A stretch of DNA of 64,000 nt, from NCBI RefSeq assembly GCF_009696575.1, contig NZ_VULQ01000002.1, positions 186,001 through 250,000 of the forward strand, written 5' to 3'. This document shows, in pieces, positions 1-64,000 of the stretch. A model generated the notes under the pieces. That model was not told the origin of the DNA. It worked only from the letters and a program-made list of their open reading frames with translations, and did no database searches. The position numbers and the translations under genes are program-made. The DNA comes from Anaerococcus porci. GTDB lineage: Bacteria > Bacillota > Clostridia > Tissierellales > Peptoniphilaceae. The stretch's first letter is position 1. Each line of letters starts with the position of its first letter.

Positions 1-109
1 TAAAGGCTTACTTGATGAAGCCAATAAAAAATGCAAGAAAGCAATTGAAGAGATACTTAATGTAGATGCGAATCTTGAAGAGTATAAAATAAATATAAGT
101 TTTAAATAA
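1..109 (+). CDS. 3' end of an unidentified gene
   Basis: An open frame enters the window from the left (codons begin at position 2) and stops at TAA 107-109, giving 35 codons. The tail is lysine- and glutamate-rich and looks helical (begins KGLLDEANKKC, ends YKINISFK). It is too short to assign a family. A hairpin overlaps its stop codon, which supports this being a true gene end. Confidence 0.5.
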   Translation, partial: KGLLDEANKKCKKAIEEILNVDANLEEYKINISFK

Positions 110-131
110 GGGATACCTCCCTTATTTTTTT
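106..131. terminator. bidirectional terminator between convergent genes
   Basis: Arms ATAAGGGA (106-113) and TCCCTTAT (118-125) enclose a 4-nt loop and are followed by a T-run. The hairpin overlaps the stop codons of both convergent genes, so it probably ends both transcripts. Confidence 0.75.
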
Positions 132-778
132 ATATTTAGTATTGAAAGCAAAGGATCATTTATATGTTTTAAGATAATATTTACTATGGAACCTGTAAGT
201 AGGGCCGATAGAATTGTCCCCTCTCTTGTTCCCTCTATACTTCCAAAAAATATTAGTGACAAAATAACTGAAAGTATTACACATGATGTATCAAATCCAA
301 TCTTAACCTTACCAAAATCTAAATCTTTTTTCTCAGATATAACTTTGACAAAAGCCTCTCCAGAATTTAAGATAACATCTGCTACAACAGTTATACTTAT
401 ACCAAGACTTAGGATAAGAATACCTATAATTAGAAAAATTAGAGATTGTAGGTAAGAGTCAATTCTGAAATTAGATATAAAATAGAGTCCTAAATCTGTA
501 AAGTATCCAAATAAAAACGAAATTGGAACTTGTATAAGTTGATATATTTTAAAATTCTTTCTAAGAATCAAAATTTGACCTATAATTAATAATATGTTCC
601 ATATAATAATGAATTTTCCAAGGCTAATATCTGTCGTTTTTATACTAAAAACATTAGGTATTGATGATATTGGAGTAACTCCAAGTTCTGCAAACTTTAT
701 CATTGCAATTCCAACACTCATAATAAAAAGACCTAAAATAAATAGTCCAATTCTTTTAAGAAAATCAATTTTATTCAT
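122..778 (-). CDS. YczE/YyaS-type integral membrane protein
   Basis: A 218-residue, strongly hydrophobic protein with about five or six predicted membrane segments. The opening part (RIGLFILGLFIMSVGIAM, then ELGVTPISSIP) matches the YczE/YyaS/YitT-like family of Firmicutes. These are uncharacterised membrane proteins; YczE of Bacillus has been linked to post-translational support of surfactin synthetase. No soluble domain is visible. It is transcribed alone, divergently from the deoxyribosyltransferase gene at 900. An AGGTGGGA ribosome binding site precedes the ATG. The family call is fairly safe; the substrate and role are unknown. Confidence 0.75.
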   Translation of the reverse strand: MNKIDFLKRIGLFILGLFIMSVGIAMIKFAELGVTPISSIPNVFSIKTTDISLGKFIIIWNILLIIGQILILRKNFKIYQLIQVPISFLFGYFTDLGLYFISNFRIDSYLQSLIFLIIGILILSLGISITVVADVILNSGEAFVKVISEKKDLDFGKVKIGFDTSCVILSVILSLIFFGSIEGTREGTILSALLTGSIVNIILKHINDPLLSILNIKK

Positions 779-899
779 TGAATCCCACCTTTATAATATT
801 TATTTTTATAACATTATACTTTGATTGTTAATGATAGTAAATTTTAAAAATTTTTTTGATATAATATAATTAGTATATGATTATAAGGAGGATAAGTAA

Positions 900-1409
900 A
901 TGAAAGTATATTTAGGATGTGATCTTTTCACAGAAGGTCAAAGATGGCAAGCTAAAGAAATACAAGAAAAAATAGAAAAAGAATTTCCAGAAATTGATTT
1001 ATACAATCCTGCAGATAATGAGGATATAAATGATAAATCAAAAGGATTCGCTGCAAATTATGAGATACTTTTAGCAGATTATGATAGACTTAAAAAATCT
1101 GATATATTAATAGGCCTTATGGATACCAAAGATTTGGGTCTTGCAGCAGAAATGGGCATAGCCTTTGAGAGAGGTATGGCTATTTTTCAACTTTATACTG
1201 ATATTAGACTTGAAGGAAATGAAAAAGATGATAAATTTAATGAAATGAAAAATGATATATTTCAGAATGATTTCTTATATATAAATAAACTTGTTACAGG
1301 ACTTTCCTATGCTGACAAGAAGGGAAATATATTTGAAAAACCAAGAATTTATCATAAAAAAGAAGATTTAATTAAAGATGTAATATCATATATTAAAGAA
1401 AATAAATAA
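900..1409 (+). CDS. nucleoside 2-deoxyribosyltransferase family protein
   Basis: A 169-residue cytosolic protein of the PF05014 family, which moves deoxyribose between bases or hydrolyses the N-glycosidic bond in nucleotide salvage. The N-terminus has the family's KVYLGCDLFTEGQ strand-loop. A D-x-x-GLAAEMGIAFERG block at about residues 77-95 contains the glutamate that acts as nucleophile in this fold. The last 60 residues (NDFLYINKLVTGL) are more divergent. AAGGAGG lies 7 nt before the ATG. It appears monocistronic, with a hairpin directly after the stop. Whether it transfers deoxyribose or only hydrolyses cannot be judged from sequence. Confidence 0.8.
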   Translation: MKVYLGCDLFTEGQRWQAKEIQEKIEKEFPEIDLYNPADNEDINDKSKGFAANYEILLADYDRLKKSDILIGLMDTKDLGLAAEMGIAFERGMAIFQLYTDIRLEGNEKDDKFNEMKNDIFQNDFLYINKLVTGLSYADKKGNIFEKPRIYHKKEDLIKDVISYIKENK

Positions 1410-1412
1410 ACA

Positions 1413-1437
1413 AAACTATCAGCTTAGCTGGTAGTTT
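1413..1437 (+). terminator. hairpin after the deoxyribosyltransferase gene
   Basis: AAACTATCAGC and GCTGGTAGTTT (one G-U pair) enclose a TTA loop, 3 nt after the stop codon. No T-run follows, so it may stabilise the mRNA 3' end or terminate inefficiently. Confidence 0.5.
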
Positions 1438-1488
1438 GAATAACCTATAAAATATGAATACTGGCAACAATATCCAAATTTTGATATT

Positions 1489-1560
1489 TACCCTCTTTAC
1501 TGGACAATGAACTTAGCCCCAAAAGTCGGACATAAAAAAACAATTTGGAAGGTCAGTTTA
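1489..1560. mobile_element. IS3-type left-end fragment joined to a half palindrome
   Basis: Positions 1508-1560 (TGAACTTAGCCCC, AAAAGTC, GGTCAGTTT) align with the left end of the IS3-family element at 58097 (TGAACTGACCCCC, AAAAGTT, GGTCAGTTT). The match stops before the orfA start codon, so only about 50 bp remains. The flank at 1489-1507 (TACCCTCTTTACTGGACAA) equals one arm plus loop of the palindrome at 2594-2628. The other arm is missing, as expected if the IS entered the loop and later deletion removed the rest. Confidence 0.55.
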
Positions 1561-1620
1561 GAATATAACAATTATAGTTTTTGTAGTTTTTTTGTTGCTT
1601 GAAGCTAAAGCTTAATTCCC

Positions 1621-1645
1621 CCACCTGCATAGCAGGTGGTTTTTT
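1621..1645 (+). terminator. terminator-like hairpin, possible IS200/IS605 right end
   Basis: CCACCTGC, loop ATA, GCAGGTGG and then T6. It is preceded by GAAGCTAAAGCTTAATTCCC, a context that often marks the right end of IS200/IS605 (tnpB) elements in Clostridia. No transposase gene remains nearby, so this is either a scar or an ordinary terminator. Confidence 0.45.
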
Positions 1646-1688
1646 GTTTCACTCGTGCTCGCTTAACTCACTAAAGTGAAACAAAAAA
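1640..1688. repeat. 14-bp inverted repeat
   Basis: TTTTTTGTTTCACT (1640-1653) is repeated inverted as AGTGAAACAAAAAA (1675-1688) around a 21-nt loop containing CGTGCTCGC. It overlaps the T-run of the preceding hairpin. On the minus strand it would be a U-tailed hairpin. Confidence 0.5.
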
Positions 1689-1730
1689 ATTAAATAAAAC
1701 TAAGATGTTTATCTAATCTTTCTACAATCT

Positions 1731-1756
1731 ATTTCTGTAACTTTAGTTACAGAAAT
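1731..1756. promoter_or_regulatory. CRP/FNR-type operator in the ric promoter
   Basis: A perfect 12-bp inverted repeat, ATTTCTGTAACT-TT-AGTTACAGAAAT. Its core TGTAA-N6-TTACA has the 16-bp geometry of CRP/FNR-family sites. It overlaps a plausible -35 (GTTACA, 1746-1751), with TATTAT at 1770-1775 as -10. Placement before an NO-damage repair gene suggests an HcpR/DNR-like redox regulator, which is not in this window. A T-run follows, so a terminator role is the alternative. Confidence 0.5.
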
Positions 1757-1804
1757 TTTTTTATATTTATATTATTCTATATATAGAAAAAGAAAGGAAG
1801 TATT

Positions 1805-2500
1805 ATGAATGAAATAAAATTAGATGATAGATTAAATGATATAGTAAAAAAATTACCACAAAGTATAGATTATTTCAACAAAAAAGATATTGACTATTGT
1901 TGCCATGGAGATGACAGTCTTAAAATTGCAACAGAAAAAAGAAAGCTAAATCAAGATAAAATACTAAGTGAACTTAAAGAATTTATAAAAGAAAATAAAA
2001 GTATCAAAAACTTAAGTATTGATGAATTTAAAGATAAAAATACCAAAGATAAGATAAGTCATATAGAAAGTTACCACCATGACATAGAAAGAGAGATGCT
2101 TGAAGATATCGACAAACTTTTAAGTAAGATTCTTCTAGTTCATTATAAAAATCATGGATATGAGCTAAAAGAGACCTATACTATATTCTTACAAATAAAG
2201 GGACACCTAAAAGCTCACCTTGCAAAAGAAGAAAAAATTACCTTTCCTAAATTTGAAAATCTAGATTGTGAAAATATACTTTCACATATATATGACCTAG
2301 AAAAAGAACACGAAGATATGGGAGACTTAATAGGAAATCTAAAAAAAGTCACAAAAAATTTCACCCCACCAAAAGATGCCTGTAACACTTACAAACGTGC
2401 TTTCTCAAAACTAAAAGAGCTAACAGAAGATATTTACCTTCATATATTCAAAGAAAACTCTATACTTTTTAAAGAAATAAGAAGAGAAAGTCTCATATAA
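1805..2500 (+). CDS. scdA: iron-sulfur cluster repair di-iron protein (Ric/ScdA/YtfE)
   Basis: A 231-residue cytosolic protein that repairs Fe-S clusters damaged by nitric oxide or oxidants. The N-terminal ScdA_N (DUF542) domain, residues 1-60, carries the conserved IDYCCHGDDSL loop. Residues 80-225 form a hemerythrin-like four-helix bundle supplying the di-iron ligands: H in SYHHDIE, H in GHLKAHLAKEE, EKEHEDM, and H and E in YLHIFKEN. Length is normal for the family. AAAGGAAG precedes the ATG. It is transcribed alone from a promoter bearing a palindrome, which implies induction by redox or nitrosative stress. The flavodiiron proteins and superoxide reductase in this window belong to the same physiology. 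Confidence 0.9.
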   Translation: MNEIKLDDRLNDIVKKLPQSIDYFNKKDIDYCCHGDDSLKIATEKRKLNQDKILSELKEFIKENKSIKNLSIDEFKDKNTKDKISHIESYHHDIEREMLEDIDKLLSKILLVHYKNHGYELKETYTIFLQIKGHLKAHLAKEEKITFPKFENLDCENILSHIYDLEKEHEDMGDLIGNLKKVTKNFTPPKDACNTYKRAFSKLKELTEDIYLHIFKENSILFKEIRRESLI

Positions 2501-2560
2501 AAGCTGTTGCAATCTAAGGTGACTATAAAGTTAGACCTAATGAAATGAGACTGTGTAAAA

Positions 2561-2660
2561 TTTTGTGTATCAGCTCACAAGCTATCTGATATATACCCTC
2601 CTTACTGGTTTGTCCAGTAAAGAGGGTACACTTCAATCAGGGGGGAGCTGACACACAAAA
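2561..2660. repeat. nested-palindrome element A (about 100 bp)
   Basis: Outer arms TTTTGTGTATCAGCTC (2561-2576) and GAGCTGACACACAAAA (2645-2660) pair at 15 of 16 positions. An inner hairpin TACCCTCCTTACTGG...CCAGTAAAGAGGGTA (2594-2628) pairs at 14 of 15. No gene lies inside. The inner part recurs as a half copy at 1489 and as a degenerate copy at 35970-36010, so this is a small dispersed repeat (MITE-like) that may also act as a terminator. Confidence 0.65.
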
Positions 2661-2832
2661 CTTCTCAAATAGCCAAAGTTATAATAATACTTGTAAAACA
2701 CTCACAACAATATATATAGTGTACTTCCTATCAATTTATCTTACCTCTTCTGCCATAATTACCTCCATAATTTAAAGTTATAATGCTTAACTATCCTTAA
2801 AGTTTAACGTCATTAAAGCTTGGACAATAAAA
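2661..2832. other. gene-poor stretch with a tiny minus-strand ORF
   Basis: No gene of normal size is visible. On the minus strand around 2730-2770 a good ribosome binding site (TATGGAGGTAATT) leads to ATG GCA GAA GAG GTA AGA TAA, encoding only six residues. It looks like the surviving start of a deleted phage gene rather than a functional peptide, but a leader peptide cannot be excluded. Confidence 0.3.
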
Positions 2833-2852
2833 AAGACGGTACAAACCGCCTT
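2833..2852 (-). terminator. terminator of the DUF6275 gene
   Basis: On the minus strand AAGGCGGT, loop TTGT, ACCGTCTT, then TTTTATT. It lies 16 nt after the stop of the DUF6275 gene and is a clear rho-independent terminator. Confidence 0.8.
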
Positions 2853-2867
2853 AATTAATTAATTATT

Positions 2868-3134
2868 TTATCCTATTAGTTCTCCATTACTAACTAATAT
2901 GTTTTCTTGCTTTTTATAAATATCAAAATAAGTTTCTTGTTTATCTCCATTATAAGTACACTCAACATACACACCATCAAACAAGGTGGTAGAAATCAAC
3001 ACTTTATTATTTTGCAAAGTCTTACAAGACCAAACCACAAAAATATCTTCAATCTCTAAACTTTTACCAAACTTTTCAGAATAATATTTTATAAGCCATT
3101 CCTTACATGCTTTTTGAAACTTGTAACTATCCAT
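2868..3134 (-). CDS. small phage-type protein (DUF6275)
   Basis: An 88-residue protein matching the DUF6275 family of small proteins found in Firmicute prophages and conjugative elements. Diagnostic stretches are FQKACKEWLIKYY near the N-terminus, DIFVVWSCKTLQNNK, and VYVECTYNGDKQETYFD. No function is known. AGGAGAAAG precedes the ATG and a good terminator follows. Its presence beside a MuF fragment and a broken integrase marks this region as prophage-derived. The gene itself shows no frameshift. Confidence 0.7.
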   Translation of the reverse strand: MDSYKFQKACKEWLIKYYSEKFGKSLEIEDIFVVWSCKTLQNNKVLISTTLFDGVYVECTYNGDKQETYFDIYKKQENILVSNGELIG

Positions 3135-3145
3135 ATCTTTCTCCT

Positions 3146-3174
3146 TTGATTAATTTCTAAAACGATGGTATAAT
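3146..3174 (+). promoter_or_regulatory. near-consensus sigma-A promoter
   Basis: TTGATT (3146-3151), a 17-nt spacer and TATAAT (3169-3174) on the plus strand. No coding gene follows on that strand. Transcription would begin near 3181, directly into the 63-nt hairpin below. Confidence 0.5.
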
Positions 3175-3180
3175 ATAAAC

Positions 3181-3257
3181 AAAACAAGACACATATGTGA
3201 CCCCCTTAAAAGGAATTTCCTTCGGGTCGCACCATGTGTCTTGTTGATTTTTTTAAT
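3181..3257 (+). ncRNA. candidate small structured RNA (hairpin plus U-tail)
   Basis: A perfect 12-bp outer stem (AACAAGACACAT 3183-3194, ATGTGTCTTGTT 3234-3245) encloses an inner TGTGACCC/GGGTCGCA stem and an AAGGA/TCCTT tip, followed by GATTTTTTTAATTTTT. With the strong promoter just upstream, the unit would make a roughly 75-nt RNA. Read on the minus strand, it is also a good terminator (TTTTGTTTAT tail) for the ribbon-helix-helix gene, so it may be only a bidirectional terminator. Confidence 0.4.
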
Positions 3258-3281
3258 TTTTATGGTATATTTATTGTAAAT

Positions 3282-3334
3282 AAAGACTAATCACTGTCCG
3301 TGAAACCTTATGGTGGAGATGGTGGTTAGTCTTT
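3282..3334. terminator. hairpin just after the ribbon-helix-helix gene
   Basis: AAAGACTAA (3282-3290) pairs with TTAGTCTTT (3326-3334) around a 35-nt interior holding further short pairings. It begins 5 nt beyond the minus-strand stop and has T-rich flanks on both sides. Confidence 0.55.
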
Positions 3335-3338
3335 TTCT

Positions 3339-3473
3339 TTACTTGTTTTTAAAATATTCAATTAATATTAACCTTACTAATGCAGCCATTGATAAGCTCT
3401 TTTTATCAGCTTCTTCTTTAATTTTTTTGTGCAATTCTTCAGGTATTTTAAAATTTAACACTTTATCTGCCAT
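3339..3473 (-). CDS. 44-residue ribbon-helix-helix DNA-binding protein
   Basis: A short gene starting at ATG 3473 with GGAGGG seven nt upstream. The protein begins MADKVLNFKIPEELHKK, continues IKEEADKKSLSMAALVRL and ends IEYFKNK. This is the Arc/MetJ/CopG pattern: a short beta strand (KVLNFKIP) followed by two helices with SLSMAALVR before the second. Such proteins bind operators as dimers and usually repress their own gene. The promoter holds overlapping inverted repeats that fit this. No toxin partner is adjacent, so it is more likely a phage or plasmid repressor than an antitoxin. Confidence 0.75.
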   Translation of the reverse strand: MADKVLNFKIPEELHKKIKEEADKKSLSMAALVRLILIEYFKNK

Positions 3474-3485
3474 TAATCCCTCCTC

Positions 3486-3522
3486 GCACTACAATAATAC
3501 TACTGTTTTAGTAGTGCGTCAA
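3486..3522 (-). promoter_or_regulatory. promoter and operator of the ribbon-helix-helix gene
   Basis: On the minus strand TTGACG (3522-3517), a 17-nt spacer and TATTAT (3499-3494). Inverted repeats overlie the spacer and -10: GCACTAC (3517-3511) with GTAGTGC (3492-3486), and inner ACTACT/AGTAGT (3515-3510/3504-3499). Spacing and position suit autorepression by the encoded protein. Confidence 0.65.
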
Positions 3523-3563
3523 GAAAGAAATTAAATAATAGATAAATTCGTACTAAAAAAGCA

Positions 3564-3588
3564 CATCCTAACTCGAATGTGCTTTAAA
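3564..3588 (-). terminator. terminator of the MuF-DUF1871 unit
   Basis: On the minus strand AAAGCACAT, a 10-nt loop, ATGTGCTTT and TTTAG. It lies about 80 nt after the stop of the DUF1871 gene. Confidence 0.65.
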
Positions 3589-3669
3589 CATAGGTGGGAC
3601 TGCCTCCTCTCCCACATTTCTATAAAATAGCGTTATCGGCAGATTTCTTAACCTCTATGATTAATTCTA

Positions 3670-3894
3670 TTATACTAATTCTTTTGCAATTTCCAAAAAG
3701 TTTTTCTTGTTTTCATCATAAATAACTTCTACATCAAAAATACTCTCTAAAAATTTTGCTAAGTTATCAATATTTTTATCATATTTTATAAAACTCTTAA
3801 TTTGCTTTATCTCGTAGTTATACTCATCTTGAGGTGCATAAGGAAATAGAGAATATGGATCCCATTCCTTTATAATATTATCTATCTTCATCAC
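3670..3894 (-). CDS. DUF1871 family protein, candidate immunity protein
   Basis: A 74-residue acidic protein with the DUF1871 signature IIKEWDPYSLFPYAPQDEY near the N-terminus, followed by helices EIKQIKSFIKYD and IDNLAKFLESIF. DUF1871 proteins (e.g. Bacillus YugE) have no settled function. The ATG overlaps the stop of the upstream phage-head gene by 4 nt, so the two are translationally coupled. MuF-type phage toxins usually carry their immunity gene exactly here. The immunity role is an inference from position and size; the family assignment rests on the WDP...AP.DEY motif. Confidence 0.6.
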   Translation of the reverse strand: MMKIDNIIKEWDPYSLFPYAPQDEYNYEIKQIKSFIKYDKNIDNLAKFLESIFDVEVIYDENKKNFLEIAKELV

Positions 3895-4637
3895 TTATCA
3901 TCTCCAAATAACTTTTTTACAATATTTTTCATATTATCATCAAAATCTTTTTCACTCCATGTTGTTATCAATTTACCATCTTTTCGCAATATTACAACAC
4001 CTTTTGGCGATACATAAGCGTATTTTTCGTTTGGAATTTGCTCCACGCTTTTACCATTTTTAATAATATCTTCAACTAATGTTTTACTAATATTCCTAGA
4101 TTCCATTTTTTCAAATGCATGAATTGATGATAAATCCCAATCAACATCTAAATCATCAACATCAACTACATTTCCAAATTTGCCCAAGTCAATTTTATCA
4201 TCAAAATAAGCAACAGTAGTACATCTACACCTTGGATGCCAAAGTGGAATATTATCCCCCTCCACTGCCTCTGATATCTTCACAATATCACCGTCGTGAG
4301 GACTACAATGATGACAAGCCGTAGGCTCTGTCATTACTTCTAGATACTCATATCCACCTTCTTTATAAGCGTCTATTTGTGTTTGAATCCATACCCTGCC
4401 GCTTTCTGTATAGGCTAACCTTTCAGTAGCACTTGTGATATTTTTAATATCCTTACTAACTAAATCCCTTAGTTTTCTTGCAAACTCTCTAGGATTTTTA
4501 CCTTGAATTACAACCGATTCAATATTTCTTTCAATTCGTCTTGATAATTCCCTCGTATCTCGCCAAACCCTATCAGAAAAATGGGCATTGTAATAATCTT
4601 GACTAACAATAAGGCTTGTCCTTCTTTCTATTCCTCT
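3891..4637 (-). pseudogene. C-terminal part of a phage MuF head protein fused to a nuclease-like toxin domain
   Basis: The frame is open from 4637 (after TAA at 4640-4638) to the stop at 3891, 248 codons. The first in-frame ATG is only at 4334, so the 5' end has been lost. The upstream part (IERNIESVVIQGKNPREFA, VSKDIKNITSATERLAYTE) and the block CHHCSPHDGD...PLWHPRCRC are the Phage_Mu_F core and its cysteine/histidine cluster. The last ~80 residues (IHAFEKMESRNIS, GKSVEQIPNEKYAYV, GKLITTWSE) resemble BECR/RelE-like phage nuclease toxins. Full MuF proteins are longer at the N-terminus. Whether the fragment starting at Met 4334 is expressed is unknown. Confidence 0.6.
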
Positions 4638-4699
4638 TTAGTCTATATAATATATACTTGACTAAGAAAAGAAGAAATCCTACCTTAAAGTACAAGACA

Positions 4700-5110
4700 T
4701 AGACTTTTTTTAAAAAACCTTATAGTAAACAAAAATCTATCCAAAGCAAAAAGGTCATAGCAAGTCCTAAAACCAAAAGTTCATATAAAACTATTTCAAT
4801 AAGCAAATCATTTAAGATAATGACATCTAACACAATTAGAATCAAGAATATTAAATATAAAAGAATACATCTGTATTACTCAATCAGGTGACTTAAAATA
4901 CTAAACAGTTCAAAAAAAGATTTGAAAGAGTAATCAAAAAATACAAATCAATAAAAATAAAACTCCACTCTTTAAGACACACTAACGTATCTTTGTTATT
5001 TGAAGTAGGGATAGTATCAAAAATTTACAATATAAACTAGGTCACAGTACAGCGAGAATATCTATATTCATATAACCAAGGCATAAGAAGAAAAAAGCGC
5101 CGAAAAGTTT
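4700..5110 (+). pseudogene. decayed tyrosine recombinase (phage integrase)
   Basis: Broken frames encode recognisable integrase pieces in order: SPKTKSSYKTISISKS (around 4763-4817), FERVIKKYK, then KLHSLRHTNVSLLFEVG (around 4960-5010) and LGHSTARISIFIY (around 5038-5076). SLRHT and LGHS are the catalytic-domain motifs carrying the R-H and H/W residues. A frameshift separates the last two and several stops occur. The fragment ends about 75 bp from the 3' end of tRNA-Arg, the usual arrangement of an integrase beside its attachment site. Confidence 0.65.
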
Positions 5111-5140
5111 CAAAAATTCATGCTAACATAAGAACAAAAA

Positions 5141-5179
5141 ATAAGATAGCTTGTAAATACTAAAAATAAGCTATCTTAT
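5141..5179 (-). terminator. terminator after tRNA-Arg
   Basis: Perfect 12-bp arms ATAAGATAGCTT (5141-5152) and AAGCTATCTTAT (5168-5179); on the minus strand the hairpin is followed by TTTTTTG. It would end the nadE-phosphoesterase-tRNA-Arg transcript. Confidence 0.8.
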
Positions 5180-5185
5180 AAATAA

Positions 5186-5259
5186 TGGCACGCCAGAGAG
5201 GAATCGAACCCCCATCTTAAGCTTCGGACACTTTTGTTTTACCATTAAACTACTGACGC
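5186..5259 (-). tRNA. tRNA-Arg (anticodon CCG)
   Basis: A 74-nt cloverleaf with encoded CCA. The acceptor GCGTCAG pairs with CTGGCGT (one G-U at the end and one internal), D-stem GTTT/AAAC, anticodon loop GTCCGAA, T-loop TTCGATT. The anticodon stem AAAGT/GCTTA has one A-A mismatch and position 32 is G, so it is slightly degenerate. Its first 10 nt overlap the 3' end of the upstream phosphoesterase gene. The neighbouring integrase remnant suggests it is or was an attachment site. Confidence 0.8.
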
Positions 5260-6050
5260 TTATTAATAGTAATATTTGAAAATTGTATCCTATTTAAAAA
5301 CCTTAAATTCATGAGGGTATTTCCTAGCCCTGAATCAATATATATTGTCGTATTTTTATATCTCTTTACTCCCTTATCAAATTTGGGAAAAACTCCTTCT
5401 CCAGGAGCAAATAAGGCCCCTATAAAAGGAATTCTAACCTGACCACCATGGGTATGACCTGAAAATACAAAGTCCATACTATCATCTATATTATCTCTTA
5501 CATTTTTTGAGTAATGGCTCAATATTATATTTAAACTATTATCTTCAGGTTCATATTTACTAAAATCATAATTGTAATAAGTAATACCATATACATATAC
5601 TAAATTATCTTTAAGTTTTAAAATCTCCCCTTCATTTTTCAGATAATCAATATTTAACATCCCAATTTCACTGATAAACTCATCAAGCATAGGTCCTGCT
5701 TCTTCATGATTACCAGTAATATAATACGTTTTTATACCGAGGCTTGATATTTCCTTTAGAAAATCAACTGCCTTATCAAATTTTTCTTTTACTCCATAAT
5801 CATTTATATCTCCTGTGAGAATAATAATATCTGGATTAAATTTTAATATCTTATTCTTGAAATAATCCATATTTTTTAATACATTGGAATGAAAGTCGCT
5901 TACCTGAGTGATTTTTAACTTCTTATCTACTTTATCACTTAATAAATTTACCTTAACTTCTTTAGCCCACCTACATTGATAATATATGTATAGGTAAAGA
6001 CCAAGAGCTAATAGTAAAATCAAAAATAATATTAATATTAAGTTTCTCAT
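5250..6050 (-). CDS. membrane-anchored metallophosphoesterase (YkuE/YaeI-like)
   Basis: 266 residues. An N-terminal membrane segment (residues 3-23) is followed by a calcineurin-like phosphoesterase domain with all metal motifs: SDFH, TGDIND, GNHE, LSHY and GHTHGGQ. Family members with this GHTHGG ending act on the cell surface or in the periplasm; YaeI/LpxG-like and YkuE-like enzymes are the closest known types. Its ATG overlaps the nadE stop, so the two are co-transcribed. Its last three codons (Arg-Gln-stop) are the first bases of tRNA-Arg, an unusual overlap. The substrate is not predictable. Confidence 0.85.
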   Translation of the reverse strand: MRNLILILFLILLLALGLYLYIYYQCRWAKEVKVNLLSDKVDKKLKITQVSDFHSNVLKNMDYFKNKILKFNPDIIILTGDINDYGVKEKFDKAVDFLKEISSLGIKTYYITGNHEEAGPMLDEFISEIGMLNIDYLKNEGEILKLKDNLVYVYGITYYNYDFSKYEPEDNSLNIILSHYSKNVRDNIDDSMDFVFSGHTHGGQVRIPFIGALFAPGEGVFPKFDKGVKRYKNTTIYIDSGLGNTLMNLRFLNRIQFSNITINKRQ

Positions 6051-7864
6051 TATATAGTTTCTAAGCTTTCTACAAATATTTTAGAACTCATATCTGATGG
6101 TAACATAAATCCAGTCCTAGGAGAAAAAGATATCTTAGTTATAGCTGGTCCATCAACAGATACTGACCTTTTGAATTGACTATTTGTAAGCCTCTTATAA
6201 AAGGATATTAACCACTTTTTAATAGTTTCTTTGCTATATTCTTCTTTAAAAGCTACACTTGCTTTTTTATAAATTTCTTTTGCACTAATATTATTTAAAA
6301 ATTCATATGTGAAAAAGTCTATAAGTTCATAAGGTCCTATTATATCTTCTGTCTTTTGGCTTATGTTTCCATCATCATTGCTTTTAAGTTCTGGTGATAT
6401 AGGGGTTTTTAGAATATCATCTAATACTTGCCTTAAATCTTCATTTTCTGTAACTTCTACAAGGTATGAAACTATATATCTTAGTTCAGTTTTTGTAAGT
6501 GATGAGTTTAGGGTATAAGATGACATATGATCGCCATTGTAGGTTGCAAAACCTTGAGAGATTTCTGACTTATCTCCTGTCCCAATTACCAATGCATTTT
6601 TCATATTACCTATATCAAAAAGAATTTGGGTTCTTTCTCGAGCTTGAGAATTTTCATATGCAATATCTTTAGTTATGCCATCATGTCCTATATCTTTTAA
6701 ATGAAGATTTACAGAATCTTTTATAACTATTTCATTAAGTTTTATGCCCAAAGCTTCGGATAGTTTATAAGCGTTTGATTTTGTTCTCTTGCTTGTACCG
6801 AAAGCAGGCATGGTATAAAGATGAATATTTTCAAAAGGTAAATTCACCTTTTTAAAAGCATGGACTATAAATAAAAGTGTCATGGTTGAGTCAAGACCAC
6901 CACTTAATCCTAAAATTACATTTTCACACCCTATAGCCTTCATTCTTTGTATAAGAGCTGATGAAACTATGTCAAATACATCTTCTACATACATTTTCTT
7001 ATCACAATCTTTTGGAAGATATGGAAATTTATCATAATATTCTAAATCATTTACTAAATTATTAAAGTGATGCCCATCTAGAAATTCTTTTTTGTTAAGG
7101 TCAAATCCCTTTACTATATCCACACTTTCGTTTCTCTTATAGTTTTTGATTTTTCCATCATTTGCTATAATATTTAATCCTTCATATACAAAGTCTGTTG
7201 AGCTTTCTCCCAAACCTGAATTTGCTGATAAATAAAGTGTATTTTGGGATAAAAATTCTATTTTATTCTTAACATCATTAAAAGAGCCTGCATATCTAAT
7301 ATATGATGCTGGATTTAGGACTATATCAATTTTATCTTCACTTTTTGAAATAAGAGAATCAGCGATTTCCTTATACTCATTCTCCCCAATAGAAAGTGCT
7401 ATATTCAGACCATCTATATTTATTGATTTTTGATTGAAAATTACAACAAAATCATCTTCTACGTTAATACAGTCTATTTTTTTAGTAGAAAAGATATTTT
7501 TTTCATAATCTTTTAACTTATCTTTAGTAAATGCTCCCAAGATATCTCCAGATTTAATAAGTAAGACTGTATTAAAAAGATCATAGCCATCTTTTATTAC
7601 AAGACCTATACTAAATATTAGGTCATAATCTTTAGAAAATCTCTTTAAGTCTATCAAAGCATCCTTGGATTTTTTTATAATTTCTTCATTTTTATACCCA
7701 TCATAAAGGCTTGCTCCTATTAAGGATAACTCTGGGAAAAGTAGGATATTTACCCCTTCTTTTTCAGCCGCTTTTATAGCTTTTTTTATTATTTCTTTAT
7801 TATAGGATATATCTCCTATTTTTATTTCAAAGTTACTTGCTCTTAATTTTAAATAATCCATCAA
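6050..7864 (-). CDS. nadE: NAD synthetase with a degenerate glutaminase domain
   Basis: 604 residues, the length of glutamine-dependent NAD+ synthetase, which amidates nicotinic acid adenine dinucleotide. Residues 1-265 form a nitrilase-like domain; residues 290-590 the ATP-pyrophosphatase synthetase with LGLSGGLDST (P-loop, about 319-327), the QARERTQILF block and GTGDKSEISQGFATYNGDH. In the nitrilase domain Glu45 (FPELSLIG) and Lys114 (TKDKL) are in place. The catalytic Cys expected in an ICED-like motif is Gly160 (LSIGENEY), read directly from GGG in the DNA. The enzyme probably uses free ammonia. It overlaps the following phosphoesterase gene by one base. The start is ATG with GAGG upstream. 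Confidence 0.92.
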   Translation of the reverse strand: MMDYLKLRASNFEIKIGDISYNKEIIKKAIKAAEKEGVNILLFPELSLIGASLYDGYKNEEIIKKSKDALIDLKRFSKDYDLIFSIGLVIKDGYDLFNTVLLIKSGDILGAFTKDKLKDYEKNIFSTKKIDCINVEDDFVVIFNQKSINIDGLNIALSIGENEYKEIADSLISKSEDKIDIVLNPASYIRYAGSFNDVKNKIEFLSQNTLYLSANSGLGESSTDFVYEGLNIIANDGKIKNYKRNESVDIVKGFDLNKKEFLDGHHFNNLVNDLEYYDKFPYLPKDCDKKMYVEDVFDIVSSALIQRMKAIGCENVILGLSGGLDSTMTLLFIVHAFKKVNLPFENIHLYTMPAFGTSKRTKSNAYKLSEALGIKLNEIVIKDSVNLHLKDIGHDGITKDIAYENSQARERTQILFDIGNMKNALVIGTGDKSEISQGFATYNGDHMSSYTLNSSLTKTELRYIVSYLVEVTENEDLRQVLDDILKTPISPELKSNDDGNISQKTEDIIGPYELIDFFTYEFLNNISAKEIYKKASVAFKEEYSKETIKKWLISFYKRLTNSQFKRSVSVDGPAITKISFSPRTGFMLPSDMSSKIFVESLETI

Positions 7865-7911
7865 TAAAACCTCTCATAAAAAGTCTTTACTTTCTAATTA
7901 TATCTTTTTAG

Positions 7912-7940
7912 AAAAAAACTGCCACAGTTTCCTGTGGCAA
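7912..7940 (-). terminator. terminator of the acyl-CoA dehydrogenase-flavodiiron operon
   Basis: On the minus strand TTGCCACAG, GAAA loop, CTGTGGCAG and T7, 15 nt after the flavodiiron stop codon. Confidence 0.9.
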
Positions 7941-7954
7941 TTTTGTTTTTATTT

Positions 7955-9196
7955 TTATTTCTTTTGTTCTTTAGCTTTTTGGATTTCTTCTCTTCTTTTC
8001 TTCATAGATTCAAATATACCATCAACTAATGCATCCATATCAGCTTCTTTATTAGATTTAAGTGATGAAACTATATTAACTTGTTCTGGAAGAACGTCTA
8101 TTAATTTCATTTCTTCATCTAAGAATTTTTCCATCTTATCAGCTGCTGTTGGTGCCCATGTACCGTTATCCATTAGTGATACTGCCCTATTTTGGATATT
8201 TAGTGCTGCCATATCATGGATAAAGTCTTTCATCTTTGGATAGATACCAAGGTTATATGTTACTGAAGCAAGTACTATATTTGAATATTTAAATGCATCA
8301 GCTATCAAATATGAAACATCTGTATTTGATACATCTCTTAAGGAAATATTTGTCATTCCTCTATCACATAATTTTGACGCTAGAGCTTGTGCAGCATATT
8401 CTGTATTTCCATACATAGATGCATAAGCTATTAGTACACCCTCTTCTTCAGGTTGATAGCTTGACCATTTATCATATTTATCAAGAATGTATCCAAAGTC
8501 TTTTCTCCATACTAAACCATGAAGTGGACAAATATATTTAATATCAAGTGTTGCAGCTTTTTTAAGTACTGCTTGAACAAAGGTACCATATTTACCAACT
8601 ATGTTTGTATAGTATCTTCTACCTTCATCTAACCAATCTCTATCCCAATTAACTTCGTCTGCGAAAAGTCTTCCATCATTTGATTTAAAAGATCCGAAAG
8701 CATCTGCTGAAAATAGTACCTTATCTGTTAGGTCATATGTCATTAAAACTTCTGGCCAGTGAACCATTGGTGCTTCTACAAATGTATATTCATGCTTACC
8801 AAATGAGATTGAATCCCCTTCTTTAACTTCTATATATCTATCATCTATATGGTATCCAAATTGTCTCATAAATAATACAGCTTTTTCACTAGCAATTATT
8901 TTAACATTTGGATAATAGTGAAGAATTAATTCTATAGCAGAACAATGGTCTGGTTCCATATGTTGGATTATCATATAGTCAAGATCACGATCTCCTAAAA
9001 CTCTAGATATATTTATGATATATTCTCTAGTAACAGCCCAATCTATTGAGTCAATTAATACTGTTTTTTCATCCATTAATAGGTATGAGTTATAAGATAC
9101 ACCATCTATAGGAAAAATATTTTCAAATAGAGCTAGTCTTCTATCGTCTCCACCTACATAATATAAGTCGTCTGTAACTTTTCTAACTGTATACAT
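7955..9196 (-). CDS. fprA: flavodiiron protein (A-type flavoprotein, O2/NO reductase)
   Basis: 413 residues from the ATG at 9196. GGAGGA lies 6 nt upstream of this ATG and would be inside the coding sequence of a longer TTG reading, so the ATG is preferred. An N-terminal metallo-beta-lactamase domain carries the di-iron ligands: QHMEPDH, APMVHWPE, SADAF and PLHG. A C-terminal flavodoxin domain begins near residue 250 (IAYASMYGNTEYAA) and binds FMN. The enzyme reduces O2 to water, or NO to N2O, in the cytosol with electrons from rubredoxin or similar. It directly follows the acyl-CoA dehydrogenase fusion gene. A second, divergent paralogue starts at 11508. Confidence 0.92.
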   Translation of the reverse strand: MYTVRKVTDDLYYVGGDDRRLALFENIFPIDGVSYNSYLLMDEKTVLIDSIDWAVTREYIINISRVLGDRDLDYMIIQHMEPDHCSAIELILHYYPNVKIIASEKAVLFMRQFGYHIDDRYIEVKEGDSISFGKHEYTFVEAPMVHWPEVLMTYDLTDKVLFSADAFGSFKSNDGRLFADEVNWDRDWLDEGRRYYTNIVGKYGTFVQAVLKKAATLDIKYICPLHGLVWRKDFGYILDKYDKWSSYQPEEEGVLIAYASMYGNTEYAAQALASKLCDRGMTNISLRDVSNTDVSYLIADAFKYSNIVLASVTYNLGIYPKMKDFIHDMAALNIQNRAVSLMDNGTWAPTAADKMEKFLDEEMKLIDVLPEQVNIVSSLKSNKEADMDALVDGIFESMKKRREEIQKAKEQKK

Positions 9197-9208
9197 ATAT
9201 TCCTCCAA

Positions 9209-11134
9209 CTACTTTCTATCTTCTGGTACATCCATTTTAATAAATTGATCTTTGGCTTCACCTGAAACTGGAGATACCCAATTATCTGGTAATTTATCAA
9301 ATGGTGTTCCTGGTTCTATTCCATTTTCTGGATCTCCTTCTTCAGGATTGTATTCGTATCCAGAACCTGTATCTACATAGATTGGGTTTGTAGGTGCCAT
9401 TTTTCTTGGTTTAGATCTTTTCATTTTCTTCATTGGTGGTGCTGGTTTCTTTTCTTCACCATTGTCAAGTTCTTTAATTAATAGTGGAAGAATTTCCATA
9501 GCATCACCTACTATACCATAGTCACAGTTTAAGAAGATTGGTGCATTCTTAGAGTTATTTATTGCAACTATTGTTGAAGCATTTTTAATTCCTTTTAAGT
9601 GTTGTCCTGCCCCAGATACACCTACACCTATATATAAGTTTCCTTTAAATGTTTGACCACTCATACCTACATATCTATCAAGATCAACATATTTTAATGT
9701 TTCTGCGACTGGTCTAGATGATGAAATAGCTGCTCCTGCTTGATATGCTAAATCTTCTATAAGTTTCATATTCTTTTTATCACCTATACCACGTCCAGCT
9801 ACTACTATTCTTTCAGCTTCTTGAACAGGTGTATAAGGATCAATGCCTACAGTGAAGTCATATCCGTCCTTTTTAAGTGCTGCCACAAGGTTTTTAACTG
9901 CTTCTTTAGGATCTCCTTCATAGATTTCACGTTTTCTAACTCCTGCGATGGGTCCAGACTTCTTGTTTGAACCTGCCGCTTTCATCTTAGGTGCTTTTCC
10001 TACTGTGTGAGCTCCGACTACAACTCTCATTATTTCATTTGTACCTTCATAAATTTGTGTAATCTTTGCATCTCTGTAGAATCTTTCTACATCTATACCC
10101 TTGATAAATCCTGAACCACCGTATAATTGTAGAGCTTCTGATGTTATTTTCTCAGCTAAATCTGATGCAAATTGTTTTGCCATAGCTGCATCTGCTGAAT
10201 ATCTTTCGTGATTTTCTTTTAGTTCTGCTGCAGAATAAATCATAAGTCTTGCAGCTTTTAGATATGTTGCCATATCAGCAAGTTTAAAGGTATTTACTTG
10301 AAGATGAGCTATTGGAAGACCAAATTGTTCTCTTTCCTTAGCATATCCTAGAGCTGACTCATAAGCTCCTTGACCTATACCTAATGCTTGAGATGCTATA
10401 CCAATCCTACCACCATCAAGGGTTGCCATAGCAATTTTAAATCCTTGTCCTTCTTTACCTAGTAAGTTTTCTTTAGGAACTTTAACATTCTCAAAATGAA
10501 GTTCTGCAGTTGTTGATGATCTTATACCCAACTTATCATAGTGGTCTGAGAAAGTAAATCCTTCGAAATCTTTTTCAACTATGAATGCAGATATACCATG
10601 AGTTCCAATACCAGGTGTTGTTACTGCAAATACAACATATGTATCAGCCTTAGGCGCATTTGTTATAAAGATTTTTTTACCATTTAATATATAATTATCG
10701 CCATCAAGTTCAGCTGTTGTTTCTGTACCACCAGCATCACTACCAGCATTTTCTTCTGTTAAACCAAATGCTCCAATCTTTTCCCCTTTAGCAAGTGGAA
10801 TTAAATATTTTTTCTTTTGTTTTTCTGTACCAAAAGCAAAAATTGGCCATGTTCCTAAAGATGTATGTGCTGAACAAATTACACCAACACCTCCGTCTAC
10901 TCTAGATAATTCTTCTACTGTTATAGCATAGCTTATAACATCAAGACCTTGACCACCATATTCTTTAGGATAAGGAATTCCTAAAAATCCTAATTTACCC
11001 ATTTCTTTTACAATATCATCTGGGTATTCGTTATTTTGGTCTAAGTCAAAAGCAATTGGCTTTATTTTTTCTTCAGCAAATTCTCTTACTTTTTTACGTA
11101 AAGCTTCATGCTCTGCTGTTGTTTTAAAACGCAT
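9209..11134 (-). CDS. acyl-CoA dehydrogenase / EtfA-like / cysteine-free rubredoxin fusion
   Basis: 641 residues in three parts. Residues 1-380 are an acyl-CoA dehydrogenase with FAD motifs ([13 protein letters not shown]) and the catalytic Glu in IYEGTNEI near residue 365. About 400-560 is the FAD-binding C-terminal half of electron transfer flavoprotein alpha ([26 protein letters not shown]). Residues 585-632 are a rubredoxin-like fold ([27 protein letters not shown]). The four Fe-ligand cysteines are Asp588, Ser591, Ser621 and Ser624. Known fusions of this kind couple acyl-CoA oxidation to electron carriers; here no iron site can form. It is followed by the flavodiiron gene 12 bp on. AGGAGG precedes the ATG. 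No etfB is in the window. Confidence 0.88.
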
Positions 11135-11180
11135 ATATTCCTCCTAAAAAAATATAATATCCATTTTTCTTTACAGTATC

Positions 11181-11209
11181 ATTCTATCTTGAAAATGTTT
11201 TTTTGTCAA
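11181..11209 (-). promoter_or_regulatory. promoter of the acyl-CoA dehydrogenase-flavodiiron operon
   Basis: On the minus strand TTGACA (11209-11204), a 17-nt spacer and TAGAAT (11186-11181), about 47 nt before the start codon. Near-consensus sigma-A. Confidence 0.75.
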
Positions 11210-11474
11210 ATATATTTATTTTTTATATGTTTTAAGAATATTAATAAAAAATATTTGATATTTGTCAACTATCAAGTACCCCATTTAATATATATCCTAA
11301 ATTTAGATTCTTAATCATTTTTATAAGATTCAAAATTTTTTCTCTACAATAGATATTAAAAATTTATTTTTCATATTATGAAAAAGTTTTTTTAATTTTT
11401 AAAAATATTTTAATTAGCTAATAAAGATTTTATTAATAATAGTTAAAAGATATTTATTTTTAACCTATTTAAGG
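11210..11474. other. AT-rich divergent intergenic region
   Basis: Very AT-rich sequence between the divergent redox genes. A second TTGACA-like hexamer for the minus strand lies near 11263-11268. No gene or convincing operator is visible. Confidence 0.4.
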
Positions 11475-11480
11475 TATAAT
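11475..11480 (+). promoter_or_regulatory. -10 element of the second flavodiiron gene
   Basis: TATAAT at 11475-11480, 27 nt before the ATG, with TTGGAGG as ribosome binding site. The -35 region is AT-rich without a clear TTGACA, which suggests an activator or a weak promoter. Confidence 0.5.
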
Positions 11481-11507
11481 ATCTGTAGTAAAAATATTGG
11501 AGGTTAT

Positions 11508-12731
11508 ATGCAATTTACAAAAAAAGTTTATGAAAATATCTATTGGGTTGGAACCAATGATAGAGGACTTAAAAGATTTGAAAATATGTTCATTCTACCT
11601 AATGGTGTATCATACAATTCATATATTATAAAAGATGAAAAAAATGTTCTTATGGATGGAGTAGATTCTTCTGCCTTAAGAACTTTCTTAGAAAATGTTG
11701 ACTATGTTCTTAACGGTGAAGATTTAGATTACATAATTGTTCAACATATGGAACCTGACCATTGTGGTTCTATTGACTTTATATTAAAAACTTATCCTAA
11801 TTGTAAATTTGTAGGAAACGCTAAATCTATCAAATTTTTTAAACAGTTTTATCCAAACGATAAGTTTGTTGATGGTAGATTTATTGAGATAAGGGATGGG
11901 GATGAATTAAATATAGGCAAAAGAAATCTCAAATTTATATTTGCACCTATGGTACATTGGCCAGAAGTATTTATGACTTATGAAACTACTGAAGGATTAT
12001 TCTTCTCAGCTGATGCTTTTGGTTCTTTTAATGTCATAGAAGGACACATTCAAGCTAAATACTATATTAATAATGATTCTTGGCTTGATGAGAATAGAAG
12101 ATATTATATTAATATTGTCGGCAAGCATGGAAAAATGGTTACAAACTTATTAAAAAAAGTATCAGGTTTCAAAATAAACGCTATTTTCCCACTTCATGGA
12201 CCTGTTTATGAAGATAAGGATTCTATTTCATTTATCTTGGATAAATATGACAAATGGGCAAACTTTAAACCTGAAACTAAGGGTGTTAATATTATTTTTT
12301 CATCTATGTATGGAAATACAGAGCTTGCAAGCGATCTACTTGCATCTAAGCTTGATGAACTCGGAGTTGAAAATATCAGGTTAAGAGATGTATCAGATAT
12401 TGATTTTTCTTATATAATTGCAGATAGTCACAAATATTCTAATCAAGTTTTTGTTGCTATGAATTATAACGCTGAGCTTTATCACAAAATGGACGCTTTT
12501 TTAAGAGAACTTGTAGGTACAGGTTATAAAAACAGACATATTTCATTTATCCACAACTATTCTTGGGGTGGAAAATCATTAGATATAGCTAAGTCCATTC
12601 TTGAAAGTGGTAAACATAAATATATAGGAGAAGATTTTATTATAAATTCCTCCATGACTGAAAACCAAGAAAGAGACATTGAAAATTTAGCTAAAGCTAT
12701 AAAAGAAGACCTAGACAATCAAGAAATTTAA
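11508..12731 (+). CDS. second flavodiiron protein
   Basis: 407 residues with the same two-domain plan as the paralogue at 7955: metallo-beta-lactamase part with QHMEPDH, APMVHWPE, SADAF and PLHG, then a flavodoxin part from about residue 253 (FSSMYGNTELAS). All di-iron ligands are retained. It differs throughout from the first copy and has its own promoter, so the two are probably regulated separately. It is expected to detoxify O2 or NO. The gene is divergent from the acyl-CoA dehydrogenase operon and convergent with the hydrogenase genes. A large palindromic element begins just after the stop. Confidence 0.92.
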   Translation: MQFTKKVYENIYWVGTNDRGLKRFENMFILPNGVSYNSYIIKDEKNVLMDGVDSSALRTFLENVDYVLNGEDLDYIIVQHMEPDHCGSIDFILKTYPNCKFVGNAKSIKFFKQFYPNDKFVDGRFIEIRDGDELNIGKRNLKFIFAPMVHWPEVFMTYETTEGLFFSADAFGSFNVIEGHIQAKYYINNDSWLDENRRYYINIVGKHGKMVTNLLKKVSGFKINAIFPLHGPVYEDKDSISFILDKYDKWANFKPETKGVNIIFSSMYGNTELASDLLASKLDELGVENIRLRDVSDIDFSYIIADSHKYSNQVFVAMNYNAELYHKMDAFLRELVGTGYKNRHISFIHNYSWGGKSLDIAKSILESGKHKYIGEDFIINSSMTENQERDIENLAKAIKEDLDNQEI

Positions 12732-12739
12732 TAAGAATT

Positions 12740-12899
12740 AAAAATGGGATCATTGCACAACAATGAATTTAAAAATTTGCATGAAATCACAAGTAACTTT
12801 CTAGGCAATTGAGAACAAGAATACTTGCTAACAATTGCCATAGATAGACTTGTAATAAATTTGCAAAAATTAATTCATTTTGCAACATTCCCATTTTTA
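12740..12899. repeat. 160-bp multi-stem palindromic element
   Basis: The ends mirror each other: AAAAATGGGATCATTGCA at the left (12740 on) and TGCAACATTCCCATTTTT at the right, continuing inward with ATGAATTTAAAAATTTGCA against TGCAAAAATTAATTCAT. Inside are further nested arms: ACAAGT/ACTTGT, GGCAATTG/CAATTGCC and AAG...CTT. The whole could fold into one long branched hairpin. It fills the gap between two convergent genes. Its arm core (TTGCAAAATGAATTAA) recurs in the hairpin at 21194. No ORF inside; MITE or complex terminator. Confidence 0.6.
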
Positions 12900-12902
12900 T
12901 TA

Positions 12903-14411
12903 TCAATCTTTTGGTTTATCTTCTTCTGGAATATTTTTATTGTCATATGGTGACTTATAGATTGACTCTTTAGCAAATTGTTTAACAGCCTTTGATGTCT
13001 TAAGTTCTGATATCAAGGTACCAGGACCTCCTACACATCCACCTACACACGCCATTCCTTCAAGAAGAAGCCCATCTTTTTTTCCTAATTTTGCCATTTG
13101 TGCAAGCTTTACACAATCAGCTAATCCTTCTGCTTTTTCTACTTTCACATCAAGATCTGGGTTAATTTCAGCAATTCTTTTTTTAACAGCTTCTGCTACC
13201 CCACCACTTACAGCATAGTTTCTTCCTGTTTCTGATGCATCTTGCCACTGTTCATCAATCTCTATTTCAGCTGGATCTATATCTTTTGCTAGAAACATTC
13301 CCATAAGTTCTTCATAGGTTATTACATAGTCTATAGTTTCTGCAACTTCTGGTCTTCTTGCTTCGAGTTTTTTAGATATACAAGGCCCTATAAAAGCAAC
13401 TTTTGCTTCAGGGTCCATTTTCTTTATATGTTTTCCTGAATAAATCATTGGTGTTGAAGACTCTGAAATTTTATCATTTATTTCAGGGAATTTCTTCTTT
13501 ACCATTAGTTTCCATGAATAACAACAACTTGTTCCCATAAATGGTATTTTATCTGGGACACTTTCTACATATTCATGAGCTTCATTTAATGTTGTAAGGT
13601 CAGCACCAAGCCCAACTTCTATAACATCTTTAAATCCAAGTTGTCTAATAGCTTCTTTTATTTGAATAGTAGATGCCATAGGTCCAAATTGTCTAACAAA
13701 GGATGGAGCAACTATAGCATAAACATGCTTATTAGTTAAAAGTGACTTAGCCAACTGGTAGATCTCTGTTTTATCAGATATAGCACCAAATGGACAAGCA
13801 GTTATACACCTACCACATGCTACACACTTATCTTCATCTATTTCAGCCCTACCAAGACTATCACTATTTATTGCCTTAACTCCACATGACTCAGCACATG
13901 GTCTTTTTGTATGAGCTATAGCATTATACGGACAAGCTTGAACACATTTACCACATTTTATACACTTATCTTGGTCTATAATAGAACCATCTGATGTATA
14001 TGTAATAGCATTTTTTGGGCATACATTTACACATGGATGGGCAATACAAGCCTTACAAGTATTGGTTACCTCTACCTTGTTTTCAGCGCATGATTCACAG
14101 GCTATCTTTATAACAGAAACTAGGGGTGGTTCATACTTTCTTGTATCATAATCTTCATCATCTAGTCCATCTGTAATAGCTCCTGTCTTATCAGCAGTTC
14201 TTGCATCAAGACCTACTCCCATCCTTAGTCTTTCACCCATAACAGCTCTTTCCCTAAAGATATTTTCCCTATATGATGCCTCTTCTCCTGGAAGAATATC
14301 AAAAACTTCTGTAGCTATATCATATAATGGCCTATTTTCAAAGGCAATTTTAGCTATATGCTCAAACGCCATTCTTCTAATATTTAAAATATTTATGTAT
14401 GTTTCTTTCAT
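12903..14411 (-). CDS. monomeric [FeFe] hydrogenase, group B-like
   Basis: 502 residues. Cysteine-rich ferredoxin-like repeats at about residues 100-215 (CKACIAHPCVNVCP, CIKCGKCVQACP, CVACGRCITACPFGAI) can hold several 4Fe-4S clusters. The catalytic H-cluster domain follows, with all three signatures in variant form: GTSCCYSW (L1), GPCISKKLEA (L2) and GMACVGGCVGGPG (L3). The TSCCYSW and GPC variants are typical of group B enzymes, whose physiological direction is poorly known. It would evolve or oxidise H2 with ferredoxin in the cytosol. The 2Fe-2S protein gene lies 28 bp upstream on the same strand. No hydEFG maturases are in the window. Confidence 0.85.
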   Translation of the reverse strand: MKETYINILNIRRMAFEHIAKIAFENRPLYDIATEVFDILPGEEASYRENIFRERAVMGERLRMGVGLDARTADKTGAITDGLDDEDYDTRKYEPPLVSVIKIACESCAENKVEVTNTCKACIAHPCVNVCPKNAITYTSDGSIIDQDKCIKCGKCVQACPYNAIAHTKRPCAESCGVKAINSDSLGRAEIDEDKCVACGRCITACPFGAISDKTEIYQLAKSLLTNKHVYAIVAPSFVRQFGPMASTIQIKEAIRQLGFKDVIEVGLGADLTTLNEAHEYVESVPDKIPFMGTSCCYSWKLMVKKKFPEINDKISESSTPMIYSGKHIKKMDPEAKVAFIGPCISKKLEARRPEVAETIDYVITYEELMGMFLAKDIDPAEIEIDEQWQDASETGRNYAVSGGVAEAVKKRIAEINPDLDVKVEKAEGLADCVKLAQMAKLGKKDGLLLEGMACVGGCVGGPGTLISELKTSKAVKQFAKESIYKSPYDNKNIPEEDKPKD

Positions 14412-14439
14412 CTAATTAATCCAATCTTTCTTACAAATA

Positions 14440-14730
14440 TTAATTAAAATTTGCTTCAAAAGCAGTATCTAGTATGTATTCCATTATTACTTCGGTTTTA
14501 GCATTAGTAAATACCTTATCATCTACTAATACAATAGGTGCATTTTTCTTATTCTTTTTGCATTCCTCATAACAGGTAATCATGGATATTTCAATTTTTG
14601 TATCACTTATTTCTAAATTATCATTTTCAATTCTTTTATTAAATTCTTCAACAAACTCCGAAAGTCTATTAAAAATTATGTCAGAGCCTAACATAGTACA
14701 TCTTGCTCCTGCACAAACTTGTATCTTCAT
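14440..14730 (-). CDS. thioredoxin-like [2Fe-2S] protein, hydrogenase partner
   Basis: 96 residues in the thioredoxin-like 2Fe-2S ferredoxin fold (NuoE/HydC type). The four expected ligands are in two pairs: CAGARC near the N-terminus and CYEEC near residues 53-57, followed by APIVLVDDKVFTN. It lacks the N-terminal helical extension of NuoE. Co-directional with, and 28 bp upstream of, the hydrogenase gene, so it is probably an electron-transfer subunit or donor for it. AAGGAGAA precedes the ATG. Confidence 0.8.
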   Translation of the reverse strand: MKIQVCAGARCTMLGSDIIFNRLSEFVEEFNKRIENDNLEISDTKIEISMITCYEECKKNKKNAPIVLVDDKVFTNAKTEVIMEYILDTAFEANFN

Positions 14731-14793
14731 AAATTCTCCTTAAACTTAATAATTACTTGACATAATTATATCAAATATATTGAAATAATAAAA

Positions 14794-16416
14794 TCAATTA
14801 TTAGGAATGGAAATAACAAATCTAGTCCCATATCCATACTTACTCTCTACTTTTATATTATAGTTTAGATAATTACATATGTGTTTTACAATAGATAATC
14901 CTAGACCTGTAGACTTTAGTGTTCTTGTTCTTTGCTTATCCGCCACATAAAACCTTTCAAATATTCTTTTAGTATCTTCCTTTTTAATACCTATACCCGT
15001 ATCTTCTATAATTAAATTAGTATTTCTTTTATCAACTTGATATTTTAAAAATATTTTTCCATTAACCTTATTATACTTGATGGCATTCTCATATATATTT
15101 GTTATTAGATCTGTAAAAAGCGATTCATGTGTTCTTATACATATATCATTTATTTCATTTATTACTTCTATATTCTTCTTATCACTAATTCTTTTAAATT
15201 TGATAACAACTTTATCAGCAATATCCTTTACATTGATAATTGTTCTGTCCTCTTCTAAATTTTCTTCATCGAGCTTAGATAATTTTAAAATATCATCAAT
15301 TATATTTAACAGCCTATTTCCTTCTTCATTAATTATTTTTCCAAACTTTTTAACATCATCATTTTTGGCAAGACCTGTTGCTATAAGTTCAGCATATCCA
15401 TTTATAGAAGTTAAGGGTGATTTTAGTTCATGTGTTACATTTGCAGTGAATTCTCTTCTCATAACTTCTGCTCTCTTATTTTTTGAATCATCAATAATTA
15501 AAATAATGTATGAATCTATTTCTTCATAAACTATAGGATCTATAAATAGCTTTATAGAAATCTCATCAAGGTCTAGGTCTATATCCTTACCTTTTTTTAA
15601 AAGCTTAGTTTGTCTTAAAGTAAGCTTGTAATCATCATTATCAATTAAATTATCTATTTTTACATCATCACCCACACCTAAAAGGTTTTTAGCTTGGTCA
15701 TTTATGATAATTACCTTCCCATTCTTATCAAAATATATAAAACCTTCCTCCATATTAGATGTGATTTTTTCTATATTCATGATTTTTGATAATAGTGATT
15801 CATTTTGAGCTTCTAAGTTTTCTATTTTATTCTTTTCCTTAAGTAAAAATTCTTTAGGATTATTTGAAAATTCATCAAATATTTCGCTATTTTTAAATAA
15901 ATCTTTGAATTGAAATAACAAATCCCTATATATTGACTTGCTTAGAATTTTATTTATAAATAAAATAAAAACTATAGCTAATAAATATATGTGAGTCCTT
16001 CTAATCAAATAATTTATAAATGATGGACTTTTAAAACCTATAGCCAGTATTTTGTTATTAATTTTCATAGCATAAAGGTTTGTATTATAAGAGAAATAAT
16101 TTTTCTTAGACTTTTTTACCATATTATTGTTTTCAAATTCATAATTTTTTATTTTAATCTTATTAATACCAGAGTCATATATTATTTGACCATCTTCATT
16201 TTTTAAAAGTATTTCCAAATCATTAAAACTTTCTTTAAATTTTTTAAGCTCATTACTACTAATTTCTCTATAAGAAATAAAGCCCAAAGAAGACATTATA
16301 AATTCTTCTTGGGCCTTTACTTTATCTTTATATGAAAGAAAATTAGTGATAACAAGGCATAGAATTATTAATGATGTGAAAATTATATTAATATTTCTAT
16401 TTATTATCTTTTTCAT
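14794..16416 (-). CDS. phoR: phosphate-regulon sensor histidine kinase
   Basis: 540 residues. N-terminal membrane segment (12-29), an extracytoplasmic loop of about 100 residues, a second membrane segment (about 140-158), a PAS-like region (about 215-310), then a HisKA domain with phosphoacceptor His in NVTHELKSPLTS and an ATPase domain with NAIKYN, DTGIGIKKED and STGLGLSIVKHI. It senses phosphate limitation together with Pst and PhoU and phosphorylates the adjacent regulator. Its start overlaps the phoB stop by 4 nt. Being the last gene of the pst-pho operon, it is probably autoregulated. Confidence 0.9.
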   Translation of the reverse strand: MKKIINRNINIIFTSLIILCLVITNFLSYKDKVKAQEEFIMSSLGFISYREISSNELKKFKESFNDLEILLKNEDGQIIYDSGINKIKIKNYEFENNNMVKKSKKNYFSYNTNLYAMKINNKILAIGFKSPSFINYLIRRTHIYLLAIVFILFINKILSKSIYRDLLFQFKDLFKNSEIFDEFSNNPKEFLLKEKNKIENLEAQNESLLSKIMNIEKITSNMEEGFIYFDKNGKVIIINDQAKNLLGVGDDVKIDNLIDNDDYKLTLRQTKLLKKGKDIDLDLDEISIKLFIDPIVYEEIDSYIILIIDDSKNKRAEVMRREFTANVTHELKSPLTSINGYAELIATGLAKNDDVKKFGKIINEEGNRLLNIIDDILKLSKLDEENLEEDRTIINVKDIADKVVIKFKRISDKKNIEVINEINDICIRTHESLFTDLITNIYENAIKYNKVNGKIFLKYQVDKRNTNLIIEDTGIGIKKEDTKRIFERFYVADKQRTRTLKSTGLGLSIVKHICNYLNYNIKVESKYGYGTRFVISIPNN

Positions 16417-17072
16417 ATTTCTCCAAGTTTGTATCCTAAGTTTCTTACTGTTTTTATGTGTAAACCAGCATTTTTTAGCTTATTTCTTAGACTTGCTATA
16501 TGAACATCAACTGTTCTTGTTTCTCCCTCATAATCATATCCCCATATTTTAAGCAAAAAGTCTTCCCTCGTGATAACATTACCTATATTTGATAAGAATA
16601 GTAAAAGCATTTCAAATTCTTTATAGGTAAGCTCTATTTTTTCTCCATCAACTTTTACTGTTCTCTTTTTTATATTAACTTCAATATTATCATAGTTTAA
16701 ATGTTGCCTATCGTTTTTATCACTTCTTCTTAAAACCGCTTTAACTCTTGATATCAATTCAAGAATTGAGAAAGGCTTGGTTATATAATCATCTGCTCCA
16801 CTTTCAAGACCATGGACTTTTTCATATTCATCATTTCTTGCTGTAAGCATTATTATTGGTATATCTGAAAATTCTCTTATTTGTTCAAGAATCTCCATAC
16901 CATCTTTTCCAGGAAGCATTATATCAAGTATCAACAAATCTACTTTATCATCTTTGACCTGATCAACTACATCAAGACCATTTTCAAAACCTCTTACATC
17001 ATATCCCTTTTCTGACAAGGCATACATAACTAAATTTCTTATAGCCTTGTCATCTTCTACCACATATATCAT
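16413..17072 (-). CDS. phoB: phosphate-regulon response regulator (OmpR family)
   Basis: 219 residues. The receiver domain has acidic residues ED near position 7, phosphoacceptor Asp in LLILDIMLPGKDG and Lys in YITKPFS. The C-terminal winged helix (about 125-217) includes LTYKEFEMLL and TVDVHIASLRNKL. It is the PhoB/PhoP-type partner of the kinase and the likely protein that binds the 11-bp-periodic Pho boxes before the two pstS genes. Four-nt overlaps with phoU and phoR show translational coupling. Confidence 0.92.
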   Translation of the reverse strand: MIYVVEDDKAIRNLVMYALSEKGYDVRGFENGLDVVDQVKDDKVDLLILDIMLPGKDGMEILEQIREFSDIPIIMLTARNDEYEKVHGLESGADDYITKPFSILELISRVKAVLRRSDKNDRQHLNYDNIEVNIKKRTVKVDGEKIELTYKEFEMLLLFLSNIGNVITREDFLLKIWGYDYEGETRTVDVHIASLRNKLKNAGLHIKTVRNLGYKLGEI

Positions 17073-17695
17073 AATCTTGTAGTGTAATCTGCAACTTTAG
17101 CAAGCCTATCTCCAAGTCTTTCAAAATACTTGTAGAATAAAACTTTTTCAGATAATTCCATTGGAGAAATTTGGTCTTGTTTGGTTAATTTTACTAAATA
17201 ATGGATACAATCCTCAAATAATTCATTGTTTATTTCATCATCTTCAATTGTCCTTAAGGCTAGCTCATTATCATTGTTTTCAAAACTTTTTATACCATTT
17301 TCATTCATTAATTTTTGATTTTTAATAAAGGCATCAACATAGTCTTTTTCTTCATCTCTTAAAGGAAATTCCAACAGTATGGCTGCTGCTTGAGCTATGT
17401 GATTAGAAACTCTCTTATAAGTAGAGGCAAGTTTAATTGACATTTGTAAAAATCTTAAGTCTCTTGCAACTGGTTGCTGTAAGGCTAATATGTCATAACA
17501 AAATCTCTCTATATCAGCTGCATATTGTCTTATATCATGATCAAGATCAATTATCTCTTCAAGGTTGTTTTTTTGTCCATTTTCTATATATAATTTAAAC
17601 CTATCATAAGAAAGTTTAATTAACTCTGATACATTCTTTTCCATCTTTCTAATATTAGCTAAGTCTTCTATATACCTTGTTCTCATATTAGCCAA
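17069..17695 (-). CDS. phoU: phosphate signalling protein PhoU
   Basis: 208 residues, all-helical, made of two PhoU repeats with the metal-binding type motifs [15 protein letters not shown] (first repeat) and [15 protein letters not shown] (second). PhoU links the Pst transporter to PhoR and restrains the regulon when phosphate is plentiful. The gene overlaps pstB by 8 nt and phoB by 4 nt. Normal length. Confidence 0.92.
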
Positions 17696-18545
17696 ACCTT
17701 CCTGTTATATAATCTTCAGTTCTTTTGTCTTTTGGGTCATTAAAAATTTCCTTTGTATCATTCATTTCTATAACCTCACCTGTCAAAAAAAACGCTGTCT
17801 GATCAGAAATTCTTGCAGCTTGTTGCATGTTGTGAGTTACAATTACTATAGTATATTTTTCTTTTAAGTCTTCTAATAATTCCTCAATAGAAGCAGTAGA
17901 TATTGGATCAAGTGCACTTGTTGGTTCATCCATTAAAACTATTTCTGGATTTACTGATAAAGTCCTTGCTATACAAATCCTTTGTTGTTGTCCACCAGAA
18001 AAAGAGAGTGCATTTCGATCTAGCTTATCTTTAACCTCATCCCAAACACTTGCTGCCTTAAGAGATTTTTCTACTATGTAATCTAACTCATCTTTATCCT
18101 TGATTCCATCTATTTTTGGCCCATAAATTATATTATCATAAACAGATTTTGAAAAAGGGTTAGGTGTTTGAAATACCATACCTACATTTCTTCTCAATCT
18201 TACAACATCAACATCCTTTTTATTTATATCTTTCCCATCTATTTCAATTAAACCTTCAATTTTACAATCATCAACTAGATCATTCATTCTGTTGAAGCAT
18301 TTTAGTGTTGTTGACTTACCACAACCACTAGGACCTATGAAGGCTGTTATACCTTTTTCTTTAATTTCCATATTTATTTTTTTAAGAGCTTGAAAATCTC
18401 CATAATATAAGTCAAGGCCTTTAACATTTATAGCTGTCTTTCTTTTTGGGGTTTTATAAATTTCATCTCCAAAAAAAGTTTTAATTCTTTTTTTATCTTT
18501 ATCTAAACTATTTAAATCCTCATTTTTAATCTTATTTGTTTCCAT
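17688..18545 (-). CDS. pstB: phosphate ABC transporter ATP-binding protein
   Basis: 285 residues. ABC ATPase with Walker [10 protein letters not shown], signature SFSGGQQQR, Walker [12 protein letters not shown] and switch His in IVTHNMQQ. It is longer than the usual ~250 residues because of a 35-residue charged N-terminal extension before [13 protein letters not shown]. It powers PstCA at the membrane. Located between pstA and phoU, with an 8-nt overlap with phoU. Confidence 0.93.
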
Positions 18546-18555
18546 TAATATCTCC

Positions 18556-19356
18556 TTATTTTACAATAGCCCTTGAAATCTTTCCTGATATAAAGTTCAA
18601 AATTATGACAAATACTAAAAGTAATACCGCTGTTGCATAAGCTTGCTCAACGTGAAAACCTTCTGTTGAAAGAACATACATGTGTACTGCCATTGTCCTT
18701 GCCGAATCAAGAAGTGAGATTGGTGTTTTTGCTACTGTACCCATTGTATATATTAGAGCGGCTGACTCACCAACTATTCTACCCGTTGATAAAAATATTC
18801 CTCCAAGTATACCATTGATTGCCTCTGGAATAATTATTTTAAATATAGTTTGTATTTTAGTTGCTCCAAGAGCAAGAGAAGCATGTGCTTGAAGTGGATT
18901 TACATTTAGTATAGCCTCTTCTGTTGTCCTAATTATGGTTGGAAGTATCATTATTGCTACAGTCAAACATCCCGCTATAAGTGAGTAGCCTAGTTTTAAG
19001 GTATCTACAAAAAATAAATAACCAAATAAACCATATACTATTGAAGGAATTGATGATAATATTTCTGTAGCAAATCTAACAGCTTTTATTAAATACTTAT
19101 TTTTTGCATATTGAGATAAGTAAATAGCTGTAAAAATTCCTATTGGTAGTGTAATTACTAAGGTTATTACAATTGTAAAAAATGTTGTAATTAGTGAAGG
19201 AACTATTGATACATTTTCAGATGTATATTCAAATTCAAATAACGAAGGTGAAATGTTAGGTATACCATTTATAAGTATATAGGCTATAATAATCCCACCT
19301 GCTGCAAATCCCAACATTGATAGTGCATAAATTAATATCTTAAATGATTTTTTCAT
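18556..19356 (-). CDS. pstA: phosphate ABC transporter permease PstA
   Basis: 266 residues with six predicted membrane segments and the EAA loop ([18 protein letters not shown]) that docks on PstB. Forms the membrane channel with PstC. Starts ATG 9 nt after the pstC stop; 10 nt separate it from pstB. Confidence 0.93.
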
Positions 19357-19365
19357 TTTTTACTC

Positions 19366-20226
19366 CTACATCTTAGCTTGGTCTTTATTTCTAATAAAAT
19401 TGAATATTATGTTTATAATTAAGATAAATATAAATAATACCATACCAGTTGCAATTAGTGACTCTCTATGGAGTCCTGAAGCATATCCCATCTCTAAAAC
19501 TATATTTGTTGTAAGAGTTCTAACACCATCTAGTAAAGATCCCGGTAGTCTTGGTTGATTACCAATTACTAGATAAACCGCCATGGTTTCACCAATAGAT
19601 CTTCCTATGGCTAGTATTATTGATGAGTAAATACCACTTTTAGCATATGGAATCATAATCTTTCTTATTGTTTCTTCTTTAGTAGCTCCTAAGGCTAGAG
19701 AACCTGTATAAAATGTTTTAGGAACTTGCTCAAGGGAGTTTTGAGAAATATTAATCATAGTTGGTAAGATCATAATTGATAAAAGTAGGCTGGCTGTAAG
19801 CATATTCATCCCACCAGTTTTAAATGTTTTTGCTATAAGCGGTACTAGTACCATCATTGCGAAAAAACCATAAATAATTGATGGAATAGCTGCCATTAAA
19901 TTTATAAGTCCATTTAGAAATCCATAAGATTTTTTAGAATAATAAGCCATAAACACTGAAATAGATAGACCAAAAGGTATAGCTATTAAGGCTGATAGCA
20001 TTGTTACAATAATTGAACCTATAATCATAGGACCAATACCGAAATAAGGTGGTTTTGCAGTTGGAGCCCATTTACTTCCAGATATAAAATTAATCAAACC
20101 ATATTGGCTAATAAAACTTATACCAGACCTAAATATAAAAAATGTTATAAGAATTATTAGAAAAATAGCCATAATAGCAGAAAATAAAAATATAATCTCC
20201 CCTATTCTTTCTTTTGTATTTTTCAT
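19366..20226 (-). CDS. pstC: phosphate ABC transporter permease PstC
   Basis: 286 residues with six membrane segments and the EAA loop ALGATKEETIRKIMIPYA. Partner of PstA. The start overlaps the pstS2 stop by 4 nt. The N-terminal 30 residues are a single hydrophobic helix, as in other PstC proteins. Confidence 0.93.
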   Translation of the reverse strand: MKNTKERIGEIIFLFSAIMAIFLIILITFFIFRSGISFISQYGLINFISGSKWAPTAKPPYFGIGPMIIGSIIVTMLSALIAIPFGLSISVFMAYYSKKSYGFLNGLINLMAAIPSIIYGFFAMMVLVPLIAKTFKTGGMNMLTASLLLSIMILPTMINISQNSLEQVPKTFYTGSLALGATKEETIRKIMIPYAKSGIYSSIILAIGRSIGETMAVYLVIGNQPRLPGSLLDGVRTLTTNIVLEMGYASGLHRESLIATGMVLFIFILIINIIFNFIRNKDQAKM

Positions 20227-21086
20227 TTTTTCAACTCTCCTGTATTAATTATCTCTCCCTTATAAATATCTCTAAGCTCTTTTATACTTAAATCATTTAT
20301 AAAGTTATTTTCTTTGTTAACAATTATTGCTATACCGTCTATTGCAAACACTTCAAAGCTTAAACTTTCATCGCTTAGCTTATTTGAAACCATAGCTAAA
20401 TCTACAACATTATCTTTTACATTTTTAAGTCCTGTAAGGGATTCATTTGATAAAACTTCTATGTCAACATCCTTATTTAAAGATTCATATTTTTCAGAAA
20501 GTTTTTCCATAATAGAACTTAAGGATGAAGAGCCAGTTATAGTTAATTTTCCTTCAAGGTTTTTTGATTGATATGATTTTTCTGTTGAAAGTGCTACCAA
20601 GTCATTTTTTTCAATAATATCCTTAACTTCCTTACTTTTTATAAATTCTAAGAAATCATTAGCTACATCTGATAAATTTTCCTTGTCATAAACTAAGGAA
20701 AAAGGTCTTTGAAGTTTATATTCTCCACTTTCAATAGTCTTCTTACTAGGGATTACTCCTTCAATTTTTACAGGCTTTACAGAATCATCTAAGGCAGTAA
20801 GTGAAACATAGGCTATAGCGGTTTTATCAATTGATACTGCTTTTATTGCTCCGTTTGTCGAGTTTACTACCATTGAATTATCTGTGGTCATATCTTCTTC
20901 TTCTCCATTTTTTCCTTTTTTAACTAGTCCAGTTTGTTCTATAAAACTTTTTCTTGTTCCTGACCCATCTTCCCTACTTGTTACAGTAATATCAAAATTA
21001 TCACCTTCATCAACGTTGGACTTTGTTGATGAACAAGAGCTAAGAAAAAATATTAAGGTCAAGCCTAATACAATTCTTTTAATCAT
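20223..21086 (-). CDS. pstS2: second phosphate-binding lipoprotein, permuted and diverged
   Basis: 287 residues. Lipoprotein signal with lipobox LSSC (Cys18). Like its neighbour PstS1 it is circularly permuted against classical PstS: the SREDGSGTR loop comes first (residue ~36) and the GSSSLSSIMEKL half comes last. The phosphate-binding loop SSAGI of PstS1 reads ESLTGL here, and the ASRE segment reads VSNK, so affinity or ligand may differ. It overlaps pstC by 4 nt and has its own Pho boxes at 21130-21168. Function as a second phosphate or oxyanion receptor is inferred. Confidence 0.85.
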   Translation of the reverse strand: MIKRIVLGLTLIFFLSSCSSTKSNVDEGDNFDITVTSREDGSGTRKSFIEQTGLVKKGKNGEEEDMTTDNSMVVNSTNGAIKAVSIDKTAIAYVSLTALDDSVKPVKIEGVIPSKKTIESGEYKLQRPFSLVYDKENLSDVANDFLEFIKSKEVKDIIEKNDLVALSTEKSYQSKNLEGKLTITGSSSLSSIMEKLSEKYESLNKDVDIEVLSNESLTGLKNVKDNVVDLAMVSNKLSDESLSFEVFAIDGIAIIVNKENNFINDLSIKELRDIYKGEIINTGELKK

Positions 21087-21129
21087 ATATACTCCTAATA
21101 TTTTTCTATAGATAATATTATTAAATTCT

Positions 21130-21168
21130 TGTATCGAATAGATAAATCTTTTGTAAAATCTATGTAAA
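21130..21168 (-). promoter_or_regulatory. Pho box array before pstS2
   Basis: Four hexamers at an exact 11-bp period, written on the plus strand: TGTATC (21130), GATAAA (21141), TGTAAA (21152), TGTAAA (21163). On the minus strand this reads TTTACA-N5-TTTACA, the PhoP/PhoB direct-repeat layout. It ends 44 nt before the start codon. Confidence 0.65.
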
Positions 21169-21185
21169 ATTTATTAAAATTTTCA

Positions 21186-21240
21186 AAAAAAACGGGCTGT
21201 TGCAAAATGAATTAAATATTCATAATTTTGCAACAATCCC
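21186..21240 (-). terminator. intra-operon terminator between pstS1 and pstS2
   Basis: On the minus strand GGGATTGTTGCAAAAT...ATTTTGCAACAGCCC (arms 21240-21226 and 21208-21194) followed by GTTTTTTTT. Strong rho-independent shape. It should make pstS1 mRNA more abundant than the rest of the operon. Confidence 0.8.
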
Positions 21241-21253
21241 ACCTTTACTTTAA

Positions 21254-22216
21254 TTATTTACTTAATTCAGAAGTGTTTTTAATTTCTCCTGAAAATATTT
21301 TTTTAAGTTGATCTTTTGTAAGATTATTGATTTTTGTATCATCTTTATTTACTACAACTGCAATACCATCTTTAGCAATAACTTCAACAGTTAATTTTTC
21401 TTTTTCATCATCTTTTAACTCTCTAGATGCCATAGCTATTTGACTTACATCTGATATTGTTGATTCTATCCCTGCAGATGAACCAGTAGATTGAATTTCA
21501 ATCTTAGCTTTCGGATTAATTTCTTTGTACTTTTCAACAAGTTTTTCCATTAAAGGAGTCACTGATGTAGAACCAGCTATTGTTAAATTTCCCTCAACTT
21601 CTTTTGGTTTATAGTCTTTTGTTTCTACTTTAATATATCCTTCTTTACTAGCTATATTTTGAGCATCTTCACTTAATACAAAGTTTAGAAAGTCTTTTCC
21701 AAGTTCATCTAATTTATCTTCTTTAAAAGCTAGGTTGAAAGGTCTTTGTAATGTATACTCTCCAGATTCAATGTTTTTTTCTGTAGCTTCAGCTCCATCT
21801 ACTTTAACTTTTTGAACACTATCATTAACAGAACCTAATGACACATATCCGATAGCTGATGGATCTTGGGATACAGTTTGCATAACGCTATTAGTTGAAT
21901 TTTGAACTACAGCTTCATCAGTAGTAAGGTCTTTTGTTTCTCCACCTTCTTTAGCCTCTAGTCCTACCAGTTCTATAAATGCACCTCTTGTTCCAGAACC
22001 ATCTTCTCTTGATACTACAGTAATATCAAAATCTTCTTGGTTAGATTCAGATGTTTTACCTTTTTCAGAAGTAAGTTTATCTGTGTTTGACGATTCGGTT
22101 GTTTCAGTACTTGATGTATCATTAGTTTTATTGCTTTTTTCACTATTTCCACAAGCCACCAAAATCATTGATAAAGAAAGAGCAGCTACTAATACTTTTG
22201 CATTTTTAATCTTCAT
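21254..22216 (-). CDS. pstS: phosphate-binding lipoprotein, circularly permuted type
   Basis: 320 residues. Lipobox LVAC (Cys22), then a 40-residue Ser/Thr/Glu linker. The binding fold starts with the half that is C-terminal in classical PstS (VVSREDGSGTRG at ~67, IGYVSLGSVNDS) and ends with the classical N-terminal half (IAGSTSVTPLMEKL at ~215, STGSSAGIES, MASRELKDDE). To my recollection the pneumococcal PstS1 has the same order. All phosphate-contact loops are intact. First gene of the pst operon, divergent from asnA, with Pho boxes at 22278-22305 and a terminator right after it. Confidence 0.92.
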   Translation of the reverse strand: MKIKNAKVLVAALSLSMILVACGNSEKSNKTNDTSSTETTESSNTDKLTSEKGKTSESNQEDFDITVVSREDGSGTRGAFIELVGLEAKEGGETKDLTTDEAVVQNSTNSVMQTVSQDPSAIGYVSLGSVNDSVQKVKVDGAEATEKNIESGEYTLQRPFNLAFKEDKLDELGKDFLNFVLSEDAQNIASKEGYIKVETKDYKPKEVEGNLTIAGSTSVTPLMEKLVEKYKEINPKAKIEIQSTGSSAGIESTISDVSQIAMASRELKDDEKEKLTVEVIAKDGIAVVVNKDDTKINNLTKDQLKKIFSGEIKNTSELSK

Positions 22217-22277
22217 TATTTACTCCTTTAATATTTGTAACTTCACAATAGATAATAAGGAAAGTTTATTTTGATTA

Positions 22278-22305
22278 GATAAGGTAATTGTAAAATTTAT
22301 GTTAA
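22278..22305 (-). promoter_or_regulatory. Pho box array before pstS1
   Basis: Three hexamers at an 11-bp period on the plus strand: GATAAG (22278), TGTAAA (22289), TGTTAA (22300). On the minus strand the last two read TTAACA-TAAAT-TTTACA, matching the TT(A/T)ACA-N5 direct repeats bound by PhoP. Located 62-89 nt upstream of the start codon. Confidence 0.7.
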
Positions 22306-22318
22306 TTATTAGTTTTTC

Positions 22319-22346
22319 TTGTAATTTAGGTTAAAAACAATATAAT
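22319..22346 (+). promoter_or_regulatory. asnA promoter
   Basis: TTGTAA (22319-22324), a 16-nt spacer, TATAAT (22341-22346), 33 nt before the asnA ATG. The Pho boxes of the divergent pst operon lie just upstream. Confidence 0.6.
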
Positions 22347-22378
22347 TTAATAGTAAATAATTTAATATAGGAGAGTAT

Positions 22379-23392
22379 ATGTCTAAGTTAAGAATACCAG
22401 AAAACTATCAAAGTGATAAAAATTTATATAAGACACAATTATTAATTAAAGAAATAAAGGATTTTTTCCAAATAAATCTATCTAACAATTTGAATTTAAA
22501 GAGAGTTTCAGCGCCTTTATTTGTAGAAAATTCAACTGGATTAAATGACAACCTATCTGGTGTTGAAGTTCCTGTAAGCTTTACCCTTCCTGAAGCTGAC
22601 AATAAGTCATGTGAGATTGTCCACTCACTTGCTAAATGGAAGAGATATGCACTAAAAGAATATAATTTTGCAATGTATGAAGGCTTATACACTGATATGA
22701 ATGCTATCCGAAGATGTGAAATTCCTGATAATACCCACTCATTTTATGTAGACCAATGGGATTGGGAGAAAATCATTAAAGAAGAAGATAGAAATATCGA
22801 ATATCTAAAAGCTACAGTATTAACTATATTTAATACTTTAAGAGCTCTAGATGAATATCTATGCAAGCTTATTCCAAAAAGATTAAAACTTTTACCAAAC
22901 GACATAAAGTTTATTACTTCACAAGAGCTATTAGATGAGTTTCCTGATGCAAAAGATAGTATGGAAAGAGAAAAACTTGCATGTGAAAAATATAAGGCTA
23001 TATTTTTAATGCAAATAGGTAAAGAGCTTTCTAATAATAAAATACATGATATGAGAGCTCCTGATTATGATGACTGGGAACTTAATGGAGATATAATAGT
23101 TTATAACCCAGTTTTAGATGAGCAACTTGAATTATCATCTATGGGAATAAGAGTAAATAAAGAAACCCTTAAAAAACAATTAAAAATTTCAAATTGCGAA
23201 GATAGGATGAAACTTGACTACCACAAGATGCTTGCAGAAGGTAAATTACCTCAAACTATAGGTGGTGGAATTGGCCAATCAAGGCTATGTATGTTCTTTT
23301 TACAAAAAGCTCATATTGGAGAAGTGCAAGTTTCATATTGGCCAAAAGAAATGTTAGATGAATTAAGAAAAAATTCTATTACTTTATTATAA
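22379..23392 (+). CDS. asnA: aspartate-ammonia ligase
   Basis: 337 residues, the usual length of AsnA, which makes asparagine from aspartate, ammonia and ATP through a class II aminoacyl-tRNA-synthetase-like fold. Recognisable blocks are LKRVSAPLFVENSTGLND, EIVHSLAKWKRYAL, YTDMNAIRR, SFYVDQWDWE and the ATP-site end TIGGGIGQSRLCMFFL. GGAGAG precedes the ATG. Transcribed alone, with a hairpin terminator about 55 bp after the stop. No T-box leader is present. Confidence 0.95.
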   Translation: MSKLRIPENYQSDKNLYKTQLLIKEIKDFFQINLSNNLNLKRVSAPLFVENSTGLNDNLSGVEVPVSFTLPEADNKSCEIVHSLAKWKRYALKEYNFAMYEGLYTDMNAIRRCEIPDNTHSFYVDQWDWEKIIKEEDRNIEYLKATVLTIFNTLRALDEYLCKLIPKRLKLLPNDIKFITSQELLDEFPDAKDSMEREKLACEKYKAIFLMQIGKELSNNKIHDMRAPDYDDWELNGDIIVYNPVLDEQLELSSMGIRVNKETLKKQLKISNCEDRMKLDYHKMLAEGKLPQTIGGGIGQSRLCMFFLQKAHIGEVQVSYWPKEMLDELRKNSITLL

Positions 23393-23447
23393 TCACTATA
23401 CAAAATCTTTTAAAAAAATTTAAGGTAAGCTAATAAAGTTAAACCTT

Positions 23448-23480
23448 ATACCAGAGTTAGTTTATTACTATCTCTGGTAT
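23448..23480 (+). terminator. asnA terminator
   Basis: ATACCAGAGTTAG, TTTATTA loop, CTATCTCTGGTAT, then TTTTTATT. A related stem (ATACCAGAGT...ATCTGGTAT) occurs at 59153-59185 near the right end of the IS3 element. Confidence 0.8.
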
Positions 23481-23673
23481 TTTTTATTCTAAATATAGCA
23501 GTGAGAGTATTTTACTCTTCTTTTTTATTTCTATTGAAATTTAATTTTTAATTTTTCTTTACAAATACTTCATAGTGCTTTTATTTTGAATTTTATTCAT
23601 CAAGAAACCTAGCTTTTCGAATTAATGTATACTCTTTTTTGAATAAAACTGATAAATGTGTACATGTATAAGC

Positions 23674-25506
23674 CTAACTTTTAATATCATTTAATTTAGG
23701 AGAATTTTTTAAATTTAACCTATTTTCATTTTGGTATTCGCTTATTTCTTTTATAAATATATCCCCATATTGGATAAGTTTTTTTTCTCCTACTCCTTTT
23801 ACTCTTAAAAAATCCTCATCATTTTGTGGCTTTATTTTTGCCATATCTATTAAGGATGCATCAGAGAAGATTATAAATGGGGGTATATTTCTTTTTTTGG
23901 ATAAATTTAATCTGAGTTTTTTAAGCCTATTAAAGAGGGATAAATCATAATTACTATAATTTGTGGAATATTTTATTTTTGACTTATCCTCTTTTATGTT
24001 TTTAATAAATATATTTTTCTTGTCAAACAAGACCTCTTTAGACTTTTCAGTAAGTTTTAAAATAGGAAATTCAAGTCCTGATACCCTTATATACCCATCT
24101 GCAACTAGAACACCTATTAAATCTTTGATATATTTTTTTGATGAATCTTTCATAATTGCAAAGGTTGATATCTTATCTAAGCCTTTTTCTTTAGATATTT
24201 GACTTCTAGATCCTTTAAGACAGTCAACTACAGTAGTCATTCCATATCTTTGATCTAGCCTATATATACAAGATAGGATTTTTTGACTGTCTATAGTTAC
24301 ATCTAATTTTTCATAAGTGTCTAAGCAATTTGAACAATTATTACATGAATCTTCTGCATCCTGACCAAAATAATTTAGGATGTACTTCCTTAAACACATA
24401 TTTGTATTGACATAGGAAATTATACTTTGTAGTTTGTTAAGCTTTACAAACTGATACTCTTTATTTTGTGATTGTGATATAAGATACTTATTAACTATTA
24501 TATCTTGTCCAGAATAAAGTAGAATTGCATCAGACTTTTCCCCATCTCTTCCAGCTCTACCAGCTTCTTGGTAGTAAGACTCCATATCTTTTGGCATATT
24601 CATATGTATAACATATCTTACATCTGACTTATCAATACCCATACCAAAAGCATTTGTTGCTACTATTATATTCTTCCTATCATATAAAAAGTCCTCTTGG
24701 TTATTTTTTCTTTCATTTTCACTAAGACCTGCATGATATCTTGTTACCCTATATCCTTTATTTTTAAGTTTCATATAGGTCTTATCAACTCTTTTCCTAG
24801 TAGATGCATAAATTATTCCAGATAAATCAGCCTTGTCTTTTAAGTAATTTTCTAAAAATTTTAGTTTATCATTAGGTTTTTTCACTTCAAATAGTATATT
24901 TTCTCTATCAAATCCTGTGATTTTTACAAAGGGGTCTTTAAGTTTTAAATTTTCAATTATATCATCCCTTACATTTTTGGTAGCTGTAGCAGTAAATGCT
25001 GTAATTTGAAGATTTCCTCCAAGTTGATCATAAATTTTAGGAATGAGTTTATATGATGGTCTAAAATCATGTCCCCACTGTGATATACAATGGGCTTCAT
25101 CACAAGCTATAAAAGATATATTACATTGTTTAATAAACGAGATAAAAAAATCATTTTCTAATCTTTCTGGAGATATATATAAGATTTTTAATTCTCCATT
25201 TTTAATTTTCCTTAGGGTATTTCTATAATCCTCTATATCAAGACTTGAATTTATTAATCCTGCCTTTATACCATTTTCAACTAAAGAATCAACTTGATCT
25301 TTCATAAGTGAAATCAAGGGGCTTATAACTAAGGCTAATCCTTCCATCATTAAAGCTGGTAGTTGATAGCATATTGACTTACCACCTCCTGTTGGAAGTA
25401 CCCCTAGACAATCTTTCCCATTCAAGATATTTCTTATAAGCTCTTCTTGTCCCTTTCTAAAAGAGTCATATCCAAAATACTTTTTTAAATTTTCTAAAAT
25501 ATCCAT
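23674..25506 (-). CDS. recQ: ATP-dependent DNA helicase RecQ
   Basis: 610 residues. Superfamily 2 helicase core with LPTGGGKSICYQLP (motif I), ACDEAHCISQWGHDFRPSY (motif II and aromatic-rich loop), TATAT, and QEAGRAGRDG (motif VI). Then the zinc-binding RecQ-Ct region (CLRKYIL...CNNCSNC), a winged helix, and a C-terminal HRDC domain (about 520-595, RVKGVGEKKLIQYG). It unwinds DNA 3'-5' in recombination repair. Complete and of normal length; start ATG with GGTGGAG upstream. Confidence 0.95.
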   Translation of the reverse strand: MDILENLKKYFGYDSFRKGQEELIRNILNGKDCLGVLPTGGGKSICYQLPALMMEGLALVISPLISLMKDQVDSLVENGIKAGLINSSLDIEDYRNTLRKIKNGELKILYISPERLENDFFISFIKQCNISFIACDEAHCISQWGHDFRPSYKLIPKIYDQLGGNLQITAFTATATKNVRDDIIENLKLKDPFVKITGFDRENILFEVKKPNDKLKFLENYLKDKADLSGIIYASTRKRVDKTYMKLKNKGYRVTRYHAGLSENERKNNQEDFLYDRKNIIVATNAFGMGIDKSDVRYVIHMNMPKDMESYYQEAGRAGRDGEKSDAILLYSGQDIIVNKYLISQSQNKEYQFVKLNKLQSIISYVNTNMCLRKYILNYFGQDAEDSCNNCSNCLDTYEKLDVTIDSQKILSCIYRLDQRYGMTTVVDCLKGSRSQISKEKGLDKISTFAIMKDSSKKYIKDLIGVLVADGYIRVSGLEFPILKLTEKSKEVLFDKKNIFIKNIKEDKSKIKYSTNYSNYDLSLFNRLKKLRLNLSKKRNIPPFIIFSDASLIDMAKIKPQNDEDFLRVKGVGEKKLIQYGDIFIKEISEYQNENRLNLKNSPKLNDIKS

Positions 25507-25549
25507 TCTCCACCTTTTCTTAGGTAAAAAAAATAATTAAGCATAAAAC

Positions 25550-26599
25550 TTAATTATTTTCTTTATTATCATTATTTTCCACATTTTTATCTTTTTCATC
25601 TTTATTAATAGGACTATTAATTTCTGATTTATCAACTGGAGTCTCAAAGTTTTCGTCACTATTATTTGACTTAGGGGATGTGAAATATTCTTCATCTTCT
25701 ATTTTATCTCCCTCACCTTTGTTAAACAATATATCTCCCACCTTAGTTGTTAAATCTATTGTCTTGTCTTTCTTATTATCTAAGACATACCCATCTAATA
25801 TATTTCTATAAGATACATTCCCGATAACAAAATTTCCTATATTAAGTTTTGCCTTTATATTAAATGATTCAATAGGATCTTTTGTCTTTATTATTATATC
25901 TCCGTTATCAGATGTGAAACTTTCATTGCTTAAAAGCTTAGAATCTTCTAGTCTTATATTTCCAATAGATGTTTTAAATAACGTATCTTTAAGTTCAGAC
26001 TCTTTCACTAATATAGAACCTACATTATTTGTGACTGAACCTACAAGTTTAGAATTTTCAAAACTTATATTACCACTTTCAAGTTTGAGATCCATGTCAT
26101 TTACATTTAAAGATGATATCTTAATATCGCCTGCTCCTACACTGCCACTTAACTTTTCTATAGTACTATCTTTAGGTAGAAATATCCTGACTATTTGGAT
26201 TTTATTTTTCATATAAAGTTCTTTTCCCTTTATATTTGAAGAAATTATTAATTTTCCATCCTTAAAGTTTACATCTACTTCATAAGACGAATCACCCTTG
26301 TATAAATTTGTATATTCAACATAAGGATTTGTTGAAGATTCCTCTATCCTTACATCACAAGTCTTAAGGTCAAATTGGATTTCTTTGATATCATTTAAGT
26401 CTACTCTCATGATTTTTGATGAATTATAAGAGTTTTCGCTTATCTCATCAGAAGACTTTTCTGAGCCTCGTGAAAAATTTATATTCCTAGTTAAAAAAAA
26501 TATTAAGGCTAGTATAAGTAAGGCAAATAAGCCCAAGCCAATTTGCTTTTTATCTAATTTGAATTTATTTTTTTCTTTTTTATTCTCTTTACTCATCAC
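25550..26599 (-). CDS. membrane-anchored DUF4097-type beta-repeat protein
   Basis: 349 residues. A charged N-terminus, one membrane segment (about 22-40, GLGLFALLILALIFFL), then an extracytoplasmic domain of repeated beta strands (LSGSVGAGDIKISSL, DLKLESGNISFENS, NVGSILVKES, TSIGNIRLEDS). This spacing, a G-[DN]-I every ~20 residues, is the DUF4097 beta-solenoid often seen in envelope-stress proteins. The last 60 residues are Asp/Glu/Asn/Lys-rich and probably disordered. It overlaps truA by 11 nt. Role unknown. Confidence 0.75.
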   Translation of the reverse strand: MMSKENKKEKNKFKLDKKQIGLGLFALLILALIFFLTRNINFSRGSEKSSDEISENSYNSSKIMRVDLNDIKEIQFDLKTCDVRIEESSTNPYVEYTNLYKGDSSYEVDVNFKDGKLIISSNIKGKELYMKNKIQIVRIFLPKDSTIEKLSGSVGAGDIKISSLNVNDMDLKLESGNISFENSKLVGSVTNNVGSILVKESELKDTLFKTSIGNIRLEDSKLLSNESFTSDNGDIIIKTKDPIESFNIKAKLNIGNFVIGNVSYRNILDGYVLDNKKDKTIDLTTKVGDILFNKGEGDKIEDEEYFTSPKSNNSDENFETPVDKSEINSPINKDEKDKNVENNDNKENN

Positions 26600-27359
26600 T
26601 GTCTCCTATCAAAAACTTATAGTCTATATTATCAAGGTACAAGCCTCCTGCCTTCAGAGTAGGATTAGCTCTTTTAGTATTTTCTTCATTAAAATAATTT
26701 TTAAAATCTTCTAAGCTTATTTTACCTCGAGAAAGCTCAATTAAACTACCTGCCATAATCCTAACTTGATTATGAAGAAAACTTTCACCTATAAAAAATA
26801 AATATAGCTTATTATTTTCTACTCTAAAGTAGCAATCTTTAATAGTTCTAACTGTATTTATTGTATCATTTTTTTCATTAATACAAAATGCTTTAAAATC
26901 GTGTTCACCCTTTAATATTAAAAGTCCTTTTTCTAATAAAGAAAAATTAAGTTTATAAGTTATATTTTCCATATAATTTCTATAAATAGGATGAAGAACT
27001 TTTTCAAGTGATATCACATATTTATAGGTTTTAGTCTTTACAGAGAATCTTGCATGGAAATTTTTATCTACCTTTCTTGATGATAGGACCAGAATATCAT
27101 CTGGTAAGAATTTTTTTAAGTGGAAGTGAAACTTATCTGCCTGGATATCTGTGGCAGTTAAAAAATTTACATACATTAAATTTGCATGGACTCCACTATC
27201 AGTTCTACCTGCAGCAATTATCCTATTTTTTTCACCTGTTACGTTTCTTACTGCAATTTCTAGGCACTCTTGTATAGTTCTTTTGTTTTCTTGAATTTGA
27301 AATCCAGAAAAATTTGTTCCATCATATTGGATGCTTAGTAAAATATTTTGTATAGACAT
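26589..27359 (-). CDS. truA: tRNA pseudouridine(38-40) synthase
   Basis: 256 residues, complete TruA. Catalytic Asp lies in AAGRTDSGVHA; other conserved blocks are QYDGTNFSGFQ, FHARFSV and FLHNQVRIMAGSLIEL. It modifies U38-U40 of tRNA anticodon arms. It follows ecfT by one base, the ecfA1-ecfA2-ecfT-truA order common in Firmicutes. The usual rplM-rpsI do not follow. Confidence 0.95.
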   Translation of the reverse strand: MSIQNILLSIQYDGTNFSGFQIQENKRTIQECLEIAVRNVTGEKNRIIAAGRTDSGVHANLMYVNFLTATDIQADKFHFHLKKFLPDDILVLSSRKVDKNFHARFSVKTKTYKYVISLEKVLHPIYRNYMENITYKLNFSLLEKGLLILKGEHDFKAFCINEKNDTINTVRTIKDCYFRVENNKLYLFFIGESFLHNQVRIMAGSLIELSRGKISLEDFKNYFNEENTKRANPTLKAGGLYLDNIDYKFLIGDSDE

Positions 27360-27360
27360 A

Positions 27361-28155
27361 TTATATGAAATATATAGCTATTACAATAGCACAAAATACT
27401 ATAAAAGAAATAAGAACTACATAATCTATATTTGACATTTTGATTTCATTTAGTCTAGTTCGCCTTCGTCCTATTCTATATAATCTTGCCTCCATAGCAG
27501 TTGCAAGATCATCACTTCTTTTGAAAGAATTTATAAATAATGGAACTAAAAGAGGAATCATATTCTTTGCCCTATTTACTATATTTCCACTTTCAAAGTC
27601 AGCTCCTCTTGCCATTTGTGCCATTTTTATTCTTTGAGCTTCCTCAAAAAGAGTTGGAATAAATCTTAAAGAAATAGAAACCATCATAGCAAGCTCTCCA
27701 GCTGGAAAACCAAATCTTTTTAAAGGTCCAAATAACTTTTCAAGTCCATCAGTTAATTCCATAGGACTTGTAGTAAATGTCAGTACTGATGTGGATACAA
27801 CAATCATTATAATCCTTATAAACATAAATACTGTTTTATAAAGACCTTCATATGTTGCTGTTAAAGAAAATATTGTAAAAAGCTCTTTTCCTTCTGTTGT
27901 AAATAAATTAATAAGTCCAGTTATAAGTAGTATCCAAATCAAAGGTTTAATACTTTTTACAAGAGATTTTACAGGTATTTTTCCAACCCAAATCATTAAA
28001 GCTAGAATAATTACAAATGGAATGTATCCAATAAAGTCTTCTACAAAAAATATTGTTATTATAAATAATAATGAACAAACAAGCTTAACTCTTGGATCAA
28101 GTCTATGAATAAAGGTATCATATGGTAGGTATTGACCTATTGCTATGTTATTCAT
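27361..28155 (-). CDS. ecfT: energy-coupling factor transporter transmembrane protein
   Basis: 264 residues from the ATG at 28155, chosen because GGAGG lies 6 nt upstream; a 10-codon longer reading lacks this. The start overlaps the ecfA2 stop by 8 nt. Five to six membrane segments and the two cytoplasmic coupling-helix motifs MARGAD and MEARLYRIG that contact the ATPases. It joins EcfA1/A2 to vitamin- or metal-specific S components encoded elsewhere. Confidence 0.92.
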   Translation of the reverse strand: MNNIAIGQYLPYDTFIHRLDPRVKLVCSLLFIITIFFVEDFIGYIPFVIILALMIWVGKIPVKSLVKSIKPLIWILLITGLINLFTTEGKELFTIFSLTATYEGLYKTVFMFIRIIMIVVSTSVLTFTTSPMELTDGLEKLFGPLKRFGFPAGELAMMVSISLRFIPTLFEEAQRIKMAQMARGADFESGNIVNRAKNMIPLLVPLFINSFKRSDDLATAMEARLYRIGRRRTRLNEIKMSNIDYVVLISFIVFCAIVIAIYFI

Positions 28156-29005
28156 TTTTTGCCTCCAAATATCTTTTAAGCTCAATTACTGCATCATCTA
28201 CAGTATATATATCATCTCTAACATTTGCACCATTTTTTCTAAGAGCTTTCATAAATTTTGATACTTGTGGTATATCAAGGCCTATTGATAATAAATCTGT
28301 CTCTGTAAATGTTTCATAGGTTGACTTATCTGAAAATACTTTTCCCTTATTCATTACAATAACCCTATCCACATACTTTGCCACATCCTCCATTGAATGA
28401 GAAACTAAAACAATTGTAAGCTCTGGATCATTGTTATAAAGCTTTAAAATCTCTTCGAATATATCATCTCTTCCTTTAGGATCAAGTCCTGCTGTTAGTT
28501 CATCTAGGACTAATACTTTAGGATTCATTGATATAATACCACTTACAGCAACTCTTCTTTGCTGACCTCCTGAAAGTTCAAATGGAGATTTCTCACTTAT
28601 TTTTTCAAAATCAAGACCTACAGCTTCCATAGATGATTTTACTCTCTTATCTATTTCTTTATCATCTAGTCCCATATTTCTAGGACCAAATCCTATATCC
28701 TTTGCTACAGTTTCTTCAAATAATTGATTTTCAGGATATTGAAAAACTAGTCCTACCTTAAATCTAATATCTCTTCTTTTATTTTTTTCCTTTGTATTTA
28801 CTCCATCTACAATAACATCACCCTTACTTGGGATTAAAAGTCCATTTAAAAGTTGAACAAGGGTTGATTTTCCTGAACCTGTTTGACCAATAAGACCTAT
28901 GATTTCATGTTTTTTTATGGTTAAATTTATATTTTTTAAGGCATAAGATGGATTTTTAGTATCTTCATTGTAGATATAGTCAACATTATTTAGTTCTATA
29001 TTCAT
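28148..29005 (-). CDS. ecfA2: energy-coupling factor ATPase A2
   Basis: 285 residues. Walker A GQTGSGKST, signature LSGGQQRRVAV, Walker B VLVLDELTAGLD, switch VSHSMEDV. The Q-loop QYPENQLFEETV is typical of ECF ATPases. C-terminal ~45 residues form the dimerisation tail. Overlaps ecfA1 by 4 nt and ecfT by 8 nt. Confidence 0.93.
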   Translation of the reverse strand: MNIELNNVDYIYNEDTKNPSYALKNINLTIKKHEIIGLIGQTGSGKSTLVQLLNGLLIPSKGDVIVDGVNTKEKNKRRDIRFKVGLVFQYPENQLFEETVAKDIGFGPRNMGLDDKEIDKRVKSSMEAVGLDFEKISEKSPFELSGGQQRRVAVSGIISMNPKVLVLDELTAGLDPKGRDDIFEEILKLYNNDPELTIVLVSHSMEDVAKYVDRVIVMNKGKVFSDKSTYETFTETDLLSIGLDIPQVSKFMKALRKNGANVRDDIYTVDDAVIELKRYLEAKNE

Positions 29006-29829
29006 ATTAACTCCAAAAATTCTTCTATATTTAAAGGTAATTTATCAAATCTATAGCCATCTTTCCTAAGTTTAAAAGCAATTTCTGTAACTTGAGGGAC
29101 TGTAAGTCCTAAAGCTTTCATTTCATCAACTTTAGAAAACACTTCTCTAGCACTTCCTTCAAGAGCCTTTCTACCTTCATTTAAAACTATTATCCTATCA
29201 GCCATAGCTGCCTCTTCCATGTAATGGGTAATATGAACTACAGTTTTATTCATATCCTTATTTAAAGTCTTTATTATATTCATTACATCAGCCCTACCTT
29301 GTGGATCAAGCATAGCTGTTGGCTCATCAAATATTATACAATCAGATAACATGGCGATTACACCTGCTATAGAAACTCTTTGCTTTTGACCTCCAGAAAG
29401 CTCTGATGGTGATTTTTTAACATAATCTTCCATACCAACAAGCTTTATAGCCTCGTCTACTCTTTCTCTTAGCTTTGGATTTTCAACTTGTAGATTCTCA
29501 GGTCCAAAGGCAACTTCTTGTTCTACAGTTGTTGCAACCATTTGATTATCAGGATTTTGAAATACCATAGAGCATTTTTCTCTTATATCCCAAATTTTAT
29601 CCTCATCCTTTGTATTCATACCTGCTATCCATATATCACCACTTGTAGGAAATATTTGTCCATTTAAAAGTTTTGCAAGGGTTGATTTCCCAGATCCATT
29701 GTGACCAAGAATTGCAACAAATTCCCCATCATTAATCTCAAGTGATAAACTCTTCAGAGCATGAGTATATTCAATATTTTCATCAGATTCATTTTTATAA
29801 GAAAAATTTAAATTTTCAATCTTTATCAA
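29002..29829 (-). CDS. ecfA1: energy-coupling factor ATPase A1
   Basis: 275 residues. Walker A GHNGSGKST, Q-loop FQNPDNQMVATTV, signature LSGGQKQRVSI, Walker B IIFDEPTAMLD, switch ITHYMEEA. First gene of the ecfA1-ecfA2-ecfT-truA cluster. GGAAG-type binding site before the ATG. A terminator of the preceding L,D-transpeptidase gene lies upstream. Confidence 0.93.
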   Translation of the reverse strand: MIKIENLNFSYKNESDENIEYTHALKSLSLEINDGEFVAILGHNGSGKSTLAKLLNGQIFPTSGDIWIAGMNTKDEDKIWDIREKCSMVFQNPDNQMVATTVEQEVAFGPENLQVENPKLRERVDEAIKLVGMEDYVKKSPSELSGGQKQRVSIAGVIAMLSDCIIFDEPTAMLDPQGRADVMNIIKTLNKDMNKTVVHITHYMEEAAMADRIIVLNEGRKALEGSAREVFSKVDEMKALGLTVPQVTEIAFKLRKDGYRFDKLPLNIEEFLELI

Positions 29830-29867
29830 TTTTTCTTCCTTTCACTTATATATTCTTATATAAAGAT

Positions 29868-29899
29868 AAAAAGTGACTATCATTAAGATAGCACTTTTT
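29868..29899 (-). terminator. terminator of the L,D-transpeptidase gene
   Basis: On the minus strand AAAAAGTGCTATC, TTAAT loop, GATAGTCACTTTTT then ATCTTT, directly after the stop codon. One mismatch in the stem. Confidence 0.75.
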
Positions 29900-29905
29900 A
29901 AATCC

Positions 29906-31330
29906 TTAATATGCCATTTGTGGCGAATATGAAGTAGATGATTCATATACTACTACCGGTGTATTTACATCTACTAGTTCAAATAATTTTTGTGCTTGTG
30001 ATGGTGGCATATTTAAGCAACCATGAGAACCATTATTTTGATAAATATTACCTCCAAAGGCTCCTCTCCATGGGGCATCGTGGAATCCTTCACCATCCCA
30101 ACCAATAGGCATCCAATATTCAACTGGGGTCTCATATTTTGACCCATCAAAATCTGTACCCTTAAGTGTTGATTTTCTTTCTTTTGATAGAATTGAACCT
30201 ACACCTACATTAGTTAGAGCATTTTCTGATAACCTTCCTGTAACTATATCAGTTGATAATAATAATTCGCCATCTCTGTAATACCACATATGCTGTCTAG
30301 AAAGATCAACTTCTACATAGGTATTTCCTAAATCTGTTCCATCCTCAAGTCTTTTTAATCCATACCTTTCATAAACTGGCTCAATTTCTTGGCTTTTCCT
30401 TTGGTTAAAAGCATCATAAAGGGAATTTATAGTTTCATCTATATTAAGTTTGAATCCATAAACTCCAGGATTTACAGTGATTTCTCCTATATCTGTTGCC
30501 TTAAACTTTCTATTTCTTCCATAGGTATTAGTTTCTTCGGCCATATTCTCTACATAAGAATATACTTTTTCATAATTAAGGCTTAGCTTTCCATCCTTAT
30601 CCTCAATCATGCCAGCAAGAGTTTCTCCCTCAATTTTCTTATCAAAACCATTAATATTAAATTTAAAACTCAAAGCCAAAACTTCGTTTGCATCTTTTAA
30701 TTCTTTTTTAATATTAGAATCATTTGCAAGCCTTTTAGGTCTATTATAAAAAGAATCATCAAGTTTTATGTTTGCATTTCTAGTTTGTAAGGCGTCTACC
30801 ACTGCACTTTTTAGCTTATTATAATCAATTTCATTTCCTAAAACTTCTTTTTTTAATATGAATTTTTGACCATCATATGCTATTTCTGCATCTTTTGGTT
30901 TGGTTATATTGTTCATAAGCTCTGATGATTTAATTATTTCTTCAAGTTTATTATCATCATAATTTATATTATAATCAAATTTATAATTTTCTTTAGTAAA
31001 AAAACTTATAGGCCACTTTAAGGGATTTTGATCAAGACTTGCTTCCTTAGGAATATTAGCTTTATAATCTACATCTTGGGATTTAAAGTTTAATTTTCTT
31101 TCGTCTTCTCCCTCAATATTAATTTCAAAATCATCAACTGAATCTCCTACTACAGTATCTTTTGAAGCAAAAGATACATTTTTACCGTTAACATAAGTAT
31201 TTGGTAGGGTAATAAAATTAAATATTACTCCTCCTATAATATATATTCCAAGTACAATAAGAGCAAAAACTAAGATTTTATGTCTTATACTTGTCTTTTT
31301 ATCTTCATTTGTGATAATAAGCACCTCCAA
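29906..31330 (-). CDS. L,D-transpeptidase with PG-binding region
   Basis: 474 residues as read. N-terminal membrane anchor (about 19-40), two four-helix PG_binding_4-like segments (about 70-340), and a C-terminal YkuD catalytic domain with NGSHGCLNMP, in which Cys is the nucleophile and His the partner. It cross-links peptidoglycan (3-3) or tethers wall polymers outside the membrane. The start is uncertain: the TTG at 31330 overlaps the only good Shine-Dalgarno (GGAGG, 31328-31324). The next in-frame codon at normal spacing is ATT at 31318, a rare initiator. Catalytic and anchor regions do not depend on this choice. Confidence 0.88.
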   Translation of the reverse strand: MEVLIITNEDKKTSIRHKILVFALIVLGIYIIGGVIFNFITLPNTYVNGKNVSFASKDTVVGDSVDDFEINIEGEDERKLNFKSQDVDYKANIPKEASLDQNPLKWPISFFTKENYKFDYNINYDDNKLEEIIKSSELMNNITKPKDAEIAYDGQKFILKKEVLGNEIDYNKLKSAVVDALQTRNANIKLDDSFYNRPKRLANDSNIKKELKDANEVLALSFKFNINGFDKKIEGETLAGMIEDKDGKLSLNYEKVYSYVENMAEETNTYGRNRKFKATDIGEITVNPGVYGFKLNIDETINSLYDAFNQRKSQEIEPVYERYGLKRLEDGTDLGNTYVEVDLSRQHMWYYRDGELLLSTDIVTGRLSENALTNVGVGSILSKERKSTLKGTDFDGSKYETPVEYWMPIGWDGEGFHDAPWRGAFGGNIYQNNGSHGCLNMPPSQAQKLFELVDVNTPVVVYESSTSYSPQMAY

Positions 31331-31373
31331 TTATTGCTGTATTTATAGTACCCTTAAATTTACATTTTTCTAT

Positions 31374-32498
31374 TTAAATCTGGGCTTTTTTTCCAAAATA
31401 TTGATAAAGATCTACTTTTTGACCTCCATTATATAGTTTTCTCTTCTTTGATAGTCTTTTTTTTATATTTTTGTCAATATTCTTATCTGATGAAATAATA
31501 AACAAAGACCAAGTAGAAAGTTTTTTAAACTTATTATTTATAAGATTATTTACTTCTTTTGTATCAAACCTTGAAAGTCTTTCTCCATAGGGTGGATTTG
31601 ATATAAAGATTCCATAATTATCCCTCAGATTAATATCTTTAAAGTTATTATTTATAAATGTTATATCTTCTTCAACTCCAGCATTTAAGGCATTAATTTT
31701 AGAAAGCTCTATTGCTCTTTTTGAAATATCAGACCCTAAAATATTGAGCTTTTTAGAAAAATCTATTCGCTCATATGCTTCCTTTTTTATTTTTTCAAAT
31801 TCTTCAGTATTAAAAAATAGGTACTTAGTAAAATCAAAATTCCTATCTATTCCAGGAAGTATTCCTCTTTCTTTCCTTGCAGCCTCTATTAGAATAGTTC
31901 CAGATCCACAAAATCCATCCACTAGAAACCTATCATATTTATAAAATGAAAGATCAACTAAGGCCGCTGCAAGATTTTCTCTTAAAGGTGCCTTAACAGA
32001 ATCTTCTCTATAGCCCCTCTTATGAAGTCCATCTCCAGATGTATCAAAACATACTGATACCACATTTTTTTCAATCATTAGTTCAATTTTTACCCTAGCG
32101 TTTGTCTTTTTGAAAGTTCCTATTTTATACTTTCTTCGTAAAGATTCAATCACAGCTTTTTCCCCTATTGATTGAATAGATGGTATTGAATGAAGTTTTG
32201 ACTTAAATGTTCTTGCATTGACCATAAAATTATCATCTTCTCTTATATAATCAAACCAATCAATAGCCTTCATTTTTTCAAAAAGTTCATCAAAAGTTTT
32301 TGCCTCAAAAGATTTTATTTCTAAATAGACTCTATCAGCCTCTCTTAATGATAGGTTAAGATATGCCATATCCTTTAGACTTCCGTTTATAGTTAGCATT
32401 CCATTATCTACTTTTATATTTTTGAAATTTTCCTCTTGTAATTGTCTTTTAACCAAACTTTCAAGTCCAAAGCTTGTTGTAATTAAAATTTTTTCCAT
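31374..32498 (-). CDS. THUMP-domain rRNA (guanine-N2) methyltransferase, RlmL/YpsC type
   Basis: 374 residues. N-terminal ferredoxin-like and THUMP region (about 1-155), then a Rossmann methyltransferase with VDGFCGSGTILIEAA (SAM loop) and the catalytic SNPPYGERL motif near residue 305. The architecture equals YpsC/the N-terminal half of RlmL, which methylates 23S rRNA G2445. It stands alone; no RlmK half is fused. ATG start. Confidence 0.88.
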   Translation of the reverse strand: MEKILITTSFGLESLVKRQLQEENFKNIKVDNGMLTINGSLKDMAYLNLSLREADRVYLEIKSFEAKTFDELFEKMKAIDWFDYIREDDNFMVNARTFKSKLHSIPSIQSIGEKAVIESLRRKYKIGTFKKTNARVKIELMIEKNVVSVCFDTSGDGLHKRGYREDSVKAPLRENLAAALVDLSFYKYDRFLVDGFCGSGTILIEAARKERGILPGIDRNFDFTKYLFFNTEEFEKIKKEAYERIDFSKKLNILGSDISKRAIELSKINALNAGVEEDITFINNNFKDINLRDNYGIFISNPPYGERLSRFDTKEVNNLINNKFKKLSTWSLFIISSDKNIDKNIKKRLSKKRKLYNGGQKVDLYQYFGKKAQI

Positions 32499-32613
32499 AA
32501 TAAGTTTATTATATCAAATAAGAGCTCATTTTAAAAAGAAATTAAAACTAATGTTAATTTTCATAAAAATAGGGTAATAATAAAAATGTAGATAAAAACT
32601 TTAGGAGGAATAA

Positions 32614-32973
32614 ATGTTATTAACACAAACAGTACAATCAGGTGATTGGAAAAACGAAAAACACGTACCAGAATTAGAATACAAAGAACTAGATGAAGGT
32701 AAATATGAAGTTTCTGCTGCTGTAGGAACAGAAATTGAACACCCTAATACACTAGAGCACCATATAGTTTGGATAAAAGTATTTTTCATTCCAGAAGGTA
32801 GCAAGTTACCTATAGAAGTAGCAGATTATAATTTCTCAGCTCATGGTGAATCCGAAGTTTACTCAGTACCAAAGGCAGTAGGTGAATTTAAATCCGAGAA
32901 AAAAGGTACACTTTTTGCACTAAGCTATTGCAACATTCATGGTTTATGGGAAAACTCATTAGAAATTAAATAA
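32614..32973 (+). CDS. superoxide reductase (neelaredoxin type)
   Basis: 119 residues, a one-domain class II superoxide reductase that reduces superoxide to H2O2 at a mononuclear iron. Ligands are present in order: His in EKHVP (with the gate Lys), His in EIEHP, His in EHHIVW, and Cys and His in SYCNIHGLW. There is no desulforedoxin domain. TAGGAGGA precedes the ATG. Monocistronic. Electrons would normally come from rubredoxin; the only rubredoxin-like domain in this window has lost its cysteines. Confidence 0.93.
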   Translation: MLLTQTVQSGDWKNEKHVPELEYKELDEGKYEVSAAVGTEIEHPNTLEHHIVWIKVFFIPEGSKLPIEVADYNFSAHGESEVYSVPKAVGEFKSEKKGTLFALSYCNIHGLWENSLEIK

Positions 32974-32985
32974 GTGAATTTTACA

Positions 32986-33010
32986 AAAGACCTGGCGATG
33001 CCAGGTCTTT
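32986..33010. terminator. bidirectional terminator
   Basis: AAAGACCTGGC (32986-32996), loop ATG-type, GCCAGGTCTTT (33000-33010), with A/T runs on both sides. Serves the convergent superoxide reductase and DegV genes. Confidence 0.85.
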
Positions 33011-33025
33011 ATTTATTACTATTAA

Positions 33026-33880
33026 TCAATCCAATGGCAAAAATCCAAAACCAAATAGACCTGGTCCTGTATTTACCCCAAGACTTGGTGCTATCTTAGA
33101 TGTTAAAAATAGACTTGATTTTTCTTTAAAACTTTCAAGCTTCTCTTCTAAAATTTCTTGCCCTCTTTTATATCCTGCATTGGATATTATCATATAATAT
33201 TTATCAAGCTTACCCAAGTATTCATTGGCTAATTTTTCCATTTCTTTTATAACCTTTTTCTCACCTCTACATGTTTTAACTATATGATATTTCCCATCAT
33301 TTGGGTCACACAAGATTATAGGTTTTATATTTAGTAATTCTCCAACCTTGCCAAAGGCTCTTGGCACCCTACCACCAGCTATTATATATTTAAAGGTATC
33401 TAAGGTAAAAAATATTTTTGATTCTTGCTTCTTTTTTTCTATTTTTTCAACAATTTCATCAATATCTAAGCAGTCATCAATTAACTTTTTACCATATATA
33501 GCCAAAAGACCTGTAGTTAAGGCCACTGATTTTGAGTCTATCACCCTAATATCCAGTTTATTATAGTCCATTTGCTTACATAAGTTATAGAAACCAGTGA
33601 AGTTTTTAGAAATTGTTATAATAATTAACTTTTCATATCCATCATTTACTATCTGATCAAATTTTTCTTTTAATTCTCCAGGTGATGGAATTGAAGTTTT
33701 TGGTAATTTTTCATTTTTTTCCATCCACTTATAGAAATCATCTGGACTTAGCTCAAATTGTTCCTTATAAAATTTTCCATCTAAATTCACATAAAAAGGC
33801 ATCATATAAATGCCAAATTCTTCGCTTTTTTTTATGTCGATATCAGATCCAGAATCGACCAAAATTGCAATTTTTTCCAT
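33026..33880 (-). CDS. DegV family fatty acid-binding protein (copy 1)
   Basis: 284 residues. DegV fold: IAILVDSGSDI at the N-terminus, TSIPSPGEL, ITISKNFTGFYNL, VIDSKSVALTTGL, and ending LGVNTGPGLFGFG. These proteins (FakB-like) hold a fatty acid for phosphorylation by FakA and incorporation into phospholipid. No fakA is near. A second copy lies at 36968. The preceding metallo-beta-lactamase gene ends 9 bp upstream, so they may be co-transcribed. Confidence 0.9.
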   Translation of the reverse strand: MEKIAILVDSGSDIDIKKSEEFGIYMMPFYVNLDGKFYKEQFELSPDDFYKWMEKNEKLPKTSIPSPGELKEKFDQIVNDGYEKLIIITISKNFTGFYNLCKQMDYNKLDIRVIDSKSVALTTGLLAIYGKKLIDDCLDIDEIVEKIEKKKQESKIFFTLDTFKYIIAGGRVPRAFGKVGELLNIKPIILCDPNDGKYHIVKTCRGEKKVIKEMEKLANEYLGKLDKYYMIISNAGYKRGQEILEEKLESFKEKSSLFLTSKIAPSLGVNTGPGLFGFGFLPLD

Positions 33881-33889
33881 TTTTACCTC

Positions 33890-34663
33890 TTATTCCTTTA
33901 TATCTACTATTATTTTTTGACCCTTATCTATTATTGGCCTAAAAATAGTAGAATCTAATTTTACTTCTCTTTTAAATCTTTGACTTATTGTTTCATGATC
34001 TCCACTATGAAGGGGAAACATCAATTGTGGACTTACGCTATTAGCAAAAATCTTTGGTCCTTTGTAATAATTTTCTTCAAGTCTATAATCCACTGGGAAA
34101 AAGGCTATATCTATTGAGCATTCTTTTATCTTTTCAACTTCTTCGATAAAAGAATAATACTCCTTCTTATCAGTTTTGTCATCATTATCTTTCCATGCCC
34201 AATAATTTAAATCTCCTGCATGAAATATAGATATTCCACTTACATAAAGTAGAATAGATATTCCTACATCGGTTGACCCAAATGTTTTTATCCCAATGCT
34301 TTCCTTACCTATCTTAATATCTTTATACCTATCCTTTCCTATCAAAAGAACATTTTTTGATGAATAAAGTGATTTTAATTGGTCTATACCAAGCTTACTA
34401 TCCTTTATATATATAATATTGTCTTCACTTTCTAAGTAAGCAATGTCTTCTGAAAGAATATAGGTATATTTTTCCATATTAGGTATTTTAAGTATTTCAG
34501 ATGTATAATGGTCAGAATGTCCATGACTTGCTACAAAGATAACCTTTTTATCTTCTGGTATATTTAAAACTCCTTTGTAATAGTCAAATATAATAAAATA
34601 GTCTCCTATCTCTACAGTATAACATGAATGATAGATATATGTTATTATAATTTTTTCAATCAT
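33890..34663 (-). CDS. metallo-beta-lactamase-fold hydrolase
   Basis: 257 residues, UlaG/YtkL-like MBL fold. Metal motif SHGHSDH near residue 47, IFHAGDLNYW supplying His and Asp, and a late His in MFPLHSGDHE. Substrate unknown; relatives act on lactones, phosphodiesters or RNA. ATG start with GGAGAT-type site; 9 bp upstream of the first DegV gene. Divergent from ebsC. Confidence 0.8.
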   Translation of the reverse strand: MIEKIIITYIYHSCYTVEIGDYFIIFDYYKGVLNIPEDKKVIFVASHGHSDHYTSEILKIPNMEKYTYILSEDIAYLESEDNIIYIKDSKLGIDQLKSLYSSKNVLLIGKDRYKDIKIGKESIGIKTFGSTDVGISILLYVSGISIFHAGDLNYWAWKDNDDKTDKKEYYSFIEEVEKIKECSIDIAFFPVDYRLEENYYKGPKIFANSVSPQLMFPLHSGDHETISQRFKREVKLDSTIFRPIIDKGQKIIVDIKE

Positions 34664-34765
34664 TTATAATCTCCTAGTTTCTTATAATTAATCTATACCC
34701 ATTTAGAATCATAAAAAATGATTTTTTGGATTATTAGAGTAATATAAAATTATGAGGAGTTAATT

Positions 34766-35242
34766 ATGGCAAATACTAAAACAAATGCGATGAGAATATT
34801 AGAAAATAATAATATAGAATATGAAGAGATAGAATACGACTTAGATGGAGAATTTATCTCTGCTGTGGATGCAGGTGAAAAAGCTCATGAAGACCTTGAT
34901 ATTATGTTTAAGACTATAGCCTGTCTTTCTAAGGATGGATATGTAATAATATATCTTGTAAGAAGTTATGACTCAATTGATATGAAAAAGGCTGCTAAAA
35001 TTGCTGGGGTTAAATCCATATCAATCCTTCCAACCAAGAAGTTAAAGTCAACTGTAGGCTACCAAAGAGGAGAAACAAGTCCTCTTGCTATGAAAAAAAA
35101 CTTTCCTGTCTTTATTGATGATAGTGCAAAAGAGCTTGATAAAATGATTGTATCAGGTGGAAAAGTTGGTGTTTCCATAGTTCTTAATCCAAAAGATTTG
35201 GCAAAAGTAACTAAGGCAAAATTCGAAAATATTAGACAATGA
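34766..35242 (+). CDS. ybaK: Cys-tRNA(Pro) deacylase, YbaK/EbsC family
   Basis: 158 residues. The YbaK fold hydrolyses Cys-tRNAPro made in error by prolyl-tRNA synthetase. Conserved regions: IMFKTIACLSKDGYVI, KAAKIAGVKS, STVGYQRGETSPLAMKK and VSGGKVGVSIVL. GAGGAG lies before the ATG. The stop overlaps the next gene by 4 nt (ATGA). Confidence 0.92.
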   Translation: MANTKTNAMRILENNNIEYEEIEYDLDGEFISAVDAGEKAHEDLDIMFKTIACLSKDGYVIIYLVRSYDSIDMKKAAKIAGVKSISILPTKKLKSTVGYQRGETSPLAMKKNFPVFIDDSAKELDKMIVSGGKVGVSIVLNPKDLAKVTKAKFENIRQ

Positions 35243-35943
35243 AAGTAATAATATTTAAGGATGGGAAAGCTTTTTTTTATGAAGGTAAGAATTCATTTGA
35301 AATAAGGAAAAATTTAAAAAAACTTTCTTATTATAAATTTGGTGAATCAAATGAATCTGATAGAATAAAACTTCTTATAGAAAATGATAAAGATGATGAA
35401 ATTTTAAGACTTTTAGTAATTCTTTCTCCAATTTTCATAACTATATTTGATAATTCAAATGACCTTTCTTTTTTTAAAGAATATCTTAAGCATTCAAATT
35501 TCACCTATGGACTTTATCCTAATTTTTTTGAAGGATTTGATAGGGATAAATATTTTGAATTTTATAAAGGACATGAAAAAAATGAAGATATAGTATTAAA
35601 TTTTGATAATACTATAGTTTTTACCATAAATTATATAGAAGATAAATATATAGTATCCCTTATAGCATTAATTGAAGTTCTATTTAATAAATACAATAGA
35701 AGGGTACTTATAGACTACTTTAAAGAAATTAGAAACGATATAGTTATAAATGGTAGACGATCTATACTTGCAAATGATATATATGCTTTCTACCTATCAA
35801 AATATCTTATAAATTGGGCACTCGACTTAATGAAGATTGTAAGATATAAGGATAAAAAAAATTTTGAATTAATAAGACCTATTTATGAGCTTTCAAACAA
35901 TTTAAAAAGACCAATAATAAAAAAATCTAATAAGAATCAATAA
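35239..35943 (+). CDS. unrecognised cytosolic protein coupled to ybaK
   Basis: 234 residues; I do not recognise the family. It is rich in Lys, Asn, Phe and Tyr, has no signal peptide, and opens with MKVIIFKDGKAFFYEGKN. Two apparent hydrophobic helices (RLLVILSPIFITIF and YIVSLIALIEVLF) are too polar at their ends for confident membrane segments. The start overlaps ybaK by 4 nt, so it is co-translated with the tRNA-proofreading enzyme. The end precedes a palindromic element. Codon use looks like its neighbours, so it is probably a lineage-specific native gene. Confidence 0.65.
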   Translation: MKVIIFKDGKAFFYEGKNSFEIRKNLKKLSYYKFGESNESDRIKLLIENDKDDEILRLLVILSPIFITIFDNSNDLSFFKEYLKHSNFTYGLYPNFFEGFDRDKYFEFYKGHEKNEDIVLNFDNTIVFTINYIEDKYIVSLIALIEVLFNKYNRRVLIDYFKEIRNDIVINGRRSILANDIYAFYLSKYLINWALDLMKIVRYKDKKNFELIRPIYELSNNLKRPIIKKSNKNQ

Positions 35944-35948
35944 AATAA

Positions 35949-36034
35949 CCCCATAAATTGTATCTAATTATATATGGTCCTTTTACTAGGTCTATCCAAT
36001 AAAAAGATTACATATCAAAAAACAATTTATGGGG
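35949..36034. repeat. nested-palindrome element B (86 bp)
   Basis: Perfect outer arms CCCCATAAATTGT (35949-35961) and ACAATTTATGGGG (36022-36034). The inside holds a degenerate inner hairpin (CTTTTACTAGG...CCAATAAAAAG) related to that of element A at 2594. The right flank (AAAAAACAATTT, then CCAGTT) resembles the inner left end of the IS3 element. It sits between convergent genes and could terminate both. Confidence 0.6.
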
Positions 36035-36042
36035 CCAGTTAA

Positions 36043-36960
36043 TTATTCAATAACTTTTTTCTTAGTTTTTCCTTTTATTAATACTAATGAACCTAAAAGT
36101 ACTAAAATCAGTCCAAAAAATAGTCTTATTGTAAATGATTCACCCAATACTATAACGGATAAGATTGAACCAAAGATTGGTATAAATAATTTAAATACTC
36201 CAAACTTATTCGCTGAATGGTTTTGTAGCACTATTGTCCATATAGTAAATGAAGTAGCCGTTATAAAAGCACCATATAATAACATAATAAGAGCCTTAGG
36301 AGTAAAATAGAGTTCATTAACTTGTAGAATTTTACCAAATATTAACAAAGGCAAGGAGCCTATAAGTAGAGCGAAGCCATTTAATAGGTATGGACTTTGA
36401 CCTTTTGAATATTTTCTTATTAAAACTGAACATAGGGCATTTATAAACGTTGATGTAAAAATAAAACCTTCACCTGTTATCTTAAATCCACCACCAAATC
36501 CCTTATTCGAATTTACTAAAACTATACCCAATGTTCCTATAATCAAGGCAAAAATTGTATTTATGGATAACTTATCTTCAGGAACAAGTACAAGTGATAT
36601 CAAGACAATCATAAATGAGTTTGATGCTTGGATTATAGATGACTTAACACCTGTAGTATTAGAAAGTCCTATATAATAGAAAAAATATTGAAGGCTTGTT
36701 TGAAAAAGTGCAAGTATAATAACAAACTTTAAATTTATTCTCGATAAAGATATTTTTTCTTTTCCTAATATAATTGCGTATAAAAAGGCAAGTATACCCG
36801 CCATAAAAAACCTTATTCCAGCTATATATACTTTAGAAAAGGTATCAAAACTTTCTACACCAAGCTCAATATATGTTGATTTTATTAAAGGAATTGCACT
36901 TCCCCACAATAACATTGCAATCAAGGAAAAAATTATGGCATTTTTCTTATCTTTTAACAT
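36043..36960 (-). CDS. EamA/DMT-family transporter
   Basis: 305 residues from the ATG at 36960, which has AGGAGAT 2-7 nt upstream. A longer reading would run into the upstream DegV gene without a binding site. Ten hydrophobic helices in two EamA repeats (about 10-145 and 160-300), starting IIFSLIAMLLWGSAIPLIK. Drug/metabolite exporters of this group move amino acids, nucleobases or similar solutes; the substrate is not predictable. The stop codon lies just inside element B's flank. Confidence 0.85.
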   Translation of the reverse strand: MLKDKKNAIIFSLIAMLLWGSAIPLIKSTYIELGVESFDTFSKVYIAGIRFFMAGILAFLYAIILGKEKISLSRINLKFVIILALFQTSLQYFFYYIGLSNTTGVKSSIIQASNSFMIVLISLVLVPEDKLSINTIFALIIGTLGIVLVNSNKGFGGGFKITGEGFIFTSTFINALCSVLIRKYSKGQSPYLLNGFALLIGSLPLLIFGKILQVNELYFTPKALIMLLYGAFITATSFTIWTIVLQNHSANKFGVFKLFIPIFGSILSVIVLGESFTIRLFFGLILVLLGSLVLIKGKTKKKVIE

Positions 36961-36967
36961 GAATCTC

Positions 36968-37834
36968 CTATCTTTTTTTAGCAAAATATGAAATTGAATA
37001 CATACCTGGACCCACATGACTTCCTATAAGAGAACCTATTGGTGCAAGCTTAATTTCTGCATTTGGAAATTCTTGTTCTAAAAGTTCTTTTAACTTTTTG
37101 GCATTTTCATCATAGTAGGCATAACCTATTAAAACTTTATTAGATATATCATCTCTCCAATTATCCCTAAAATTACTTATTAGAGTCTTTAAAGCTTTTT
37201 TGTTTCCTCTTTCAAGCTTTAATATAGCCAACGCACCTTCATCATCAATATGAATAAGTGGTTTTACTCTTAAGAAATCTCCTATTCCCGCTTGTGTTTT
37301 ACTAATTCTTCCACCCTTATATAGGTATTTTAAACTATCCACACCAAATTGGGATGCAAGAAATTTAGAATTTTCTTTTATAAATTCCAAAAGTTCATCA
37401 AGACTTTGACCATCTTTTTGTTTTTTTTCTAAAATTTCCATCATAAGACCTCCGCCAGTTGATGCTTGACGAGGATTACAGATTTCAATTCTTCTATCTT
37501 TATACTTATCTTTTAAATTTTCTTTTGCTGTTTGTGCATTTTGAAAAGTTCCAGATAGCTTATCAGATATACCTAAATATAGAACATCTTTCCCATCTTT
37601 TAGAATATCCTCAAAACAACTCTCAAAAGCCTTTAAATTGACCTGACTTGTAGAAACACTATTTCCTTCTATCATATGCTCATAAAAACTATTTAAAAGA
37701 TCAATTTTATCTCCTGTTATTTCATAAATCTTATCCCCCATACTAGATTGCATAGGAATGGTTACAATATTAGAATTTTTGAAAAATTCAACATTCATAT
37801 CACTTGAATTGTCGGTAATTATCTTATAGGTCAT
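36968..37834 (-). CDS. DegV family fatty acid-binding protein (copy 2)
   Basis: 288 residues, DegV fold: ITDNSSDM at the start, STSQVNLKAFE, LYLGISDKLSGTFQNA, NPRQASTGGGLMM and GSHVGPGMYSISYF. It is clearly diverged from the copy at 33026, so the two may prefer different acyl chains. It starts 10 bp after hisS and is followed by the EamA gene. Functions as an acyl carrier for a FakA-type kinase by family knowledge. Confidence 0.9.
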   Translation of the reverse strand: MTYKIITDNSSDMNVEFFKNSNIVTIPMQSSMGDKIYEITGDKIDLLNSFYEHMIEGNSVSTSQVNLKAFESCFEDILKDGKDVLYLGISDKLSGTFQNAQTAKENLKDKYKDRRIEICNPRQASTGGGLMMEILEKKQKDGQSLDELLEFIKENSKFLASQFGVDSLKYLYKGGRISKTQAGIGDFLRVKPLIHIDDEGALAILKLERGNKKALKTLISNFRDNWRDDISNKVLIGYAYYDENAKKLKELLEQEFPNAEIKLAPIGSLIGSHVGPGMYSISYFAKKR

Positions 37835-37843
37835 AATACTCCT

Positions 37844-39145
37844 CTATTTTAAATATTCTGATATTTTATTAATATCGACACTTACTTGCTCACCATTTTC
37901 CATATTTTTAATAGAAACTAGTTTCTTTTCATATTCTTCTTGACCAATTATTATTACTTTCTTGACATTTATCTTATCTGCATAATTCATCTTCTTTTTA
38001 AACTTGCCATCTTCAAGATAAATATCAATCTTAAACCCTTCATCTTTTAACTTATTTGCTATATCTATTGCATAGAAATTTAGGCTTTCATCCATTGGTA
38101 TAATAAGAGAATCTGTAAAATTCTCCCTGTATTTTTCAATAAGCCCAAGTTCTTGAAATTGGTAGAATAATCTAGTAAGACCTATTGATAATCCTACTCC
38201 AGGAAGGGCTTGTTTTGAAAAGTTTTCAGCTAAATTTTCATATCTTCCACCAGAGCAAACTGAGCCTATTGATTCATATCCATCTAAAAATGTCTCATAA
38301 ACTGTAGATGTATAATAATCAAGCCCTCTTGTAATAGATAAGTCTATAAGAATTGACTTATCATCAATCCCAAATTTAAGCATATACTTATATACTTCCT
38401 TTAGCTCTTTCAAACCCTTTTTATAATTTTCATTCAAATCTAAGTTTTCAAGGTAGGATAAAGTTGCTTCATTGCCTTTATCTGTGTTAATAAGCTTTAA
38501 AATCTCTTCACTTTTTTCACTTCCAACAATTTCATCTAAAAGTTCTTTTGTTTTTTCATCACCAATCTTAGCTTTTTTATCAATTGTCCTTAAAACTTCT
38601 TCCTTTTCTTCTATATCAAGAGATTCAAAAAATCCATTCAATAATTTTCTATTGTTTATATGAAAAGTTATCCCATCAAAATTAAGTTTTTGAAATATAT
38701 CATAAATAACCTTAGGTATAAGAGCATCATTGTGGATAGATAAAGAATTATTTCCAATTATATCTATGTCACATTGGTAAAATTCCTTATATCTTCCCTT
38801 TTGATTTCTTTCACCCCTATAAACTTTTGCTATTTGATATCTTTTAAATGGAAAATTTAATTCAGAAAAGTGTTCTGCTACGTATCTTGCAAGAGGAACT
38901 GTAAGATCAAATCTTAAAGACATATCTTTTTTTGATGAATCTATGGCAAATATTTGTTTTTCAGTTTCTCCACCACCCTTGGCAAATAAAATATCATTTT
39001 TTTCTATTGCTGGTGTATCAATTGGCAAAAATTGATAAGATAAAAAAGTTTTTTCTATTGTATTTTTGATTTTATCAAATACTATTTGATCTTCTGGCAA
39101 AAGTTCCATAACTCCTGCTATTGTTTGTGGTTTTACTATATTCAT
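37844..39145 (-). CDS. hisS: histidyl-tRNA synthetase
   Basis: 433 residues. Class II synthetase with motif 1 region (PIDTPAIEKNDIL), motif 2 KVYRGERNQKGRYKEFYQ, histidine motif TRGLDYYTSTVYE, motif 3 GVGLSIGLTRL and a C-terminal anticodon-binding domain (about 330-433). No T-box leader is present: only 13 bp separate it from the DUF6873-like gene upstream, which in turn follows a tRNA operon. Confidence 0.95.
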   Translation of the reverse strand: MNIVKPQTIAGVMELLPEDQIVFDKIKNTIEKTFLSYQFLPIDTPAIEKNDILFAKGGGETEKQIFAIDSSKKDMSLRFDLTVPLARYVAEHFSELNFPFKRYQIAKVYRGERNQKGRYKEFYQCDIDIIGNNSLSIHNDALIPKVIYDIFQKLNFDGITFHINNRKLLNGFFESLDIEEKEEVLRTIDKKAKIGDEKTKELLDEIVGSEKSEEILKLINTDKGNEATLSYLENLDLNENYKKGLKELKEVYKYMLKFGIDDKSILIDLSITRGLDYYTSTVYETFLDGYESIGSVCSGGRYENLAENFSKQALPGVGLSIGLTRLFYQFQELGLIEKYRENFTDSLIIPMDESLNFYAIDIANKLKDEGFKIDIYLEDGKFKKKMNYADKINVKKVIIIGQEEYEKKLVSIKNMENGEQVSVDINKISEYLK

Positions 39146-39158
39146 ATTTCCTTCCTTA

Positions 39159-39830
39159 CTAAATCCAAATTAATGACCCAGTATCTAATAAATTACTGTC
39201 TGGATATAATAAATCTAATTTTTCTTTAACTATTATACTTTTAATTATATCATATGAGGACAATCTTTCTATATTTCCATTAAATAAGGCAATTTTTTCA
39301 TCTACAAGCCCAAAACATCCTCCCAAAAAACCTTTAGAAAATCCATCAAGCTCAATTTCTTCTTCATTTAAAAGATAAATTTTTAGCTTATCTTTAAGTC
39401 TTTTATATATACCTAAATCAGATGTAAGTAATGAGTCATTTAAAACAATTGTAGAACATCTAGTGTATCCTTGTTTTACAAACAAGTGGTCTTTATTTTT
39501 AAAATATTTTCTTATATTTTTTTCAGTAAAATTATTGTGAATGTAGAATTCTTTAAAGGAAACTACATTATATATAGAGTCATTAGGATATTTATATGAC
39601 ACTTTTTCTCCTTTGATAATTCTAATATGAGGAAGTTTATCCTTATAGTACGAGCTTACACTAGCATCTATAATAATAGTATTTTCATCTACCTTACACA
39701 AAGACAGGTCTGGATGATCTGCTATTCTTTCATCAAGATTAGGATTGTCTATAGTTTTTATATATGGGATTTTTTTAAAATCTAAATAATCTGTAAATTC
39801 TTTTCTTGACTTATGGCTAATAATTAACAT
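39159..39830 (-). CDS. DUF6873 (GME-fold) family protein
   Basis: 223 residues, no membrane segment. Characteristic pieces are LDERIADHPDLSLCKV, IIIDASVSSYY, the QGYTRCSTIVL block with a conserved Cys, and FLGGCFGLVDEK. This matches the uncharacterised DUF6873 family of Clostridia, thought to share the guanidino-group-modifying fold; no activity is known. It is placed between a tRNA operon terminator (24 nt upstream) and hisS (13 nt downstream). Confidence 0.6.
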   Translation of the reverse strand: MLIISHKSRKEFTDYLDFKKIPYIKTIDNPNLDERIADHPDLSLCKVDENTIIIDASVSSYYKDKLPHIRIIKGEKVSYKYPNDSIYNVVSFKEFYIHNNFTEKNIRKYFKNKDHLFVKQGYTRCSTIVLNDSLLTSDLGIYKRLKDKLKIYLLNEEEIELDGFSKGFLGGCFGLVDEKIALFNGNIERLSSYDIIKSIIVKEKLDLLYPDSNLLDTGSLIWI

Positions 39831-39853
39831 ATATATCCTTTCATTTTAGATAC

Positions 39854-39880
39854 AAAAAAAGCCCTCTTCGAGGACTTGTT
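39854..39880 (-). terminator. terminator of the tRNA operon
   Basis: On the minus strand AAGTCCTC, GAA loop, GAGGGCTT then T5, a few nt after tRNA-Cys. It lies only 24 nt upstream of the next protein gene, with no visible promoter in between. Confidence 0.85.
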
Positions 39881-39883
39881 GTG

Positions 39884-39957
39884 TGGAGGCGCCACCCAGA
39901 TTTGAACTGGGGATAAAGGTGTTGCAGACCTCTGCCTTACCACTTGGCTATGGCGCC
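39884..39957 (-). tRNA. tRNA-Cys (anticodon GCA)
   Basis: 74 nt with encoded CCA. Acceptor GGCGCCA pairs with TGGCGCC; anticodon loop CTGCAAC; T-loop TTCAAAT. Last of three tRNAs on the minus strand. Confidence 0.97.
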
Positions 39958-39960
39958 TTA

Positions 39961-40035
39961 TGGAGCGGAAGACGGGATTCGAACCCGCGACCCTCGCCTT
40001 GGCAAGGCGATACTCTACCACTGAGCCACTTCCGC
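39961..40035 (-). tRNA. tRNA-Gly (anticodon GCC)
   Basis: 75 nt with encoded CCA. Acceptor GCGGAAG pairs with CTTCCGC; anticodon loop TTGCCAA; T-loop TTCGAAT. Middle of the operon, 3 nt before tRNA-Cys. Confidence 0.97.
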
Positions 40036-40041
40036 ATATAC

Positions 40042-40117
40042 TGGTGCCCAGAGGCGGAATCGAACCACCGACACGGGGATTTTCAGTCCCCTGCTCTACC
40101 GACTGAGCTATCTGGGC
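40042..40117 (-). tRNA. tRNA-Phe (anticodon GAA)
   Basis: 76 nt with encoded CCA. Acceptor GCCCAGA pairs with TCTGGGC; anticodon loop CTGAAAA; T-loop TTCGATT. First tRNA of the operon. Confidence 0.97.
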
Positions 40118-40133
40118 TAAACATTACTTTAAT

Positions 40134-40162
40134 AGTATAAGCTTTATTTGCAATCTTGTCAA
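40134..40162 (-). promoter_or_regulatory. tRNA operon promoter
   Basis: On the minus strand consensus TTGACA (40162-40157), a 17-nt spacer and TATACT (40139-40134), 17 nt before tRNA-Phe. It is one of the strongest promoters in the window. Confidence 0.85.
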
Positions 40163-40432
40163 ATATTTTTTAAGAGTTTTTATTTTTTTGTAATACTATT
40201 ATATAAAATTTTGCTTGATATATTTTTAATTATACCACTTCCGTTTGTTTTGGCAAAAGATAAGTATATTAAAGCTAGCCATTAATTTAAGAATTTCTCA
40301 TTCGTTTTATTTGCTAATTTATACTTTAAAAATTAAATAAAGTATAGCAATACCTATATAAATATTCATTTTAATTAGATAACTTATAATTTCCTTTATA
40401 TTTGGGTATAGTAATAATACTTAGGAGGTAAT
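40163..40432. other. AT-rich intergenic region before the glyoxalase gene
   Basis: No gene seen. An inverted repeat ATACTTTA...TAAAGTAT lies at about 40321-40345. A GGTATAGTAATAAT stretch at 40406-40419 may supply the -10 of the plus-strand gene. Confidence 0.35.
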
Positions 40433-40816
40433 ATGAAATTTAAAGCTTTACACACATGTATATACACAGATAACGATAAAGAAAGTATAAAATTCTACGA
40501 AGATGCGTTAAATATGCATATAACAAGTAGAAAGGATTTTGATGATGATGATGATGAATTTTCACTAATTTATATGGCGAGTGAAGATGAGAAATATGAG
40601 CTAGAATTAACTTATAATCATGATGGACGTAAGTATAAACATGGTTCATATTATGGACATATGGCCTTTGGAGTAAAAAACTTTAAAAAAGCCTACGAGA
40701 AACACAAAAAAATGGGTATTGTAAGCCAAAAAATAGGCAGCTTATCTGATGGATCAGCAAAGTTTTACTTTATTAAAGATCCACAAGGTTTTTCAATTGA
40801 AATTATAGAAGAATAA
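40433..40816 (+). CDS. glyoxalase I-like (VOC superfamily) protein
   Basis: 127 residues, the size of bacterial lactoylglutathione lyase. Two beta-alpha-beta-beta-beta modules. Metal-ligand positions resemble GloA: His in ALHTCIYT, Glu in YELELTYN, His in GHMAFGV and Glu in SIEIIEE. A run of aspartates (DDDDDEF) fills the loop after the second helix. It probably detoxifies methylglyoxal with a thiol cofactor; the exact substrate is not certain. AGGAGG precedes the ATG. Convergent with rlmH. Confidence 0.82.
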   Translation: MKFKALHTCIYTDNDKESIKFYEDALNMHITSRKDFDDDDDEFSLIYMASEDEKYELELTYNHDGRKYKHGSYYGHMAFGVKNFKKAYEKHKKMGIVSQKIGSLSDGSAKFYFIKDPQGFSIEIIEE

Positions 40817-40820
40817 AAAT

Positions 40821-40859
40821 AAGCTATTGTAATATGAATTTTTCATACTACAATAGCTT
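40821..40859. terminator. bidirectional terminator
   Basis: AAGCTATTGTAATATGAA (40821-40838) mirrored by TTCATACTACAATAGCTT (40842-40859), with flanking A/T tracts, between the convergent glyoxalase-like and rlmH genes. Confidence 0.8.
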
Positions 40860-40867
40860 GTTTAGTT

Positions 40868-41350
40868 TTATTTGTGATAAGGTTGATTGTTTATTATTTT
40901 AAATGCCCTATAAATCTGCTCAATTAAAACAAGTCTCATAAGTTTATGAGGTAAGGTCATTTTTGAAAAAGACAATTTATAATTTGCCCTATCACTTATC
41001 TTTTTAGAAAGACCATTAGAACCACCTATCACAAAAATTAGTTCTCGACCTCCACCAAAGTTCATCTCATCTTTTATCATATTAGAAAATTTCTCACTCG
41101 AAATACTTTTGCCTTCTATCTCAAGACTTATGACAAAGTCAGTATCATTTATCTTTTTTAATATTCTTTCTCCTTCTTTATCTTTAACGATTTCAATCTC
41201 AGCTTCTGATAAATTTTCTGGAGCTTTTTCGTCTGAAACTTCTGTGATTTTAAGCTTAGTAAAGGGACTTAGCCTTTTTTTGTATTCATCTATAGCATCC
41301 TTAAAATATTTTTCTTTTATTTTGCCTACGCTTACTATAGTTATATTCAT
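40868..41350 (-). CDS. rlmH: 23S rRNA pseudouridine1915 N3-methyltransferase
   Basis: 160 residues, complete SPOUT methyltransferase. SAM-binding knot with [10 protein letters not shown] and [15 protein letters not shown]-terminus [16 protein letters not shown] with the conserved tyrosine-histidine-lysine end. It modifies the pseudouridine at the decoding-side subunit interface of 23S rRNA. The start overlaps trmB by 4 nt. Confidence 0.95.
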
Positions 41351-41979
41351 AGATTGAACCTTGCCTTCACATAAAAAATAGGCATGTCTTTATCTCTAAA
41401 TTTTCTTTCATATTCACTAATATAAATGCTTTTTTCCTCACTTAAATCTCTATCAACTTCTAAAATTGTCATACTAAAATCTTCAAAGTATTTAATTGAT
41501 GCAAGAAAAAAATCTTCATTATCAGTCTTAAGCTCAATTACAGCCTTGTCTTTCACTATATTTTTATACCTATCTAAAAATCTTTTATGACTTAGTCTTC
41601 TTTTGTGATGTCGGGTTTTAGGCCATGGGGTTGAAAAATTAAGGTATATCTTATCTATCTCATTTTTTTCAAAAATTTTTTCAAGGTCTTCTGCATCTGC
41701 TATAAGTCCTCTTACATTTCTAAGCTCATTTTCTTTAATCTTTCTACTTGCTACTACAAAGGCATTAGTATTTACTTCAAGGGCTATAAAGTTGGTATTT
41801 TTATTATTAAACGCAATTTGACTTATAAAATCACCACGTCCTGCCCCAATTTCTAAATGAATTTCTTCTTTATTATTAAATTCTTCGTGCCACTTTCCCT
41901 TTTTATCTTCTCCACCAAAAAATATTTGTGGATTTTCTTTCATTTCTGGAATGGCGTTTTCTTTAAACCTTAGTCTCAT
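41347..41979 (-). CDS. trmB: tRNA (guanine-46-N7)-methyltransferase
   Basis: 210 residues. SAM site [10 protein letters not shown], followed by [15 protein letters not shown] and the catalytic/substrate block [16 protein letters not shown], then [10 protein letters not shown]. Normal TrmB length. Forms a two-gene unit with rlmH. Confidence 0.94.
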
Positions 41980-42018
41980 TTCATATCCTTTCTAAACTAT
42001 ATCTAGTTTACAGAAAAA

Positions 42019-42067
42019 GAAATAAAAAAACAAGTAAAGAAAGACCTGCTAGAGGTCTTCTTACTTA
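42019..42067 (-). terminator. terminator of the wall-anchored phosphoesterase gene
   Basis: On the minus strand AAGTAAGAAGACCT, loop CTAGC, AGGTCTTTCTTTACTT and then GTTTTTTT, directly after the stop codon. A long, nearly perfect stem. Confidence 0.85.
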
Positions 42068-42071
42068 AATG

Positions 42072-44324
42072 TTATTTTCTTTTACTTTTAGATAAGCCAA
42101 GTATTGATATTGAAATTAATCCTAAGATTGAAGATAGGGATGTGACACCTGTTTTTACATTAGAAGATTTAATGAAATTTTTATTTTCAAAGTCTGAGTC
42201 TTTTTTAAAGTTCTCTACTTTTGTCTTTTGAGCTTTTATTTCTTTTTTTATAGATACTTCCTTATCTTTTTGGCAATATTTATCTTTAGAATCTTTTACA
42301 TTCTTATCCACTTTTGAGTCTTTATTGTCTGTATTTTTATTATCTTCTCTTAGAAATTCTACACCTGATAATCTTGTGTTAAGAACTTCTATTGCACTAT
42401 CAACTTCTTCTTGACTTGCATTCTTATCATTTAATACCTTGATTGCATTTTCAATTGCATAGTTATATGCTCTTATATTCTCCTTATCAAGTAAAAGCTT
42501 TTTTCCTTGAATTTTTCTTATATATGCTTCAAGCTTGCTAAAGTTAGTTTTTTCTTTATTATTAGGATTTTTAATATGTTCGTCAGTTTTATTTATTGTG
42601 TATGAATCTACTATATTACCATCAGTATCCATTGTTAGAAGTCTAAACTGGTTTTTAGAGAAAGTAAGTTTTGAGAATAATTGACTTCTATCATCTAAAG
42701 ATCTTTGAACAAACCATTGATCTTCTCCAATAGGATTGTAAAATTTTGCTCCTGCTGATGCAGACATTGTTAAAAACAGTGTTCCCCTAGGATCTGTAAC
42801 TTCATTAGAACCATAATCTAAACTTATTCCATCAACCACTACTTTACCATTATCATAGATATAGTTATTATACGTTTTTGTGAAGTTATCTTTAATACCT
42901 GCATTAGGATCATTTTTGTGTGTTCCATAAGCTTTTTCAAAATCTAGGGCCTGTTCACCTGCAAGCATATGACCACTTCTTACATAAATATGATCATGTC
43001 CATTCAATACTAGATCTATATTGTTATTATTAAATATTTTTACTAGCTCACTTCTTCTTTGAAGTATGTCATCATCTGAGGTGTGGGTTGCTGTGGAGTA
43101 TGGAGCATGATGGAAGGATACAACTTTCCACGAGAAGTTTGAACCTCTTTTTTCTTCGGCATTTTTTATTGCTTTTTCAATAAATTTAGAATGGATATTT
43201 GAATCTCTTTCATTTGAATTTATATTTAAGAAAAGAGTATCTCCATAGCTATACCAATAATCTCCAGGTATGTATGTTCTTGTTCCATCTTCATTTTCAT
43301 ATGAAATTGATCCAAGTTCTGATTCATTTGGAAGATAAAAATGATCAGAAAATACAGTATTTTGTAAGCTTGTATCATTCTTATCAATGTAAGTTTCATG
43401 ATTTCCAACTACTGATGAGAATATTTTTTCTCTAAATAGGTCATTATCAAAGAAGTAATCATATTCTCCTTCATATCCTGCAATCTCAACATTATCACCC
43501 ATTGATAAAAAAAAGTGTGGGTCAAGCTTTCTTGCAATCTCTATTGTCTTAGCAAAGTCGATTTTATCTTGATCTACCTTAGCTTGGGTATTTTTATTAA
43601 GTCCTTTAGAATCCCATACACTATCACCAGAACCTATTTGTGGATCTCCAATTAAAACCATGGAGAATTCATTATCATTTCCTAAAGCTTTAGTTTTTAG
43701 TGTTTTCTTTTCAGTTTTATAATTATCATTTTTTATATAATATTCATAATTTTCACCTGGTTTTATATCTAAAAGAACTGTATAAGTAGAGTAACCATTA
43801 GAGTCCCCTGTCTTTCTTGCCCTTTCAGGTTTGTATTCTTTTCCATTAAAGTAAAGTCTTGAACTATCCCTTATCTCTGACTTGCCAAACCAAGTTACTG
43901 CAACTTTATTTTCATTTTCACCTGGATTTATAACTACGTTTTTAACAGGAGTATCTATGGCTTTAAGCTTATTATTAGCATATTCACCATTCTTTTTACC
44001 ATATTCTCCCTTAGTTTCATCTAGTTTAGCCTTAACATTTTTATCAATATTTACTACATTCTTATCTTCACCAAAAGTTTCCCTTTCAGTTTCAGTAGCC
44101 CTATTGAATTTATTTGTTCCATCGGATTCTCTTGTATCTTTTTCATTTTTTGGATATGTAACTTCATCATCTTTTGGAATATCAGCTATATTTTTTTCTA
44201 CAACTTCTTTAGTTTCTTGACCTTCTACATCTGTAATATTAGCTGCTTGGACATTTGAAGTTGGTAGAACTATACTACTTGTACTTGCAATAATTAAAGC
44301 TAAGATTAACTTATTTTTTTTCAT
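42072..44324 (-). CDS. secreted, cell-wall-anchored purple-acid-phosphatase-like phosphoesterase
   Basis: 750 residues. Signal peptide 1-27 (ending NVQAA), a low-complexity linker, an Fn3-like N-terminal domain (about 105-215), and a metallophosphoesterase domain with GDPQIGSGD, SMGDNVEIAG, VGNHETY, FHHAPYST and GHDHIYVRS. A FIVAR-like helical module follows (about 590-660), then a Lys/Asp/Glu-rich spacer. The C-terminus is a sorting signal: NVKTG at 722-726, a hydrophobic stretch and KSKRK. It should release phosphate from organic phosphates at the cell surface. Weak 11/22-bp-spaced TGTAAA-like hexamers lie upstream (44369, 44391), so Pho control is possible but unproven. Confidence 0.88.
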   Translation of the reverse strand: MKKNKLILALIIASTSSIVLPTSNVQAANITDVEGQETKEVVEKNIADIPKDDEVTYPKNEKDTRESDGTNKFNRATETERETFGEDKNVVNIDKNVKAKLDETKGEYGKKNGEYANNKLKAIDTPVKNVVINPGENENKVAVTWFGKSEIRDSSRLYFNGKEYKPERARKTGDSNGYSTYTVLLDIKPGENYEYYIKNDNYKTEKKTLKTKALGNDNEFSMVLIGDPQIGSGDSVWDSKGLNKNTQAKVDQDKIDFAKTIEIARKLDPHFFLSMGDNVEIAGYEGEYDYFFDNDLFREKIFSSVVGNHETYIDKNDTSLQNTVFSDHFYLPNESELGSISYENEDGTRTYIPGDYWYSYGDTLFLNINSNERDSNIHSKFIEKAIKNAEEKRGSNFSWKVVSFHHAPYSTATHTSDDDILQRRSELVKIFNNNNIDLVLNGHDHIYVRSGHMLAGEQALDFEKAYGTHKNDPNAGIKDNFTKTYNNYIYDNGKVVVDGISLDYGSNEVTDPRGTLFLTMSASAGAKFYNPIGEDQWFVQRSLDDRSQLFSKLTFSKNQFRLLTMDTDGNIVDSYTINKTDEHIKNPNNKEKTNFSKLEAYIRKIQGKKLLLDKENIRAYNYAIENAIKVLNDKNASQEEVDSAIEVLNTRLSGVEFLREDNKNTDNKDSKVDKNVKDSKDKYCQKDKEVSIKKEIKAQKTKVENFKKDSDFENKNFIKSSNVKTGVTSLSSILGLISISILGLSKSKRK

Positions 44325-44449
44325 AAATAACCTCCTATTTCTTATCTATCATTACTATAAAACAAGTTTGTAAAGTTTATTATATAATTGTGTAATTATT
44401 CTGTTTGAATTATCAAGATATTTTGTTTAAATTAAAGAAAAAAATATAA

Positions 44450-44467
44450 GAGTCTAAAATAAGACTC
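44450..44467 (-). terminator. liv operon terminator
   Basis: On the minus strand GAGTCTTA, TTT, TAGACTC, followed by TTATATTTTTTTC, 6 nt after the livF stop. Confidence 0.75.
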
Positions 44468-44473
44468 CTATAA

Positions 44474-45181
44474 TTATATTCCCAAATATGCACTTCTAAC
44501 GCTTGGGTCGTTTTTTAAGTTTTCTGCCTTATCTTCTTTTACTATCCTACCAGTTTCAAGTACATAGGCCCTGTCTGATATGTCGAGAGCAAGGTTAGCA
44601 TTTTGCTCAACTAATAATATTGTAGAGCCTTCTTCTTTTAAAATCTTTATAGTTTCAAATATTTTTTCAACGTATAGGGGTGAAAGACCCATAGAAGGCT
44701 CATCTAACAATAAAAGTTTAGGATTTGTCATTATAGCTCTCGCCATGGCAAGCATTTGTTGCTCACCTCCTGATAAGGTACCTGCTTTTTGATTTTTTCT
44801 ATCCTCCAAAACAGGAAAAAGTTCATATATTCTCTCTATCTTTTCATTTTTTTCTTTATCTGATATTTTTGTTGCAACAGAGCCTAAATTTATATTATCA
44901 AGGACAGAAAGATTTGAAAATACCCTTCTTCCTTCAGGAACTTGGGCTATACCAAGTCTTGTAACCTTATAAGCCTTGGCATTTGTTATGTCAGAATTTT
45001 CAAAAATTACTTTTCCACTTCTTTTATCTAATAGGGAAGAAATAGCTTGAAGTGTTGTTGTCTTTCCTGCACCATTAGCACCTATAAGTGATACAACCTC
45101 TGCATTATTAACCTTTAAAGATACATCTTTTATAGCATGGATATTTCCATAATATACATTTAAATTTTCTACTTTAAGCAT
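44474..45181 (-). CDS. livF: branched-chain amino acid ABC transporter ATPase LivF
   Basis: 235 residues from the ATG at 45181, preceded by GGAGGAG; a longer reading would lie inside livG without a binding site. Walker A GANGAGKT, signature LSGGEQQML, Walker B LLLDEPSMGL, switch VEQNANLAL. Last gene of livJHMGF; overlaps livG by 8 nt. Confidence 0.93.
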   Translation of the reverse strand: MLKVENLNVYYGNIHAIKDVSLKVNNAEVVSLIGANGAGKTTTLQAISSLLDKRSGKVIFENSDITNAKAYKVTRLGIAQVPEGRRVFSNLSVLDNINLGSVATKISDKEKNEKIERIYELFPVLEDRKNQKAGTLSGGEQQMLAMARAIMTNPKLLLLDEPSMGLSPLYVEKIFETIKILKEEGSTILLVEQNANLALDISDRAYVLETGRIVKEDKAENLKNDPSVRSAYLGI

Positions 45182-45968
45182 TATCTCCTCCATAACCTGA
45201 ACCAAGATAGGCACTTACTACTTCCTCTTTTTTAACAACTTCCCTAGGATTACCTTCTGCGATTACTATTCCATGATTTAACACCAGTAGTCTTTCACAT
45301 ATTCCTAATACAAGTTTCATATCATGTTCGATTAAAACTATAGCAAGTTTATACTTATCTCTTATCATTCTTATAGTATCCATTAAAGCTTCAGTTTCTA
45401 TAGCATTCATACCTGCAGCTGGTTCATCTAAGAGCAAAAGTTTAGGATTTGTTGCAATAGCCCTTGCTATTTCAAGCTTTCTTTGAGCTCCATATGGGAG
45501 GTTGCCTGCACTATCGTTGGCATAGGATTGTAAATCTAGGATTTTTAAGATCTCAAGTGCTCTTTTTGTAGCCTCTCTTTCTTCTTGCCAGTAAGATTTA
45601 AGTCTTAGCATACCTGATATAACGTTATATCTCATATCTTGGTTCATAGCAAGCTTTACATTATCTATTACTGAAAGATAATCAAACAACCTTATATTTT
45701 GAAAGGTTCTAGAAACTCCTTTTTGGGATACCTTATATACACCAAGTCCCCCCACACTTTCACCATCTAAAAATATCGACCCTTCGGTAGGACTATAAAC
45801 ACCACTTAGCATATTAAACACTGTGGTCTTACCTGCACCATTTGGTCCTATTAATCCTATAAGGTCTCCTTCTTTTACATCAAGGTTAAAACCATTTACT
45901 GCTTTAAGTCCTCCAAAAGAGATAGATATATTATCACACTTTAATATTGATTTTCTATTTTCCATCAT
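45174..45968 (-). CDS. livG: branched-chain amino acid ABC transporter ATPase LivG
   Basis: 264 residues. Walker A GPNGAGKTT, signature-like region NLPYGAQRKLEIARA (the LPYG variant normal for LivG), Walker B LLLDEPAAGMN, switch IEHDMKLV. Overlaps livM by 14 nt and livF by 8 nt. Confidence 0.93.
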   Translation of the reverse strand: MMENRKSILKCDNISISFGGLKAVNGFNLDVKEGDLIGLIGPNGAGKTTVFNMLSGVYSPTEGSIFLDGESVGGLGVYKVSQKGVSRTFQNIRLFDYLSVIDNVKLAMNQDMRYNVISGMLRLKSYWQEEREATKRALEILKILDLQSYANDSAGNLPYGAQRKLEIARAIATNPKLLLLDEPAAGMNAIETEALMDTIRMIRDKYKLAIVLIEHDMKLVLGICERLLVLNHGIVIAEGNPREVVKKEEVVSAYLGSGYGGDNA

Positions 45969-46941
45969 CTTTCTCCTTCTTTAAAGCTTTTTTTCTTTTT
46001 ATCTTAGCTAATAGCCTTGATATAGAAAACTCTTCTCTTCCCATCAATCCTTGTGGTCTAAATATCATTACTAAAACAAGTATTACTGAGTAAATTATCA
46101 TTCTCCAATCAGCAAAGGCTCTTAGAATTTCTGGAACTATAGTAAGTACAATAGTTGATATTATAGAGCCTGTAAAAGAGCCCATACCACCCAAAACTAC
46201 CATTACTAAGATATCAAAGCTCTTATTATAATTAAATACACCAGCTGCTATAACTCCAGTAGTTTGGGCATATATAGCTCCGGCAACACCCGCAAAAAGT
46301 GCTGATAAAGTAAAAGCAAAAGTCTTATATCTTGTAGTATTAACTCCAGAACTTTCGGCTGCAAGTTCGTTATCTTTTATTGCTAATACTGACCTCCCAA
46401 ACCTAGATGTCATTATAGAGTACATAAAAACTACAGAAAGTACTGTTACAAAAAATACTAAGGCGAAGCTATCGATTGTAGGAATTCCTGTCATACCTTG
46501 GGCACCACCAGTTATAGTTAAATTTTCTGCAAGAACCCTTATTATTTCACCAAAGGCGAGAGTTACTATGGCAAGATAATCACCATTTAATCTTAATACT
46601 GGTATACCAATTATAAGCGAGAATAAAAAGGCTACAAGGCCTGCAAGAAGAAGCGATATTATAAAACCACCGACTCCTCCTACTAATTCAGTTTTTAAAA
46701 ATATACCTGCTGTATAGGCTCCTATTGACATAAATCCTGCATGACCAAGGGTAATTTGTCCAAGATTTCCCACTGTTATATTTAATGATATGGAAAGTAT
46801 TATATTTATACAAAGGAAAAATAATATAGCTTGCCAATATGAGTCTATAACTCCTCCTATAATTAAAGCTTGTATTATTACAAATGTAAGTAAAATTAAA
46901 AGAGTTGTTGCTATATACGAAATTTTCTTATTTTTATCCAT
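45955..46941 (-). CDS. livM: branched-chain amino acid ABC transporter permease LivM
   Basis: 328 residues with eight to ten membrane segments and the family block GQITLGHAGFMSIGAYTAG near residue 60. The coupling loop is VNTTRYKTFAFTLSALFAG. The C-terminal tail is basic (LLAKIKRKKALKKEKD). One base separates it from livH. Confidence 0.92.
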   Translation of the reverse strand: MDKNKKISYIATTLLILLTFVIIQALIIGGVIDSYWQAILFFLCINIILSISLNITVGNLGQITLGHAGFMSIGAYTAGIFLKTELVGGVGGFIISLLLAGLVAFLFSLIIGIPVLRLNGDYLAIVTLAFGEIIRVLAENLTITGGAQGMTGIPTIDSFALVFFVTVLSVVFMYSIMTSRFGRSVLAIKDNELAAESSGVNTTRYKTFAFTLSALFAGVAGAIYAQTTGVIAAGVFNYNKSFDILVMVVLGGMGSFTGSIISTIVLTIVPEILRAFADWRMIIYSVILVLVMIFRPQGLMGREEFSISRLLAKIKRKKALKKEKDDGK

Positions 46942-46942
46942 A

Positions 46943-47830
46943 TTAAACCTTCTCTTTCTCCATAGATCCTAGTATACCTGTTGGTTTTACTATAAGAACT
47001 ACAATTAATACCATAAAAACAATAGCATCTGCATAGGAGCTTGATAGATAAGCTCTTGTCATTACTTCTATCATTCCTAATATAAAACCACCTATAACCG
47101 CTCCAGGAATTGAACCAATCCCTCCTACTACTGCGGCTGTAAAAGCTTTAATTCCTAGCATTGATCCCATAAAAGGAGTTATTTGTGGATAACTTGCTAC
47201 ATAAAGAAGACTTGCAACACCTGCAAGAGCTGAACCTATTGCAAAGGTCATTGTCATAGTGTTATCTACATTTATCCCTACAAGACTTGATGCCTTATAG
47301 TCCTCACTTACAGCTAACATACTCTTACCAAGACTTGTTTTTGATACAAATAATTGCAATATAGTAGTTAATATTATTGTAATTATTATAGTAAATACAG
47401 TTTGAAATGATAATCTTATACCAAGTAAATTTATACTTTCTTTACTAAAAAGTGATGCCACAGGTCTTGCATTGGCTGTAAAGAACTTTACAAATAAATT
47501 CTCCAAAAATAAAGAAACTCCTATAGCTGTTATTAATATGGATATAGAAGATGAGTTTCTCAAAGGTTTATAAGCTATTCTTTCAATCACAACTCCCAAT
47601 AATGTACATGCAACAATCGCTGGAATTATTGAAAGATAAAGTGGAAGTCCACTTTGAAATAATTTTGTCTGTACTACAAAAAAAATTGTATAGGCTCCAA
47701 CCATTATGATATCCCCATGGGCGAAGTTTATAAGCTTTGCAACGCCGTAAACCATAGTGTAACCTAAAGCTATAAGAGCATATATAGATCCTAATTGTAG
47801 ACCATTAAATAACTGGGTTAAAAAATTCAT
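46943..47830 (-). CDS. livH: branched-chain amino acid ABC transporter permease LivH
   Basis: 295 residues with eight membrane segments. Hallmark start LFNGLQLGSIYALIALGYTM, then LINFAHGDIIMVGAY and the coupling loop GINVDNTMTMTFAIGSALAG. GGAGAAAG precedes the ATG. Separated from livJ by a hairpin. Confidence 0.93.
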   Translation of the reverse strand: MNFLTQLFNGLQLGSIYALIALGYTMVYGVAKLINFAHGDIIMVGAYTIFFVVQTKLFQSGLPLYLSIIPAIVACTLLGVVIERIAYKPLRNSSSISILITAIGVSLFLENLFVKFFTANARPVASLFSKESINLLGIRLSFQTVFTIIITIILTTILQLFVSKTSLGKSMLAVSEDYKASSLVGINVDNTMTMTFAIGSALAGVASLLYVASYPQITPFMGSMLGIKAFTAAVVGGIGSIPGAVIGGFILGMIEVMTRAYLSSSYADAIVFMVLIVVLIVKPTGILGSMEKEKV

Positions 47831-47850
47831 ACTTTCTCCTTAAAATTAAG

Positions 47851-47875
47851 GGCTGTTGCAAAAAATGCAACAGCC
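47851..47875 (-). terminator. hairpin between livJ and livH
   Basis: A perfect 10-bp stem, GGCTGTTGCA and TGCAACAGCC, with a 5-nt loop and no T-run. Likely an attenuator or 3'-end stabiliser that raises livJ mRNA above livHMGF. Its arm shares TGTTGCA with the hairpin at 21194. Confidence 0.65.
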
Positions 47876-47884
47876 TATCAAAAT

Positions 47885-49054
47885 TTAGTTTTCATCAGGG
47901 CTAACTGTTGAGTTAAATTTATAAGTCCCATCCTTTATTTCCATCATAGATGCTGATTTGATTGGGTTATTATTTTCGTCAAATTTGAACTTACCTGTTA
48001 TACCATCAAATTCAATATTTTTAAGCTTTTCTACAACTTTGTCACTTTCGATAGATTGTGCTTCTTCTATAGCTTGTTTTACTAAGTAAATTGTATCATA
48101 AGAAAGTGCTGAGAATGATGATGGATCTTCGTTGTTTTTTTCTTTATATTTACTAACAAATTTTTTTGTTCTTTCATCTTCACTATCTAAGGCAAAGTGG
48201 TTTGAAAAACATGAACCTTCAACTAAGTTTAGTTGAGACTTATCCATAACACTTATAACCCCATCCCAACCATCGCCACCTATAAATTTAGCGTCAATAC
48301 CAGCTTCTCTTGCTTGAGGTGCTAAAAGAGCAATCTTTTCATAGTAATCAGGAACCAACAATACTTCAGGTTTTGCACTTGCAATTTTTGTAAGTTGAGC
48401 TTTAAAGTCTGTATCATTTTCTCCATAAGACTCATCTGCTACAATTTCAAGATTAAGCTTCTCAGCCTCTTTTTTAAACTCATCTGCTATCCCATTTGAA
48501 TAATCTGATGATGTATTTCTAAGAATAGCTACCTTTTTAGCTTTTTGATTTTCTGAAGCAAACTTTGCAAGAAGTCTTCCTTGGTAAGGATCTGTAAAAC
48601 ATGTCCTAAAGATGTTTTTCTTATCCTTAGTTATATCTTCTTGTGTACCTGTTGGTGTAATCATTGGTATACCATCTTTTTTAGCAATTTCTGCAACAGC
48701 AAGAGCTGGTTTAGATGTTATTGCTCCAACTATTACAGAAACTCCATCACCTTTTAGCTTATTATAAGCCGAAGTCGCATCGGTAATCTCTCCCTTATCA
48801 TCGTAAGATTTCCATTCTATTTTCTTACCATTGATACCCCCTGCTTCATTTATCTCGTCTATCGCTATTAAAGCTCCCTTTTCTGATGAGTTACCATAAT
48901 TAGAAACGGGTCCTGTTTGAGGAATAATTGCCCCTATTTTTATAGTATCAGAATCTTCACTAGTACTTTTAGAATCATTTGATCCACTTGAACATCCCGC
49001 AAGTGCAAATATCGATGCAAATGCCAATGCCATTAATTTTTTTGATTTTCCCAT
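47885..49054 (-). CDS. livJ: branched-chain amino acid-binding lipoprotein
   Basis: 389 residues from the ATG at 49054. The ATG five codons upstream sits on the Shine-Dalgarno (GGAGGAAG) and is rejected as start. Lipobox ALAGC (Cys about 20). Type I periplasmic-binding fold: IGAIIPQTGPVSNYG, AIDEINEAGGINGKK, VIVGAITSKPALAVAE and SALSYDTIYLVKQAI. Captures Leu/Ile/Val or similar amino acids for LivHMGF. First gene of the operon with a strong promoter. Confidence 0.92.
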   Translation of the reverse strand: MGKSKKLMALAFASIFALAGCSSGSNDSKSTSEDSDTIKIGAIIPQTGPVSNYGNSSEKGALIAIDEINEAGGINGKKIEWKSYDDKGEITDATSAYNKLKGDGVSVIVGAITSKPALAVAEIAKKDGIPMITPTGTQEDITKDKKNIFRTCFTDPYQGRLLAKFASENQKAKKVAILRNTSSDYSNGIADEFKKEAEKLNLEIVADESYGENDTDFKAQLTKIASAKPEVLLVPDYYEKIALLAPQAREAGIDAKFIGGDGWDGVISVMDKSQLNLVEGSCFSNHFALDSEDERTKKFVSKYKEKNNEDPSSFSALSYDTIYLVKQAIEEAQSIESDKVVEKLKNIEFDGITGKFKFDENNNPIKSASMMEIKDGTYKFNSTVSPDEN

Positions 49055-49120
49055 TTTTTCTTCCTCCATAATATTTATTCTTTTAATAAGTATAAATACA
49101 AATAAAAATTTATAATAATA

Positions 49121-49149
49121 ATTATGGCATAATTTTGAATATCTGTCAA
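49121..49149 (-). promoter_or_regulatory. liv operon promoter
   Basis: On the minus strand consensus TTGACA (49149-49144), a 17-nt spacer and CATAAT (49126-49121), leaving a leader of about 60 nt. That is too short for a T-box or riboswitch. Confidence 0.8.
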
Positions 49150-49385
49150 ATCTTTTTTATATTTTCCTATAAATCATTTATTTTTAGGATTTTATAACTT
49201 ATATTATCTTCTTGTTTCAATATTTAAATATATACAGCTTATATTCAATGAATTTTTATAATATATTATAGAATATACTTTTGTTTTTTTGATTATTTAT
49301 ACTTAAACTGAATATTTGATTCTAATTTGTTACAAGTGTTACAATATCTCTCTATATCTTGCTATTTATCTAACTAAATATTATA
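49150..49385. other. AT-rich divergent region
   Basis: No gene seen. A short repeat GTTACAAGTGTTACAA lies at 49328-49343 (TGTTACA twice, 10 nt apart), close upstream of the acyltransferase gene. It could be an operator, but the support is weak. Confidence 0.3.
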
Positions 49386-49406
49386 ATGATACACATGGGG
49401 GAAATA

Positions 49407-51239
49407 ATGAATAAAATTAAATATATTGATTCATTCACTTTTCTAAGAGCTATTTTTATTATTGCAATTTCAATTTTCCACACCAGAGTTCATTCACTAA
49501 GTGGCGGTTTTATTGCAGTGAATAGCTTTTTTGTATTGAGTGGATTTTTAATAATGCTTAAGTTGGAAAGTTTGAGAGGAAATGAGTTAAAAGATTACAT
49601 AAGATATATCAAAAAAAGATTAAAATCCTTAATGCCAGCCTTGTACTTTGTTTTGATAGTATCATTATTAGTTTCCTTAATTTTTTCGAAAACTGTTTTT
49701 CATGATTCTATAAAATCAAGCATACCGAGTGCTCTTTCATTCCAAAATATATATCAAATACTAGTAGGAGGATCCTATTTTAAGCAAAATGGATACTTTT
49801 CAATGTTTACTCACTTTTGGTATATATCTATGCAAATTCAATTTATAGTGATTTTTACCTTGGTAAGCTATTTGATTAGAAAGTTTAGTAAAAACAAAAG
49901 ATTATGCATACTCTCATTTTTAAGTCTTTGTAGTATGCTTTTAATGATTTATTTTTCTTATGATAAAGGTAATATATCAAGGGTTTATTATGGAACAGAC
50001 ACTAGAATTTATGCGTTTCTCTTAGGTGCTATAGTATACCTTCTTAAAGATAAATTTATAAACTTAAGTCTTTTGTTAAAAGATAAAAAAGAAACCCTCT
50101 ATTATTTTATAGGTCCAATTCTATTTTTTACCTTTATAGCTTATTTTCTAGTAGATGGAAATTCCATCTATACTTATAGGCTAATAATGCCAGCTTATAC
50201 AATTTTGCAGGCTATTTTAATTGGAACCTTGTTCTCCTTTGAAACATCAAATATTATTGTAATAAACAAAAGAAAGTTTGGTTTTTTTAGAAGTTTTCTA
50301 TATTATATAGGACTAAGATCTTATTATATCTATATATGGCAATATGTAATAAATACCTTTATAACATATTTTCTTGCATCCTCAAGAGTCAATGTCATAT
50401 ATTTTTATATTTTGCAAGTAATTATAGTAATAGTATTGTCTGAGCTTACTTATCAGATTTATGAAAAGCTAAAAAATAAAAAATCCTATTTTTTTGTAAG
50501 TTTAATAATACTTGCTCTTTTAAATATATCTGCATTTTTTATAGACAATCCTAAAGATAATGATATAAAACAATTAGAGGAGAATATAAGTAAAAACAAA
50601 AAAGAAATTAGCAAAAAAAATAAGGACTATAATAAAAACAAGTCTAAGGTAAATTCTAATGATATATCTAATTTAAGTACTGATAATAAACTTAATAATG
50701 AAAAAATAAAAAATAAATCATACGATGACTTTAATTTTACTGATTATGAAAAATCTTTCCTAAAAAGTAAGTCTGTGACAGCAGTAGGAGATTCTGTTTT
50801 AATAAATATAGATAAATATCTAAGAGAATTTAACCCAAATCTCTACCTTGATGGTGAAGTTGGAAGAGATATGATAGATGGTCCTAAAATTTTGACCAAT
50901 ATAAAAAACAGCACTGGTCTTGGCGATATAGTTTTAATAGCGCTTGGTTCTAATGGTCAACTTGAATATCAAAATTTGGTTGATTTAAAGAAAATATCTG
51001 AGCAAAAAAAATTATTTTTTGTAAATACTGTACATAGTCAATCTTGGGAAAGTTCAATTAATAAAGATATTGAAAAATTTTGTAAGGAAAATGATAATGT
51101 ATATTTGGTTGATTGGTATAAGTATGCTAAACAAAGACCTGAATTGTTTGCAAAAGACTTTGTTCATCCAAATGTAGAAGGTTCTATTGCATACAGAAAC
51201 TTAATAGAAAGAGCAATTTTAAATGCTTATAGTAAATAA
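49407..51239 (+). CDS. OatA-like O-acetyltransferase (Acyl_transf_3 plus SGNH)
   Basis: 610 residues from the ATG at 49407; GGGGGAA lies 4-10 nt upstream, so an upstream ATG at 49386 is unlikely. Residues 1-375 hold about ten membrane segments of the acyltransferase 3 family (YIDSFTFLRAIFIIAISIFH with the conserved His, then FFVLSGFLI). A Lys/Asn-rich linker follows, then an extracellular SGNH hydrolase-like domain with AVGDSVL and catalytic DFVHPN. This is the plan of OatA, which O-acetylates peptidoglycan and confers lysozyme resistance. Related proteins act on other polymers. Monocistronic with its own terminator. Confidence 0.88.
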   Translation: MNKIKYIDSFTFLRAIFIIAISIFHTRVHSLSGGFIAVNSFFVLSGFLIMLKLESLRGNELKDYIRYIKKRLKSLMPALYFVLIVSLLVSLIFSKTVFHDSIKSSIPSALSFQNIYQILVGGSYFKQNGYFSMFTHFWYISMQIQFIVIFTLVSYLIRKFSKNKRLCILSFLSLCSMLLMIYFSYDKGNISRVYYGTDTRIYAFLLGAIVYLLKDKFINLSLLLKDKKETLYYFIGPILFFTFIAYFLVDGNSIYTYRLIMPAYTILQAILIGTLFSFETSNIIVINKRKFGFFRSFLYYIGLRSYYIYIWQYVINTFITYFLASSRVNVIYFYILQVIIVIVLSELTYQIYEKLKNKKSYFFVSLIILALLNISAFFIDNPKDNDIKQLEENISKNKKEISKKNKDYNKNKSKVNSNDISNLSTDNKLNNEKIKNKSYDDFNFTDYEKSFLKSKSVTAVGDSVLINIDKYLREFNPNLYLDGEVGRDMIDGPKILTNIKNSTGLGDIVLIALGSNGQLEYQNLVDLKKISEQKKLFFVNTVHSQSWESSINKDIEKFCKENDNVYLVDWYKYAKQRPELFAKDFVHPNVEGSIAYRNLIERAILNAYSK

Positions 51240-51242
51240 AAA

Positions 51243-51272
51243 AATACACTTGTTTTTGAAAACAAGTGTATT
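51243..51272. terminator. bidirectional terminator
   Basis: AATACACTTGTTTT, TG, AAAACAAGTGTATT, then TTTTA. It serves both the acyltransferase gene and the convergent ABC exporter operon. Confidence 0.85.
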
Positions 51273-51283
51273 TTTTATTATCT

Positions 51284-53143
51284 TTAATCAAGTTCAAGCT
51301 TTCCTGTGTATAATTGATAATATGTGCCTTTTTTAGCCATTAAAGAATCATGGTTTCCTCTTTCTATAATTCTACCATTATCCATTACCATTATTACATC
51401 AGAGTTTTTTATTGTTGAAAGCCTATGAGCTATAACTATTGATGTAGAACCTGTCATAAGATTATCCATGGCATCTGTTACTATAAGCTCTGTTGCTGAG
51501 TCTATTGATGAAGTAGCCTCATCTAAAATTAACATAGATGGCTCATCTACAGCTGCTCTAGATATGGATACTAGTTGATTTTGACCATCCGATAAGGATG
51601 ACCCATTTCCATGGATTTTTGTATCATAACCATGAGGAAGCCTACAAATAAATGAATCAGCTTTACTCATCCTAGCTGCAGCCTTTATCTCATCATCGTT
51701 TGCATCAAGTCTACCATACCTTATATTTTCATAAATAGTATCTGTAAACAAGCTTACATCTTGGAGTACCATCCCAAAAGCTTTTCTTAAGGCGGATTTT
51801 TTAATTTGATAAATATCTATATCATCTACCTTTATAGAACCCTTATCTATGTCATAAAATCTTGTTATAACATTGGTTATAGTTGTCTTTCCAGCACCAG
51901 TTGAACCAACAAAGGCTATTTTTTCACCTGGATTTGCATAAAAAGTTACATCCTTTAATATCTTATTTTTACCATCATATGAAAAGTCTACATGCTCAAA
52001 GTCAATTTTTCCTTCAAGCCTTTTATATTTTATTTCTCCATTAACTATCCTCTTCCAAGCGTAGATTCCTGTAAGGGTATTTTCTTCATGAAAGTTTCCA
52101 TCTTTATCAATAGTTGCATGAACAAGGTCTATATCTCCATCATCACTTTCAGCTTCCATATCAAGTATTTCAAATATACGATTAGCTCCTGCAATAGCTT
52201 GAGCCATAACATTCGCTTGTTGACTTACTGTTGCAATTGGATTTTGTAATTGCCTTACATATGTTAGATATGTAGCAAGTGTGCCTACTGTCATTTGTCC
52301 AAGAATTGTTAAAACAGCTCCAACCATACATATTATGGCATAAGATATGTTGATACCATTTTTAAGAAAAGGCATTATCTTCCCCGTTATAGTATTAGCT
52401 TGCCAAATAAGCTCTCTTACTCTATCAGCCGTTTTATTGAACCTATCTTTTAAATTTTCTTCAAAGTTAAACACTTTTACAACTTTCTGACCTGAAAGAG
52501 TCTCTTCTATAAAACCATTCATCTTTCCAAGTTCAACTTGATTTCTTGAAAATAGTCTTGTTGATTTTGTTATTATCTTTTTTAATATAAAAAGCATAAG
52601 ACCTATGGTCAAAAGTGTAAGGATTGTAAGCTTAAAGTTTATAACAAACATTATAGCAAAAGTTCCTATAAATAAAAGTAGTGATTGAAGAAGATTTGGG
52701 ATAGATGATGATAGAGATTGACCTAACATATCTGTATCATTTGTAAACCTTGACATTATTTCCCCATGAGTATTTTGGTCGAAAAATTCTAATTCAAGAC
52801 TTTGAATTTTCTCAAAAAGTTCATTTCTTATATCTTTTATAGCTTTTTCACTTACCCTAACCATTAACCTTGAAAAAATAAGAGATGTTATAGCAGATAT
52901 TATGAATAGCCCAACCATCATCAAAACATTTTTCTTAAGTCCATCAATATTTGAATTTAAAATCATCTCGTCAATTGTCGGTTGAAGTAAAGACATACCC
53001 AAAATTTGAGTTAGGGTAGAAATTATTACAGATATAATTACCACTATCATTTGCCACTTATAGTTGAAAAGATATTTTAATAATCTTACAATACCACCAT
53101 TGAAAGAATTCTGATTTCTTGAGGAATTTAATTTATTACTCAT
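51284..53143 (-). CDS. ABC exporter half-transporter (subunit B)
   Basis: 619 residues. Six-helix exporter domain (about 25-335) then ATPase domain: Walker A GSTGAGKTT, signature SLSDGQNQL (deviates from LSGGQ), Walker B MLILDEATSSID with the catalytic Glu, and switch IAHRLSTI. An insertion of about 50 residues (VHATIDKDGNFHEENTLTG) precedes the ATPase domain. Forms a heterodimer with the overlapping upstream gene product, as in BmrC/BmrD or LmrC/LmrD multidrug exporters. Substrate unknown. Confidence 0.9.
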   Translation of the reverse strand: MSNKLNSSRNQNSFNGGIVRLLKYLFNYKWQMIVVIISVIISTLTQILGMSLLQPTIDEMILNSNIDGLKKNVLMMVGLFIISAITSLIFSRLMVRVSEKAIKDIRNELFEKIQSLELEFFDQNTHGEIMSRFTNDTDMLGQSLSSSIPNLLQSLLLFIGTFAIMFVINFKLTILTLLTIGLMLFILKKIITKSTRLFSRNQVELGKMNGFIEETLSGQKVVKVFNFEENLKDRFNKTADRVRELIWQANTITGKIMPFLKNGINISYAIICMVGAVLTILGQMTVGTLATYLTYVRQLQNPIATVSQQANVMAQAIAGANRIFEILDMEAESDDGDIDLVHATIDKDGNFHEENTLTGIYAWKRIVNGEIKYKRLEGKIDFEHVDFSYDGKNKILKDVTFYANPGEKIAFVGSTGAGKTTITNVITRFYDIDKGSIKVDDIDIYQIKKSALRKAFGMVLQDVSLFTDTIYENIRYGRLDANDDEIKAAARMSKADSFICRLPHGYDTKIHGNGSSLSDGQNQLVSISRAAVDEPSMLILDEATSSIDSATELIVTDAMDNLMTGSTSIVIAHRLSTIKNSDVIMVMDNGRIIERGNHDSLMAKKGTYYQLYTGKLELD

Positions 53144-54899
53144 TTATATCACTTCCCTTCTGTTGCATATCGTAGGTTTTTCTATAAAATTCACTTTCCT
53201 TATAAAGTTCGTCGTGGCTACCTATAGCCTCAATTCTACCTTCTCTCATAACCATAATCCTGTCACAGTGTCTAAATGAAGATACTCTTTGAGAGATTAT
53301 GATTTTTGTAAGTTTATCAGAATAAGAATTTATTCCTTCAACTATTTGACTTTCAGTCTTTGTGTCTACTGCACTTGTAGAGTTATCTAAGATTAAAACT
53401 TTTGGCTTTTTTAAAAGTCCACGTGCTATACAAATTCTTTGTTTTTGTCCACCCGAAACACCTGTTCCACCTTGACCTAAAACTGACTGATATCCATCAG
53501 CTCTTTCTTTTATAAAGTCATGGGCGCAAGCAATTCTAGCAACCTTTTCTACTTCTTCAAAACTAGCTTCAGTATCGCCCCACCTAATGTTATCTTCAAT
53601 CGTTCCTGAGAATAGGGTGTTTTTTTGTAAAACTATATTTACATCATTCCTAAGCTTTTTGATATCGTAATTTTTAACATTAACTCCACCAACTTTAACA
53701 ACCCCTTCACTAACATCATAAAGTCTCGGTATAAGTTGGACAAGACTTGATTTTGCAGAACCAGTTGGTCCTAAAATACCTATGGACTCTCCCTCTTTTA
53801 TATGGAGATTTATATTTTCTAAGGCATAATTGTCAGAATCTTCTTTATATTTAAATGATACATTAGAAAAATCAATTGAGCCGTTTTCAACTTCAAGTCC
53901 ATCAATTTTTTCGTGATTTTTCATATATGGCTCATGTTCTATTACCTCTGCTACACGGACAACTCCTGGACTTGATGCCATCATTTGCATTAAAACCATA
54001 GAGATTCCTATAAAGGCAGCTAAAAGCATCATAGCATACATAATAAAACTCATTAACTCTCCTACTTGGATTTTGCCACTAATAATTTCATTACCACCAA
54101 ACCACACAAGAGATGCCATTGTTCCAAACATTATTATATTTGCAATTGGACCAACATAACTCATTGCACCACTTGCCTTGTCTATTAGCTTATACATGGT
54201 AAAGTTTTGTTTTGCAAGTTTTTTAATCTCAAAATCATCTCTAACAAATGACTTTACCACTCTTATATTTGCTAAAGATTCTTGAACAATAAGGTTTAGC
54301 TTATCAAATTCTTTTCTAAATTGTTTAAATCCAGGTATAGCCTTCGACATAGTGAAAAATATGGCTATTACTAAAAGTGGCATGGTAACTAAGAATAATA
54401 ATGATAGCTTAGCTGATACATTTACAGATAAAATTACGGCAACGATACCTGTAACTACAGTCTTAATTATAAATCTTGTTCCTAAAAATACTGAAAATAT
54501 AATTTGTTGTATATCACTTGTAAGCCTTGTTATTAAAGATGAAGTTTGGAACTCTTCTAAATCCTCAAAACCATATTCTTGGATTTTACCAAATGCGAGC
54601 TTTCTTAGGTTTGCACCAAACCCTGAAGATGTTGCAGAAGCATGTTTTGTAGCAACCATACCTGCATACATACAAAATAGTGAAACTAAAATCATAACTG
54701 CACCTAAGATAAATGTCATCTTTATATCCGACTTACTTACTGCCATATCAATTATAAATGCCATTATGGTAGGTACAATAAGCTCTAGAATTGTCTCTAT
54801 TGTTGTTGCAACCATAGAGATCTTGGCATTTTTCTTATACTCTCCAACAGCAGGCATCAAATATTTGAAATTGACAAAAAATTCCTTTAAACTATTCAA
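53136..54899 (-). CDS. ABC exporter half-transporter (subunit A)
   Basis: 587 residues. Exporter membrane domain (about 20-310) and ATPase with Walker A GPTGSAKSS, consensus signature GVSGGQKQRI and Walker B VLILDNSTSAVD. The catalytic Glu after the Walker B Asp is Asn, so this half carries the degenerate catalytic site. The two subunits are complementary: this one supplies a good signature, the partner the catalytic Glu. Overlaps the partner gene by 8 nt and the MarR gene by 4 nt. Confidence 0.9.
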   Translation of the reverse strand: MNSLKEFFVNFKYLMPAVGEYKKNAKISMVATTIETILELIVPTIMAFIIDMAVSKSDIKMTFILGAVMILVSLFCMYAGMVATKHASATSSGFGANLRKLAFGKIQEYGFEDLEEFQTSSLITRLTSDIQQIIFSVFLGTRFIIKTVVTGIVAVILSVNVSAKLSLLFLVTMPLLVIAIFFTMSKAIPGFKQFRKEFDKLNLIVQESLANIRVVKSFVRDDFEIKKLAKQNFTMYKLIDKASGAMSYVGPIANIIMFGTMASLVWFGGNEIISGKIQVGELMSFIMYAMMLLAAFIGISMVLMQMMASSPGVVRVAEVIEHEPYMKNHEKIDGLEVENGSIDFSNVSFKYKEDSDNYALENINLHIKEGESIGILGPTGSAKSSLVQLIPRLYDVSEGVVKVGGVNVKNYDIKKLRNDVNIVLQKNTLFSGTIEDNIRWGDTEASFEEVEKVARIACAHDFIKERADGYQSVLGQGGTGVSGGQKQRICIARGLLKKPKVLILDNSTSAVDTKTESQIVEGINSYSDKLTKIIISQRVSSFRHCDRIMVMREGRIEAIGSHDELYKESEFYRKTYDMQQKGSDINE

Positions 54900-55339
54900 A
54901 TTACCTCCCTATTTACTTCCATTAAAATTTCAGCAAGTTCAGAAAAGTCATCTGCCATCTTCTTTATCTTTTCTTCCCCCAACCTATCATAAAGTTTTGC
55001 ATTAAATTCGATAAGTGGATTAAGATAATTTCTGGCATATTGTTTTCCTTTTTCTGTCAAAACTAAAATTTTAAGTCTCTTGTCACTTTCATCAGTGACT
55101 GTTTTTACATATTCTTTTTCACATAATTCCATAATTATATTATTTATAGTTTGTTTGGCAACAGCCATTTTTTCTACAATCATAGATTGGCTTACACCTT
55201 TCTCATAAATTAGGGTTAAAAAAATAGCAGTCTTTATGCCATTAGCATTCATATCTTTGAAGCTTTGGCTTTTTAATCCCTGCACTTTCCTAATTAGAGA
55301 AAACAACTTAAAAATATAAAGTGATTTTTGATTTTCCAT
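54896..55339 (-). CDS. MarR-family transcriptional regulator
   Basis: 147 residues, winged-helix MarR fold with GVSQSMIVEKMAVAKQTINN as the helix-turn-helix and DESDKRLKILVLTEKG as the wing. First gene of a three-gene unit with the ABC exporter, so it probably represses that exporter and itself until a drug or lipid ligand binds. An inverted repeat between the -35 and -10 is the likely operator. Confidence 0.9.
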   Translation of the reverse strand: MENQKSLYIFKLFSLIRKVQGLKSQSFKDMNANGIKTAIFLTLIYEKGVSQSMIVEKMAVAKQTINNIIMELCEKEYVKTVTDESDKRLKILVLTEKGKQYARNYLNPLIEFNAKLYDRLGEEKIKKMADDFSELAEILMEVNREVI

Positions 55340-55367
55340 CTATATCCTTTCTATAATCATATATATT

Positions 55368-55395
55368 ACTATAGTCCTAAAATGGACTTTGTCAA
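55368..55395 (-). promoter_or_regulatory. marR-ABC promoter with internal operator
   Basis: On the minus strand TTGACA (55395-55390), a 16-nt spacer and TATAGT (55373-55368). The spacer holds AGTCC-N6-GGACT (55388-55373), a perfect inverted repeat placed so that bound protein would block RNA polymerase. Confidence 0.7.
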
Positions 55396-55440
55396 TAGCC
55401 ATGTTGAATTTTTGTTGTATAATAGCACTTGAGGTGAAAT

Positions 55441-56352
55441 ATGATAAATTATTTAAAAGAATTAAATATAGATGATAAATTAATAGAAAAAATTATGGAT
55501 TTTAGAGATAGCAATGATATAGAGGATAAAGATCAAGAAAGGATAAGAAAACCTGAATTTAAATATTATGGTAAAAATATATTAAATAAGGCAATAACTG
55601 CAATCTTATCTGGTGAAAATATTCTTTTATCAGGTCCAAAAGCAACAGGTAAAAATATCCTTGCCCAAAATCTTTCCTATATTTTTAACAGACCTTCACG
55701 GGATATTTCCTTTCATGTAAATACCGATTATAATTCTCTTATTGGTGCTGATACATTTAAAGATGGAAAAGTAGTGTTTAGAAAAGGACCAGTATATGAA
55801 TGTGCAATGAAAGGCGGCTTTGGAGTCTTAGATGAGATAAATATGGCAAAAAATGAAGCTATATCGGTTCTTCATGCAACACTTGATCACAGGAGAATTA
55901 TAGATATTCCTGGTTATGATAAGATTCAACTTCATGACAAGACAAGGTTTATTGCAACAATGAACTATGGTTATGTTGGAACACGCGAGATAAATGAAGC
56001 TCTTGCTTCAAGATTTATGGTAATAAATATGCCTAATATTACTAGGGAGAATTTAAAATCTCTACTATTAGACAAATTCCCAAAACTTAAAGAAAAATAC
56101 CTTAATACTTTTATAGATATATTTGAATCTCTACAAGAAAAAAGCGAAAATTCTGAAATTTCTACTAAGTCTGTAGATTTAAGAGGCCTTATTTCAGCAA
56201 TAGAAACAATGAGAATTGGTCTTAACCCTTATGATGCCATAGAGATGGGGCTTATCAACAAGTCATTTGATGAATTTGAAAGAGAAATTGTAAGAGATAC
56301 AATTGATAATAAACTACCAAAAAATATATATGAGAGCGTCTTTAATGACTGA
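55441..56352 (+). CDS. MoxR-type AAA+ ATPase
   Basis: 303 residues. Walker A GPKATGKN near residue 65, Walker B FGVLDEINMAKNE, sensor 1 FIATMNYGY and arginine-finger region EALASRFMVINMP. It resembles the MoxR/NorQ/CbbQ subgroup, which works with VWA-domain partners to remodel or activate other proteins. A VWA gene follows with an 8-nt overlap (ATGACTGA). The 60-residue N-terminal helix region is less conserved. Client protein unknown. Confidence 0.85.
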   Translation: MINYLKELNIDDKLIEKIMDFRDSNDIEDKDQERIRKPEFKYYGKNILNKAITAILSGENILLSGPKATGKNILAQNLSYIFNRPSRDISFHVNTDYNSLIGADTFKDGKVVFRKGPVYECAMKGGFGVLDEINMAKNEAISVLHATLDHRRIIDIPGYDKIQLHDKTRFIATMNYGYVGTREINEALASRFMVINMPNITRENLKSLLLDKFPKLKEKYLNTFIDIFESLQEKSENSEISTKSVDLRGLISAIETMRIGLNPYDAIEMGLINKSFDEFEREIVRDTIDNKLPKNIYESVFND

Positions 56353-58069
56353 TACTTTTGAAAAATTAAGGGCTATGAACGTTATTTGGGATTATGCTGG
56401 TGATTATTCAATCTTTCCAAAAAATTACTATCCAATGGATGAAAATTATAAAAATATAATAGAAGGTTTCAAATTTAAAAATTTTAGACTTGACCTATTT
56501 TCATCCTTTTTCTCTTATCTTAAAAATGATAATCCATTTTTTGAAGAATTTAAAAATATTAGCCTACTTTTATTAGATGACTTAGCTTTTAGAAAGCTTA
56601 AAGAAAGAAATTTAGTGATAGAAGATTTGAGAAAATCTTATGCTAATTTTATCCTCAATAAATATAGATATAAAAAAGAAACTGAAAATGTATTTGAACA
56701 GATTGAAAAAGCCTACTATGAAAAAGTATTTGGTAGGACTATAAAAGAGGGAAAAATTGTAAGAGATTTTTATAAAGAGCTTTTTTCAATAAATACTTAC
56801 AAAAGTCCTGAGATTATAAAAGATTTGGATGTGCTTTTTAAAAAATACTTTTTGTTTGAAAGATTTGAACAATATAATGAACTCTTTGATCAAATGATTG
56901 AAGAAGAAAAACCCAAAAATTTTGATAAAGAGGATTTAGATGATTCTGAGATTGAAAAAAATATAAATGACCAATTTGAAATCCAATCTGCAGAATTTAA
57001 TGGATATATATATTTTGAAGAAAAAAAGAAAGATACTAATAAGGATATCTTTATATTTGAAGGGGATGATAAGAAAAATAAAAGAGAAGATAATTTCATA
57101 GAAGATTTTTATGGAAAACTTTCTATAAGTAAGAAAAGACAAGAACTTCTAGAAAGAGAACTTGCTAAAGGAATCCATAAAGGTAAAAAACTATACTTTA
57201 CAAATGGAGAATACACAGACAGTCCAAATGCTAGATTTAATCAAAAGATTAGAAAAAAACAAAGTGATAAAAATAAAAAATATATAGAAATAAACCTATC
57301 TATAAATAATAGAGCTATAAATGAGCTTAAAAGAACTATAGAAAATTCACTTTCTAACTATGAAGAAGATGAGCTTTATAGGAAAAACTATGGACTTCTT
57401 GATTCAATAAATGTTTGGAAAGCAGAAATTTTAAATGACTCTAAAATCTTTTTTTCAAATAATAAAGATCCTAAGCCTAAATTTCAAATTGATTTATTAA
57501 TAGATGGATCAGCTAGCCAAATAAAAAGACAAGAAGTTGTGGCAGATCAAGCTTATATAATTGCAAGTGCTATGGACAAAGTCAACATTCCTATAAGAAT
57601 CATGTCTTTTTCAACCCTAAGAGACTACACAGTATTTAATCTTTATAGGGACTATAAGGATAAAGGGAAAAATGACAAAATATTTAACTTTTTTGCATCA
57701 GGTTCTAATAGAGATGGTTTAGCCTTTAAGACTATTCATAAACTTATTAATGAAAATATGGATGAAAATGTAAGAAAAATTCTTATAATTCTTTCAGACG
57801 GTAGACCAAATGATGAAAAACACAATATAAATAATGTAAATGCCAAGATAAAAGATCAATATATAGAAAAAAAGGCTGTAGATGATACTGCAAAAGAAAT
57901 TAGAAAGCTTAAAAGTGATAGGATAAGTGTCCTTGGTGTTTTTACAGGTGAAGATGAAGATATAGAAAATGCCAAACTAATATATGGAACTGATTTTTGT
58001 AGAATTACTAAACTTGAAAATTTTTCAAAAGTTGTATCAATATATATGAAAAATATAATGACAAATTAA
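56345..58069 (+). CDS. VWA-domain protein paired with the MoxR ATPase
   Basis: 574 residues from the ATG at 56345, overlapping the ATPase stop by 8 nt; translation is probably coupled, as no strong binding site is seen. The N-terminal two thirds are charged and helical, with an acidic stretch (KEDLDDSEIEKN). A C-terminal von Willebrand A domain (about 370-574) has a MIDAS: IDGSASQ (DxSxS), SNRDG and LSDGRPND. This plan matches NorD/CbbO/CobT-like partners of MoxR ATPases. No cobaltochelatase, Rubisco or nitric oxide reductase genes are near. An upstream ATG at 56330 is an alternative start. Confidence 0.8.
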   Translation: MTDTFEKLRAMNVIWDYAGDYSIFPKNYYPMDENYKNIIEGFKFKNFRLDLFSSFFSYLKNDNPFFEEFKNISLLLLDDLAFRKLKERNLVIEDLRKSYANFILNKYRYKKETENVFEQIEKAYYEKVFGRTIKEGKIVRDFYKELFSINTYKSPEIIKDLDVLFKKYFLFERFEQYNELFDQMIEEEKPKNFDKEDLDDSEIEKNINDQFEIQSAEFNGYIYFEEKKKDTNKDIFIFEGDDKKNKREDNFIEDFYGKLSISKKRQELLERELAKGIHKGKKLYFTNGEYTDSPNARFNQKIRKKQSDKNKKYIEINLSINNRAINELKRTIENSLSNYEEDELYRKNYGLLDSINVWKAEILNDSKIFFSNNKDPKPKFQIDLLIDGSASQIKRQEVVADQAYIIASAMDKVNIPIRIMSFSTLRDYTVFNLYRDYKDKGKNDKIFNFFASGSNRDGLAFKTIHKLINENMDENVRKILIILSDGRPNDEKHNINNVNAKIKDQYIEKKAVDDTAKEIRKLKSDRISVLGVFTGEDEDIENAKLIYGTDFCRITKLENFSKVVSIYMKNIMTN

Positions 58070-58073
58070 AAGA

Positions 58074-58096
58074 CTGAAAAGACGGATTATTTAATC
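58074..58096 (+). terminator. left half of a terminator split by the IS
   Basis: AAGACTGAAAAGACGGATTA just after the VWA gene. Its complementary half, TAATCC-TTTTTTCAGTCTTTTTTT, lies at 59210-59231 on the other side of the IS. Rejoined, they make one long hairpin with a two-base loop and flanking T-runs. Confidence 0.7.
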
Positions 58097-58152
58097 TGAA
58101 CTGACCCCCAAAAGTTAGACCAAAAAACTAACTAGAGGAGGTCAGTTTTTTA

Positions 58153-58360
58153 ATGGCAAAATACAGTACAGAATTTAAAGTGATGGTCGTAAAAGAGTAT
58201 CTAAAAAACACAATAGGATACAGTCAATTAGCTAAAAATATAAAATACCACAAGAATGCATAGTAAGGAAATGGGTAAATGCGTACAAATCTCAAGGCTA
58301 TGAAGGACTAAAATCAAAAAACGAGGAAGACCTTCAAATATGCCTAAAAAAATCAAACTA
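58153..58360 (+). pseudogene. IS3 orfA remnant
   Basis: Starts ATG after GAGGAGGTCAG and reads MAKYSTEFKVMVVKEYL, the usual IS3 orfA helix-turn-helix start. A frameshift after LAKNIKY leads to a stop at 58261. The other frame continues with ECIVRKWVNAYKSQGYEGLK, then breaks again. Confidence 0.75.
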
Positions 58361-58379
58361 AGAACGAAGAAAAAAAGAT

Positions 58380-59115
58380 ATTAGAAATCAGAAAAAAATC
58401 CAAACTATGGATATAGAAGAATAACAGCAATGTTAAAAAGATTAGGATTAATCATAAACAAAAAGAAAGTACAAAGACTAGTACAAAAACTAAAAATACA
58501 AGTAAAGAGCTTTTCCAAAAAAACAAGAAAATATTCATTATACAGAGGAACTGTAGGCAAGATAGCAGAAAACAAAATAAAAAGATCTTTTAAAACAAAT
58601 AAACCATATACACAAATAATAACAGATACAACAGAATTCAAGTATTTAGAAAAGGATAAATCAGGCACATATCAAATAAAGAAACTTTATCTAAATCCAT
58701 ATCTAGACATGTACAACAGCGAGATATTAAGCTACGAAATATCAAAAAATCCAAATCTAGAACCAATATTAAAAGCCCTAGATAAAGCAATAGAAAAAAC
58801 CAATGAAAACAAAGAAGAGAGAATATTTCATTCAGATCAAAGATGGGCATATCAAGTAAAACAATACACAACCAAATTAAAGTCAAATGGAATAACTCAA
58901 TCAATGTCAAGAAAAGGCAATTGATTAGACAACTCACCAATGGAAAACTTCTTTGGAATTTTAAAACAAGAAATATATTATGGTAGAAAATTCTATTCAT
59001 ATGAACAATTAAAAGAAACAATAGAAAAATATATTAATATTACAACGAAAAAAGAATAAAAGAGAAATTAGGATATTTAAGTCCAGTAGAATTTAGAAAA
59101 AAGAATGCAGCATGA
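58380..59115 (+). pseudogene. IS3 orfB (DDE transposase) remnant
   Basis: The frame picks up near NPNYGYRRITAMLKRLG. The largest open piece is 58430-58924, with the first Asp in TDTTEFKY and the second in HSDQRWAYQ. A TGA at 58922-58924 replaces the usual Cys codon before LDNSPMENFFG, which holds the catalytic Glu. A further single-base deletion follows near 59035, and the end reads YLSPVEFRKKNAA. Confidence 0.8.
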
Positions 59116-59233
59116 AAATTTTCCTATCCCTAGGGGTAGGAAAGGTAAATAAATACCAGAGTAAGTAAAAACTCAATCTGGTATTTGGTACAACTTTTTG
59201 GGTCGCCTTAATCCTTTTTTCAGTCTTTTTTTA

Positions 59234-60760
59234 TTATTTCTTTTTTAAAAATCTATGGTAAATATGGTTTACAAGCTTCATTACCTCTGGAATTCTCGCC
59301 AAGAGTATGGTAAATAAATAAAAAATACCAGCTATAATTATGGATATAAATAAACTAATTACATAGCCTAATTTAGGGTTCAAGCTTTTATATAAAAAGT
59401 GAGCAATAAGACCCATCATTATAGATAATATTGCAATTTTTATTAATGATCTTAGGCTGGTTTTAAAATTCATAGACCCAAAATTATCTCTAAACTTATA
59501 AAATATCATCAAGGCTCCAAGACCTGCAGAAAATGTTGTAGCTAGTGCAAGACCTTCTAATCCAAACACCTTAAGTAAAATGTAGTTAAATATAACATTT
59601 ATTATTTGTTGAATAACCACAATTATAACTGGAGTCTTGGAATCTCCTACTGCATAAAATCCCTTATCTATTACATCAGATAAGGACTGAAATATTACAA
59701 ATGGTGCATACATTACAAGCATTGATGCTGTTTTTATAACTGAATCATCATCAAAGGCTCCTCTTTGAAATACCAACCTGATTATAGGTTCAGATAGGCT
59801 CATCATTCCAAGAGTTGCTGGAATTACTAAAAGCATAGTCGTAACTATAGCAGATTTTAAATGAATTTTCATATTTCTAATATCTCCACTTTGTCCAAGA
59901 TTTGAAATAGTTGGAAATATAGATGTGGTCACTGAAACTGTAATAACACCTGTTATAAGAGCAAGTAAGGTTTTTGAAAATCTTAGAAATGATATTGAAG
60001 CATTCCCAAAAAAGTAAGATGCCATAGAGTTATCTACTGTAAGAGATATTTCACCTGCAGCTGAAGAAACTATAACCGGAACTGCTATCATTATTAGTGA
60101 TTTTATATACTTATTATGTATATCTATTTTATTAATATGCCTATATCCATGCTCTCTTGCAGTTTTAGGAAATAATATATATTGTAATGCATTACCGAGA
60201 AGACAACCTACAGCAAGAAAATATGGGTTTTTGCTAAGACCACTTACTATAGTAAAAGCTATGATAATTACATTCATTATTATTCCTGTAATTGCTGGAA
60301 TAAAAAAATTACCCTTTAAATTTAGATATCCCCTAAATACAGCAGAATAAAGGTATGCAAATATCGCAAACATTATTATCCTTGTGAATATAACTGCCAT
60401 ATCTAAAAGGTCACCTTCAAGATCAGGCGAAAATATCTTACAAAATATCCTTGCAAAAATAAAGCCAAATACTACTGCAACAAGTCCAAATATCATAAGT
60501 ATATTAAAAATATTTGAAGTAAACTCTTCTGCTGCAGCTTCTCCCTCTTCATTTTTAGCCTTGGTATATATGGGTATGAATCCATAAATAATACCACTTG
60601 CAACAAAGTTTGCTATAACTACTGGTAGAGTATTTGCTACAGCATAAATCGCTACAACATCCCCTGTACCATAAAAATATGCCATTACAGATTCCCTAGC
60701 AAAGCCAAATACTTTGGATAGAATTGTAACTAACATTAACATAAAAGCAGTTTGTCCCAT
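59234..60760 (-). CDS. murJ: lipid II flippase MurJ
   Basis: 508 residues, about 14 membrane segments, MOP exporter superfamily. The start GQTAFMLMLVTILSKVFGFARESVMAYFYG contains the conserved Arg-Glu pair of helix 1; SGIIYGFIPIYTKAKNEEG and VFQRGAFDDDSV are typical MurJ loops. It flips lipid II across the membrane for peptidoglycan synthesis. GAGAGG precedes the ATG. Its terminator is the hairpin interrupted by the IS. Confidence 0.92.
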   Translation of the reverse strand: MGQTAFMLMLVTILSKVFGFARESVMAYFYGTGDVVAIYAVANTLPVVIANFVASGIIYGFIPIYTKAKNEEGEAAAEEFTSNIFNILMIFGLVAVVFGFIFARIFCKIFSPDLEGDLLDMAVIFTRIIMFAIFAYLYSAVFRGYLNLKGNFFIPAITGIIMNVIIIAFTIVSGLSKNPYFLAVGCLLGNALQYILFPKTAREHGYRHINKIDIHNKYIKSLIMIAVPVIVSSAAGEISLTVDNSMASYFFGNASISFLRFSKTLLALITGVITVSVTTSIFPTISNLGQSGDIRNMKIHLKSAIVTTMLLVIPATLGMMSLSEPIIRLVFQRGAFDDDSVIKTASMLVMYAPFVIFQSLSDVIDKGFYAVGDSKTPVIIVVIQQIINVIFNYILLKVFGLEGLALATTFSAGLGALMIFYKFRDNFGSMNFKTSLRSLIKIAILSIMMGLIAHFLYKSLNPKLGYVISLFISIIIAGIFYLFTILLARIPEVMKLVNHIYHRFLKKK

Positions 60761-60843
60761 AATTACCTCTCTTTAATTATAAAATTTATTATAATTTAGT
60801 ATCACTTAGATATTATATCAAATTATAATAATAAATTAAAAAT

Positions 60844-60869
60844 AAGCACAAGAATTCCTTCCTGTGCTT
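60844..60869 (-). terminator. terminator of the VanY-type gene
   Basis: On the minus strand AAGCACAGGAA, GGAA loop, TTCTTGTGCTT then ATTTTTAATTT, just after the stop codon. Confidence 0.7.
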
Positions 60870-60875
60870 TAATTT

Positions 60876-61874
60876 TTATTTGATTTTCAAATATTCCTCA
60901 AGTGAAAGGTTATTATCATACATATATTTGGCATTTTCTACACCAACATACCTAAAGTGCCAACACCTTTCCTTGTGCTTTGTAATAGACTCTTTTTCTT
61001 TTGGATATCTTTCTATAAAACCATACTTATAAGCATTTTCCTTAAGCCACTTATATTCATCTGTATCTTTGAACTTTTCAGAATATTTATTATCCTCATC
61101 AGTAAAAAAGTCAAAAGCTGTACCTGTTTGATGTTCACTTGTAAAAGGTAAATCTTTATCTACATGGTCTTGATTATTTAATTTTTCTTCTGTCTCTGGA
61201 AGTCTATAATCGGATGCAACTCTTAAATCTAGACCTTCTCTTTGCATATTATTAATCATAGTAGCTAGGGCACTCTTACTTGTAGCATCAAGTCCTGGTC
61301 TAAAGTCTTTTGGCAAGGGATTGTTCTCATTTACAAAAACTATTCCCTTTATTACATTTATTTGACTTTCCTCATCTAATTTAGATAATCCATATCTATT
61401 TACATAGTAAAAATTGTCACCAACTTTAATTTTAGAAAAAGAGTTTTCAGTTCCATAGTAAGCTACATAATCTCCCTTTTCAATAACTTGGTCAGTTTTT
61501 GTAAAATCTTCTGGTTTTTGATAACAATATTGGGTATTTAAAGCTCTTACAAATGATTTTTGAACATTTTCATATCCATCATTTTCAATTTTAAGCCCAT
61601 CTTTTACTTCAACTTTCTCAAAGCCAAGTGGTGTTGCTATTTGAGTTTTAGTTTCTTTCTTTTTTTCAATCTCATCTTTCTTATTTGCTTGTGCTGTTCT
61701 ATTTTCAACACTTCTTCTTATTGGAATTTCTGTTTTATCAGAGTTTAAATCTATGTTAAAGGCAGCGGTTAAAAGTCCTATGCCTATTCCTACTTTTATT
61801 ATCTTATTTTTTAGTCTTTTCTTTTTTTCTCTTCTTTTTTTGCGTCTTAAATCTCTAATGCTTTTATTAGCCAT
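60876..61874 (-). CDS. VanY-type D-Ala-D-Ala carboxypeptidase (M15B)
   Basis: 332 residues. A very basic cytoplasmic N-terminus (RDLRRKKRREKKKRLKNK), one membrane segment (about 28-42), a linker, and a zinc peptidase M15 domain at about 205-330 with ASDYRLPE, TSEHQTGTAFDFF and the C-terminal WHFRYVGVENAKYM supplying the last His. The family's EPWHFR is ERCWHFR here, a small variation. It trims D-alanine from peptidoglycan stem peptides outside the membrane. Between murJ and ppk. Confidence 0.9.
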   Translation of the reverse strand: MANKSIRDLRRKKRREKKKRLKNKIIKVGIGIGLLTAAFNIDLNSDKTEIPIRRSVENRTAQANKKDEIEKKKETKTQIATPLGFEKVEVKDGLKIENDGYENVQKSFVRALNTQYCYQKPEDFTKTDQVIEKGDYVAYYGTENSFSKIKVGDNFYYVNRYGLSKLDEESQINVIKGIVFVNENNPLPKDFRPGLDATSKSALATMINNMQREGLDLRVASDYRLPETEEKLNNQDHVDKDLPFTSEHQTGTAFDFFTDEDNKYSEKFKDTDEYKWLKENAYKYGFIERYPKEKESITKHKERCWHFRYVGVENAKYMYDNNLSLEEYLKIK

Positions 61875-62072
61875 TCTTTTATCTTCCTTACATTTATTTC
61901 AATATAATAAAAATTTACATCTAAAGGGAAATTTTTAAATAAACTATAAATATATTTCAATTTATAAGTAAAATTCATTTAAAAATTTATTAAATATTTC
62001 TTCAAATCTATTATAACACAAGTAAGAATAAATATATAGACTATAATCATATTTTATCGAATATTTTTTTAA

Positions 62073-62103
62073 AATTTAAGCCGCTATTGAAATAGCAGCT
62101 TTT
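62073..62103 (-). terminator. ppk terminator
   Basis: On the minus strand AAGCTGCTATT, TC, AATAGCGGCTT, then AAATTTTAAAA, 5-35 nt after the ppk stop. The T-run is imperfect. Confidence 0.65.
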
Positions 62104-62107
62104 ATAG

Positions 62108-64000
62108 TTATTTAAATAAATGTTTCAATCTATCAAAAAAGTTATTTTTCTTATTTTTAGAATTTTTGAATTTATTATGATTTATATTATTTGGAATTAT
62201 TCTGGATTCCTTAACCTTATTTTTTTCTCTAGCTCTTTTTATGGAAATTTCTATGAATTTTTCTTGAGCAATAAGGCCTATTTTTTTCTCAACCTTTTTA
62301 TACTCACCTTTAGAGTTCATCATCCTAGTCTTTACATCGTCTGCAAACATTATATCCATAAATTCAAGTATTCTCTTTTTTATATCTTTTTGATAAATAG
62401 GGCAAGCAACTTCCATCCTATTTCTTATATTTCTTGTCATGAAATCAGCAGATGATATAAACAATTTACAATTATCACTTTTCCCAAATTGATATACTCT
62501 GTGATGTTCTAAAAATCTTCCTACTATTTGATGAACATTAACATTTTCTGTTCTATTTTTAATTCCTGGTAAAATACAAGTAATTCCTCTGATTAAAAGA
62601 TCAATTTTAACCCCTTCGTTTGAGGCTTCAGATAATTTATCTATAAGTTTTCTATCTGATATAGAATTCATCTTAAGTCTTATATAGCCATCTTTTGTTT
62701 CTTTTTGCCTTTTAATTTGCTCATTTATTAACTCATCTAGTCTTTCTTGCATAGGCTTTGGAGAAACTAAAAGATGCTTATAATTTCCTTCAAGGTTTCC
62801 AATCATTATATTGTCAAAGACTTCCTTAACATCTATGCCAATTTCTTTATTTGATGTCATAAAAGAAAAGTCAGTATAAAGCTTGGCAGTTTTTTCGTTG
62901 TAATTGCCTGTTGCAACTTGGGATGTATAATTTATCTTATCATTCTTAATCCTTGTTATAAGGCAAACTTTAGAATGACACTTATAATCATCAAAACCAT
63001 ATACAATCTTACAACCAGCATTCTCAAGTCTAGATGACCATATTATATTGTTATTTTCATCAAATCTTGCCCTAAGTTCCATTAGAACAAATACTTCTTT
63101 ACCATTTTCAGCTGCCCTTATTAAGGCCTTAGCAATTTCTGAATCTTTTGCTATCCTATATAAGGTTATTTTAATAGATATAACTGATTCATCTTCACTT
63201 GCTTCATTTAAAAGTCTTATTACTGAATCCATTGACTCATAGGGGTAAGATAAGAGTATGTCTTTTTCATCTATTTGATCAATCATTGGCCTATTCTTAT
63301 CTACCATAAAGGATTCTTGTGGAGAAAATCTATTATATGAGCATTTATCAATAAGACTTTGAGGCATATCTTCTAGCATATCATAAATAAATCCTGCCCT
63401 CATGGGAGATGATGTGATAAAAACACTTTCTTTCTTAAGAGATAATTTTTCTAAAAGTAGATTAAATACCTCTTCTTCTATCTGTTCATCTAATTCAAGT
63501 CTTACAGGTTGAAGTCTTTTGCGCCTTTTAAGCACATCTTTCATATAAGACCTATAATCAAGATCTACATCATAATCATCATCGTCATAGGAAATATCTG
63601 CATTTCTTGTAACTGACATTATGTGTTTAGATTGGCACTTATAATTATCAAATACATTTTCTCCAAACTCTTTAATTATATCCTCAAGTAATACAATTGA
63701 TGTTTGGCTTACCTTAAGATATCTATCAATCTTATCTGGTACGTAAATTATTCCAAAGTAATTCCTATCTTTTTTGTTGAGTCTTTCCTTGACTAGGTTA
63801 AAAATAACATTTATTGATAGGTTTGGTAGTCTTGGAAATGGCCTTACCCTATCTACCACTTGAAAATTTAAGATGGGCTCTATTTTTGAATCAAAATAGA
63901 ATCTTGCTGTATCATAGTCTTTTTTATCAAGGTCTGATACCTTGCTAATAAAGATTCCCTCACTCTTAAAGTCATTAATAATCCTTTTATAGACTTCATC
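62108..64000 (-). CDS. ppk: polyphosphate kinase 1, 5' end outside the window
   Basis: The frame is open to the window edge (64000), giving 631 codons; full PPK1 is about 690-720 residues, so the N-terminal part lies beyond. It makes polyphosphate from ATP. Seen: PFPRLPNLSINV and YFGIIYVP of the head region, RFDENNNIIWSSRL, CHSKVCLITR with the phosphorylated His, ATGNYNEKTAKLYTDFSF, and LEHHRVYQFG...SSADFMTRNIRNRMEV. The C-terminal ~45 residues are a Lys/Asn-rich tail absent from many homologues. Its role in phosphate storage matches the pst-pho operon of this window. Confidence 0.93.
   Translation of the reverse strand, partial: DEVYKRIINDFKSEGIFISKVSDLDKKDYDTARFYFDSKIEPILNFQVVDRVRPFPRLPNLSINVIFNLVKERLNKKDRNYFGIIYVPDKIDRYLKVSQTSIVLLEDIIKEFGENVFDNYKCQSKHIMSVTRNADISYDDDDYDVDLDYRSYMKDVLKRRKRLQPVRLELDEQIEEEVFNLLLEKLSLKKESVFITSSPMRAGFIYDMLEDMPQSLIDKCSYNRFSPQESFMVDKNRPMIDQIDEKDILLSYPYESMDSVIRLLNEASEDESVISIKITLYRIAKDSEIAKALIRAAENGKEVFVLMELRARFDENNNIIWSSRLENAGCKIVYGFDDYKCHSKVCLITRIKNDKINYTSQVATGNYNEKTAKLYTDFSFMTSNKEIGIDVKEVFDNIMIGNLEGNYKHLLVSPKPMQERLDELINEQIKRQKETKDGYIRLKMNSISDRKLIDKLSEASNEGVKIDLLIRGITCILPGIKNRTENVNVHQIVGRFLEHHRVYQFGKSDNCKLFISSADFMTRNIRNRMEVACPIYQKDIKKRILEFMDIMFADDVKTRMMNSKGEYKKVEKKIGLIAQEKFIEISIKRAREKNKVKESRIIPNNINHNKFKNSKNKKNNFFDRLKHLFK

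Follow-up and report, generated by a model that had tools for sequence, protein, structure and literature searches.

A glycine in place of the glutaminase nucleophile in a two-domain NAD(+) synthetase of Anaerococcus porci that is probably ammonia-dependent

NAD synthetases have been described as a fused two-domain form and as single-domain forms, the latter either accompanied by their own glutaminase gene or not; the two-component forms are treated as glutamine-utilising and carry an interface signature of alpha9, alpha18 and an extended C-terminal loop (PMC3376133). The accessible part of that source makes no mention of a fused form with a dead glutaminase, and among the matches listed in a search of titles and abstract openings of the open-licence literature we found no such enzyme. 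The octameric NadE of M. tuberculosis (structure 3dla) is reported to have a core of double layers of glutaminase tetramers with the synthetase units at the edges, and to accept free ammonia as a substrate; Tyr127 is given as a ligand contact, Phe180 and Glu177 as the glutamine gate, Tyr58 as a constriction of the tunnel and the YRE loop as an element of tunnel control (PMC6946656). The catalytic cysteine of nitrilases is placed at the apex of a nucleophile elbow that is described as so tight as to force an energetically unfavourable conformation (PMC4812014). By analogy, the nearest known parallel to the enzyme studied here is mammalian CPS1, in which an ancestral glutaminase-like domain is described as dead by replacement of the cysteine, ammonia comes from outside and the domain is kept (PMC4655335). 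CPS1 differs in having another fold with a Cys-His-Glu triad and, in the human enzyme, a serine as the replacement, whereas in the present NadE and its relatives the domain is of the nitrilase type, the replacement is mostly glycine and many lineages are involved.

Here, we analysed a stretch of 64,000 nucleotides of the A. porci genome (the window), which encodes a two-domain NadE whose reading frame starts with TTG, directly followed by ATG (Table 1). The protein matched Pfam PF02540 (NAD_synthase) with 105 bits against a cut-off of 21 and carries the SGGxDS P-loop, which together identify it as an NAD(+) synthetase. With the NCBIfam model NF002730 (long NAD synthase) it scored 465.4 bits, below the cut-off of 473, a near miss that is not diagnostic of activity, as many relatives lacking the cysteine exceed this cut-off. 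PF00795 (carbon-nitrogen hydrolase) was matched with 28.3 bits against a cut-off of 23.2, which places the N-terminal domain in the nitrilase superfamily, though the match covers residues 13-123 only. The protein was alignable as far as the C-terminal tail of 3dla, and it shares with the M. tuberculosis enzyme (NF002730/PRK02628) the order of the domains, the synthetase motifs and the catalytic Glu, the Lys and the second Glu, but differs in a glycine at the nucleophile position, a YRE loop shorter by four residues and the loss of glutamine-binding positions. With the short, single-domain and ammonia-dependent NadE it is predicted to share the nitrogen source, while it keeps about 270 residues of a glutaminase domain that the short form lacks. 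The nearest named relatives that we found were five Anaerococcus records with 65-67% identity, and an AlphaFold2 model built on an alignment of five sequences of the genus reached a mean pLDDT of 45, with the whole N-terminal domain below 50.

Table 1. Features of nadE in the window (positions of the window; residues of the window protein unless stated otherwise).
Feature	Position	Strand	Basis
nadE, two-domain NAD(+) synthetase, 604 aa	6050..7864, stop included	(-)	ORF and profile matches
Nitrilase-like (pseudo-)glutaminase domain, N-terminal, residues 1-270 (border at 270 approximate)	7055..7864	(-)	PF00795 match and alignments
NAD synthetase domain, residues 277-604	6053..7036	(-)	Profile matches, PDB alignment
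P-loop motif SGGLDS, ATP-binding, residues 321-326	6887..6904	(-)	Alignment
Glu45, Glu of the catalytic triad, kept	7730..7732	(-)	E in 30/30 genus rows with a letter
Lys114, Lys of the catalytic triad, kept	7523..7525	(-)	K in 31/31 genus rows
Glu121, second nitrilase Glu (M. tuberculosis Glu132), kept	7502..7504	(-)	E in 31/31 genus rows and 202/202 Cys-bearing rows
Site of four missing YRE-loop residues (M. tuberculosis Tyr127-Phe130)	7505..7510	(-)	Gap in 31/31 genus rows
Gly160 (GGG), where active enzymes carry the nucleophilic Cys	7385..7387	(-)	Alignments, PDB register

The register of the nucleophile was fixed with a Cys-bearing NadE from the same order as the window (L041). In a phmmer search of this protein against the PDB, its ICED motif fell on the ICED of 3dla, the M. 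tuberculosis NadE (PMC6946656), within an alignment of residues 5-639, and chain 6ofc, which is probably the C176A variant of PMC6946656, read IAED at the same place. In a MAFFT alignment of 276 two-domain NadEs (48 from the family of the window genome, 34 from the rest of its order and 194 from a sample of its class), the window protein has glycine in the cysteine column, which otherwise contains Cys in 202 rows and Gly in 56 rows, the window included; the other 18 rows have neither (Glu in five, Ser in four, Leu in three, Pro in two, Ala in two, Asp in one and no letter in one). Glu45 and Lys114 align with the catalytic Glu and the catalytic Lys, so that the Glu-Lys-Cys triad of glutamine-dependent NAD synthetases is represented here by Glu-Lys-Gly, as the sequence-only reading had claimed for all three positions. 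The glycine is not a chance feature of the column, since the 202 Cys-bearing rows have Lys in 202/202 and Glu in all 199 with a letter there, and since every one of the 31 genus genomes (the window genome and 30 others) has glycine there. The genus uses all four glycine codons at this position (GGA 15, GGG 7, GGC 5 and GGT 4), by which a single sequencing error was rejected as the source. We also looked for the case that the sequence-only reading had named against itself, another cysteine in the active site such as Cys132, and it was not borne out: within the genus, position 132 is usually occupied by Tyr, Phe, Asp or Gly, and at any position of residues 1-270 cysteine is found in at most 11 of the 31 genus rows.

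The residues that surround the nucleophile have changed as well. Besides the invariant second Glu, the Cys-bearing rows have Trp180 in 199/202 and Ser203, which we take to be a glutamine-binding residue, in 189/202 (M. tuberculosis numbering). Throughout the genus the YRE loop is incomplete (Table 1), the position of Tyr58 is Ala in all 30 rows with a letter, Trp180 is absent in 31/31 (Phe in one, Tyr in one) and serine is found at the position of Ser203 in a single one of the 31 rows; neither a complete loop nor the set of Tyr127, Phe/Trp180 and Ser203 is present in the window protein. These changes indicate that the glutamine pocket was lost along with the nucleophile, and the comparison argues strongly that glutaminase catalysis is lost in the window NadE. 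If the domain were still a glutaminase, it would have to use another cysteine or a water mechanism built on the kept Glu-Lys-Glu, and the near-invariance of Glu45, Lys114, Glu121 and Glu161 in the genus would suit the latter; but the domain has no conserved cysteine, residues of the pocket and of the YRE loop are missing, and the PF00795 match is low and partial. We therefore consider persisting glutaminase activity highly improbable.

The loss of the cysteine is not confined to the genus. When 130 genomes of the family were searched with NF002730, two-domain NadEs were recovered from 48, spread over ten genera, and Cys was present in none of them. The remaining 82 genomes gave weak matches or none; in other genera of the family the weak long-form matches lie in many cases in open frames of about 240-260 aa, a length as expected of the short NadE. 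Whether glycine is fixed among relatives had been put forward as a check, and this holds for the genus but not for the family around it, where the 17 rows outside the genus have Glu in five, Gly in three, Ser in three, Leu in three, Pro in two and Ala in one. In several of these family members the catalytic Glu and Lys are lost too, with Glu, Lys or both gone in, for example, the genus g53. In the draft genome of A. hydrogenalis DSM 7454 (L038), the NadE frame is broken near the N-terminus by in-frame stops, which may be either a draft error or a real break.

Of 249 genomes searched in the order, 35 outside the family matched the long form, and 34 were used, as one (G158) is a fragment. Thirty of these NadEs have Cys and four have Gly, all four in one genus (g25). 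That genus has 22 matching genomes, in which the glycine rows (L110, L111, L112 and L113) stand beside Cys-bearing congeners; three of them, L112 being the exception, largely keep the YRE loop, and the genus provides a natural series in which to follow how the cysteine loss begins. In the class sample of 391 genomes, 197 matched, three of them in the family of the window, and the remaining 194 NadEs comprise 172 with Cys, 18 with Gly, one each with Ala, Ser and Asp, and one without a letter, so that Cys is lacking in 21/194 rows. The row without a letter (L175) covers the synthetase half of a gene that runs over two frames; the other half, translated in its own frame, has ICEDLW. This Cys-bearing NadE (genome G276, a draft of 72% completeness) is divided between two overlapping frames, one for the glutaminase half and one for the synthetase half, which may reflect either a frameshift error or a true split. 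On these comparisons the loss of the cysteine is family-wide and recurrent in the class; this, like the changes in the glutamine-binding residues and the YRE loop, goes beyond what the sequence-only reading had seen. Outside the family, the pocket is partly kept in the 25 Cys-less rows, with Tyr58 in 11, Tyr127 in 8, Trp180 in 7 and Ser203 in 7. In L110, L111, L113 and L306, glycine occupies the nucleophile position while the loop and the site are mostly intact, which suggests that the cysteine goes early in the order of losses.

To count the losses, we used an IQ-TREE quick tree of the synthetase domain alone, with 331 columns and 115 of the 276 rows. These are 23 of the 48 family rows, the 25 rows from outside the family that lack Cys, and 67 of the 202 Cys-bearing rows, of which 47 were picked as neighbours and 20 at random. 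The minimum number of changes between Cys and not-Cys is 18. If only losses are allowed, 20 are needed, or 17 after forks with support below 80 are collapsed and polytomies merged, and 11 at 95; these counts are rough, as long branches (L170, L172-L174 and L176) group with the family, may be attracted to it and may hide or merge loss events. The 17 losses consist of two mixed clades, which contain the 23 family rows of the tree together with five other rows (four Gly, one Asp), and 15 events with a single replacement. Several glycine rows (L306, L164, L277, L282, L110 and L111) have neighbours in the tree that belong to the same genus or family and carry Cys. Among the 15 single-replacement losses, 13 led to Gly, one to Ala and one to Ser. 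Glycine is one of the seven single-base missense changes from TGT or TGC, and the binomial probability of 13/15 is 8e-10 against 1 in 7 and 0.004 against 1 in 2, figures that are indicative only, as present-day residues are treated as first steps. As a rough guide, the excess of glycine among the losses is far from chance.

We suppose that this bias arises because glycine is the least costly residue at the strained elbow. A pure strain argument is weakened by the other residues (Glu, Leu, Pro, Ser or Ala) in 14 of the 17 family members outside the genus, and CPS1, a comparable case of another fold, would by analogy speak against it with its serine (PMC4655335). The glycine bias, and the retained Glu-Lys-Glu-Gly set of the genus, could also mean that the pocket was selected for a new task, as a port for ammonia into the tunnel or as a sensor site for glutamate or ammonium. 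The same 14 family members make an ammonia port unlikely as a general rule, and several of them have lost the Glu and Lys as well; we hold such a new task to be quite unlikely. A wider proposal would have the Clostridia convert NadE convergently and repeatedly from glutamine to ammonia by the same Cys-to-Gly change, with the Glu-Lys-Glu-Gly pocket of the genus selected as an ammonia port or nitrogen sensor and not as a scaffold, and this also appears unlikely to us.

The synthetase half shows no sign of decay at its P-loop, the SGGxDS motif being present in 48/48 family rows and 25/25 other Cys-less rows. The glutaminase domain, which according to the sequence-only reading is kept though dead, was likewise retained in all 73 Cys-less enzymes; the shortest N-terminal parts have 177 (L012) and 185 residues (L256), stops having limited what could be read of these two rows, and the next has 243. 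We compared pairwise N-terminal identity in bins of synthetase-domain identity. Pairs within the genus fall slightly short of Cys-bearing pairs in each bin (0.412 vs 0.442 at 0.6-0.7), and the family outside the genus lies much lower, with 0.338 at 0.6-0.7 and 0.240, against 0.416 in Cys-bearing pairs, at 0.5-0.6. Near-invariant columns of the genus number 107/328 in the synthetase domain vs 27/270 in the N-terminal domain, and Glu45, Lys114, Glu121, Gly160 and Glu161 are within the 27. Plain decay, by which the domain would be a functionless remnant on its way out, would account for the low identity outside the genus, the slight deficit within it and the loss of Glu, Lys or both in genera such as g53; against it, the difference within the genus is small and not one of the Cys-less enzymes has shed the domain. 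The small deficit and the near-invariant site columns indicate that the dead site is not drifting freely in the genus, and we regard plain decay as rather unlikely. These columns also argue against a merely structural remnant, and a ligand-binding role is possible.

Ammonia might also be supplied by a second protein, a glutaminase docked on the dead domain, in the manner of a two-subunit enzyme, and NAD synthetases with a gene for a separate putative nitrilase-like subunit have been described (PMC3376133). In the window genome, PF00795 finds NadE alone, so that a separate nitrilase-type glutaminase was rejected there, and stand-alone proteins of this fold were found in 3 of the 31 genus genomes; a docked partner is thus very improbable. 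A single NadE is encoded in the genome; three further PF02540 matches are weak, and the best of them lies within the GMP synthetase.

We are therefore fairly sure that the window enzyme is an ammonia-dependent NAD(+) synthetase whose dead glutaminase domain is presumably kept as the core of the oligomer, with glycine presumably favoured for the relief of strain. As the nucleophile and the residues holding glutamine are lost, the first half-reaction could not occur, and the C-terminal domain would adenylate deamido-NAD and then amidate it with ammonia diffusing in. The glutaminase domain would be retained for the role that it has in the octamers of known structure, where it forms the core and keeps the oligomer together. 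With glutamine hydrolysis no longer needed, glycine would be favoured as the least costly residue at the tight, strained nucleophile elbow. The comparison thus supports the earlier proposal that the domain should not hydrolyse glutamine and that NadE depends on free ammonia. This bears on domain content as a predictor of nitrogen use, a two-domain NadE being counted as glutamine-dependent. The repeated Cys-to-Gly change would be a natural replicate of an amidotransferase giving up glutamine, in which it can now be tested whether a strained catalytic residue is given up in favour of stability when its catalysis is no longer required, and why the dead domain stays.

The sequence-only reading had further sought support in the ecology of an ammonia-rich anaerobe and in the aspartate-ammonia ligase AsnA. 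AsnA is real (22379-23392; TIGR00669, 330.6 bits against a cut-off of 292.8), but GuaA, the GMP synthetase of the window genome, keeps its glutaminase cysteine (GICYG), and a PF00120 match in a 692-residue frame represents a glutamine-synthetase-like protein. Glutamine is thus not absent from the metabolism of this genome, and the ecological argument for ammonia dependence is weak; the cysteine of GuaA also indicates that the loss is specific to NadE and that glutamine hydrolysis survives elsewhere. Across genomes, PF00120 was not found in 12/42 Cys-less genomes vs 0/21 Cys-bearing comparators (Fisher p 0.006), a comparison that covers 42 of the 73 Cys-less genomes and picked comparators (20 neighbours by the synthetase domain and one added). 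A missing glutamine synthetase was rejected as the driver, because related genomes and selected comparators were used and the window genome itself has a PF00120 match.

Two further observations were made in this genome. Among class I amidotransferases (PF00117), the genome, 99.8% complete, gave a strong match for the GMP synthetase (156.7 bits) and two weak ones (25.7 and 21.1 bits); it may lack CTP synthetase and carbamoyl phosphate synthetase. Two genes from nadE, a frame at 9209-11134 (-) joins an acyl-CoA dehydrogenase to an FAD-binding domain of the EtfA type and, at the C-terminus, to a rubredoxin domain (residues 592-631; PF00301, 52.1 bits). In this rubredoxin domain, the four cysteines are apparently replaced at VDTGSG and SPVSG, which we take to be the iron-binding sites, and it appears to be a second cofactor-less pseudo-domain near nadE.
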